A stretch of 39,345 nt of DNA, taken from positions 1-39,345 of the forward strand of contig MWBL01000014.1 in assembly GCA_002069015.1 (NCBI GenBank), written 5' to 3'. The position numbers were made by a program, and so were the translations under genes. The notes beneath the pieces were generated by a model. It did not search any database. It saw only the letters and a list, made by a program, of their open reading frames with translations, and was not told the origin of the DNA. Position 1 is the first letter of the stretch. Each line of letters opens with the position of its first letter. Shown here in pieces: positions 1 to 39,345 of the stretch. Origin of the DNA: Firmicutes bacterium ADurb.Bin300 (GTDB lineage: Bacteria; Bacillota; Clostridia; Oscillospirales; Acutalibacteraceae).

Positions 1-1
1 T

Positions 2-217
2 AAGGGATTTATAAGGACTATTCCGCTTTTACAGTACAGCAAGACGCGCCCCGAGGATTTAGACACGGACGGAGAAGACCATATAGCAGACGAAGTAAGA
101 TATATGTGTATGGCAAGACCGATTTCTCCGAAGCAAAAGGCAAGCGCGGCGGAGATACAGGATGACCCGCTCGAGCTTTGTAAAGGAAAATTCAAAAAAT
201 ACTCATATTGGAAGTGA
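2..217 (+). CDS. Phage terminase large subunit, C-terminal fragment
   Basis: Open from the left edge in the frame starting at base 2 and ending at the TGA of 215-217, giving about 71 residues. The readable tail includes DLDTDGEDHIADEVRYMCM, the kind of ending common in terminase large subunits of Clostridia phages, where the nuclease domain closes with an Asp-rich DHxxDExRY stretch. The enzyme would be the ATP-driven motor and nuclease that packages DNA into the prohead. It is followed directly by the portal gene, as expected. The 5' part lies outside the window, so the ATPase motifs cannot be checked. The call rests on the tail motif plus position. Confidence 0.8.
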   Translation, partial: KGFIRTIPLLQYSKTRPEDLDTDGEDHIADEVRYMCMARPISPKQKASAAEIQDDPLELCKGKFKKYSYWK

Positions 218-1877
218 TGCATTGAAGGATAAAATTAAAAAACCCGACCTCCCGAAAATAGGAAAAAAAGAAATCGACAATGCCCTGCAAACCCTTACTC
301 GCTACAGGGCAGGAAAGGTAAATCTCGAAAGACGTATCATTGAAAACGAGCAGTGGTTTAAGCTGCGTCACTGGGAACAAATGAGGGTTAATCAAGACGA
401 GGCAGAGCCTGCCTCTGCATGGCTTTTCAATTCCATAGCGAATAAGCATGCGGATGCGATGGACAACTATCCCCAAGTCATTTGCCTGCCCAGAGAAAAA
501 AGCGACAGCGACAGCGCCGATTCCCTTTCTCAAATTCTTCCCGTGATTTTTGACAGGAATGAGTTTGAAAGAGTGTATTCAGACGCGTGGTGGCAGAAGC
601 TCAAGGCGGGAACGGCTTGTTACGGAGCTTTTTGGAACCCTCGTTTAAGCGGCGGCGTGGGAGATATCGAAATCAGGCAGATAGATATTCTCAATCTGTT
701 TTGGGAAAGCGGAGTCAAGAATATTGAAAACAGCCGAAACCTGTTCCATACGGAGCTTTTTGATAATGATTATCTCATTTCTCTTTATCCCGAGCTTGAC
801 GGAAAGCTCTCAACCCCGACGGTGGAGGTATCAAGATACATATACGATGACGCTGTTGACACGAGCGAAAAAAGTGTGGTTATTGATTGGTATTATAAGA
901 TTAGTCAGAGTAAGGGCGATGTTTTGCATTACTGCAAATTCTGCAACGGCGTTGTTTTATATGCCTCTGAAAATGATGAGAGCTGCAAAGATACAGGCTT
1001 TTATTCGCACGGTTGTTATCCGTTTGTTTTAGACCCTTTATTTATTGAGGAGGGCACGCCGTGCGGCTTCGGATACATAGACATAATGAAAAACACGCAA
1101 AAGCAAATTGACCTATTAGGCAGCGCGATTATTAACAACGCAAAAATGGCTTCCGCTGTAAGGTATTTCATCAATTCGGCGGGAAGCGTGAATGAAGAGG
1201 AGTTTGCCGATTGGCAAAGCAGCTTTGTTCATGTACAAGGCAGCAATTTGGGTGAAGACAGTCTCAGACAAATCAGAATTGCCCCGATCTCTGAAATTTA
1301 TATTGCAATATTGAACAATAAAATTGATGAGCTTAAGGAAACGAGCGGGAACCGTGATTTTTCACAGGGCTCAGCTTCCGGCGGTGTAACGGCCGCGAGC
1401 GCTATTGCAGCGCTGCAGGAGGCGGGAAATAAGCTTACAAGAGATATGATTAAGGGCGGCTACCGAGCATTTACGAAGCTAAACGAGCTTTGCATTGAGC
1501 TTATAAGGCAGTTTTATGATGAACCCAGATGCTTCAGAATTACGGGCGTTGGGGGGGAAAGAGACTATATTACATATGATAATTCACTCTTAAAGCCAAA
1601 AAATCAAGGTAATGCATTCGGAATTACGCTTGGTAACAGACTCCCGATATTTGACATAAAGGTAAGCTCACAAAAGGCAAGTCCGTTTACAAAGCTCAGT
1701 CAAAACGAGCTTGCCCTCCAGCTTTATACAAACGGTATGTTTAATCCTATGATGAAGCAGCAGGCGCTTGCCGCTATAGAAATGATGGATTTCGAGGGAA
1801 AAGCACAGGTCCTTGCAAGAATTGCCTCGCAGGACACGCAAGGGGGTGAATCATACGATGACAAAGGTATCGGTTGA
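162..1877 (+). CDS. Phage portal protein
   Basis: 571 residues. Portal proteins form the dodecameric ring at the capsid vertex through which DNA enters and leaves. The protein shows the layout seen in P22-like and related portals of Firmicutes phages: a charged N-terminus, an early segment around residues 75-110 (SAWLFNSIANKHADAMDNYP), and a long helical region near residues 320-450 with NNKIDELKETSGNRDFSQG followed by an Ala-rich AASAIAALQEAG helix. The ATG at 162 has GGAG at 151-154 with 7-base spacing and overlaps the terminase by 56 bases. A TTG at 222, four bases after the terminase stop with GGAAG upstream, is an alternative start. The last 20 bases overlap the protease gene. The assignment to the portal superfamily is confident; the exact subfamily is not. 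Confidence 0.88.
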   Translation: MTRSSFVKENSKNTHIGSDALKDKIKKPDLPKIGKKEIDNALQTLTRYRAGKVNLERRIIENEQWFKLRHWEQMRVNQDEAEPASAWLFNSIANKHADAMDNYPQVICLPREKSDSDSADSLSQILPVIFDRNEFERVYSDAWWQKLKAGTACYGAFWNPRLSGGVGDIEIRQIDILNLFWESGVKNIENSRNLFHTELFDNDYLISLYPELDGKLSTPTVEVSRYIYDDAVDTSEKSVVIDWYYKISQSKGDVLHYCKFCNGVVLYASENDESCKDTGFYSHGCYPFVLDPLFIEEGTPCGFGYIDIMKNTQKQIDLLGSAIINNAKMASAVRYFINSAGSVNEEEFADWQSSFVHVQGSNLGEDSLRQIRIAPISEIYIAILNNKIDELKETSGNRDFSQGSASGGVTAASAIAALQEAGNKLTRDMIKGGYRAFTKLNELCIELIRQFYDEPRCFRITGVGGERDYITYDNSLLKPKNQGNAFGITLGNRLPIFDIKVSSQKASPFTKLSQNELALQLYTNGMFNPMMKQQALAAIEMMDFEGKAQVLARIASQDTQGGESYDDKGIG

Positions 1878-2181
1878 AGAGTTTTACGATAATTATATCA
1901 TTTCTATCGAAGGTCATGCGGGTTTTGCCCAACGGGGAAGCGATATTGTTTGCGCCGCAATCTCAACGATTACATATACTCTGCTCAACGCTATCAGGTG
2001 GGCGCAGGACGGGGATTGCCTCTATATAAGGACTGAAAATATTTCAGACGGCAATATCTATCTTGAGGTAGAGCCTTACGATTTCGCCAAAGAAAAGGTT
2101 GACACAATAATCGAAACTTGTTTAACCGGGTTTTCTCTCATTGAAGAGGAATACCCCGATTATATAAGAGTAAGCGGTTAG
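1858..2181 (+). CDS. prp: Phage-encoded Prp-type cysteine protease (DUF464/YsxB family), probable prohead protease
   Basis: 107 residues. The diagnostic Prp motif is present at residues 19-36: GHAGFAQRGSDIVCAAIS, holding the catalytic His of GHA and the catalytic Cys of IVCAA. Host Prp in Staphylococcus aureus removes the N-terminal extension of ribosomal protein L27, and phage 80alpha capsid and scaffold carry the same cleavage motif. Here the gene lies between portal and scaffold, the usual place for a prohead protease. The start at 1858 was chosen because AGGGGGTG (1841-1848) precedes it; an upstream in-frame ATG at 1813 lies inside the portal gene without a good site. The acidic C-terminal half resembles other family members. 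The family call is very sure; a capsid-maturation role is inferred from context and from motifs in the next two structural genes. Confidence 0.9.
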   Translation: MTKVSVEEFYDNYIISIEGHAGFAQRGSDIVCAAISTITYTLLNAIRWAQDGDCLYIRTENISDGNIYLEVEPYDFAKEKVDTIIETCLTGFSLIEEEYPDYIRVSG

Positions 2182-2228
2182 TCCGCGAATGACACGCCGG
2201 AAAGACGGCTGAAGAAAGGATGTATTTT

Positions 2229-3008
2229 ATGAGAAGCAATTGGTTCAGGCTCAGACTCAACGCGTTTGGCGGCGAAGGGGGAGAGTTTGGCGAACAGGGG
2301 AACGTAAAAACGGGCGACGAAGGAAATAACGAAAGGGCAGACGCCGTGCAAACAGAAGATACTGCGTTTTCCGAGGAGCTCAGCCGTGAGCAAAGGTTTT
2401 CAAAGCTTGTAGGCGGGGAGTTTAAGGACGAGTTCGCAAAAAAGATGCAAAGCATAATTGATAAACGCTTCAAGGAAACGAAAAAGCTTGAGGGAGAAAG
2501 AGAGCTGCTTTCGCCTATACTACAGGATTTATTTGAGCAGCACAATGTTCAGCAGGGCGATCTTTCGGCACTTTCTGAGGCTGTCAGCTTAAGCAGACAA
2601 CAGCGGGAAAGTGAAGAACAACGCGCAGCGGACAAGGCGAAAGAACAGGTAGCCGAATGGATAAAAGAGGGTCAGCAGCTAAAAATCGTTTATCCCTCAT
2701 TCGATTTTCGCAGTGAGCTTAAGGACGATAAAGGCTTTGCAAATCTGATTAAGGCGGGTATACCCGTCAGGACCGCGTATGAGGTGTTGCACAAGGACGA
2801 AATCTTAGGCGGCGCAATGGAATATACGGCAAAAAAGGTCAGCGAGCACGTTGTAAAGGGAATTGAGGCAAAGGCGAGTCGCCCACAGGAGAACGGAATA
2901 GGAACAAAGGGCGGAATAATCAGGAAAACAGATGTAAACTCCCTTACCTCACAGGATATAACAGATATCCTGAAACAAGTTGAAAGGGGCGCAAGCATAA
3001 GCTTTTAG
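2229..3008 (+). CDS. Phage capsid scaffolding protein
   Basis: 259 residues, highly charged and mostly predicted helical (Glu/Lys/Gln-rich), with a low-complexity Gly/Glu N-terminus and coiled-coil-like stretches around residues 75-160. Scaffolds of this kind direct capsid assembly and are removed before or during packaging. The N-terminus contains WFRLRLNAFGGEGGE, where LRLNAFGG resembles the Prp cleavage consensus (L-N-L-Q-F-F-A) in a weaker form. The ATG at 2229 is preferred because AAAGGA lies about 9 bases upstream; the in-frame ATG at 2220 directly abuts that site. Position between protease and major capsid protein supports the role. No sequence motif proves it, so it rests on composition and synteny. 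Confidence 0.78.
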   Translation: MRSNWFRLRLNAFGGEGGEFGEQGNVKTGDEGNNERADAVQTEDTAFSEELSREQRFSKLVGGEFKDEFAKKMQSIIDKRFKETKKLEGERELLSPILQDLFEQHNVQQGDLSALSEAVSLSRQQRESEEQRAADKAKEQVAEWIKEGQQLKIVYPSFDFRSELKDDKGFANLIKAGIPVRTAYEVLHKDEILGGAMEYTAKKVSEHVVKGIEAKASRPQENGIGTKGGIIRKTDVNSLTSQDITDILKQVERGASISF

Positions 3009-3040
3009 CGCTTTGACTAAATCAAAGAAAGGATTATTTT

Positions 3041-4315
3041 ATGAATTTACAGTTTTTTGCGGCAGGAGATCTTGTAAACAATACGGCAAGCGAGTCTTTT
3101 GGGAATAACTTGTCCCCGGAAATGAAGACATTTTATGATAAAACGCTCATAACACTTGCCTCCCCTTATCTTGTGCACGACCAGTTCGGGCAAAAGAGGG
3201 ACATTCCGAAGGGCGGCGGAAAGGAGATAGAATTCAGAAGGTTTTCGTCTCTTCCCAAGGCTTTGACACCGCTTATGGAGGGCATAACCCCTACGGGCAA
3301 TAAGCTTAACGTATCAAGCGCTACCGCTTCGTTAGATCAGTACGGAGATTATATTGAACAAACCGATTTACTTGAGCTTACCTCAATAGATAACACTATT
3401 GTCGAGGCAACAAAACAGCTTGCGGCTCAGGCAGGCTTGACTTTGGACACGATAGTGCGCAACGAGATTGTAGGCGGAACAAACGTACAGTATTGTCCGC
3501 GCATCTCGGGAGGGGTTGAATCGGCTGTCAACTTAAGAAGTCAGCTTGACGCTACGGCTCTTTTGAGAGTTAAGGACATATTCAAGGCAGCGGCGGAGCT
3601 TAAGGCTATGAACGCCCCGAAGATAGACGGCTACTACATCGGGATAATTCATCCTTATGTGGCTTACGATTTAATGCAGGAGGCGGGAGCTCAGTGGCTT
3701 GATGTTCAAAAATACACGACTCCCGAAAATATGCTAACGGGCGAAATAGGCTGCCTTGGCGGCGTTCGCTTTGTGGAGTCAACGGAAGCGAAGATATTTA
3801 AGGGGGCAGACCTCATTGCAGGCAGTGATACAGTAACAGTTGCCGCAACTTTATCGGCACCGGGGAAAACCTTAACGGTTGACGAGACAATTACCGCGAC
3901 AGAAGCGACAGCTCTTGTCGGGAGAAAAATTCTTCTTGAGGGTGTCACCTATACGATAAAATCCGCCACGGCAGGAACAGGCGGTGCAGCTTCCATAACC
4001 GTTGCTGACAGCGACGACAATATTCCCGTTTCTTCGGGAACAGACGGAAAGGTTATTTATGCCGCGGGTGCGGGAGCTGCAAACTGTGCGGTATTCGCAA
4101 CTTTGATACTAGGCGCCGATGCTTACGGAGTTACCTCTGTAAACGGCGGCGGTGTCGAGCACATCGTAAAACAAAAGGGCTACGGAAATGACCCACTCAA
4201 TCAGAGAAGCTCAATAGGCTGGAAGGCTCTTAAGGTAGCAAAAAGGCTTGTAGAGGAATATATGATCAGGCTTGAAAGCGGATCGACTTTCTCAGCTACG
4301 GCTAAGGCTAACTGA
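3041..4315 (+). CDS. Major capsid protein, N4-gp56 family
   Basis: 424 residues. Residues about 80-135 match the N4-gp56 capsid family style: LMEGITPTGNKLNVSSATAS, then QYGDYIEQTDLLELTSID and AGLTLDTIVRNEIVGGT. This protein forms the HK97-fold shell. It starts MNLQFFAAGD, an exact copy of the core of the Prp cleavage motif known from Firmicutes L27, so it is a likely substrate of the neighbouring protease. Around residues 260-345 there is a Thr/Ala/Gly-rich segment (for example DTVTVAATLSAPGKTLTVDE) that looks like an inserted beta-domain in the shell fold. The ribosome binding site AAGAAAGGA precedes the start. Family assignment is strong; processing is inferred. Confidence 0.9.
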   Translation: MNLQFFAAGDLVNNTASESFGNNLSPEMKTFYDKTLITLASPYLVHDQFGQKRDIPKGGGKEIEFRRFSSLPKALTPLMEGITPTGNKLNVSSATASLDQYGDYIEQTDLLELTSIDNTIVEATKQLAAQAGLTLDTIVRNEIVGGTNVQYCPRISGGVESAVNLRSQLDATALLRVKDIFKAAAELKAMNAPKIDGYYIGIIHPYVAYDLMQEAGAQWLDVQKYTTPENMLTGEIGCLGGVRFVESTEAKIFKGADLIAGSDTVTVAATLSAPGKTLTVDETITATEATALVGRKILLEGVTYTIKSATAGTGGAASITVADSDDNIPVSSGTDGKVIYAAGAGAANCAVFATLILGADAYGVTSVNGGGVEHIVKQKGYGNDPLNQRSSIGWKALKVAKRLVEEYMIRLESGSTFSATAKAN

Positions 4316-4331
4316 GCGGAAGGGAGAAAAA

Positions 4332-4562
4332 ATGAGTAAAAAAACGATTAAAGAAAACAACGGGGAACAGCTCGTAAGCATTTTTATTCCGAAACAAAAC
4401 AGGGGAGATACTCAAAGATTTGTATCCGTGAACGGGGAAAGAATCCTTGTTCAGACGGGAGTGGAGGTAAGAATACCCGAGAAATTTGCCAGGGTTATAA
4501 ATAACTCTGATGAAATGCAAGCCCAGGCTGAGAGCTTTATCCAGGCAAACATCGCACAATAA
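4332..4562 (+). CDS. Small phage head-region protein of unknown function
   Basis: 76 residues beginning MSKKTIKENNGEQLVSIFIP. The ATG at 4332 is favoured over an upstream in-frame start inside the capsid gene because AAGGGAG lies just before it and the gap to the capsid stop is then 16 bases. It contains a beta-rich stretch (QRFVSVNGERILVQTGVEVRI) followed by a helical tail. Small proteins of this type often sit between capsid and head-completion genes in Clostridia prophages. I do not recognise a named family. A strong hairpin follows it directly. Confidence 0.7.
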   Translation: MSKKTIKENNGEQLVSIFIPKQNRGDTQRFVSVNGERILVQTGVEVRIPEKFARVINNSDEMQAQAESFIQANIAQ

Positions 4563-4569
4563 AAAAAGA

Positions 4570-4594
4570 AGGAGGCGGCATAAAGCCGCCTCCT
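4570..4594 (-). terminator. Perfect 10-bp hairpin, terminator-like only on the minus strand
   Basis: AGGAGGCGGC (4570-4579) and GCCGCCTCCT (4585-4594) are perfectly complementary around a five-base loop ATAAA. On the minus strand the stem is followed by TTCTTTTTTT, the classic intrinsic terminator form; on the plus strand the flank is A-rich upstream and has no U-run downstream. It lies inside the + strand structural operon. It could stop antisense transcription or, as a plus-strand RNA hairpin, stabilise the upstream capsid mRNA. Confidence 0.7.
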
Positions 4595-4615
4595 GAAGGC
4601 GCGGAGGAAATAAAA

Positions 4616-5032
4616 ATGAAAATCTCAGAAGCAATTAATTACGCAGACTCTAATATCAAAAACAACATTGATGCGTCTGATAAGGAGTTGTGGCTGGCAC
4701 AGCTTGACGGGAGAACTATTCTGAGTCTTTACGATACTCACAAAAATCTTGCGCTCGATACAGACAGCGCGTGGGTAAAGCATGTTCTGTTTTGTTTAGG
4801 CAGAGGAGAAACGGACGGGGAATATACAAGTGAGGATTTGCTCTTAATAAGGTTTCCTTTTGATAATATTTACGTGAATTATCTTTGTTCGAGAATATAT
4901 TTGGCGCTTTTTGAGCTTGTGAGGTACGAAAACGAAGAAAAATTGTTCAATGAAGGCTTAAAAGAATACGAAAACTATATAAACAGAGCGTTTGCTCCAA
5001 AAGCCGGCGTGGAATTCATTACGGGGAGGTAG
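4616..5032 (+). CDS. Probable head-tail connector or head-completion protein
   Basis: 138 residues starting MKISEAINYADSNIKNNID, preceded by GCGGAGGAAAT. The second half contains FPFDNIYVNYLCSRIYLALFEL and a following helix ending EYENYINRAF. This P[FY]D-[ED]xY-xYL pattern is common in small proteins directly downstream of N4-gp56-type capsid genes in Clostridia prophages, where it is taken as a head-completion or adaptor protein that docks on the portal. Its place between capsid and the large propeller-like protein fits. The predicted fold is all-helical. The functional label is inferred from synteny; no catalytic motif is present. Confidence 0.65.
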   Translation: MKISEAINYADSNIKNNIDASDKELWLAQLDGRTILSLYDTHKNLALDTDSAWVKHVLFCLGRGETDGEYTSEDLLLIRFPFDNIYVNYLCSRIYLALFELVRYENEEKLFNEGLKEYENYINRAFAPKAGVEFITGR

Positions 5033-5035
5033 CAG

Positions 5036-6802
5036 ATGGCACAGGTAAAAAAAGAGCCTTTTTATGAAAAAACAATTGATGTCTTTGGGGGGTATAACCA
5101 CAATTTAAGAATATCTCCGGGTGAATATTATGACGGGGAAAATTTAACCTCCTCTTATTATCCACTGTTTAGAACAAGACATAATAGAGCAATCTTCACA
5201 AACGTGGGTATGGGTAAGCTGCAAGGACTTAACTCGGGAGGAAAGCTTTCCTACATAAAAAACGGGAAAATATATTATGGCGGGAAAGAAGTTTCCGGGC
5301 TTTTTTTCCCGGATATCGAAAAAGAAAGGCAATTTGTGTCGCTTGGGTCGTTTTTACTCGTTTTCCCCGATAAGGTATATCTCAACTTAAATGACCTAAC
5401 GCAATACGGAAGCCTTGGGGCGACATTTGTTACGGACGGTTCTGTATCGTACAGCTTATGCACGATTGACGGCACAGCTTATTCGGATTACATAAAATCC
5501 GATACCGCACCCGAAGACCCCGAAAACGGAGACTTATGGCTAGATACATCTGCAATCTCATTAAAACAGTATTCAGACTACTCCTCATCCTGGGAAACGA
5601 TTTTAACAACTTATGTAAAAATCTCTTATCCGAATATCGGTAAAGCCTTTAAGCAGTATGACGGGGTAAAAATAAGCGGCGCCTTTGACGAGCAGTTTAA
5701 TACAACGATGATAATTTGGGCTGTGGGAGATGACTATATTGTCGTCACGGGAATTATTAAGGAAACGAAAACGCAGGAAAGCGCGCTGACAGTGTCAAGA
5801 GAAATACCCGATATGGACTTTTTGTGCGAGGGAGAAAACAGAGTATGGGGCTGTAATTCTGAAAAAAATGAGATTTATGCCTGTAAATTGGGTGACTTCA
5901 AGAATTGGAACTGCTTTATGGGAATATCGACAGACAGCTACGCCGTATCGGTAGGCTCCGACGGCGAATTCACCGGAGCGATTCGCTATCTCTCTTCTGT
6001 TTTGTTTTTTAAGGAAAACTATGTCCATAAAATCTACAATACAAATCCTCCTTACAACTTGGCTACTTCACGCATAAAAGGGGTACAAAAGGGCAGTCAT
6101 CGCTCGCTTTGCGTTGTAAACGGAACGCTTTATTACCTCTCTCCGACAGGTATATGCAAATATGAGGGCTCGCTTGCTTTTGCGCTTGAAAATGTATTCG
6201 GCACAACATATTACTACAATGCGGTAGCGGGTGAATTCAGAAACAAATATTACATTTGTATGTCATCGGAAGCTAATAAGAGAAGATTGTTTGTTTATGA
6301 TACCAAAAGCGGAATATGGCACAAGGAAAGCTGCTTAGGCTCCATTATTGAGTTTGCCTGCCACAACAGCAATCTTTATTTCATTCAAAATATGATAGGT
6401 ATTAAGATTTTGGGAATGATTGATGGCGAGCAGCCTTATGGGGAGTTTACGGGAGAACTTAGAGGTTATAGTGAGGAATCGATTAACAACTGGTATGCCG
6501 AAACAGGACTGCTTGGACTTGAGTTTTCCGGGCGTAAATATTTTAAGAATGTGACAATAAGGTTTACACTTGACGAGACAGAAGACCCGCAAAAGGCTTC
6601 ATATTTGAAGCTTTATGCGGAATATGACAGCAGCGGCACATGGGAACTGCTTGACGAGAGCGGCGCGCAAAAAACTCATGGCTTTACCATTAAGGCGAAT
6701 ATTCCGAGAAGATGTGACCATATGCGGCTGAAAATTGAAGGAAGAGGGAAATGTACGATATATTCAATAAGCCTTACGGTGCAGGAAGGGAGTGACCTTT
6801 GA
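5036..6802 (+). CDS. Large propeller-like head-tail/DNA-stabilisation protein
   Basis: 588 residues with many short beta-rich repeats and aromatic/Gly turns, for example ENRVWGCNSEKNEIYACKLG, LYYLSPTGICKYEG and KRRLFVYDTKSGIWHKES. These recur like blades of a beta-propeller. The pattern resembles the tail-hub or plug proteins of short-tailed phages (P22 gp10 or T7 gp12-like). It begins FGGYNHNLRISPGEYYDGEN, a typical opening for such proteins. The start has GGGGAGGTAGCAG upstream and lies three bases after the previous stop. Its stop shares one base with the next start (TGATG). The family call comes from fold impression, not from a diagnostic residue, so a profile search is needed for certainty. 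Confidence 0.6.
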   Translation: MAQVKKEPFYEKTIDVFGGYNHNLRISPGEYYDGENLTSSYYPLFRTRHNRAIFTNVGMGKLQGLNSGGKLSYIKNGKIYYGGKEVSGLFFPDIEKERQFVSLGSFLLVFPDKVYLNLNDLTQYGSLGATFVTDGSVSYSLCTIDGTAYSDYIKSDTAPEDPENGDLWLDTSAISLKQYSDYSSSWETILTTYVKISYPNIGKAFKQYDGVKISGAFDEQFNTTMIIWAVGDDYIVVTGIIKETKTQESALTVSREIPDMDFLCEGENRVWGCNSEKNEIYACKLGDFKNWNCFMGISTDSYAVSVGSDGEFTGAIRYLSSVLFFKENYVHKIYNTNPPYNLATSRIKGVQKGSHRSLCVVNGTLYYLSPTGICKYEGSLAFALENVFGTTYYYNAVAGEFRNKYYICMSSEANKRRLFVYDTKSGIWHKESCLGSIIEFACHNSNLYFIQNMIGIKILGMIDGEQPYGEFTGELRGYSEESINNWYAETGLLGLEFSGRKYFKNVTIRFTLDETEDPQKASYLKLYAEYDSSGTWELLDESGAQKTHGFTIKANIPRRCDHMRLKIEGRGKCTIYSISLTVQEGSDL

Positions 6803-7722
6803 TGGACGGCGATATACGCGGATATCTCAGTCAGCTTGACGATACGCTTAAAACCGTACTTGAGAGCCTTTCGGGAAATGTCTTAGGGGTAAAGAGTGTT
6901 TTAACTCAAAACGGCTCTGCGGAGGAGGAAACGAATAAAAATATATATTCTATAGCCGTTAAGCTTAAGCAGGAGCAGCTTCAGAAATTTGATGAACTGA
7001 AAAGCGATATTATAAGGACTGCCGATGAGGTTACGCAGGGATGTAAGGCTTATACCGACGAGCGTGAAAACTCAGTTATCGCCGCTGTTGAAAGCGGTTA
7101 TACGGCAAAGGGCGAATTTGGGGAATACACAAGCGCGGTAAATGGCACTCTTGGCGTTTATGACGGAAGAATAAGCGCAAATACACAGGCGATTGAATTA
7201 ATTGATTCTGATTATCAAGAGTATAAAAGAACCTCGTCGTCTGACATTTCTTTAATGCCTTCGGCTATTATTTCCGAAGTATCAGAGTCTTTTATATCAA
7301 AAAACGAGTTAGGGGGGGAAACCTTTGACTCATTTATAGGTTCAAAGGTAACCCAAAGCGCAAGCGGGATAACGGAGGAGTTCAGAGCTGTATTAGAGGG
7401 GATTTCAGATACAATAGGCGAAACGGGCGACAATTTTTCCGAGTACATTCTTGAAACGAACGCATATATCCGGCGCGGTGAGCTTGAAGAGGGCGTCTTT
7501 GGTCTTGAAATAGGCAGGGGCGACAGCAATGTTAAAACACGATTTTTAAACGACAAAATATCCTTTTATCAAGGCGAGGTTGAGGTTGCGTACATTTCGA
7601 ATAACTCCCTGTATATAACGAGGGCACAGGTTCTCGACTGTTTGGAAATAGGCAACAGCGTTGACGGATACTTTACATTTGACGTATCGCAAAACGGACT
7701 TGAGGTGAGGTGGAATCAATGA
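6802..7722 (+). CDS. Phage tail/baseplate-type structural protein
   Basis: 306 residues. The N-terminal two thirds are helical and Ser/Glu-rich with heptad-like spacing, suggesting a trimeric coiled-coil stalk. The last 80 residues (RFLNDKISFYQGEVEVAYIS, then YITRAQVLDCLEIG) match a small beta-domain often found at the C-terminus of minor tail proteins in Firmicutes phages. The ATG at 6802 shares a base with the preceding TGA and has GGAAGGGAG upstream; an alternative TTG sits one codon earlier. The 3' end overlaps the next gene by 4 bases (ATGA), implying coupled translation. It probably forms part of the fibre or spike attachment. Confidence 0.62.
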   Translation: MDGDIRGYLSQLDDTLKTVLESLSGNVLGVKSVLTQNGSAEEETNKNIYSIAVKLKQEQLQKFDELKSDIIRTADEVTQGCKAYTDERENSVIAAVESGYTAKGEFGEYTSAVNGTLGVYDGRISANTQAIELIDSDYQEYKRTSSSDISLMPSAIISEVSESFISKNELGGETFDSFIGSKVTQSASGITEEFRAVLEGISDTIGETGDNFSEYILETNAYIRRGELEEGVFGLEIGRGDSNVKTRFLNDKISFYQGEVEVAYISNNSLYITRAQVLDCLEIGNSVDGYFTFDVSQNGLEVRWNQ

Positions 7723-9476
7723 TTATTTACGGAAGCTGTACCGGAAGCTCCGGGAGCAAATATAATGTTTGGCTTGATATAGTTCAAAATTCAAGAAATA
7801 TAGCTGACAATACCTCGAACATTACCGTTATCTTAAAATTAAAACGAAACGACGGATACGCTTCTTCTGCTTGGAACGGGTACTTAAACCAAAATACCGC
7901 TAAAATCACGGTGAACGGCTCGGTAAAATTCGATAACAATATGACGTTTGACACACGAAACTCGGCTACAGCCGTACTAGCATCGTGGACGGGAAACGTA
8001 ACACACGACTCGGACGGTACATACAGTAAAACCATAAAAGGCGAGTTTACCACAGGCAATTCCGGAGTGTCGGGCGGCAGTGTATCAGGTACTTTCACCG
8101 TCACGACTATACCTCGCTCGTCAACGCTTTCTTTATCGAACACAAGCAGAAACCCCACGCAGGATATAACCTCGACCATAACAACGGCTTCATCTGCGTT
8201 TTCTCATAAGATTACATATTCCATAGGCTCGTATTCCTCGGTAAACACAATAGCCGCAGGCACTACAACTCATTTGTTCACCATTCCGCAAAGCTGGGCT
8301 AATGCTGTTACATCGGGAACAAGCGGACAGGTGACGGTTACGCTTCAAACCTTAAGCGGCAGTACTGTGATAGGCACAAAAGCATATACGTTTAACCTTG
8401 TAATTCCTAATACTGCCGTATATCAACCCGGTTTCACCATAGCCTTGACAAGACAAGATAATGATGTTCCCGCTTCATGGGGCGGTTATGTTCAGGGAAA
8501 AAGCGGTGTTTCCGTTAATATTTCGGGCGCGAGTTATAAATACTCGGCAACACATAAAAGCGTAGTTGTAACGGTGGGAGGAATACAAAAAACCTCACTC
8601 CCCGCAGTGTATTCTCCGCTCAATTCAAGCGGAACCGTTAATATAAGCGTAAAGGTTACAGACTCAAGAGGGCTATCTGCCACAAAAACAACGAGTATAA
8701 CCGTTTGGGGTTATGCCGCGCCTTCCGCTAAATTTACAAGCGTATATTTTTCCGACGATTTGGGCTATGTAGACGAAAACGGCGGTTATATCAGAGCATA
8801 TATATCCTATTCGGCTTCCCCGTGTGAAGGCAAAAACACGCTTAATACCACGCTTAAATACAGACAATTCGGCGGCGATTGGTCTGATAATATCACTCAC
8901 ACGGCAAGCGGCGGCTCGGTTGCGGTAACATTAGGCTCGGGTTCATTATCTTCCGCAAACACATATGAGCTGATGTTTACCGTTGAGGACGGATTTACGC
9001 AATATGAAACAGTGTACAAATTAGGAACAGCCTTTGTAGCGTTCAATATAAAAAAGGGCGGTAAGGGAGCGGCGTTCGGGAAGTATGCCGAAACAGACAA
9101 TCTGCTTGAGGTTGATTATGACCTTAAAGTTAACGGCGTTTGCGAAAAGACATTGTTATGGAGTTCAGAAACTGTATTACTTCCGACAAATAGCGTCACT
9201 TTGAGTGATAACTTGCTTAAGTATAGATTATGTGCGATGAGAGCAAACGCCGGCGTTACACACATGCTTTCGGTTGTAGATACAAACGGTCTAGTAAGGG
9301 CGACAGGCTCTTTTGCAGCATCAGACAAGATTGAAATATATTCGGTAAGAGGTACTTACGTACAATCAACAAAGTTATTTACACTTGATGAAATTGTCGC
9401 TTTTGAAATAAAAACATCAGGCATAACACAACTCGCAAACTTCACAGGAATACAAGAAATTTGGGGAATTAAATAG
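7719..9476 (+). CDS. DUF859-like phage minor structural protein
   Basis: 585 residues, rich in Ser, Thr and Gly and predicted beta throughout. The opening MIIYGSCTGSSGSKYNVWLD and the segment TGNVTHDSDGTYSKTIKGEF are typical of DUF859 phage proteins, which build tail-tip or fibre structures in Gram-positive phages. Later segments look like repeated Ig-like or fibronectin-like beta-sandwiches (SVNISGASYKYSATHKSVVV, TVNISVKVTDSRGLSATKTT). Near residue 447 it has KKGGKGAAFGKYAETDNLLE, another DUF859 hallmark, followed by a C-terminal domain of about 120 residues that may bind the host surface. The ATG overlaps the previous stop as ATGA, with GAGGTGAGG upstream; GTG at 7710 is a weaker alternative start. 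Confidence 0.72.
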   Translation: MIIYGSCTGSSGSKYNVWLDIVQNSRNIADNTSNITVILKLKRNDGYASSAWNGYLNQNTAKITVNGSVKFDNNMTFDTRNSATAVLASWTGNVTHDSDGTYSKTIKGEFTTGNSGVSGGSVSGTFTVTTIPRSSTLSLSNTSRNPTQDITSTITTASSAFSHKITYSIGSYSSVNTIAAGTTTHLFTIPQSWANAVTSGTSGQVTVTLQTLSGSTVIGTKAYTFNLVIPNTAVYQPGFTIALTRQDNDVPASWGGYVQGKSGVSVNISGASYKYSATHKSVVVTVGGIQKTSLPAVYSPLNSSGTVNISVKVTDSRGLSATKTTSITVWGYAAPSAKFTSVYFSDDLGYVDENGGYIRAYISYSASPCEGKNTLNTTLKYRQFGGDWSDNITHTASGGSVAVTLGSGSLSSANTYELMFTVEDGFTQYETVYKLGTAFVAFNIKKGGKGAAFGKYAETDNLLEVDYDLKVNGVCEKTLLWSSETVLLPTNSVTLSDNLLKYRLCAMRANAGVTHMLSVVDTNGLVRATGSFAASDKIEIYSVRGTYVQSTKLFTLDEIVAFEIKTSGITQLANFTGIQEIWGIK

Positions 9477-9486
9477 GAGTGATACT

Positions 9487-10641
9487 ATGGCACTTTCTTA
9501 CGGCTCACAAGGCGATGAGGTAAAAAAACTTCAAAAGAAACTGAATGAACAAGGGTATAATCTTGATGTTGACGGCATTTACGGCAGTCAAACACAATCC
9601 GCCGTTAAAGATTATCAAAAGAAAAACAATCTGTCTGTTGACGGTATAGTGGGAAGTCAGACCCGGGGAAGTCTCGGCTACGGAACACCTAAAACAACAG
9701 ACACCGCCGTAGCTACAAAACAAAACAATACCGCCGCTAAACAACCGGCAAGACCTACATATACAGAAAGTCAAGCGGTTAAAGACTCAAGCGAAGCGGT
9801 AAAGAAATGGGAAGTTGATAAACCCGGGGAATATAAAGGCTCATATCAGGAACAAATTGACACGCTGCTAAATCAAATACTTAACGGTGAAAAGTTTAGT
9901 TATGATGTAAACGCGGACGCACTTTACAATCAGTATAAGGATAAATATATAAAACAGGGACAACAGGCAATGCAAGACACAATGGGACAAGCCGCCGCTT
10001 TAACAGGTGGTTACGGCTCGTCTTATGCTACTACCGCAGGCTCACAGGCTTATCAAAGCTATCTGGAGCAGCTTAACGATATCGTTCCCCAATTACAGGA
10101 AGCGGCTTATAAAAGGTATCTTCAAGAAAAAAGCGGCGAGAGAGAAGCGCTCTCACTATTGAAAAACTTTGACGAAATGGAATATGCAAGGCACAGGGAC
10201 AGCGTTTCCGATTATTGGCAAGAGGGCGAATATCTTTGGGACAAGCTTTCGGATATGTCTGACGATGAATGGAATAAATTTCTTGAATCATCATCACAAT
10301 TTAACATTGACAGAGATTATGAGTATAAGCTTAGTGAGTTTGATTACCGGAAAGCGATGGACGCTCTCTCGCAGGAAAACCAACAACAGAAGCGAAAAGC
10401 CTCGTCGGAAGGGGGTTCGGTCTCTTCCTCAAAAGGCGAAAAAACAAAAAAAGAGATGCTTGAGCTGTTCGCGAAAGGCGTTTACAAGTATCCACAAACG
10501 TATTCGGAATTTGCCGCGCTTACAGGATATAGCGGGATATTGACAAACGAAGAGTTCAGCAAGAGAAAATGGTATCAAGAGGTTTACGGCGGCTATAAGG
10601 GTTATCTGGTGGAAATGTTTAAGAAATACTATATGAAATAA
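9487..10641 (+). CDS. Virion protein with N-terminal peptidoglycan-binding domain, possible ejection protein
   Basis: 384 residues. Residues 4-62 form a PG_binding_1 domain: GSQGDEVKKLQKKLNEQGY, then VDGIYGSQTQSAVKDYQKKN and VDGIVGSQTRGSL. After a Thr/Ala/Gln-rich linker (residues 65-100) comes a long helical region with YNQYKDKYIKQGQQAMQDTM and a Gly-rich AALTGGYGSSYATTAGSQAY patch, then charged helices and a basic C-terminal stretch. The helical part recurs in Clostridia prophages next to tail genes. With no tape measure in this module, an attractive inference is that it is an internal or ejected protein that helps DNA cross the cell wall. No lytic catalytic residues are visible. The binding domain is sure; the role is inferred. 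Confidence 0.7.
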   Translation: MALSYGSQGDEVKKLQKKLNEQGYNLDVDGIYGSQTQSAVKDYQKKNNLSVDGIVGSQTRGSLGYGTPKTTDTAVATKQNNTAAKQPARPTYTESQAVKDSSEAVKKWEVDKPGEYKGSYQEQIDTLLNQILNGEKFSYDVNADALYNQYKDKYIKQGQQAMQDTMGQAAALTGGYGSSYATTAGSQAYQSYLEQLNDIVPQLQEAAYKRYLQEKSGEREALSLLKNFDEMEYARHRDSVSDYWQEGEYLWDKLSDMSDDEWNKFLESSSQFNIDRDYEYKLSEFDYRKAMDALSQENQQQKRKASSEGGSVSSSKGEKTKKEMLELFAKGVYKYPQTYSEFAALTGYSGILTNEEFSKRKWYQEVYGGYKGYLVEMFKKYYMK

Positions 10642-10651
10642 GGAGGCAATA

Positions 10652-11488
10652 ATGATAAACGAGAATATTTTTATCGGCACCTTGAATGAGCTTGCATATG
10701 CCCTTGTGAATGAATATATCGCTGAGAAAAAATTTACAGTTTCTCAGATTAATTATTCACCGTCCGAGGACTGCTCCTTCAGCGGACCGATAGACTCATC
10801 ATCTAAAAATGCTACCTTCAGTCTGATTCTATCAGTTAAAAATGATGAACAGCTTGAGAATAAAAAAATATTCAGTGATGAGTACCTGAGTGAATTATCG
10901 GACAAGAGACTGCATAAAGGTCAGGTGTATCAGCTTACATTTATTTCGGCATATATCGACGAGAACAGTAAAGTAAAGGTTTCTTATCCGCTCGTGCCGG
11001 GTAAGTGGGCATTTTGGGAATCATATTGGGCAGAAAACACACCGTCTAAAGATTGTGTTGTCTTTGCGGCTGTTAACGTGCTTGAAGGTGTACGCGTTTC
11101 GGCAGAGACAGTATGGAAAATCAACTCCGAGAAGGTTATATATCAAAGTGAATTTACCGATTATAACGGAAGTGTCAAGGAAGTTTTGGATGACATTTTG
11201 TCCGGTGAAGATGCGCTTGGCGGAAAACAGGACAAAAATCTTTATTTCCGTGAAGTTCCCGCATCAGTTTGGACGAGCGACACCACATATTCGGGTTACG
11301 GTTACAAGTGCGAGTTGTCGCTGACAGGCGTTACACCGACAATGATACCGACTGTCACCTTCGCACACGCAGAAGCTGTATCGGGAAATTACTCTCCTGT
11401 TGCCTTGTCGGGAACGGAAACGGTCACGATTTACGGCAAGGTCAATACTTCAATAACAATTCCTTTAATCAAGGCGGAGGTGGTATAA
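10652..11488 (+). CDS. Phage fibre or receptor-end protein of unknown function
   Basis: 278 residues, started by an ideal AAGGAGG site at 10640-10646. The N-terminal half (LNELAYALVNEYIAEKKFTV) is mixed alpha/beta. The last 80 residues (REVPASVWTSDTTYSGYGYK, then ALSGTETVTIYGKVNTSITI) match a small beta-domain often found at the end of fibre-type proteins in Firmicutes prophages, where the segment V-P-x-S-x-W-x-x-D-x-T-Y is common. It is probably part of the distal adsorption apparatus. The stop overlaps the next start in TAATG. No enzyme motif is seen. Confidence 0.58.
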   Translation: MINENIFIGTLNELAYALVNEYIAEKKFTVSQINYSPSEDCSFSGPIDSSSKNATFSLILSVKNDEQLENKKIFSDEYLSELSDKRLHKGQVYQLTFISAYIDENSKVKVSYPLVPGKWAFWESYWAENTPSKDCVVFAAVNVLEGVRVSAETVWKINSEKVIYQSEFTDYNGSVKEVLDDILSGEDALGGKQDKNLYFREVPASVWTSDTTYSGYGYKCELSLTGVTPTMIPTVTFAHAEAVSGNYSPVALSGTETVTIYGKVNTSITIPLIKAEVV

Positions 11489-11610
11489 TGACAGGCTCAA
11501 CTAATGCGGTTATTATAATCGGAGGTAATGATGTAATTGGATTTGGCACGGAATACAAATCCGAAATGGATATGACAACGGAAATAAATGTCGAGGTGGA
11601 AGAACAATGA
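11488..11610 (+). CDS. 40-residue phage protein, translationally coupled
   Basis: A small gene of 40 residues beginning MTGSTNAVIIIGGNDVIGFG. Its ATG shares one base with the preceding TAA, AAGGCGGAGGTGG lies upstream, and its own stop overlaps the next ATG as ATGA. Double coupling plus a good ribosome binding site argue it is real despite its size. The product is a hydrophobic beta-rich start followed by an acidic tail. I do not recognise it. It may be an assembly helper for the adjacent fibre proteins. Confidence 0.62.
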   Translation: MTGSTNAVIIIGGNDVIGFGTEYKSEMDMTTEINVEVEEQ

Positions 11611-12134
11611 TAACAAGCAATTTTAAGAAGTTATTGGCGAATATTAATCAAAGGGAATACACAACTAAAACATCAGGCAGCGCATTTGTTACGCTGACGC
11701 ACAGTATGTACAATACGGGCAATAGCGAAGTAACACAAGTTACAATTACAAATGTAAACTATTTTAATAGAATAATGCGTACTGCGGCAAACCTATTTTC
11801 CGAAACAACGGGCGGCAGTGAGGGTGACGCATGGCTGCTTGTAGGCACAGGCACGACATCACCAACAGCAGATGACTATGCTTTGGCAGCGCCATTATTA
11901 ACAGACTTGACAAATGTTTCAACGGGAGTAACAAAAACATTTGCCGACGGTGTTGAAAAATACACAATAACAAGAACATTTACATACACAGGCGAAACTG
12001 ATGTCGATATAAGCGAGGCGGGCATATTTCAACAAACAGCGGCAGGCGTTTTTCTTCTTGCAAGAGAAGTCTTTGCTCCCGTAACAATTCATAACGGCGA
12101 TACATTTACGGTGACGATGTCAATCTGTTTTTAG
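11607..12134 (+). CDS. Phage structural protein, fibre-associated, unknown function
   Basis: 175 residues, Thr-rich and beta-sheet in character. The motif GTGTTSPTADDYALAAPL and the ending APVTIHNGDTFTVTMSI are recurrent in small proteins near the lysis cassette of Clostridia and Bacilli prophages, usually labelled as tail-fibre or neck-appendage associated. It overlaps the previous gene by 4 bases and is followed 15 bases later by the lysis-region genes. The role is inferred only from neighbours and composition. Confidence 0.6.
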   Translation: MITSNFKKLLANINQREYTTKTSGSAFVTLTHSMYNTGNSEVTQVTITNVNYFNRIMRTAANLFSETTGGSEGDAWLLVGTGTTSPTADDYALAAPLLTDLTNVSTGVTKTFADGVEKYTITRTFTYTGETDVDISEAGIFQQTAAGVFLLAREVFAPVTIHNGDTFTVTMSICF

Positions 12135-12149
12135 AGTGAGGTAAGCAAA

Positions 12150-12374
12150 ATGACAAGTGAAATAATAATTGCGCTATTATCTCTTGCAGGAACGCTTTTA
12201 GGCTCGTTCGGGGGTGTGCTGGCTTCAGCTAAGCTGACAAATTTTCGACTTTCTCAGCTTGAAAAGAAGGTGGACAAGCACAATAGCTTTGCAACGCGCA
12301 TACCTATTATAGAAGAGCAAATTAAGGGGAACAACCACAGACTGTGCGATTTGGAAGCAAGATGCTTTAAATGA
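12150..12374 (+). CDS. Small membrane/coiled-coil protein of the lysis cassette (XhlA-like)
   Basis: 74 residues. One N-terminal hydrophobic segment (IIIALLSLAGTLLGSFGGVL) is followed by a charged helix with heptad spacing (FRLSQLEKKVDKHNSFATRI and onward to NNHRLCDLEA). This is the shape of haemolysin XhlA-like or holin-accessory proteins, though in XhlA the membrane segment is C-terminal, so the match is by type, not by order. It precedes a phiLC3 holin and an amidase. It may help control lysis timing. The start has GTGAGGTAAG upstream. Confidence 0.62.
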   Translation: MTSEIIIALLSLAGTLLGSFGGVLASAKLTNFRLSQLEKKVDKHNSFATRIPIIEEQIKGNNHRLCDLEARCFK

Positions 12375-12399
12375 ATAAAAACAGGAAAGGGGTATATAA

Positions 12400-12678
12400 A
12401 TGAAAATCAACTGGAAGGAAAGGCTAAAAAATAAAACGTTTATTCTATCCATGTCGGGACTTATCGTTACCTTTACATATCAAATAATGGCACTTTGTTT
12501 TGATTTTGTTCCGAGTGTTGCCGAGGATGATGTGATAACGGCTATCGGATTAATTGTAAATGTGCTGGCGTTATTGGGCGTAATCATAGACCCGACTACA
12601 AAGGGGATTAACGACAGCGACAGGGCTATGACCTACGGTACGGATAAGGATGTCAGAAAAGAGAAAAATAATGGCTAA
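12400..12678 (+). CDS. Phage holin, phiLC3 family
   Basis: 92 residues. The sequence MKINWKERLKNKTFILSMSG, two hydrophobic stretches around residues 15-35 and 45-65 (AIGLIVNVLALLGVIIDPTT) and the hallmark D-P-T-T-K-G-I-N-D-S-D-R-A-M-T-Y stretch identify the phiLC3-type holin. Such proteins form membrane lesions that free the endolysin. It has AAAGGGG upstream of the ATG. The end overlaps the amidase gene by 8 bases. The family call is very secure. Confidence 0.92.
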   Translation: MKINWKERLKNKTFILSMSGLIVTFTYQIMALCFDFVPSVAEDDVITAIGLIVNVLALLGVIIDPTTKGINDSDRAMTYGTDKDVRKEKNNG

Positions 12679-13372
12679 AATATGCTTGGACCCGGGTCAC
12701 GGCGGCTCCGACAGCGGAGGCACGGGATGGGGCAGAAAAGAAAAGGCGGATGTTCTTGATATAGCGCTGAGGATTAAAAAGCTCCTTGAAGCACAGGGCG
12801 TGAGCGTCATTATGACCAGGACAACGGATAAAGACATTACTATAGCACAGCGGACAAGCCTGGCAAATAAGGAGGAATGTGATTATTTTCTGAGTATACA
12901 CCGAGATGCATTCGCAGACGCAAGCGCCAACGGTTCTAGTATGTTTATTTACTCGGGGGCGAGCGCCGCAACCGAAAAAAAAGCAAAAACGATTTACGAC
13001 GCCGTAATTAAAGCGGCACCCTTCCGAAAAAGGGGCCTTAAAAAAGGAGCTGCAAACTATAAAGATTACGGGGTCAACAAAAACACAACGATGTCCGCGG
13101 CACTTTTAGAGCTCGGCTTTATTACCAATAAGGGCGACAATGCCATCTTTGAACTAAAAAAGGACGCAATAGCTCTTGAAATTGCAAAGGCTCTTTGCTC
13201 TATAGTGGGTGTTGCCTACAAGGTAAAAACGGTATCAAACACAGAAAGTGGAGATAAAAAAGTCGTGTATACCGTTCAGGCAGGGGCGTTTTCAGTAAAG
13301 AAAAACGCCGAAACACAAGCAGCAAAGCTGAAAGCTGCAGGTTTCGACGCAATAATTGTCAAAAAGGAATAG
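12671..13372 (+). CDS. Endolysin: N-acetylmuramoyl-L-alanine amidase (Amidase_3) with C-terminal SPOR domain
   Basis: 233 residues. Amidase_3 hallmarks are present: CLDPGHGGSDSG near residue 4 (zinc His), an early EKADVLDIALRIKKLLEAQG with a metal-binding Glu, FLSIHRDAF near residue 75 (second zinc His), and AALLELGFITNKGD around residue 144 with the catalytic Glu. The enzyme cleaves the amide between muramic acid and the stem peptide. The last 40 residues (VVYTVQAGAFSVKKNAETQA to the end) form a SPOR domain, which binds denuded glycan and is less common than SH3 or LysM in phage lysins. The ATG at 12671 matches the family start; an in-frame ATG at 12650 adds seven residues, and neither has a strong ribosome binding site. 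Confidence 0.92.
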   Translation: MAKICLDPGHGGSDSGGTGWGRKEKADVLDIALRIKKLLEAQGVSVIMTRTTDKDITIAQRTSLANKEECDYFLSIHRDAFADASANGSSMFIYSGASAATEKKAKTIYDAVIKAAPFRKRGLKKGAANYKDYGVNKNTTMSAALLELGFITNKGDNAIFELKKDAIALEIAKALCSIVGVAYKVKTVSNTESGDKKVVYTVQAGAFSVKKNAETQAAKLKAAGFDAIIVKKE

Positions 13373-13373
13373 G

Positions 13374-13970
13374 TTAGCTATTAAAAATGATCTGCTCGAG
13401 TTTCTTGAAATCCTTTTCTCTAAAGCAGTAGCCGTCAATGCCGACGGCTTTGGCGCCGCAAATATTTTTTTTCATGTCATCAACAAAAAAGCACTCCTGC
13501 GCTTTAAGCGCAAAAACCTCTAAGAATTTCAGGTATATTTCAGCATCGGGCTTTAACATTTTGTGGTCGGATGAAATGAATATACCGTCCATCAACGCCA
13601 TCACCGGGATTTTACTTTTGTAACAGTAAAATTCCGGGGTGGCGTTTGAAAGTAAATAGCATTTATAGCCTTGCCTCTTGAGCTTTTTAACAAGCTCATA
13701 CCCCTCTTCAAACGGCGGCATATAGGGGAAAAAATCTATAATCATCGGCGTGACCGCTTCTCTTATTTCTTCGGGCAGTAAGGGGAGAATAATCGGCAAA
13801 GCGGTATTTGCGTCAATTACACCCTTATCCATTTGGGCCCAAAGCTTGCTGTGAAAAACGTTGCTCAGGACAATATCGTGATATTCCTCTGCGAAATATT
13901 CCCTTACGGTACGCTCGGGATTGTAATCAATAAGCACCCCGCCCATATCGAACACTATGTTCCTTATCAT
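13374..13970 (-). CDS. HAD-superfamily hydrolase (haloacid dehalogenase-like phosphatase)
   Basis: 198 residues. Motif I is NIVFDMGGVLIDYNP with the nucleophile Asp; motif II is the Ser/Thr of CYLLSNAT; a Lys lies in HKMLKPDAEIY and motif IV in CFFVDDMKKNICGAKAVG. This is the YihX/epoxide-hydrolase-like subgroup with a helical cap between residues 15 and 90. It likely dephosphorylates a small phosphorylated metabolite; the substrate is unknown. The ATG at 13970 overlaps the stop of the upstream oxidoreductase as ATGA, so it is the last gene of a four-gene operon. Its stop codon lies one base from the convergent phage lysin stop, so it marks the prophage-host boundary. Confidence 0.88.
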   Translation of the reverse strand: MIRNIVFDMGGVLIDYNPERTVREYFAEEYHDIVLSNVFHSKLWAQMDKGVIDANTALPIILPLLPEEIREAVTPMIIDFFPYMPPFEEGYELVKKLKRQGYKCYLLSNATPEFYCYKSKIPVMALMDGIFISSDHKMLKPDAEIYLKFLEVFALKAQECFFVDDMKKNICGAKAVGIDGYCFREKDFKKLEQIIFNS

Positions 13971-15370
13971 TGAACAGACTCCTTCACTATTTTCCTTCCC
14001 ATCAGAACGCCCATTACCGACGCCATCATAAGACCGCGAGTCCATCCGGAGGAATCCCCGAGACAATGAAGGCCTCTGACGCTTGTGTTAAGGTCCGTAT
14101 CCATTTTAATACGGTTGCTGTAAAACTTAAGCTCAGGCGAATAAAGCAAGGTTTCCGTCGAGGCGAAGCCGGGAACGACATTATCGACGGCGGCAATAAA
14201 ATTAATGATATTTGTCATTGAGCGATAAGGCATAGCCGCCGTAATATCTCCCGCCACGGCATCGGGCTCGATCATGGCGAGATTAGACTGCCAAAGCTCT
14301 TTTGGCCATGTTCGCTTTCCGTCAAGAATGTCCCCGTACCTTTGGACGAGAATATGACCCGCCGCAAGCATATTGGTAAGCTCGCCGATTTTTTGCGCGT
14401 ATTCAATGGGCTGGTTGAAGGGCTGGTTGAAGTTATGGGAACACAGGACGGCAAGATTTGTATTGTCTGACTTATATTCCTTATAAGAATGTCCGTTTAC
14501 CACGGCAAGGTCATTGTCGTAATTCTCCTGACTTACAAAGCCGCCGGGGTTTTGGCAAAAGGTTCGCACCTTGTTCTTAAAAGGTTTGGGATAACCGATA
14601 AGCTTTGACTCATAGAGAGTCTCATTAATTGTTTCCATAATCTCGTTACGGACCTCTACCCGAACTCCGATATCAACCGTGCCGGGCTGATGAGCTATAT
14701 TGTGCTCTGCGCATATTTTTTCAAGCCATTCCGCGCCGCGTCTTCCCGTTGCTATAACAGTGTGCCTTGCCCTGATTTGAGTTTCCTTCTTCCCATCGGT
14801 GATATAAACGCCAAGGCAAGAGGCACCCTCAAGGATAATGTTAATACATTCGTGCTCAAAGAAAATATCAACTCCGTTTTCGAGCAGATGCTTTTCAATC
14901 GAAAGGTACAAATCGTGCGCTTTCTCGGTTCCTAGATGGCGTATGGGACAGTCAACGAGCCTGAGTCCCGCCTGAATCGCGTTTTTTCGGATTTCCTTTA
15001 CCTTTTCACTGTTATTTATGCCTTCAATTTTCTCGTCTGCTCCGAATTCGAGATATATATTATCCGTATAGTCAATTGCTTCGCTCACAAGCTCTTCGCC
15101 TAAAAGAGAAGGCAAATCTCCCCCAACCTCACTGCTGAGCGAAAGCTTTCCGTCGGAAAATGCTCCTGCACCGGAAAAGCCTGTCGTTATATGACAGTGA
15201 GGCTTGCAATTGACACATCGTTTAGTAGTGGTTTTAGGGCAATATCTGTCTTCAACGGGCTTGCCTTTTTCAATAATCGCAATTTTCTTTTCGCTTTTGT
15301 CCCTAATCATCTCCAGCGCAGTGAAAATCCCTGCGGGACCTGCTCCTACGATTACTACATCATAATTCAT
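13967..15370 (-). CDS. FAD-dependent oxidoreductase/dehydrogenase (COG2509-like)
   Basis: 467 residues. The N-terminus VVIVGAGPAGIFTALEM is the Rossmann GxGxxG FAD-binding motif. A Cys-rich segment CPKTTTKRCVNCKPHC near residues 52-67 and GFSGAGAFSDGKLSLSSEVGG follow, both typical of the COG2509 'uncharacterised FAD-dependent dehydrogenase' family. The middle shows VIATGRRGAEW and the C-terminus LHCLGDSSGWTRGLMMASVM, the second FAD-contact motif. The substrate is not known for the family. The ATG at 15370 is chosen over ATG 15373 because AGGAAG then lies 6 bases upstream. It overlaps the GtrA gene by 11 bases and the HAD gene by 4. Confidence 0.88.
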   Translation of the reverse strand: MNYDVVIVGAGPAGIFTALEMIRDKSEKKIAIIEKGKPVEDRYCPKTTTKRCVNCKPHCHITTGFSGAGAFSDGKLSLSSEVGGDLPSLLGEELVSEAIDYTDNIYLEFGADEKIEGINNSEKVKEIRKNAIQAGLRLVDCPIRHLGTEKAHDLYLSIEKHLLENGVDIFFEHECINIILEGASCLGVYITDGKKETQIRARHTVIATGRRGAEWLEKICAEHNIAHQPGTVDIGVRVEVRNEIMETINETLYESKLIGYPKPFKNKVRTFCQNPGGFVSQENYDNDLAVVNGHSYKEYKSDNTNLAVLCSHNFNQPFNQPIEYAQKIGELTNMLAAGHILVQRYGDILDGKRTWPKELWQSNLAMIEPDAVAGDITAAMPYRSMTNIINFIAAVDNVVPGFASTETLLYSPELKFYSNRIKMDTDLNTSVRGLHCLGDSSGWTRGLMMASVMGVLMGRKIVKESVQ

Positions 15371-15815
15371 CATTATCTTCCTTTTTCTTTTTAAACACAA
15401 TCAATTTACTAAATATAAAATTCAGAATAATAACTACAAAGCTTATCACTATTTTTGCAAGGAATGCTTCTACTCCGAAAACAGTCTGTCCCAGTCCCAG
15501 CCACACGAGCAAAGGTAAGCCGCCTATTTCTATGACTCCCGATAACGCTCTTGCGCCCACAAACAAAACAAATTCTTTAAGAACAAGCTTAAATGCCGTC
15601 GTCTTGCTTTTAAAAACCCAGATTTTATTTGTTACAAACGCGAAAACAACCGCAACTATCCAAGCTATAATGTTTCCGGCATTTATATTAAAACCGAAAT
15701 ACTTTACCAAAACGCTGTAGATACCCCAATTGACCGCCGTTGTAAGCACTCCGAAAACGAGGTACACTATAAGCTCATTATATTTGACGATTAAATCCCT
15801 AATTCTTTTTATCAT
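15360..15815 (-). CDS. GtrA-family membrane protein (putative polyprenyl-linked glucose flippase)
   Basis: 151 residues with four hydrophobic segments (around 16-38, 45-65, 82-105 and 118-138). The motif VYLVFGVLTTAVNWGIYSVL and the centre VAFVTNKIWVFKSK-like region (AFVTNKIWVFKS) are hallmarks of GtrA/DPMS-type proteins, which are thought to move undecaprenyl-phosphate-linked sugars across the membrane. The end is very basic and Lys-rich (KLIVFKKKKEDNDEL). The gene overlaps the upstream glycosyltransferase by 17 bases, the standard pairing with a GtrB/DPM1-like enzyme, so a shared cell-envelope glycosylation function is likely. Confidence 0.9.
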   Translation of the reverse strand: MIKRIRDLIVKYNELIVYLVFGVLTTAVNWGIYSVLVKYFGFNINAGNIIAWIVAVVFAFVTNKIWVFKSKTTAFKLVLKEFVLFVGARALSGVIEIGGLPLLVWLGLGQTVFGVEAFLAKIVISFVVIILNFIFSKLIVFKKKKEDNDEL

Positions 15816-16743
15816 TTGTTATTACCTCTTTGATAATATAAACAGGCCTGTCCTTGACCTGTATATAAATTTTAGAGATATATTCTCCGAGAAGCCCTAA
15901 GCAAAACAATTGCATTCCTCCGAGGAAAAGAAGTAAAACGACGATTGTGGCATAACCGGGTACGCTAATTCCGTACGCAAGCTTTTGAATGATGACGACG
16001 ATACTGTATATTGCCGAAGCTGCGGCAGAGAACAGACCCGCCAACATCGCAATTTTGAGCGGAGCTGTCGAAAATCCGATAATCCCCTCAACTGCGTACT
16101 TAAAGAGCTTGTAAAAAGACCATTTTGATTTTCCGTGCGTACGCTCGCGAACCTGATAAGGCATAAAAAACGTATTAAAGCCTATCCAGGAAAATATACC
16201 TTTTGAAAAACGGTGATATTCCTTTATATCCAATATAGCATCTATCACCTTTCGATTGAAAATCCTGAAGTCACTTGCACCTGAAATAAATCTTGTGTCT
16301 GCTAAACGGTTAATGATTTTATAGAAAATATTTTTGAAAAAAGAGAGAATCGCTCCCTCCTTTCTTTTTTGCTGGAAGGCAGTCACACAATCATATTCGG
16401 GGTTGGATTTAAGCTTGTTGTACATTTTGCAAGCGGTCTGGGGACTTTGCTGTAAATCGGCATCTATGAGCAGGGCGAAATCACCTTTGCACTCATTGAG
16501 ACCTGCGTAAATTGCCGCTTCCTTACCAAAATTCCTCGAAAAGCTTATAACCTTAATAGCAGGAGAATCGCTCGCTTTTTCGCACAGAGAGCGAAGCTTA
16601 TTGTAAGTGCCGTCAGAGCTTCCGTCATTTACAAAAAGCAGTTCGTAATCACAATCAAGCTCCTTAAACGCTTTAACGGCTTCGAAATAAAAGAGCTCCA
16701 CGTTTTCCTGCTCGTTGAAGCAGGGGACTATAACAGACAGCAT
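15799..16743 (-). CDS. Family 2 glycosyltransferase, DPM1/GtrB-like, membrane-anchored
   Basis: 314 residues. The GT2 start MLSVIVPCFNEQENVELFY, the nucleotide-binding LLFVNDGSSDGTY and the metal-binding DFALLIDADLQQSP (DAD) are clear. Two C-terminal hydrophobic segments (around 230-255 and 264-290) anchor the protein, as in dolichol/undecaprenyl-phosphate sugar synthases such as GtrB. It likely transfers a sugar from a nucleotide donor to undecaprenyl phosphate on the inner face. The second ATG (16743) was chosen because GGGAG is then 8 bases away, against 2 for ATG 16749. A near-consensus promoter lies upstream. It heads the four-gene operon. Confidence 0.9.
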   Translation of the reverse strand: MLSVIVPCFNEQENVELFYFEAVKAFKELDCDYELLFVNDGSSDGTYNKLRSLCEKASDSPAIKVISFSRNFGKEAAIYAGLNECKGDFALLIDADLQQSPQTACKMYNKLKSNPEYDCVTAFQQKRKEGAILSFFKNIFYKIINRLADTRFISGASDFRIFNRKVIDAILDIKEYHRFSKGIFSWIGFNTFFMPYQVRERTHGKSKWSFYKLFKYAVEGIIGFSTAPLKIAMLAGLFSAAASAIYSIVVIIQKLAYGISVPGYATIVVLLLFLGGMQLFCLGLLGEYISKIYIQVKDRPVYIIKEVITNDKKN

Positions 16744-16772
16744 AAACATTACTCCCTTCAGAATAACGACTT

Positions 16773-16801
16773 ATTATAGATTTAAACAACCAAAAAGTCA
16801 A
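16773..16801 (-). promoter_or_regulatory. Sigma-A promoter for the glycosyltransferase operon
   Basis: Minus-strand TTGACT (16796-16801) and TATAAT (16773-16778) are separated by 17 bases. This near-consensus promoter sits just beyond the stop of the dus gene, about 30 bases before the glycosyltransferase start, so the four-gene operon has its own transcription start. Confidence 0.8.
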
Positions 16802-16812
16802 ACAGTTAGTGA

Positions 16813-17784
16813 TTAATCCGACCTCTCCGAAACGATGTGAAAGGCTATCTCGGCAAGCTCGTCAAAACTCTCTATTTGCGAAAGCTTTGCACGGTAAAAA
16901 GCAGCGCCCCGTATTCCTTTTACATACCAAGCGGCGTGTTTTCGTGCCTCCCTGATGCCTATAAAATCGCCTTTGTATTCACAGATTTTTTTGACATGGC
17001 GAAGCATAACTCTCATTCTTTCCGATACAGCAGGCTCAGGCAGTACGGTACCGTCATGAAGGTAAGCGTTAATTTGAGAAAATACCCAAGGTCTGCCCAT
17101 TGCGCCTCTGCCGACCATTATCATATCACAGCCTGTTTCGTAAAGCAGCTTAGCGGCCGACTTGCCGTCGAAAACCTCCCCGTTCCCTATTACGGGTATA
17201 TCGAGCGACTGCTTAACCTCTCTTATTATCCCGTAATCCACAGGAAGAGCAAACATCTGCTCTCGTGTTCTTCCGTGCACGGTAACGGCGGCAACTCCGT
17301 TTTCCTGACATATCCTTGCGAGCAGTACGGCATTTTTTGTTTCGTCGTTCCAGCCCGAACGCATTTTTACGGTTACGGGAACATCGCCGACCTCCTGTAC
17401 TACCGCCTTTACAATACTCCCTGCAAGAGCGGGATTTTTCATAAGTGACGCGCCTGCGCCGGAAGAGACTACCTTTGGGACGGGACAGCCCATATTAATA
17501 TCAATGAAATCGGGTGAATATTGAAGCGCTTTTTGAGCTGCCAAGCGCATAGCGCAGGGGCTGTTACCAAAAAGCTGTATACCTGCGGGTCTTTCATTTT
17601 TTGTGATAGTCATAAGATTAGCGCTTTTTTTATCCCCGAGACTTATTCCCTTTGCACTTGCCATCTCACAAACCGAAAAGGCGGCGCCGTATCCGATACA
17701 AAGCTCGCGCATAGCTGTGTCGGCTACTCCCGCAAGAGGTGCAAGAGCCGTCATTGTATCAAATTCAAGACTTTTTATCCGCAA
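16813..17784 (-). CDS. dus: tRNA-dihydrouridine synthase (DusB-type)
   Basis: 323 residues from a TTG start at 17784. Conserved signatures are APLAGVADTAMREL (FMN binding), DFIDINMGCPVPKV with the catalytic Cys, VTVKMRSGWND, AAVTVHGRTREQMF and PVIGNGEVFDGKSA, then MIMVGRGAMGRPWVF. The enzyme reduces uridine in tRNA with NADPH and FMN. The TTG is chosen because it gives the family-type start (M)RIKSLEF, has CAGG 8 bases upstream and fits a promoter at 17829-17856. Longer ORF starts at ATG 17814 or GTG 17856 would overlap that promoter or its transcription start. Divergent from polA across a short shared region. Confidence 0.9.
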   Translation of the reverse strand: MRIKSLEFDTMTALAPLAGVADTAMRELCIGYGAAFSVCEMASAKGISLGDKKSANLMTITKNERPAGIQLFGNSPCAMRLAAQKALQYSPDFIDINMGCPVPKVVSSGAGASLMKNPALAGSIVKAVVQEVGDVPVTVKMRSGWNDETKNAVLLARICQENGVAAVTVHGRTREQMFALPVDYGIIREVKQSLDIPVIGNGEVFDGKSAAKLLYETGCDMIMVGRGAMGRPWVFSQINAYLHDGTVLPEPAVSERMRVMLRHVKKICEYKGDFIGIREARKHAAWYVKGIRGAAFYRAKLSQIESFDELAEIAFHIVSERSD

Positions 17785-17828
17785 ACAAATTACCTGCCGT
17801 TCCCTGAAAAGCATCAATTTCTTAGAAT

Positions 17829-17856
17829 ATTTTATCACAATATTATAAAAAGTCAC
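17829..17856 (-). promoter_or_regulatory. Candidate promoter for dus
   Basis: Minus-strand GTGACT (17851-17856) and TAAAAT (17829-17834) are 16 bases apart. The elements are weaker than the polA promoter beside it but correctly placed, about 45 bases before the proposed TTG start. Confidence 0.5.
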
Positions 17857-17862
17857 GCATTA

Positions 17863-17891
17863 TTGGATCATTTGTGCTACAATAATATAAT
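17863..17891 (+). promoter_or_regulatory. Sigma-A promoter for polA
   Basis: TTGGAT (17863-17868) and TATAAT (17886-17891) are separated by 17 bases. The start codon of polA follows at 17914 with AAAGGA at 17901-17906, leaving a very short leader. Confidence 0.78.
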
Positions 17892-17913
17892 TAACCAATG
17901 AAAGGAAATATTT

Positions 17914-20532
17914 ATGAAGGTTCTTGCGGTTGACGGAAACTCAATACTCAACAGGGCTTTTTACGGGATAAGGCTACTGTCTACTAAGGACGGACGGTTC
18001 ACAAACGGGATTTACGGATTTATGAATATACTGATAAATCTGCTTGAAACATATGAGCCTGATTCGGTCTGCGTTGCTTTTGACCTTAAGGCGCCGACAT
18101 TCCGCCATGCAATATATACCGAATATAAGGCGGGCAGGCATGCCCCGCCTTCTGAGCTTGTCGAGCAGTTTCCGACTCTCAAGGAATTGCTTTCAGCGCT
18201 GGGCTATGCGGTCATTGAAAAAGAAGGCTATGAAGCGGACGATATACTCGGAACATTAAGCAAAAAGTGCGGGCGGGAAGACTTTTGTTATATTGTTACG
18301 GGGGATAAGGATGCTCTCCAGCTCGTAAAGAAAAACTGCCTTGTATTGCTCGCTTCTACAAAAGCGGGACAACCCGTAACCGTTGTTTACGACGAAGAAA
18401 GGATAATGGAGGAATACCGGGTAAAGCCCCCTCTTCTTATTGACATTAAGGCTGTTATGGGGGACTCGTCCGACAATATCCCGGGAGTCAAGGGAATAGG
18501 TCAAAAGGGCGCCATTGAGCTGATTTCAAATTACGGAGCAATCCGGGATATTTATGAAAATATTGATGAAATTAACATTAAAGAGTCTATGAGAGAAAAG
18601 CTTAAAGAGCAAAAAGAGCAGGCATTCTTAAGCTATGAGCTTGGAGCTATATGCAAAAATGTACCTGATATTAACGATATTTCATCCCTAAAGCTAAAGC
18701 CTGCCGATAAGGAGCAGGTAACAAGAATCCTTGCCTCTTTAGAGATGTATAAGACGCTTGAGAGAATTTTGCCCCCTGTATCCTCCGGGGTTGTCTGCGG
18801 CAATAAGAGCGACAGCTTCCCGATTAGAATGTGTCGAGACAATGAAGAGCTATTGGAAAGGCTGAAAGCTTCGGGGAAAGCTTATTTTGATGTAAAATAT
18901 GACGGTACGGGATTAGAGCTTATGGTGTTTAATCTCGAGGGCGAGCTTTTATTTGTCACCAATGATAATTTAACCTTTATGGAGTTTGCTCAAAAGCTTT
19001 TTTCCTCTCCCGGTATTAAAAAGTATACGACTGATATTAAGAAGCTTTATTCGTTTTGTGACGAAATGGGAATAGAAATTCGTAATATCGGGCTTGATTC
19101 CTCCATTGCGGGCTATCTTCTAAATCCTAATGCGTCAAGCTATTCGGTAGTAAATTTTGCTCGGACTTTTTCGCTGCCCGATGTAAAAATCGAGGCACCG
19201 CAGGAGCTGACGGAGTTATTGCAAAAAAACGAACAGGTGGTAAATTCGGCAGCATTTCTTCCGAGTGTATGTCTTAAGCTGATTTCCGAGATTGAAAAAA
19301 ATTATCAGAAAGAGTTATTATTCGATATTGAAATACCGCTTGCACAAGTTCTCAGTTCAATGGAAAGAGAGGGCTTTAAGGTCAATGCCGCGGGAATTGA
19401 GCAATTCGGCAATGAGCTTGAAGAAAAAATAAAAAGCAGCCTTTCGGTTATATACGGTTTCGCCGGAAGAGAGTTCAACGTCAACTCACCAAAGCAGCTT
19501 GGGGAAATTTTGTTTTCCGAGGGAGGGCTTAGACTTCCTCACGGAAAAAAGACTAAAACAGGCTATTCAACAAACGCTCAGGTGCTTGAGTTTCTTAAGG
19601 ACCGGCACCCGATTATTCCCGAGCTTCTTTCGTATCGGACACTTTCAAAGCTCAAATCAACATATTGTGAAGGCTTGTTAAAGGTAATAGACAACGACGG
19701 GAGAATACATTCAACGCTCAATCAGACAGAAACCAGAACAGGCAGAATATCTTCGGCAGAGCCGAATTTACAAAATATCCCGGTGAAAAGCGATTTGGGA
19801 AGAGAGCTGCGCCGCTTTTTCGTTGCCGGGGCGGGGAAAGTCCTTATTGATGCCGACTATTCACAAATTGAGCTTCGTGTTCTTGCGGCTTTGGCGGAGG
19901 ACGAGACGATGATAAGGGCGTTTAATAACGAGGAGGATATACACGCAATAACAGCCTCACAGGTTTTCGGTGTGCCGCTTGCAGAAGTAACACCGCATTT
20001 AAGAAACAGTGCCAAGGCGGTAAATTTCGGTATCGTATACGGAATAGGGGCGTTTTCGCTTTCGGAGGATTTAGGAGTATCCGTTGCTCAGGCAGACAGA
20101 TATATTAAAAGCTACTTAGCAAATTATGCCGGTGTTCGTGCTTATATGGAAAAAATGAGGAGTATTGCAAAGGAAAAAGGCTATGCCGAAACTCTCTTCA
20201 AAAGAAGACGATATCTGCCCGAGCTTTCGTCCTCGAATGCAAACATTCGCGCCTTCGGCGAAAGAGTCGCGATGAATATGCCCATACAGGGAACCGCAGC
20301 CGACATCATAAAAATAGCAATGGTAAAAGTGTATGAGAGGTTAAGGTCGGAGAATATGAAGTCAAAGCTTATCCTTCAGGTTCACGACGAGCTGATTGTA
20401 GAATCACCCGAGGAAGAAGCGGATATGGCGGCAATTATCTTAAAAGAGGAAATGGAGACGGCATGCAAACTGAAGGTTAAGCTAAAGGCGGACTTAGGTG
20501 TAGGAGAAAGCTGGTACGAGGCGAAGGAATAA
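17914..20532 (+). CDS. polA: DNA polymerase I with degenerate proofreading domain
   Basis: 872 residues. The N-terminal 5' nuclease domain (1-290) has AFDLKAPTFRHAIYTEYKAG, EADDILGTL, VTGDKDALQLV and GDSSDNIPGVKGIGQKGA. The middle (about 315-470) is the 3'-5' exonuclease-like domain, where the DxE motif I is replaced by YFDVKYDGTGLE, so proofreading should be absent, as in many Gram-positive and Thermus enzymes. The polymerase domain has motif A DADYSQIELRVLA (near 645), motif B RNSAKAVNFGIVYG and motif C VHDELIVE (near 823). It fills gaps in repair and removes Okazaki RNA primers. It has its own promoter and AAAGGA ribosome binding site. It lies alone, not in an operon with repair genes. Confidence 0.97.
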   Translation: MKVLAVDGNSILNRAFYGIRLLSTKDGRFTNGIYGFMNILINLLETYEPDSVCVAFDLKAPTFRHAIYTEYKAGRHAPPSELVEQFPTLKELLSALGYAVIEKEGYEADDILGTLSKKCGREDFCYIVTGDKDALQLVKKNCLVLLASTKAGQPVTVVYDEERIMEEYRVKPPLLIDIKAVMGDSSDNIPGVKGIGQKGAIELISNYGAIRDIYENIDEINIKESMREKLKEQKEQAFLSYELGAICKNVPDINDISSLKLKPADKEQVTRILASLEMYKTLERILPPVSSGVVCGNKSDSFPIRMCRDNEELLERLKASGKAYFDVKYDGTGLELMVFNLEGELLFVTNDNLTFMEFAQKLFSSPGIKKYTTDIKKLYSFCDEMGIEIRNIGLDSSIAGYLLNPNASSYSVVNFARTFSLPDVKIEAPQELTELLQKNEQVVNSAAFLPSVCLKLISEIEKNYQKELLFDIEIPLAQVLSSMEREGFKVNAAGIEQFGNELEEKIKSSLSVIYGFAGREFNVNSPKQLGEILFSEGGLRLPHGKKTKTGYSTNAQVLEFLKDRHPIIPELLSYRTLSKLKSTYCEGLLKVIDNDGRIHSTLNQTETRTGRISSAEPNLQNIPVKSDLGRELRRFFVAGAGKVLIDADYSQIELRVLAALAEDETMIRAFNNEEDIHAITASQVFGVPLAEVTPHLRNSAKAVNFGIVYGIGAFSLSEDLGVSVAQADRYIKSYLANYAGVRAYMEKMRSIAKEKGYAETLFKRRRYLPELSSSNANIRAFGERVAMNMPIQGTAADIIKIAMVKVYERLRSENMKSKLILQVHDELIVESPEEEADMAAIILKEEMETACKLKVKLKADLGVGESWYEAKE

Positions 20533-20647
20533 GTTGAAAATGACAAATGGCTAATTTAAGGCGGGGTAAAGACCCGCACCCCAAAGTAATAAGTTACGCA
20601 CAATTATAAACTACCATTCAAATTGATTTAGATGTTAGGTTTAAGGG

Positions 20648-20666
20648 AAAAACGCTTCGCGTTTTT
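20648..20666 (+). terminator. Weak candidate terminator after polA
   Basis: AAAAACGC and GCGTTTTT form an 8-bp stem with loop TTC; the T-run belongs to the stem itself, so it is an A/T-flanked hairpin and not a textbook terminator. It is the only U-rich hairpin between polA and the rpoB promoter. Confidence 0.4.
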
Positions 20667-20693
20667 GATAATAATAGCGTCGCAGACCCCTAA

Positions 20694-20810
20694 CTTGCAA
20701 CTCACAACCTGCAACCTTTAATCAAGTGAGGGCGACGCCCTCCCTCAATTGCCATTTGCCATTTGCAATTAATAACTTGCAACCTGCAACCTGCAACTTG
20801 CAACCAACAA
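20694..20810. repeat. Heptameric repeat tract (CYTGCAA)n with TGCCATT variants
   Basis: Seven-base units follow each other in register: CTTGCAA, CTCACAA, CCTGCAA, CCTTTAA at 20694-20721; TGCCATT, TGCCATT, TGCAATT at 20750-20770; and CTTGCAA, CCTGCAA, CCTGCAA, CTTGCAA, CCAACAA at 20776-20810. The 13-base palindrome GAGGGCGACGCCCTC-type core (20728-20742) separates the two CYTGCAA blocks. One more unit, CTTGCAA, occurs near 20969 past the rpoB promoter. Similar heptamer tracts occur in spacers of some Clostridia; the function is unknown. Confidence 0.75.
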
Positions 20811-20876
20811 CTTAACATCCCCGGGTGGGTGTATAATTTATTTTTAATAAGATCTAACTTGCCGACAAAATAATCC

Positions 20877-20905
20877 TTGACAAGTTGTTTTATAATGCGT
20901 ATAAT
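20877..20905 (+). promoter_or_regulatory. Consensus sigma-A promoter for rpoBC
   Basis: TTGACA (20877-20882) and TATAAT (20900-20905) are both perfect and exactly 17 bases apart, among the strongest promoters in this window. Extra TATAAT boxes occur at 20891 and 20918. An untranslated leader of about 150 bases follows before rpoB. Confidence 0.9.
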
Positions 20906-20961
20906 GCTAAATTGCATTATAATGGACTTCTGTTCGCTTATATAATATGTATATAACGGAC
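20900..20961 (+). promoter_or_regulatory. Two inverted repeats over the -10 box and early leader of rpoB
   Basis: TATAATGC (20900-20907) and GCATTATA (20914-20921) form a perfect 8-bp inverted repeat around TAATTT-like loop TAAATT, with the left arm covering the -10 box. A second stem, TTATATA (20938-20944) with TATATAA (20950-20956), extends by GTTCG/CGGAC pairing with one bulge out to 20932-20961. They could act as an operator or leader structure; no known regulator site is recognised. Confidence 0.5.
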
Positions 20962-21062
20962 AAACACTTGCAACTTACGAATAAATACATCTTATTTCCT
21001 TTGCCTTCGCAGTGTGCGGAGATTTCAGGCATTATAAAAATTGAACGGAGTGATGTTGTCTT

Positions 21063-24000
21063 ATGGCTAAAGAAAAACCGGTTAAGCTGGGCAAAAACGA
21101 AAGAATCAGTTTTGCGGGAATTGATGAGGTTATGAGGATGCCCAATCTCATTGAAGTTCAGAAGAATTCTTACAAATGGTTTCTTGAAAAAGGACTGCGT
21201 GAGGTTTTTCGTGATATTGATGAGATTACCGATTATACCGGAAATCTTGTTCTTTCTTTCATTGATTACCGTATGGACGATTCTCCCAAATACTCCGTAA
21301 CCGAGTGTAAGGAGCGCGATGCCACTTATTCTGCTCCTATGCGCGTAACAGCAAGGCTGTATAATAAAGAAACCGGAGTTATCACCGATAACGAGGTTTA
21401 TATGGGCGACTTTCCCGTTATGACTGACAGCGGCACATTTATAATTAACGGTGCCGAAAGGGTCATAATATCTCAGCTTGTCCGTTCGCCCGGTATTTAT
21501 TACGGGCTTCAGCACGATAAAAACGGGAAAAAGCTTTTTTCGACAACGGTAATACCCAACCGCGGCGCATGGCTTGAATATGAAACAGACCAATATGACG
21601 TTTTCAGCGTAAGAATAGACAAAAACAGAAAAATACCGATTACGACATTTATTCGTGCTTTGGGACTCGGTTCCAATGAGCGGATGCTTGACTTTTTCGG
21701 GGCAGACGACAGAATTATTGCGACTCTTGAAAAGGACGCTACACAGAATTCCGAGGAAGCCTTGCTTGAGGTTTACAAAAAGCTTCGCCCGGGCGAGCCT
21801 CCAACGCTTGAAACCGCCCAAGCCCATCTTGACGGACTTTTCTTTGACGCCCATCGTTACGATCTTTCAAGGGTGGGGCGGTATAAATATAACAAGAAGC
21901 TTGCCCTTGAGGGGCGCATTTCCGGCAGAACCGTATTAGAGGCGGTTATAAATCCGCTCACGGGCGAGGTTATGGCTCAGGAGGGGGAAAAGCTCACATA
22001 CGAAAAGGCGGTGCAGATAAGCCGCAGCGGCGTAAAATCGGTTGTTATTGACGCCGAGGGCAGGGAATGCAGGGTTGTCTCAAACGCTATGGTCTATCCT
22101 CTTGATTTTCTTCCGGGGATAACCGCACAGGAGCTTGAAGATATTTCAATAAATGAAAATGTTCGTTTTTCAGTGCTTTGCGAAATTATGGAGAACTGCG
22201 GAAACGACAAGAATGCTCTTCTTGAGGAAATGGCTCTTCGCTGTGATGAGCTTATCCCGAAACACATAATAATCGACGATATATTTGCTTCTATTAATTA
22301 CCTCAACTGCCTTGGCTGTGATGTGGGAAATGTTGACGATATAGACCATCTCGGAAATCGTCGTATTCGTTCGGTGGGAGAGCTGCTCCAAAATCAATTC
22401 AGAATAGGCTTTACGCGTATGGAAAGGGTTGTCCGGGAAAGGATGACTCTTCAGGCGCAGGAACCCGAGAAGGCAACTCCGGCAAACCTAATCAACATCA
22501 GACCCGTAGTAGCCGCTATTAAGGAGTTTTTCGGCTCATCGCCGCTGTCACAATTTATGGACCAGACAAATCCGCTTGCGGAGCTTACTCATAAGCGTCG
22601 CCTTTCGGCGTTAGGTCCCGGGGGACTGTCAAGGGATCGTGCCGGATTTGAGGTGCGAGATGTTCATTACAGTCACTACGGGCGCATGTGCCCTATAGAA
22701 ACTCCCGAAGGTCCCAATATCGGGCTGATTTCATATCTTGCAACATTTGCGAGAATTAATAAATACGGCTTCATTGAGGCTCCTTTCAGAAAGGTTGATA
22801 AAAAAACCAGGGTAGTCTTAAGCGAGGTTGAGTATATGACGGCGGACGTGGAAGACAATTATTATGTAGCGCAGGCCAATGAGCCGCTTGATAAGAAGGG
22901 CAGATTTAAAAACGATAAGGTAACGGTTCGTTTCCGTGACGAGTTCCGCGAGGTTGACGCGGCAATGGCGGATTATATGGACGTGTCTCCGAAGATGGTG
23001 GTTTCCGTTGCCACCGCAATGATTCCGTTCCTTGAAAATGACGACGCCAACCGTGCTCTTATGGGCTCTAACATGCAAAGGCAGGCTGTTCCGCTGCTTA
23101 AGACGGAATCGCCGATAGTCGGCACGGGTATGGAATATAAGGCTGCCGTGGACAGCGGAGTTGTCGTTTTATGTGAAAAACCGGGAGTTGTCACTCATGT
23201 CAGCGCAAGCAAGGTTGAAGTAAACACCGATGACGGATTGACAGACAAGTATGAGCTTATAAAGTTTATGCGTTCAAACCAGGGCACCTGTATCAACCAA
23301 AAGCCGGTTGTAAAAATCGGGGAGAGAGTAGAAAAGGGCGATGTTATAGCAGATGGTCCCGCTACGTCGAACGGTGAGATTTCTTTGGGGAAAAACGCCC
23401 TCATCGGCTTTATGACATGGGAGGGCTACAATTATGAGGACGCCGTGCTGATTAACGAAAAAATGGTGCGCGACGACGTTTTCACCTCAATCCATATCGA
23501 AGAACACGAAATCGAGGCGAGAGATACAAAGCTCGGACCCGAGGAAATAACAAGAGACATTCCCAACGTCGGAGAGGATGCGCTTTCAAACCTTGACGAG
23601 AGCGGTATAATCCGCATTGGCGCAGAGGTTCATTCCGGAGATATACTCGTGGGTAAGGTTACTCCCAAGGGCGAAACAGAGCTGACTCCCGAAGAAAGAC
23701 TGCTTAGGGCCATTTTCGGTGAAAAGGCAAGAGAGGTCAGGGACACATCCCTTAAGGTGCCTCACGGGGAGTACGGTGTTGTCGTTAAGGTAGAGGTATT
23801 TACACGGGCAAACAGCGAGGAATTAAATCCCGGAGTGAATAAGGTTGTCCGCTGCTATGTCGCACAGAAACGCAAAATAAGCGTAGGTGACAAAATAGCG
23901 GGACGACACGGCAACAAGGGCGTTGTTTCAAGAATTTTACCGCAGGAGGATATGCCATTTCTTCCCGACGGTACGCCGCTTGACATTATTCTTAACCCGC

Positions 24001-24860
24001 TTGGCGTTCCCTCCCGTATGAACATAGGACAGGTTTTTGAAGTTCATTTAGGCTATGCCGCAAGGGCACTTGGCTATAAGATAATGACGCCCGTATTTAA
24101 CGGGGCAAGGGAAAGCGACATTCGTGAGATGCTCGTAAAGGCAGGCTTGCAGGAGGACGGAAAGGTAGAGCTTATTGACGGGCGTACGGGAAAAGGATTC
24201 GATAACAGAGTTACGGTAGGAATAATGTATTTCTTGAAGCTGCACCACTTGGTTGACGATAAAATTCACGCGCGTTCAACGGGACCTTACTCCCTTGTTA
24301 CTCAGCAGCCCCTTGGCGGCAAGGCACAGTTCGGAGGTCAGCGTTTCGGAGAAATGGAGGTTTGGGCGCTTGAGGCTTACGGCGCCGCTTATACACTTCA
24401 GGAAATCTTGACTGTTAAATCGGATGATGTGATAGGGCGAGTTAAGACTTATGAATCGATAGTCAAAGGGCTCAATGTCCCGAAGCCCGGAATACCCGAA
24501 TCCTTTAAGGTTCTTATAAAAGAGCTTCAGTCTTTGGGTCTTGATGTCAAGGTTCTTGATAAGGACAATCATGAAATTGACTTAAAGCAGAACTTTGAGG
24601 CGGATGATACTCCTATTCCGATAGCCGACGACGAGGCGTTTTCTCATATTCTCGACATTGAAAATTCCGAAGGCTATGGAATTGAGGATGCCGATGAGGA
24701 TGATGAGATTAATGTTATTGATGAAGAATTTGATGACGGTATAGATGACGATTTATTATCAAGCGAAGAGAACTTTGAGGACGAGGGAGACAAAGGAGAC
24801 GACGAGTTTGAAGAAGAGTTTGATACGGCATTTGGAATAGGTCGTGACCATAAGGACTGA
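21063..24860 (+). CDS. rpoB: DNA-directed RNA polymerase subunit beta
   Basis: 1265 residues, normal length plus an acidic tail. The rifamycin-binding cluster around residues 491-525 reads [18 protein letters not shown], then [14 protein letters not shown], with the commonly mutated Gln, Asp, His, Arg and Ser positions wild type; Pro494 occupies the position of Gln510 in E. coli. Later conserved parts are [17 protein letters not shown], the [19 protein letters not shown] segment and [20 protein letters not shown]. The final 80 residues are extremely rich in Asp and Glu. The start is ATG 21063; GGAG is 12 bases upstream, longer than usual, and a stop codon at 21051 rules out a longer form. It forms an operon with rpoC. 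Confidence 0.98.
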
Positions 24861-24899
24861 TTTTAAGCATTAAATAATTTACGGAAGAAGGAAAGCGAT

Positions 24900-27800
24900 A
24901 TGTATAATGCCTCTAAGGTTGCGCAGGAAACTGAAAATATAGATTTCAAGGCAATAAAAATCGGCCTTGCCTCGCCCGAGCAAATCAGAAGCTGGTCATG
25001 CGGTGAGGTTAAAAAACCTGAAACAATTAACTACCGTACGCTTAAGCCGGAAAGAGACGGTTTGTTCTGTGAAAAGATTTTCGGACCCACGAAGGACTGG
25101 GAATGCCATTGCGGTAAATATAAAAGAATAAGATATAAAGGAAAAATATGCGAACGCTGCGGCGTTGAAATTACGAAAGCAAAGGTCAGACGGGAAAGAA
25201 TGGGGCACATCGAGCTTGCGGCTCCGGTATCTCATATCTGGTATTTTAAGGGCATCCCGTCAAGGATAGGACTTATACTTGACGTATCCCCGAGAGATCT
25301 TGAAAAGGTCTTGTATTATGCAAGATATATTGTTGTAGACCCGGGCGATACCCCACTTGAAAAGCTCCAGATTCTCTCCGATAAAGATTATGACAATATG
25401 GTTGAGAAATATGAGGACGCCTTTAGAGCGGGTATGGGAGCCGAGGCAATCAGGGAGCTTCTTGCCGAAATAGATTTGGACCGGATGTGTCAACAGCTTC
25501 GGGAGGAGCTTGAGAATGCTACGGGGCAAAAGAGGGCGCGTATACTGAAAAGGCTTGAAGTTGCCAATGTTTTCAAAAAATCGGGCAACCGCCCCGAGTG
25601 GATGATTCTTGATGTTATACCCGTAATTCCGCCCGACATTCGCCCGATGGTACAGCTTGACGGCGGCAGGTTTGCAACATCTGACCTCAACGATTTATAT
25701 CGCCGTGTAATAAACAGGAACAACCGCCTGCAAAAGCTTTTGGATTTAGGCGCACCCGAAATCATAGTGCGTAACGAAAAAAGGATGCTTCAAGAAGCGG
25801 TTGATGCGTTAATAGATAACGGCAGGCGCGGCAGACCCGTTACCGGACCCAATAACCGTGCTCTTAAGTCGCTTTCGGATATGCTTAAGGGCAAGCAGGG
25901 GCGTTTTAGGCAGAATCTTTTGGGAAAGCGTGTTGACTATTCCGGGCGCTCCGTCATAGTCGTCGGACCGGAGCTTAAAATTTATCAGTGCGGTCTTCCT
26001 AAAGAGATGGCACTTGAACTGTTTAAGCCGTTTGTAATGAAAAGGCTTTGGGAGCTTGGCATAGCCAACAATATTAAGTCGTCAAGAAAAATAGTTGAAC
26101 GCGCACGTCCCGAGGTGTGGGATGCTCTTGAGATAGTTATTAAGGACCATCCCGTTATGCTCAACCGTGCACCGACCCTTCACAGACTCGGAATACAGGC
26201 GTTTGAGCCGGTTCTTGTTGAAGGAAGAGCGATTAAGCTGCACCCCCTTGTGTGTACCGCATTCAATGCTGACTTTGACGGCGACCAGATGGCGGTTCAT
26301 GTTCCGCTTTCTGCGGAAGCTCAAGCGGAAGCGCGTTTTCTTATGCTTGCGGCAAACAATCTTCTTAAGCCTTCCGACGGAAGACCCGTAACCGTTCCCA
26401 CACAGGATATGGTATTAGGCTCTTATTACCTGACCCTTATAAAGCCAGGCGAAATAGGCGAGGGCAAAGTGTTCATGAATGTCGAAGAAGCAATCATGGC
26501 ATATGATGAGGGAGATATAGGTCTTCATGCCGAAATAAAAATCCGCATGACAAAGAAGGTTGGCGGAGAAAATGTCTCGAAAATTCTTTCTACGACTCTT
26601 GGGCGGGTTATATTCAACCAGCCCATACCGCAAGATCTCGGGTTTGTTGACAGGAAGAACCCCGATAACCTTTTTGCTCTTGAAATAGATACGCTTGTTG
26701 ATAAAAAGCGGCTTGGCAAGATAATAGACCGCTGTATAAAAATTCACGGAACTTCAAAAGCGGCGGAGGTTCTTGACAATATCAAGGCCCAGGGGTACAA
26801 GTATTCAACAAAAAGCGGTATTACCGTCGCCGTAAGCGATGCTACGATACCTGAAAGCAAGGCACAGTTTATTGCCGAAGCCGAATCGGAAATCGACCGT
26901 ATACACGATAATTATATGGCGGGCTTTATCAGCGACACGGAGCGCTCACGCAAGGTTATAGACACCTGGGAAAAATGCACCAAGAGGGTTTCCGCAGAGC
27001 TTACAAAGGGCATGGACCCTTATAATCCGATATTTATGATGCTCAATTCCGGCGCACGCGGAACCGACTCACAGCTTCGCCAGCTTGCCGGTATGCGCGG
27101 TCTTGTCGCCAACACTGCAGGTCGAACGATAGAAATACCCATAAGGGCAAACTATCGCGAGGGTCTTAACATTATTGAATACTTCATCTCTTCACGCGGA
27201 GCGCGTAAGGGTCTTGCCGATACTGCGCTTCGTACTGCGGACTCCGGATACCTGACAAGGCGTCTTGTCGACGTATCGCAGGATGTCATTATCAGAGAAC
27301 ACGACTGTCATTGCAAGGACGGCATAGAAATCAGCGACATAAAGGACGGAAACGACATAATCGAGCCGCTGAAAGAGAGGCTTATGGGACGTTTTCTGTT
27401 TGAACCGCTTGTAAATGCCGAAACAGGAGAGCTTATAGCGTCTGACGAGAATATACTCACTGATGACGAAGCAGAAAAAGTTGCAAATTATGTTAAAGAG
27501 ACCACCGGTAAAATCAAAATACGCTCTCTTCTTACGTGCGAGGCCGAACAGGGAGTATGTATTAAGTGTTACGGCGCTAACCTTGCAACGGCTGAATCTG
27601 TAACCGTTGGAGAGGCAGTCGGCATAATTGCCGCCCAGTCAATAGGCGAGCCGGGTACCCAGCTTACGATGAGGACATTCCATACGGGCGGTGTAACATC
27701 ATCCGCCGATATTACTCACGGTCTTCCGAGAGTTGAGGAGCTGTTCGAGGCGAGAAAACCCAAGACACTTTCAATTATTGCCGAAATCAGCGGAACGGTA

Positions 27801-28508
27801 TCCTTCTCGTTTGAAGAGAACAAGAGGAGTAAGCATGTCGTCATTACCGGCGAGGACTCGGTAAAGAAATATTTAATTCCTTACGATGCGCGTTTGCGTC
27901 CCGAGATTAAAGAAGGCGCTCAAATTAAAAAAGGAGATTATCTGACCGAGGGCTCGGTAAACCCGCACGATGTACTTGCGGTTTTAGGAGTTGAAGCTGT
28001 TCATAATTATCTGATAAAGGAAGTTCAAATGACCTATCGTATGCAGGGCGTTGATATAAACGACAAGCATATCGAGGTAATAATACGTCAGATGATGAGA
28101 AAAGATAAAGTTGAAGATCCTGGCTCAACGAGCTTGCTCCCGGGCTCGATGGTTGAAAAACGCGAGCTTGCCGCCGCTAATGCCGAGGCTGAAAAAGAGT
28201 GCGCCGCCAGAGGCGAGGAGTTTGTTCCCGCAGTAAGCGCCCCGATGCTTTTAGGTATTACAAAGGCCTCTCTTGCAACGGATTCATTCTTGTCTGCGGC
28301 TTCCTTCCAGGAAACGACGAGAGTTCTTACCGATGCCGCTATCAAAGGAAAAACAGACCCGCTGCTGGGACTCAAGGAAAATGTAATAATAGGCAAATTA
28401 CTTCCGTCGGGTACGGGAATGAAATGCTATTCCGATGTCCGTCTTCGCTCTAATTATGTAAAGGCTGACGCTTTTAACGAAATATCATTTGATGATATCG
28501 GAGGTTAA
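24900..28508 (+). CDS. rpoC: DNA-directed RNA polymerase subunit beta'
   Basis: 1202 residues. The N-terminal zinc ribbon is [20 protein letters not shown] near residues 68-87. The catalytic magnesium loop [16 protein letters not shown] lies at 456-471 with the three Asp residues 458, 460 and 462. The second zinc site comes from CHC (DCHCKDG), [11 protein letters not shown]. The trigger-loop/bridge region has [16 protein letters not shown]. It assembles with beta, alpha and omega into core polymerase. GAAGGAAAG precedes the ATG, 39 bases after rpoB. The C-terminus [19 protein letters not shown] is intact. No insertions or lineage-specific domains are obvious. Confidence 0.98.
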
Positions 28509-28530
28509 AAGCCTTGCAGGTCAAAAAGTA

Positions 28531-28559
28531 TTGACAAAAAAACAGGAAAATGATATCCT
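28531..28559 (+). promoter_or_regulatory. Promoter for the rpsL (str) operon
   Basis: TTGACA (28531-28536), 17 bases, then TATCCT (28554-28559) preceded by TGA, an extended -10. An inverted repeat CAGGA (28543-28547)/TCCTG (28556-28560) overlaps the -10. It lies 23 bases after rpoC, so the str operon can be transcribed apart from rpoBC. Confidence 0.72.
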
Positions 28560-28624
28560 GAACTTTGTCGTGTTTACGGGAAATCCCCGTTTCACATATA
28601 ATTTCAGATAAGGAGGTGTAATAT

Positions 28625-29047
28625 TTGCCGACATTTAATCAGCTTGTCCGTAACGGAAGAGAAACGCTCGAAAAGAAATCTAAGGCCCCCGCTTTAGGTA
28701 ACGGCTTTAACTCAAAGAAAAATATAATCACAGAAAAAAATTCTCCGCAAAAGAGAGGCGTTTGCACAGTCGTTAAAACCGATACCCCAAAGAAGCCTAA
28801 TTCCGCTTTGCGTAAGCTTGCAAGGGTACGTCTTACAAACGGGACAGAAGTTTCCGCTTATATTCCCGGCGTAGGGCATAATCTGCAGGAGCATAGCGTA
28901 GTTCTTATTCGAGGAGGCCGTGTTAAGGATATGCCGGGTGTGCGTTATCACATCATTCGCGGCACGCTTGACACCCAGGGCGTTTCCGGCAGAATGCAGG
29001 CGCGTTCAAAATACGGAGCAAAGCGTCCGAAATCAGCGAAAAAGTGA
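28625..29047 (+). CDS. rpsL: 30S ribosomal protein S12
   Basis: 140 residues from a TTG start at 28625, six bases after an ideal AGGAGGTG. The protein shows [20 protein letters not shown] with the Lys equivalent to E. coli Lys42, and [17 protein letters not shown] with the Lys equivalent to Lys87 and the Asp that is methylthiolated in many bacteria. Both Lys residues are the streptomycin-sensitive form. S12 sits at the decoding centre and sets accuracy. It is the first gene of the str operon. The tail is very basic, as in all S12 proteins. Confidence 0.97.
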
Positions 29048-29075
29048 TTTCAAAAAGACATTCTTCTTGCAGGCG

Positions 29076-29671
<596 letters not shown>

Positions 29672-29711
29672 AGTATTTTACCGATTTTAGTTTTCATTAT
29701 TGGAGGATTTT

Positions 29712-31793
29712 ATGCCAAGGCAGCTCTCGTTGGATTTTACCAGAAACATCGGCATAATGGCACATATTGACGCAGGAAAAACCACTACTACCGAGCGTAT
29801 TCTTTTCTATTCCGGAATATCGCACAAGCTCGGAGAGGTTCATGAGGGCGCGGCCATAATGGATTGGATGCAGCAGGAACAAGAAAGAGGGATTACTATC
29901 ACCTCTGCCGCTACCACCTGTTTTTGGAAGGGACACAGAATAAATATTATTGACACTCCGGGGCACGTGGACTTTACGGTCGAGGTTGAGCGGTCTTTAA
30001 GAATTCTTGACGGGTCCGTTACGGTAATGTGCGCTAAGGGCGGAGTGGAGCCCCAGTCTGAAACCGTTTGGAGACAGGCTGATAAGTATAATATACCCAG
30101 GCTCATTTACGTCAATAAAATGGACATAACTGGGGCTGATTTTTTCAATGTTATAAAAATGGTGCACGAGCGGCTTAAATGTAACGCGGTGCCTATTCAG
30201 CTGCCTATTGGCTCCGAATCCGATTTTAAGGGGATTATTGACCTTGTAGAAATGGAAGCCGATATCTATTACGACGAGCTGGGCTTTGATGTAAGGGTTG
30301 AAGAAATTCCCGAGGATATGAAAGAGCTTGCTTTGAAGTATCACGAGCAGCTTCTTGAGCATGTGGCGGAGCAGGATGACGAGCTGCTTAATAAATACCT
30401 CAAAGGCGAACCCATATCTGTTCAGGAAATAAAGGCTTGCATACGAAAGGCAACCTTATCAAATCTGATGGTACCTGTAGTTTGCGGCACCTCATACAGA
30501 AATAAGGGAGTCCAAAAGCTTCTTGATGCCGTTGTGGATTATATGCCCGCGCCTACCGATGTTGAGGCAATTAAAGGTATAAATCCGAAGAAGGACAGGC
30601 AAGAGCAGCGTCTAAGCTCCGATAATGAGCCGTTCTCCGCACTTGCTTTTAAGATTGCCACAGACCCCTTTGTGGGGAAGCTGTGTTTTTTCAGAGTATA
30701 TTCGGGTAAGGTCAAAGCGGGAGCGACGGTTTACAATGCTGTCAAGCAAAGCAGGGAGAGAATGGGGCGCATTCTTCAAATGCACGCAAATCACAGGCAG
30801 GATCTTGATTGCTGCTATTCGGGAGATATTGCCGCCGCGGTAGGTCTGAAAAACACCTCCACGGGCGATACGCTTTGCGACGAGAAGCATCCCATAATTC
30901 TTGAGTCAATGGAATTCCCCGAGCCCGTAATAAGAGTCGCTATAGAGCCCAGAACAAAAGCCGGACAAGAAAAGATGGGTATTGCCCTTCAGAAGCTTTC
31001 CGAGGAGGACCCTACTTTTAAGCATTATACGGACGAGGAAACGGGTCAGACCATAATAGCCGGAATGGGCGAGCTTCATCTTGAAATCATCGTTGACAGG
31101 ATGCTTCGTGAATTCAGAGTCGAGGCTAATGTAGGAAAACCTCAAGTCGCATACAGGGAAACGATTACCACCTCTTCTAATGCCGATGTTAAGTATGCAA
31201 GGCAGACGGGCGGTCACGGTCAGTACGGACACGTAAAAATCCGTATTGAGCCTAACCCGCAAAAGGGCTATGAGTTTGAGAATAAGGTAGTCGGCGGCGC
31301 GATACCCAAGGAGTATATTACCCCGGTAGAGCAGGGCATCAAAGGTGCTATGCTTTCCGGTGTTCTTGCGGGATACAACGTAGTTGATGTTAAGGTAACG
31401 CTTTACGACGGCTCTTACCATGAAGTCGATTCCTCTGAGCTTGCATTTAAGTTAGCGGGTTCTATGGCATTCAAAGAGGCTATGCAAAAAGCGGTCCCCG
31501 TGCTGTTGGAGCCTATAATGAAGGTTACGGTTAATGTGCCTGACGAATATATCGGCGACGTTATAGGAGACATTACTTCACGAAGAGGGCTTGTGCAGGG
31601 AACTCAGGCGGGCGCGGGTGCGCAAGAGATAATTGCAAATGTACCGCTCTCTACAATGTTCGGTTACGCTACGGATTTGCGTTCAAAGACGCAGGGCAGG
31701 GGTCAATTTGTAATGGAGCCCAGTCATTATATGCCTATTCCCAAGAATATAACCGATACTATAATAACCGATAAATCCAAAAACAGCTTATAA
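29712..31793 (+). CDS. fusA: Elongation factor G
   Basis: 693 residues from ATG 29712 with GGAGG five bases upstream; a TTG at 29700 precedes the ribosome binding site. GTPase motifs are [18 protein letters not shown] (P-loop), [11 protein letters not shown] (switch I), [15 protein letters not shown] (switch II) and VNKMD. Domains II to V follow, with [17 protein letters not shown] and [15 protein letters not shown] in the middle and the domain [14 protein letters not shown] stretch. It drives ribosome translocation and recycling. It follows rpsG by 40 bases. Nothing suggests a fusidic-acid-resistance paralogue; all regions look like a housekeeping copy. Confidence 0.97.
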
Positions 31794-31806
31794 TTTACGA
31801 AAAGAC

Positions 31807-31835
31807 TTGAAATTATCAGTATTTTTTGGTAAACT
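31807..31835 (+). promoter_or_regulatory. Candidate internal promoter for tuf
   Basis: TTGAAA (31807-31812), 17 bases, then TAAACT (31830-31835) with TGG directly before it, an extended -10. It lies in the 95-base gap after fusA and could boost EF-Tu above the other str-operon products. Confidence 0.55.
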
Positions 31836-31888
31836 GCTTATCACAATGAAAAATAATTATTTATATTCGTATCAAAGGAGGAAAAAAA

Positions 31889-33091
31889 ATGGCAAAGCAA
31901 AAATTTGAAAGAACCAAACCCCACGTAAACATTGGTACAATGGGTCACGTTGACCATGGTAAGACCACTCTTACAGCCGCCATTACCAAGACGCTTGCTA
32001 TGAAGGGCAGCGCTCAGTTTATTGACTATTCCAACATCGACAAGGCGCCCGAGGAACGAGCACGCGGTATTACAATTAACACATCACATGTTGAATATGA
32101 GACAGATAACCGTCATTATGCTCACGTTGACTGCCCTGGTCACGCCGACTATATCAAGAATATGATTACGGGAGCGGCCCAAATGGATGGTGCCATACTC
32201 GTTATTGCAGCTACCGACGGACCTATGGCTCAGACTAAAGAGCACCTTCTTCTTGCCCGTCAGGTCGGCGTTCCCTCCATCGTAGTTTATTTGAATAAGT
32301 GTGACCAGGTTGACGATGACGAGCTGCTTGAGATTGTTGAAATGGAAGTTCGCGAAACACTTACGGCTTATGAATTTCCGGGTGATGATATTCCGATTAT
32401 TAAGGGCTCCGCTCTCGAAGCTCTTGAGTATAAGGGTAATGACCTTAACGCTCCCGAGCTCAAATCTATAATTGAGCTTATGGAAGCTGTTGATTCCTAT
32501 GTCCCGACTCCCGACCGTAAGGCAGACCTTCCGTTCCTTATGCCTGTTGAAGACGTTTTCACAATAACAGGCCGCGGCACGGTTGCTACGGGCAGAGTTG
32601 AGCGCGGAAAGCTCAAGACTGGCGACGAAGTTGAAATCGTAGGACTTAAAGAAGAAAATAAAAAGTCCGTTTGCACCGGTGTTGAAATGTTCCACAAAAT
32701 TCTCGACTATGCCGAGGCGGGCGACAACATAGGCGTTCTTCTCAGAGGCGTTCAAAGAACAGAGATTGAGCGCGGACAGGTACTGTGTAAGCCCGGCTCA
32801 ATTAAGCCGCTCACAAAGTTCCGCGGTCAGGTTTATGTCCTTTCAAAGGAAGAGGGCGGACGCCACACACCGTTCTTTAACAACTACCGTCCCCAGTTCT
32901 ATTTCAGAACCACCGATGTTACCGGTATAATCAAGCTTCCCGAAGGCGTTGAGATGTGTATGCCCGGCGACAATATTGAGATGGATGTTGAGCTTATCAC
33001 CCATATCGCTATTGAAGAGGGTCTTCGCTTCGCTATCCGTGAGGGCGGGCGTACCGTAGGTTCCGGTGTTGTTATAGCTGTCAACGAATAA
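31889..33091 (+). CDS. tuf: Elongation factor Tu
   Basis: 400 residues. GTPase motifs are [49 protein letters not shown] and [12 protein letters not shown]; domain II has [13 protein letters not shown] and domain [22 protein letters not shown]. It delivers aminoacyl-tRNA to the ribosome. AAAGGAGG precedes the ATG by nine A-rich bases. It is the last gene of the str operon and is followed by a strong intrinsic terminator. The window gives no sign of a second copy. Confidence 0.98.
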
Positions 33092-33108
33092 GAAACACAC
33101 AAAATTAT

Positions 33109-33143
33109 CGGCAGGAAGAAAACTTCCTGCCGGACTTTTTTTT
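33109..33143 (+). terminator. Intrinsic terminator of tuf (and possibly of the convergent gene)
   Basis: CGGCAGGAAG (33109-33118) and CTTCCTGCCG (33123-33132) form a perfect 10-bp stem with an AAAA loop, followed after GAC by eight Ts (33136-33143). On the minus strand the stem is followed by a weaker ATAATTTTG, so it may also end the convergent dockerin gene. Confidence 0.93.
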
Positions 33144-33154
33144 GGCGCGCGCTT

Positions 33155-33922
33155 TTAATCACTGTAAATATAGCTATCCTTACACGCATATTCTACAGCC
33201 GGATGGTCAGCTAAAAGTCTGATTAGCAGTTCAGACTCGTCAATACCCGGGTTCTTTAAGTTAAGCACTAAAATCTGCGTATCGTTTTGATTAAAAATTG
33301 TTTCGACGGATTTTACCATATCTTCGTTAAAAAATTCCGAATCATAAATCCCGTCAGGATTTTGATATTTGGCGTTCATAATAACGATAATATGATCATC
33401 AGGGAACTCCTCGCATCTTAGCTCAAACCATGCCGAGTACATATCCAGACCAACACTTACCCTGAGTATGCTGCGGGCATCACTTATCATTTCACTTGCC
33501 GTGCAATCGATATCGCATGCCAAAAGTGCAAAGTAATCTTCGGCATCTTCAAGTCCGATGACTATGCGTAAAGCTTTTCTTGCGTCAGAAACTTCTACTT
33601 TGCCGTTGCAGTCAACATCCCCCAAAAGCACCGCTGTGCGAATAAGGGGTGTATCGGGTATATTAGCGTCCACAAGTGTAAGTGCTGCGCCGGTAGGAAT
33701 AAATTCATCATCATTAAGCCCGTTTCCCTCTCGATTTGCAATAGACATCAATTCAAAAGAGCTGAGCCTTTCTCTCATTTCACTTACAGTCATTTCTCCT
33801 GAAAGATAAATATAGTTTTCGGTTAAAAAAAAGTTTTCTTCAAAGTCCACCGCCGAAACGGGAAAAACAGACACCGAAATCAAAAACAACATAAGCATTA
33901 ATACTGCCAATAACTTTTTCAT
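33155..33922 (-). CDS. Secreted protein with two dockerin-type repeats
   Basis: 255 residues. A signal peptide is clear: MKKLLAVLMLMLFLISVSVF with cleavage near SAVD. Residues 30-93 form a beta-rich domain seen before dockerin repeats in Ruminococcaceae. Two EF-hand-like repeats follow: LGDVDCNGKVEVSDARKALR near 100 and CDIDCTASEMISDARSILRV near 135; the first keeps Asp/Asp/Asn calcium ligands, the second is degenerate. The C-terminal 80 residues end TQILVLNLKNPGIDESELLI then HPAVEYACKDSYIYSD, similar in style to subtilase propeptide/I9-type domains, but no peptidase is attached. It could be a cohesin-binding or inhibitor protein. The ribosome binding site AAGGAGG lies 8 bases before the ATG. 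Function unknown. Confidence 0.82.
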   Translation of the reverse strand: MKKLLAVLMLMLFLISVSVFPVSAVDFEENFFLTENYIYLSGEMTVSEMRERLSSFELMSIANREGNGLNDDEFIPTGAALTLVDANIPDTPLIRTAVLLGDVDCNGKVEVSDARKALRIVIGLEDAEDYFALLACDIDCTASEMISDARSILRVSVGLDMYSAWFELRCEEFPDDHIIVIMNAKYQNPDGIYDSEFFNEDMVKSVETIFNQNDTQILVLNLKNPGIDESELLIRLLADHPAVEYACKDSYIYSD

Positions 33923-34012
33923 AATAAAACCTCCTTAATATAATATAGAAAGTGTGTCTTTTACTTATTACAAAGCGGGAATTATCTAATACTAATACTT
34001 TTTTGTATATGT

Positions 34013-34303
34013 CTATTCGAGACCTGATGCTATTCGGAGTATCTTTCTTGCGTCCTCTACGGTTATTGTATCTGAATAATCAATATCGGCTAATACAAAT
34101 TGTAAAGGAGTAGGTGCTTCTAAATCAACAGCATACCGAAGAACTAATCTTGAATCTTCGACAGTAACAGCACCGTCAAAATCGACATCAGCCATTATGT
34201 AGCCGCCTACACTTAAAGCAGCCTTAAACGTATTTATTAATATCAAGTCTCCCGCCCCTTTGCGTTGGGGCGAGAGACCTTTTTGGTATTCGTTTACGAA
34301 CAA
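34013..34303 (-). pseudogene. Orphan dockerin-repeat fragment
   Basis: Up to 96 residues, but only the last 60 look like protein: ADVDFDGAVTVEDSRLVLRY and LADIDYSDTITVEDARKILR form a matched pair of dockerin-type repeats ending RIASGLE. There is no signal peptide and no catalytic partner. The longest form would start at TTG 34303 without a ribosome binding site and pass through the terminator hairpin at 34247-34278; a shorter form starts at ATG 34195 with AGGCGG about seven bases upstream. It is either the 3' remnant of a larger dockerin protein or a tiny cytosolic paralogue of the gene next to it. I favour a remnant. The calcium-ligand positions are mostly kept, so it has not decayed far. 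Confidence 0.55.
34247..34278 (-). terminator. Hairpin ending the acetyltransferase-lipoprotein transcript
   Basis: On the minus strand GTCTCTCGCCCC and GGGGCGGGAGAC pair over 12 bp with one G-U wobble and an eight-base loop, followed by TTGATATTAAT. On the plus strand the same pair is a C-A mismatch but is followed by CTTTTT. The wobble favours function in minus-strand RNA, 32 bases past the lipoprotein stop. Confidence 0.72.
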
Positions 34304-34310
34304 AAAACGC

Positions 34311-34820
34311 TTAAACGGTGGGTTTAAGGTACTTCATCGCGACCCATCCGCCCGTTTTGCCGTAGACAACATAGCCCCATTCACCCTTAAGGGCAAGCAC
34401 TTCAACCTTTGTACCTTTGGGGATTGTGCATATAGTCGTGGTATCATTGCTTGAGGAGGGAGCAAGACGAAGGCTTAAGGGGTCTGTTTTTGTGTTTACA
34501 ACATAATTACCTAATTCATAAACCTCGGGAGAGGAGGCATTCGTCGAAGAAGCTGTGCCGCCGCCGTAAGGGATAGTTGCAGAAATGCTTGTTCCCATAT
34601 TTGAGACACCTGCGTTTGCGGCGGATTCGGAGGTGCCGCTTGATTCGGAATTTGCACCCGTAGAGCTGCCCGCGGCGGGAAGCGTGTAGACGAGAGAAGA
34701 GGTAAGGGCTGTGCTGTCGGAGGACTCGCTTTCACCTGTTTCGGACAGCGAATTACATCCCGCGAAGATGATACAAAGTATGACGAGAAGGGAGCCGAGG
34801 AAGAAAATTTTCTTTTTCAT
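34311..34820 (-). CDS. SH3-domain lipoprotein
   Basis: 169 residues. The N-terminus MKKKIFFLGSLLVILCIIFA followed by GC is a lipoprotein signal with lipobox IFAGC, so the protein is anchored to the membrane outer face. Residues 25-100 are a Ser/Thr/Ala/Gly-rich linker of low complexity. The C-terminal 65 residues form a bacterial SH3 (SH3_3) domain: VNTKTDPLSLRLAPSSS, ICTIPKGTKVEVLALKGEWG and GGWVAMKYLKP. Such domains bind cell-wall peptides. The gene lies 27 bases after the acetyltransferase with GAAAGGA before the ATG, so both are probably co-transcribed. No enzymatic domain is attached. Confidence 0.86.
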   Translation of the reverse strand: MKKKIFFLGSLLVILCIIFAGCNSLSETGESESSDSTALTSSLVYTLPAAGSSTGANSESSGTSESAANAGVSNMGTSISATIPYGGGTASSTNASSPEVYELGNYVVNTKTDPLSLRLAPSSSNDTTTICTIPKGTKVEVLALKGEWGYVVYGKTGGWVAMKYLKPTV

Positions 34821-34847
34821 AAATATTATCCTTTCTGATAAGAATTA

Positions 34848-36008
34848 TTAGACATTATCCGCTCCCGCAACATAAAAAGGCAACGGGAGAACAGAGGATA
34901 AATCTGCGGGAATATCAATTTTTAAGGGAGAAATCCCAAACAGCAGTCTTAATGCCGTCAGATGCGCCAGCTCAAAATGCGGTTTGCTTTGCGTATAAAA
35001 TACCTTTACATCATTGTTTTTAATGCTAATATGTATATTTTCATCTCCCGCTTTACCGTGAATTAAAACGGTGTAGTCGATATCGCAAAGATGTGTATAG
35101 CTTGCCTTAAAGCATAAAAGAACCTCAATAGTGTGTCTGAAATTAAAAACGCTCAGGCATTCATCGGACGAAAGATAAAAGGATTCCGCAACATCGGACA
35201 AGAAAAGAACAAGCTTTTTTTGAAACAAAGGGAGAGAAATATTAAACGAACTGTGCTTACTGCTCTCAAGCATCGCAAGCAGGACATCCTTTATATCATC
35301 ATCGCTTACAAGAGCAAGCTCTGAAACTGTTGATTTTTCATCGGTTGAAATAAAATATCCCTTAAACTCTTCATTCCTCAAAAGAACATATACCTTTTGA
35401 CTCCAAGAGCATAAAATGTCGTATAGAGCGTTTCGCGGTCTGTCAAAACGGAACATCCTTGAAATATAAAGCTTATAAATGCTGTCAAGCAGCTTTATGT
35501 CGTCGGGGAGAAGAACGCGAATTTTGAAGTCGGTTTTGGCGGCGCCTCCAAAAGCATGCTGCATATTTTTCATCGAGATAAAGAAATTGCAGGCTTGTCC
35601 GCCCTTTTCAAATGAATAATAAGCATATCGCTGCCTTTGACCGCTTAAAAAACAAAGGTCTGTTTTGTTTTTAATCATTTCATCAAGGGCAAGGTTCATA
35701 CATTTGCCCATATAGCCCTTGCCTCGGCATTCGGGAGTTACCGCAACATTGCCGATTCCGGCACAGCGAAGCTGCATGCTGTTTACCGTCAAATTGTTAT
35801 AATAAAGCCCGACGCAGCCCTTTATTTCGCCTTCCTCACGCACTACTATGTTGTGAATTGCCGGATTATATTTTTCCTTATATAGCTTTGGAAGCGATTT
35901 ATAAAAATTAAATTCACTGTCATCGTCTGATGCAAAAACATTATTGATCATCCCGACGAGCTTGGCGTTTTCCTCCTTGATTCCCTTACCGATTGTCACT
36001 TTTTGCAC
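34848..36008 (-). CDS. Eis-like GNAT acetyltransferase
   Basis: 386 residues from GTG 36008. The N-terminal GNAT domain shows AGIGNVAVTPECRGKGYMGK, the acetyl-CoA pyrophosphate loop (R/Q-x-x-G-x-G/A), followed by LALDEMIKNKTDLCFLSGQR. A second GNAT-like middle part and a C-terminal SCP2-like part ending ISPLKIDIPADLSSVLPLPF match the three-domain plan and about 400-residue length of Eis/COG4552 proteins. Mycobacterial Eis acetylates aminoglycosides at several amines, but most members have no known substrate. ATG 36032 gives an eight-residue longer form but would leave a leader of only about 8 bases from the promoter and has no ribosome binding site; GTG 36008 has AAAAGG about 11 bases away. 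Confidence 0.85.
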   Translation of the reverse strand: MQKVTIGKGIKEENAKLVGMINNVFASDDDSEFNFYKSLPKLYKEKYNPAIHNIVVREEGEIKGCVGLYYNNLTVNSMQLRCAGIGNVAVTPECRGKGYMGKCMNLALDEMIKNKTDLCFLSGQRQRYAYYSFEKGGQACNFFISMKNMQHAFGGAAKTDFKIRVLLPDDIKLLDSIYKLYISRMFRFDRPRNALYDILCSWSQKVYVLLRNEEFKGYFISTDEKSTVSELALVSDDDIKDVLLAMLESSKHSSFNISLPLFQKKLVLFLSDVAESFYLSSDECLSVFNFRHTIEVLLCFKASYTHLCDIDYTVLIHGKAGDENIHISIKNNDVKVFYTQSKPHFELAHLTALRLLFGISPLKIDIPADLSSVLPLPFYVAGADNV

Positions 36009-36046
36009 ATTATTACCAGCCTTTTCCCTCATTGCTTATTATCGAA

Positions 36047-36075
36047 ATATTATCATAATAACAAGGATAAGTCAA
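36047..36075 (-). promoter_or_regulatory. Promoter for the acetyltransferase-lipoprotein operon
   Basis: Minus-strand TTGACT (36070-36075) and TAATAT (36047-36052) are 17 bases apart. The transcription start would be near 36040, supporting GTG 36008 over ATG 36032 as start codon. Confidence 0.72.
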
Positions 36076-36240
36076 CAAAATAAGGGCGACAAGCCTCCCC
36101 GACACTCGACGGCTTTTGAGCGGAAAAACTATTTGATTTTTAATCTTGACGGCGAGTGACGATTTGCGATATATTCAGCAAGGATTATTTTTTTCGTCAG
36201 ACGGGCATCCATAAAAATAACCGAAGTCTTTAGAAAATTC
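36076..36240. other. Divergent spacer without a credible gene
   Basis: Between the acetyltransferase and ruvC promoters. It carries CACTCG (36103-36108) and CGAGTG (36153-36158), a distant inverted pair, and a run of Ts at 36187-36194. A 27-codon minus-strand ORF (36129-36212) has no ribosome binding site. Nothing else is recognised. Confidence 0.6.
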
Positions 36241-36269
36241 TTGAAGAACACTGTGCTATATGGTATAAT
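36241..36269 (+). promoter_or_regulatory. Promoter for the ruvCAB operon
   Basis: TTGAAG (36241-36246), 17 bases, then TATAAT (36264-36269) preceded by TGG, an extended -10. No SOS (LexA) box of the GAAC-N4-GTTC type is seen directly at this promoter. Confidence 0.82.
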
Positions 36270-36319
36270 ACTAAAATAGTATGATTATGCGATTTGTCTT
36301 TTGGGGAGGTGTACGGCTC

Positions 36320-36820
36320 TTGGTTATTATGGGGATAGACCCCGGCCTTGCGACGGTAGGCTGCGGAGTTGTGGATTTCACGAAGAACCGCTTTACTCTC
36401 TTTTCCTACGGGGCGGTTCGCACCGAGGCTCATACAGCAGTATGCTGCCGGTTAGAGAAGATTTATGACGATATAACCGAGCTGATACAAAAATTTAAGC
36501 CTGAGGCAATAAGCATTGAAAAAATATTTTTTAACAGTAATCAAAAAACAGCAATAGATGTAAGCCAGGCAAGGGGCGTATGCGTGCTTGCCGCACAAAA
36601 AAACCAAGTTCCCGTTTTTGAGTACACGCCTCTTCAGGTAAAACAGAGCGTGGTAGGCTACGGCAGAGCCCAAAAGTGTCAGGTAGAGGAAATGGTTAAG
36701 GTTTTACTTGCCTTAAGCGAAATACCCAAGCCGGATGACGCCGCAGATGCGCTTGCCCTTGCCATATGTCACGCTCATACAAGCGGTTCGATTATGAGCT
36801 ATTTAAGACGCGTCAAATAA
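36320..36820 (+). CDS. ruvC: Holliday junction resolvase RuvC
   Basis: 166 residues from TTG 36320. Catalytic acidic residues lie in IMGIDPGLATVGCGVVDF (first Asp), AISIEKIFFNSNQKTA (Glu) and KPDDAADALALAICH (two Asp). The protein is a dimeric endonuclease that cuts four-way junctions symmetrically and works with RuvAB. GGAGGT (36305-36310) is nine bases before the TTG; the ATG at 36329 would be 18 bases away and gives the shorter MGIDPG start, and an ATG at 36281 has no ribosome binding site. It is the first gene of the ruvCAB operon, 39 bases before ruvA. Confidence 0.95.
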   Translation: MVIMGIDPGLATVGCGVVDFTKNRFTLFSYGAVRTEAHTAVCCRLEKIYDDITELIQKFKPEAISIEKIFFNSNQKTAIDVSQARGVCVLAAQKNQVPVFEYTPLQVKQSVVGYGRAQKCQVEEMVKVLLALSEIPKPDDAADALALAICHAHTSGSIMSYLRRVK

Positions 36821-36859
36821 ACGGTTTGACTTTTTATTATTAAAAGAACGGAGAGCGAA

Positions 36860-37465
36860 ATGTTTTACAGCTTGACAGGAAGCATAGTATTTAAGGACGA
36901 AACATCCGTCGCCATAAGCTGCGGGGGAGTTGCGTTCAGATGCTTCACCACCGACAATACGCTAAGGAAAATATCCGAAAAAAGCGGAACAATTACGCTG
37001 TTTACACATCTTAATGTGCGTGAGGACGCTCTTGATTTATACGGCTTTTATGACGATAGGGAGCTTGAATGTTTTAAGCTGCTTATCGGTGTTACGGGAA
37101 TAGGACCTAAGGCGGCTCTTGCAATTTTATCGGAATTTTCTCCCGATGAACTCGCCCTCGTCGTTGCGTCGGGTGATTCCAAATCCATTACAAGGGCAAA
37201 GGGAGTCGGTGCAAAGCTTGCGCAAAGAGTAATTCTTGAGCTTAAAGATAAGCTTGGAGATTTTGACGGGAAGGTCAGGGGCATATCGCTGCGGTCGATA
37301 AGCGCTGTCACCGAAATGTCAAATACCCAAAGTGCGGTTGCGGCTCTCACAGAGCTTGGCTTTTCACAGGCGCAGGCGTCCCTCGCCGTCAGCAAACTGA
37401 GCCCTGATTTGAACACACAGGAGCTTGTGAAGACCGCCTTAAAAAGCATGGCCTCTTTTAAGTAA
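36860..37465 (+). CDS. ruvA: Holliday junction DNA helicase subunit RuvA
   Basis: 201 residues. Domain I is a beta-barrel (MFYSLTGSIVFKDETSVAIS). Two helix-hairpin-helix motifs follow: FKLLIGVTGIGPKAALAILS near residue 73 and ITRAKGVGAKLAQRVILELK near 109. A flexible linker leads to the C-terminal domain III (SAVAALTELGFSQAQASLAV) that contacts RuvB. It forms tetramers that bind and open the Holliday junction. CGGAGAG precedes the ATG. All domains look intact. Confidence 0.96.
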   Translation: MFYSLTGSIVFKDETSVAISCGGVAFRCFTTDNTLRKISEKSGTITLFTHLNVREDALDLYGFYDDRELECFKLLIGVTGIGPKAALAILSEFSPDELALVVASGDSKSITRAKGVGAKLAQRVILELKDKLGDFDGKVRGISLRSISAVTEMSNTQSAVAALTELGFSQAQASLAVSKLSPDLNTQELVKTALKSMASFK

Positions 37466-37475
37466 GAACGGACGC

Positions 37476-37573
37476 ATGGAATAAAAAGGAAGGTTCTCAT
37501 AAATGGATGATTTTTATGTTGCCGATGGAATAAAAAGGAAGGTTCTCATAAATGGATGACTTTTATGTTGCCG
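37476..37573 (+). repeat. 49-base tandem duplication over the ruvB start region
   Basis: Copy 1 (37476-37524) and copy 2 (37525-37573) are directly adjacent and differ at one base (T37511 versus C37560). The unit carries AAGGAAGG, an ATG and the first seven codons of ruvB. Copy 1 therefore encodes an 18-residue ORF (37503-37559, [18 protein letters not shown]) whose stop overlaps the true ruvB start. Confidence 0.92.
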
Positions 37574-38607
37574 ATTTTGAGCGTATCGTCGCCCCCGAGG
37601 AAACGAGCCTTGACTCTGATATTGAAACGAGCCTGAGACCTAAGACGCTCCCGGAATATATCGGACAGGAAAAGGTTAAAGACAATCTGAAGGTTTATAT
37701 TGACGCCGCTCTCGGCAGAGGCGAGCCTCTTGACCATGTTTTGCTTTACGGACCTCCCGGTCTCGGTAAAACAACGCTTGCAGGCATAATAGCGAACGAA
37801 ATGAATGTACAAATAAGAGTAACCTCGGGACCTGCTATCGAAAAACCGGGTGACCTTGCGGCGCTGCTTACAAATCTTAATGAAGGCGATGTCCTCTTTA
37901 TTGACGAGGTGCACAGGCTTTCCCGCAGTGTCGAGGAGGTGCTTTACCCGGCTCTTGAGGATTATGCACTTGACATAATCATCGGAAAAGGACCTTCTGC
38001 TCGCTCTTTAAGAATTGATTTACCCCGATTTACTCTTGTGGGCGCCACAACGAGAGCCGGACAGCTTTCAGCTCCGCTGAGAGACCGTTTCGGCGTAATA
38101 CTGAGACTTGAAACATATTCACCCGATGAGCTTTCAAGAATAGTACGGCGCAGCTCGGGAATACTCAAAATTGATATAACACAGGAGGGCTGTCTTGAGC
38201 TTGCATCTCGTTCAAGAGGTACGCCGAGGATAGCAAACAGACTGCTTAAAAGAACAAGGGATTTTGCGCAGGTATCGGGCGCGGGTGAAATAACGCGTGA
38301 AATTGCGGAGGATGCTCTTGGCAGAATGGAAATTGATGAGCTTGGTCTTGATATGGTTGACCGCCTTTTGCTTAAAGCAATGGTTGAGAATTACAACGGC
38401 GGACCCGTAGGACTTGAGACGATTTCCGCGGCAATCGGGGAGGAGTCCGTTACAATTGAGGATGTTTACGAGCCTTATCTTATGCAACTCGGATTTTTGG
38501 CAAGGACGCCACGGGGTAGGAAGGTAACTCCTGCAGGATACCGACACTTAGGGCTTACATGCCCTGAAGATGATAACGGGCAGATTTCAATATTATTTGA
38601 AGAATAA
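37552..38607 (+). CDS. ruvB: Holliday junction branch-migration ATPase RuvB
   Basis: 351 residues. AAA+ features are [20 protein letters not shown] (Walker A), [20 protein letters not shown] (Walker B), [20 protein letters not shown] (sensor 1 with arginine finger) and [15 protein letters not shown] (sensor 2). The C-terminal winged helix ends with [19 protein letters not shown], which binds DNA. Hexamers pump DNA through RuvA-bound junctions. The start is ATG 37552 with AAGGAAGG about 9 bases upstream in the second copy of a 49-base duplication. The N-terminus [17 protein letters not shown] is normal for the family. The next gene, glmM, starts 14 bases later. Confidence 0.97.
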
Positions 38608-38621
38608 ACAAGGAGTCAAAT

Positions 38622-39345
38622 ATGGGCAGATTATTCGGAACGGACGGTGCCAGGGGTATTGCCAACAAGGAGCTTACTTGCGAGCTTGCAATGCAAATAG
38701 GCAGAGCTGCCGCTATGGTACTTACAGAACACACATCAAAAAAACCGAAGGTCTTAATAGGAATGGATACAAGAGCCTCTTCCCAAATGCTTGAGGCTTC
38801 AATAAGCGCGGGGCTTTGCTCTGTGGGAGCGGATGTGCTCCTTCTCAACGTAGTGCCTACTCCTGCTGTGGCTTATCTTGTTAAGAAGTATTCCTATGAC
38901 GCGGGAATAATGATATCGGCATCGCATAACCCATGCGAATATAACGGGATTAAGATATTCCAATCAAACGGATATAAGCTTCCGGACGAGCTGGAGGAGG
39001 AAATCGAATCGATTATTCTTGACCAGACAAAGGTACCGCCCGTAAAGATAGGCGGGGAAGTCGGCAGGATAAGAAATTCAAAAACGGCAAGGTATGATTA
39101 CACCGCTTATTTGAAAAGCTGTGCGGAAACGCCTATAAGCAATCTAAAGGTAGCCTTTGACTGTGCTAACGGCAGCGCAAGCGTCATAGCCCCCGAGCTG
39201 TTTATGTCGCTTGGTATTGATTGTCTGTTTATTTCTGCTCATCCGAACGGTGAAAACATCAATGACAATTGCGGCTCGACTCATCTTGAAAGACTAAAGG
39301 ACTTCGTTGTAAGAAACGGCTGTGATGTCGGTCTTGCCTTTGACG
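38622..39345 (+). CDS. glmM: Phosphoglucosamine mutase, N-terminal part (truncated by window end)
   Basis: The first 241 residues are present. The start MGRLFGTDGARGIANKELTC is diagnostic for GlmM; the active serine is Ser101 in MISASHNPCEYNGIKIF, and DCANGSASVIAPELF plus GENINDNCGSTHLERL give domain II and the start of domain III. The enzyme converts glucosamine-6-phosphate to glucosamine-1-phosphate for peptidoglycan precursors and must be phosphorylated on that serine. AAGGAG precedes the ATG. It follows ruvB by 14 bases and may be co-transcribed with ruvCAB. The rest lies outside the window. Confidence 0.96.
   Translation, partial: MGRLFGTDGARGIANKELTCELAMQIGRAAAMVLTEHTSKKPKVLIGMDTRASSQMLEASISAGLCSVGADVLLLNVVPTPAVAYLVKKYSYDAGIMISASHNPCEYNGIKIFQSNGYKLPDELEEEIESIILDQTKVPPVKIGGEVGRIRNSKTARYDYTAYLKSCAETPISNLKVAFDCANGSASVIAPELFMSLGIDCLFISAHPNGENINDNCGSTHLERLKDFVVRNGCDVGLAFD

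Follow-up and report, generated by a model that had tools for sequence, protein, structure and literature searches.

The cutting of phage shell proteins by enzymes of the Prp kind is already known in two forms, by the host Prp in phage 80alpha and by a clan-CR capsid protease of the phage's own in Cp-1. The capsid and scaffold proteins of 80alpha each carry an L27-like N-terminal site, which the host Prp cuts between Phe and Ala (PMC5744158, PMC9405229; cuts are marked below by a slash). Passages of PMC5744158 describe 80alpha as viable without cleavage of capsid or scaffold, the scaffold N-terminal sequence as essential though its cutting is not, and the purpose of tag and cutting on the shell proteins as unclear; a common chaperone is proposed there. 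Because this cleavage is dispensable, the purpose of "capsid maturation" is uncertain and selection for cutting cannot be taken for granted. The Streptococcus phage Cp-1 (Salasmaviridae) is described in a passage of PMC12445089 as encoding a protease, of MEROPS clan CR like Prp, that trims the major head protein by its 48 N-terminal residues. We read its orf13 as the probable protease: comparison with a Prp profile gave a probability of 94.8 (E 5e-8 for one comparison), and its Pfam Prp score of 18.5 bits lies below the cut-off. A literature search over titles and the starts of abstracts, with few subscription papers, returned nothing on a phage-encoded Prp accompanied by L27-like tags.

The window, by which we mean the whole 39,345-nucleotide stretch analysed, carries a head module in the order P22-like portal, Prp, scaffold and capsid (Table 1), with the 3' end of the portal gene and the start of the protease gene sharing 20 bases. 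Genes resembling those of polymerase I, RNA polymerase and elongation factors occur from about 13374 onward, where the window looks like host chromosome; the phage region is therefore a prophage cut by the left end of the contig. The host of the prophage is a gut bacterium. No Pfam or PHROG match to a herpesvirus-like or ClpP-like prohead protease was obtained among the seven head-region proteins scanned.

Table 1 Features of the head module in the window
Feature	Position	Strand	Evidence
Portal protein, P22-like	162..1877	+	PF16510 3.1e-27, PHROG 156
Phage-encoded Prp cysteine protease (predicted), 107 aa	1858..2181	+	PF04327 8.3e-20
Active-site loop GHAGFAQRGSDIVC, His-to-Cys distance 12	1912..1953	+	sequence
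Scaffold-like protein, 259 aa	2229..3008	+	PHROG 13908 2.4e-51 (no function assigned there); location between the protease and capsid genes
Predicted site LRLNAF/G in scaffold, between residues 13 and 14	2250..2270	+	sequence
Major capsid protein	3041..4315	+	PHROG 1357 (major head protein) 7.8e-77
Predicted site MNLQFF/A, capsid N-terminal end, between residues 6 and 7	3041..3061	+	sequence

The protease gene had been assigned to Prp by its catalytic signature, and both the open reading frame, which carries GHAGFAQRGSDIVCAAIS, and the Pfam match bear this out. Its product scored 71.3 bits against Pfam Peptidase_Prp (curated cut-off 27) and matched PHROG 4478, "peptidase". The residues of the family are present: a dyad of His20 and Cys32, a flexible loop flanked by glycines, an aspartate and a helix serine, with Gly19, Gly27, Asp29 and Ser36 standing where S. 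aureus has Gly21, Gly29, Asp31 and Ser38 (roles of dyad and loop residues as given in section 3.4 of PMC9405229). G19, H20 and C32 were without variation across 29 aligned sequences. In an AlphaFold2 model (pLDDT 94.4) the predicted order of elements is that of the Prp fold, and a structure search of the PDB returned Prps as the best matches, including 7jvs and 7kld. Apart from 7jvs, the 14 matches with E <= 0.001 were entries for S. mutans, S. pneumoniae, S. aureus and T. maritima that a part of the review PMC9405229 names as Prps. The dN/dS of the protease was also computed; since synonymous sites were mostly saturated, it gives weak support. As judged from its sequence, the product is an intact Prp-family cysteine protease of predicted activity. 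It shares family, dyad, loop residues and predicted fold with ribosomal Prp (YsxB, C108) but differs in setting and descent: portal and scaffold genes are its neighbours, not rplU and rpmA, and in the tree it falls in a separate lineage.

The capsid open reading frame starts MNLQFFAAGD, as the sequence-only reading had it, and has no in-frame start upstream. For the scaffold the ORF tool gave a start at 2220, an ATG that abuts AAAGG, its would-be ribosome-binding site; we prefer 2229, whose spacing from the ribosome-binding site equals that of the capsid gene. From this start the N-terminus reads MRSNWFRLRLNAFGG, beginning MRSNWFRLRLNAF/GG. The site is beyond chance expectation: examination of 14 phage genes in the window gave a site within the first 40 residues for capsid and scaffold only. 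The window phage thus resembles 80alpha in the L27-like N-terminal sites of both proteins; 80alpha, however, has no protease of its own, whereas the window phage carries a Prp, with sites unlike those of the host L27. With Cp-1 it shares a phage-encoded Prp relative, a homology that is supported; for the window enzyme, cutting of the capsid N-terminus is a prediction. The Cp-1 enzyme is very divergent, and the Cp-1 site, INH/ATV by our own translation, shows no L27-like tag, unlike the window phage.

A search of the host genome for its own prp and the L27 N-terminus, proposed with the sequence-only reading, found both as neighbours on contig C17, with L21, recognised by eye, on the other flank, so that this gene occupies the rplU/rpmA position. 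The host prp is an intact open reading frame, and its product has Asn at the place of S. aureus Asp31. Decay of this enzyme was considered and is unsupported, two genus mates being 40-45% identical to the host Prp and 50% to each other. The host L27 is of the long form with the site INIQLF/A (the L27 search patterns demand Ala at P1', so that its constant presence there is no finding). Agreement with this site was 4/7 for the phage capsid and 1/7 for the scaffold, which fits a separate specificity. The tree separates phage from host Prps as two weakly resolved lineages. The claim that the phage carries its own copy holds insofar as a Prp of its own lies in the head module; that it is a copy of the host enzyme is not supported.

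Relatives were collected by capsid searches, which did yield them; when viral contigs were scanned with only the protease or only the scaffold as query, no relative could be confirmed. Their counts are uncorrected for kinship, the nearest-relative control described below excepted. A Prp open reading frame was present at 49 of 80 viral loci retrieved by capsid, many of the remaining loci being incomplete. Six of 14 records chosen for having no clear nearby Prp have one beyond the retrieved flank, behind a portal in the one re-examined. A second sample gave a Prp in 37 of the 51 new N-termini having at least 2.5 kb upstream (38 of 64 rows). Across 200 family genomes, at least two Prp hits occurred in 14 of the 21 with this capsid versus 2 of 179 others (capsid only, 7; neither, 177; Fisher 1e-14). 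Prp-bearing head modules of other arrangement are also tagged, namely in Lactococcus TP712, Latilactobacillus, Dorea and a gut phage. Open reading frames at the place of the protease were compared with the Prp alignment in L136 (probability 56), L142 (54) and L053 (5), and none was counted as Prp; a neighbouring window gene, used as the control, gave no match. Behind the portal of L315 lies a 103-codon open frame with likeness to Prp along its whole length (best E 7.5e-20), which scores just below the Prp cut of the second sample and lacks the GH, the Cys and an ATG. Its being open and Prp-like to the end speaks against a broken remnant.

Capsid and scaffold sites are usual in these relatives. 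A strict site pattern was found in 73 of the 86 N-termini for the capsid and 63 of the 78 for the scaffold, versus 8 of 319 other ribosome-site-led open reading frames, positions having been chosen by a scoring rule on the 86 capsid N-termini and the L041 capsid site re-read by hand. The sequence-only reading had given both window proteins Prp-type sites, and this comparison upholds it; the weaker look of the scaffold site is explained by the variation of sites within the family. Identity between capsid and scaffold exceeded that of shuffled pairs at P6, P5, P4, P3, P2 and P1' (0-14 of 5000) and did not at P7, P2', P3' and the near-invariant P1 (66 pairs, 44 unique; L136 left out, as were rows lacking the complete ten-residue window). 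The likeness at P6-P1' goes beyond the nearest-relative control, in which a phage's own scaffold matched its capsid site better than did the nearest relative's in 29 cases, equally in 18 and worse in 11 (p=0.006; 66 phages, 58 after 92% clustering; L136, L200 and L225 left out). The same test on the flanks of the sites gave p=0.61.

For a link between the active-site loop and P1' the evidence is no more than suggestive. In the comparison of loop length with acidic P1', a His-to-Cys distance other than 12 occurred in 12/12 versus 4/40, covering 52 of 54 Prp-bearing rows (L214, whose loop was not parsed, and L037, which has no capsid site, left out; the L122 loop set by hand). The enzymes of L072 and L043, for example, have the short loop NPGND together with Asp at P1' of their sites. 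On the best tree the link comes down to five changes, two of them supported (p=0.5). In the second sample, where six loops were unparsed (L336, L347, L351, L371, L372, L392), the scaffold P1' is acidic in two rows, of which L353 looks wrongly picked; the other, L322, looks correctly picked and combines Asp with an ordinary loop, contrary to the link. As proof of coupling the association was therefore downgraded.

Phages were next divided into Prp-bearing and Prp-less, that is, without an active Prp of their own, a status assigned by the author ahead of counting. The better of the capsid and scaffold sites agreed with the host L27 at 6/7 or more in all six site-keeping Prp-less phages versus 5 of 47 Prp-bearing ones (Fisher 2e-5; 5/46 without L324, whose L27 was misread). 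The five exceptions are L013, L197, L317, L360 and L369, three of them NIQLF/A relatives; in the other 42 the best site reached at most 5/7. Ten Prp-less phages were compared, the site being kept in six, perhaps from three or four lineages, and absent in four (L213, L225, L226, L388); genomes in this set can be incomplete (G040, 72%), and that of L388 has a second Prp hit, below cut-off. None of the six matches the host L27 perfectly in its second protein as well: L359 and L361 reach 6/7 in both proteins, the L315 scaffold 4/7, the G122 scaffold has no site, and neither do the capsids of L373 and L376. Chance-looking sites were dropped by hand in L376 (capsid), L386, L388 and L225 and, for the scaffold only, in L200 and L353; the L225 scaffold had no profile identification. 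L386, L390 and L392, whose host L27 did not parse, were dropped from the comparison, and L218 and L215, of "unclear" status, stand outside the count. Tags are also kept in some phages without a detected Prp for which there is no host L27 to compare, such as L029 and L220.

We think it very probable, from these sequence comparisons, that a phage-dedicated Prp of the head module cuts the capsid and scaffold tags, whose sites have drifted from the host type. Comparison supports the family, intact active site and predicted fold of the enzyme, its linkage with this capsid, the enrichment and capsid-scaffold coupling of the tags, and host-like tags where Prp is missing; cleavage, its timing and its benefit we infer. 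Prp would be made together with the scaffold and capsid proteins and act in trans, cutting each once after the Phe of its short N-terminal tag (scaffold LNAF/GG, capsid LQFF/AAG), before or during procapsid assembly, like the host Prp in 80alpha. With an enzyme of its own, the phage would be free to carry sites that differ from the host L27; enzyme and tags would drift together, and without an active phage enzyme the tag would become host-L27-like or be missing. That the host Prp does the cutting, the phage enzyme being a copy that is redundant or serves to boost the Prp dose late in infection, could account for the host's own prp and long L27, the Gln-x-Phe/Ala core of MNLQFF/A and the host-like sites kept in some Prp-bearing relatives. 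We consider this unlikely, given the 1/7 agreement of the window scaffold, the best sites of at most 5/7 in 42 of 47 Prp-bearing phages versus 6 or 7 in six Prp-less ones, and phage Prps that look like a separate lineage.

Less probable still is that the phage Prp mainly binds or chaperones nascent scaffold and capsid N-termini, with cutting secondary. The essential but dispensably cut 80alpha scaffold N-terminus and the proposed common chaperone (PMC5744158), a section of the review PMC9405229 headed with Prp as a chaperone, and the L315 frame, Prp-like without the catalytic pair, all speak for such a role; against it, His and Cys are invariant in the 29 aligned sequences, and the capsid-scaffold coupling extends to P1' and not to P2' or P3', as expected of a cut site. 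An enzyme aimed at the host, cutting or hoarding L27 or taking over its processing, is very improbable: the phage Prp is of the same family and loop length as L27-adjacent Prps and the host enzyme has its Asn at the Asp31 place, but the phage gene belongs to the head operon and is retained alongside capsid and scaffold, no observation of ours connects it with L27, and the host prp is an intact reading frame.

On the reading of a dedicated head-module protease, it seems an evenly balanced proposition that co-drifted pairs of Prp and tag with partly private specificities, altered loops and acidic P1' among them, are spread through a large lineage of phages of gut Clostridia. Such phages would shift between self-processing and dependence on the host Prp through loss of the active enzyme, the host L27 tag being kept or regained, or the tag dropped. 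Phages that own the enzyme, seemingly borrow the host's or are tagless form a natural experiment on why shell proteins wear the tag. If the pairs are private, they would be a source of small site-specific proteases. Prp is proposed as an antibiotic target in a part of PMC9405229, and Prp inhibitors could meet phage-borne Prps in lysogens.

Profile matches placed phage genes, all in one direction, from the left end of the contig to ~13372; beyond this, the matches, gene sizes and gene order look like host chromosome rather than phage. The host-side genes from 13374 are, we presume, the str region. As phage genes are thus followed by apparent host chromosome, the window holds a prophage whose left part lies off the contig and whose right end is near 13373. 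The source genome comprises 2.2 Mb in 175 contigs, the window being all of contig C14. The capsid contains an insertion that is absent from two relatives (G071 and G189) that are 82-88% identical on either side.

Features of the window and of two further records
Record	Feature	Position	Basis or remark
window	portal	162-1877	profile match
window	Prp	1858-2181	PF04327
window	scaffold-like protein	2229-3008	
window	capsid	3041-4315	
window	capsid insertion	3803-4072	residues ~255-344
window	genes after capsid	to ~13372	internal virion, tail, endolysin, holin family matches; some without named match
window	putative host chromosome	13374-39345	HAD hydrolase, GtrA/GtrB, DNA polymerase I, RNA polymerase subunit, elongation factor matches
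L002 (G000:C17)	host Prp	1477-1797, minus strand	
L315	Prp-like open frame	2810-3118	103 codons, behind portal

PF04327 covered the window Prp over its full length (71.3 bits against a cut-off of 27), and alignment of 29 sequences revealed Gly19, His20 and Cys32 to be invariant. Its Gly27, Asp29 and Ser36 align with S. aureus Prp Gly29, Asp31 and Ser38, described in PMC9405229 as essential or as a loop hinge. An AlphaFold2 model generated from the 29-sequence alignment displayed the strand-helix order of the Prp family (pLDDT 94.4), with a minimum at residues 21-30, which contain the flexible loop. At E <= 0.001 the model matched 14 PDB structures, Prp entries of S. mutans, S. pneumoniae, S. 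aureus and T. maritima (TM-score, normalised to query length, 0.64-0.74), together with seven viral structure models. Six of the latter are phage proteins titled 'Cysteine protease' or 'YsxB-like', so databases already label phage Prps as what they are; Streptococcus phage SOCP supplies the seventh, an uncharacterized protein.

The sequence-only reading had recognised Prp-type N-terminal motifs on the capsid and scaffold. This was borne out among relatives, where the strict tag pattern was present in 73/86 distinct capsid N-termini and 63/78 scaffolds, against 8/319 other ORFs. A second sample of named genomes, mostly gut Clostridia MAGs (80/90 loci kept, 64 new capsid N-termini), carried the tag in 56/64 capsids and 32/51 scaffolds, some absent scaffold sites perhaps reflecting wrong start picks; Prp was found in 37 of the 51 loci with at least 2.5 kb upstream. 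A tblastn search with the window Prp found 12 of 50,697 phage records. Four were opened, and in each, within a head module of another type, a Prp accompanies a tagged scaffold and capsid, with roles assigned partly by position (slash, putative cut): Lactococcus phage TP712 (scaffold FNLQRF/AEE, capsid FNLQRF/SGD), a Latilactobacillus phage (MKLQLF/ADG, MNLQHF/ADI), Dorea phage DO134P1 (NLQLF/AEG, GLQVF/TAP) and an unannotated gut phage (MLQLF/AEE, MLQLF/AAG). In a gut phage with Prp (L312), a third protein, at 7674, starts MFETGLQLFAEAV; PMC5744158 also places the motif on a phi13 major tail protein.

Using the capsid as query, 145 related viral loci were found and 80 kept. An iterated profile identified a Prp ORF in 49/80, many of the remainder being cut short; it typically lies upstream, between portal and scaffold (downstream in L052). 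When 14 records without a clear nearby Prp were searched whole (including L040, detected by profile only), Pfam revealed Prp beyond the fetched flank in six; L085 was the one opened, and there the gene lies behind a portal. Among 200 host-family genomes, 21 have the capsid, 16 at least two Prp matches and 14 both (Fisher 1e-14); G201 combines three Prps with two capsids. In the two genomes where paired Prp matches occur without the capsid, the pair is apparently a single gene divided over two contigs (G171) or the result of a duplicate contig (G182). The portal-Prp and scaffold-capsid blocks lie on separate contigs (C2, C11) in G115, and ~21 kb apart in G008.

Whether site and enzyme belong together is addressed most directly by phages whose head region lacks a Prp with the catalytic pair, the single clear Prp of the genome lying beside L27 (the L388 genome has a second, weak match). 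Two outcomes were observed: a host-like site in at least one protein, or no tag. The capsid site equals that of host L27 in G122 (VNIQLF/A; scaffold without site) and L315 (LNIQLF/A; scaffold 4/7), as does the scaffold site in L373 (ISLQFF/A; capsid without site). L359 and L361 have LNIQLF/A in both proteins against host INIQLF/A, and L376 has scaffold IGLQFF/A against host ISLQFF/A, its capsid lacking a site. Taking the better of the two proteins, at least 6/7 positions matched host L27 in 6/6 such phages with a site, against 5/47 phages that encode a Prp themselves (Fisher 2e-5; Mann-Whitney 1e-4), p-values that overstate the case because the Prp-less phages form perhaps three or four lineages and their genomes may be incomplete. 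In the window, with its own Prp, the match is 4/7 for the capsid (MNLQFF/A) and 1/7 for the scaffold (LRLNAF/G). No tag was found in capsid or scaffold of G211 and G040, in the capsid of G052 (scaffold not identified), or in G079, where no Prp was found in the whole genome (78% complete); L388 has no capsid tag and only a chance-looking scaffold pattern. The Prp-like frame of L315 has neither catalytic His/Cys nor ATG, and may be either a defunct remnant or a Prp that does not cut.

Within one phage, the capsid site tends to resemble the scaffold site. Across 44 unique pairs, identity exceeded that of shuffles at P6 (.61/.21), P5 (.39/.19), P4 (.84/.71), P3 (.57/.39), P2 (.64/.24) and P1' (.55/.31), with 0-14 of 5000 shuffles; P7, P2' and P3' were at chance level and P1 was nearly invariant. 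Because kinship inflates such resemblance, the scaffold of the nearest relative was swapped in as a control. In 58 phages the own scaffold site was better in 29, equal in 18 and worse in 11 (p=0.006), whilst the flanks gave 9/43/6 (p=0.61), so that coupling is limited to the stretch that a Prp would recognise.

The active-site loop provided a further, suggestive link, to the P1' residue. In all 12 phages with acidic or Asn P1' the His-Cys distance is other than 12, and seven have an [NK]PGxD loop, found in 0 of 40 others; the distance is 12 in 36 of those 40, and in 63 of 67 host Prps beside L27 (11 in one, three unparsed). Such a link makes sense given that in the S. aureus complex described in PMC9405229, P3 Gln contacts loop residues Gly29 and Asp31 and P1' is tight. 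Against it, the capsid tree requires just five changes of P1' type, two on supported branches, in the same direction (p=0.5), and in the second sample acidic P1' was absent from the capsids, with L322 as a counter-example. RLHD is common to capsid and scaffold of L136, and LH replaces the Phe site in both proteins of L053. In Streptococcus phage Cp-1 (L313) the 48-residue cut would fall after His (INH/ATV); a P1 His may accompany loops of very small length.

The host was found to possess its own prp: the source genome has two Prp matches and one L27, and the second Prp sits between L27 (N-terminus MLKINIQLF/AHKK) and L21, the latter recognised by eye. The phage enzyme had been taken for a copy of the host's. 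In a tree built from 53 phage Prps and 67 host Prps, however, the phage/host label required two changes against a shuffled mean of 39.5, albeit with few columns and 9/116 inner branches well supported; the window Prp thus looks unlike a recent duplicate of the host gene. The host Prp has Asn at the place of S. aureus Asp31 (GKNNIIC), where the other 63 host Prps with a parsed loop have Asp; D31A inactivates the S. aureus enzyme (PMC9405229).

According to PMC5744158, host Prp cuts the 80alpha capsid and scaffold between Phe and Ala; cutting of either is dispensable for viability, and the scaffold N-terminal sequence is required. The literature searches listed no phage-encoded Prp paired with L27-like tags, and no pattern of sites drifting from, or agreeing with, that of the host. 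There is nevertheless a precedent for a phage's own Prp relative that acts on a capsid protein, since MEROPS clan CR includes the Cp-1 enzyme, which takes 48 residues off the head protein (PMC12445089), and Cp-1 orf13 matches the Prp profile built here. Possible effects on host L27 are unlikely to be the main role of the window Prp. Comparison across these phages makes it highly probable that the enzyme is dedicated to the phage, with capsid and scaffold as the proteins it is predicted to trim.
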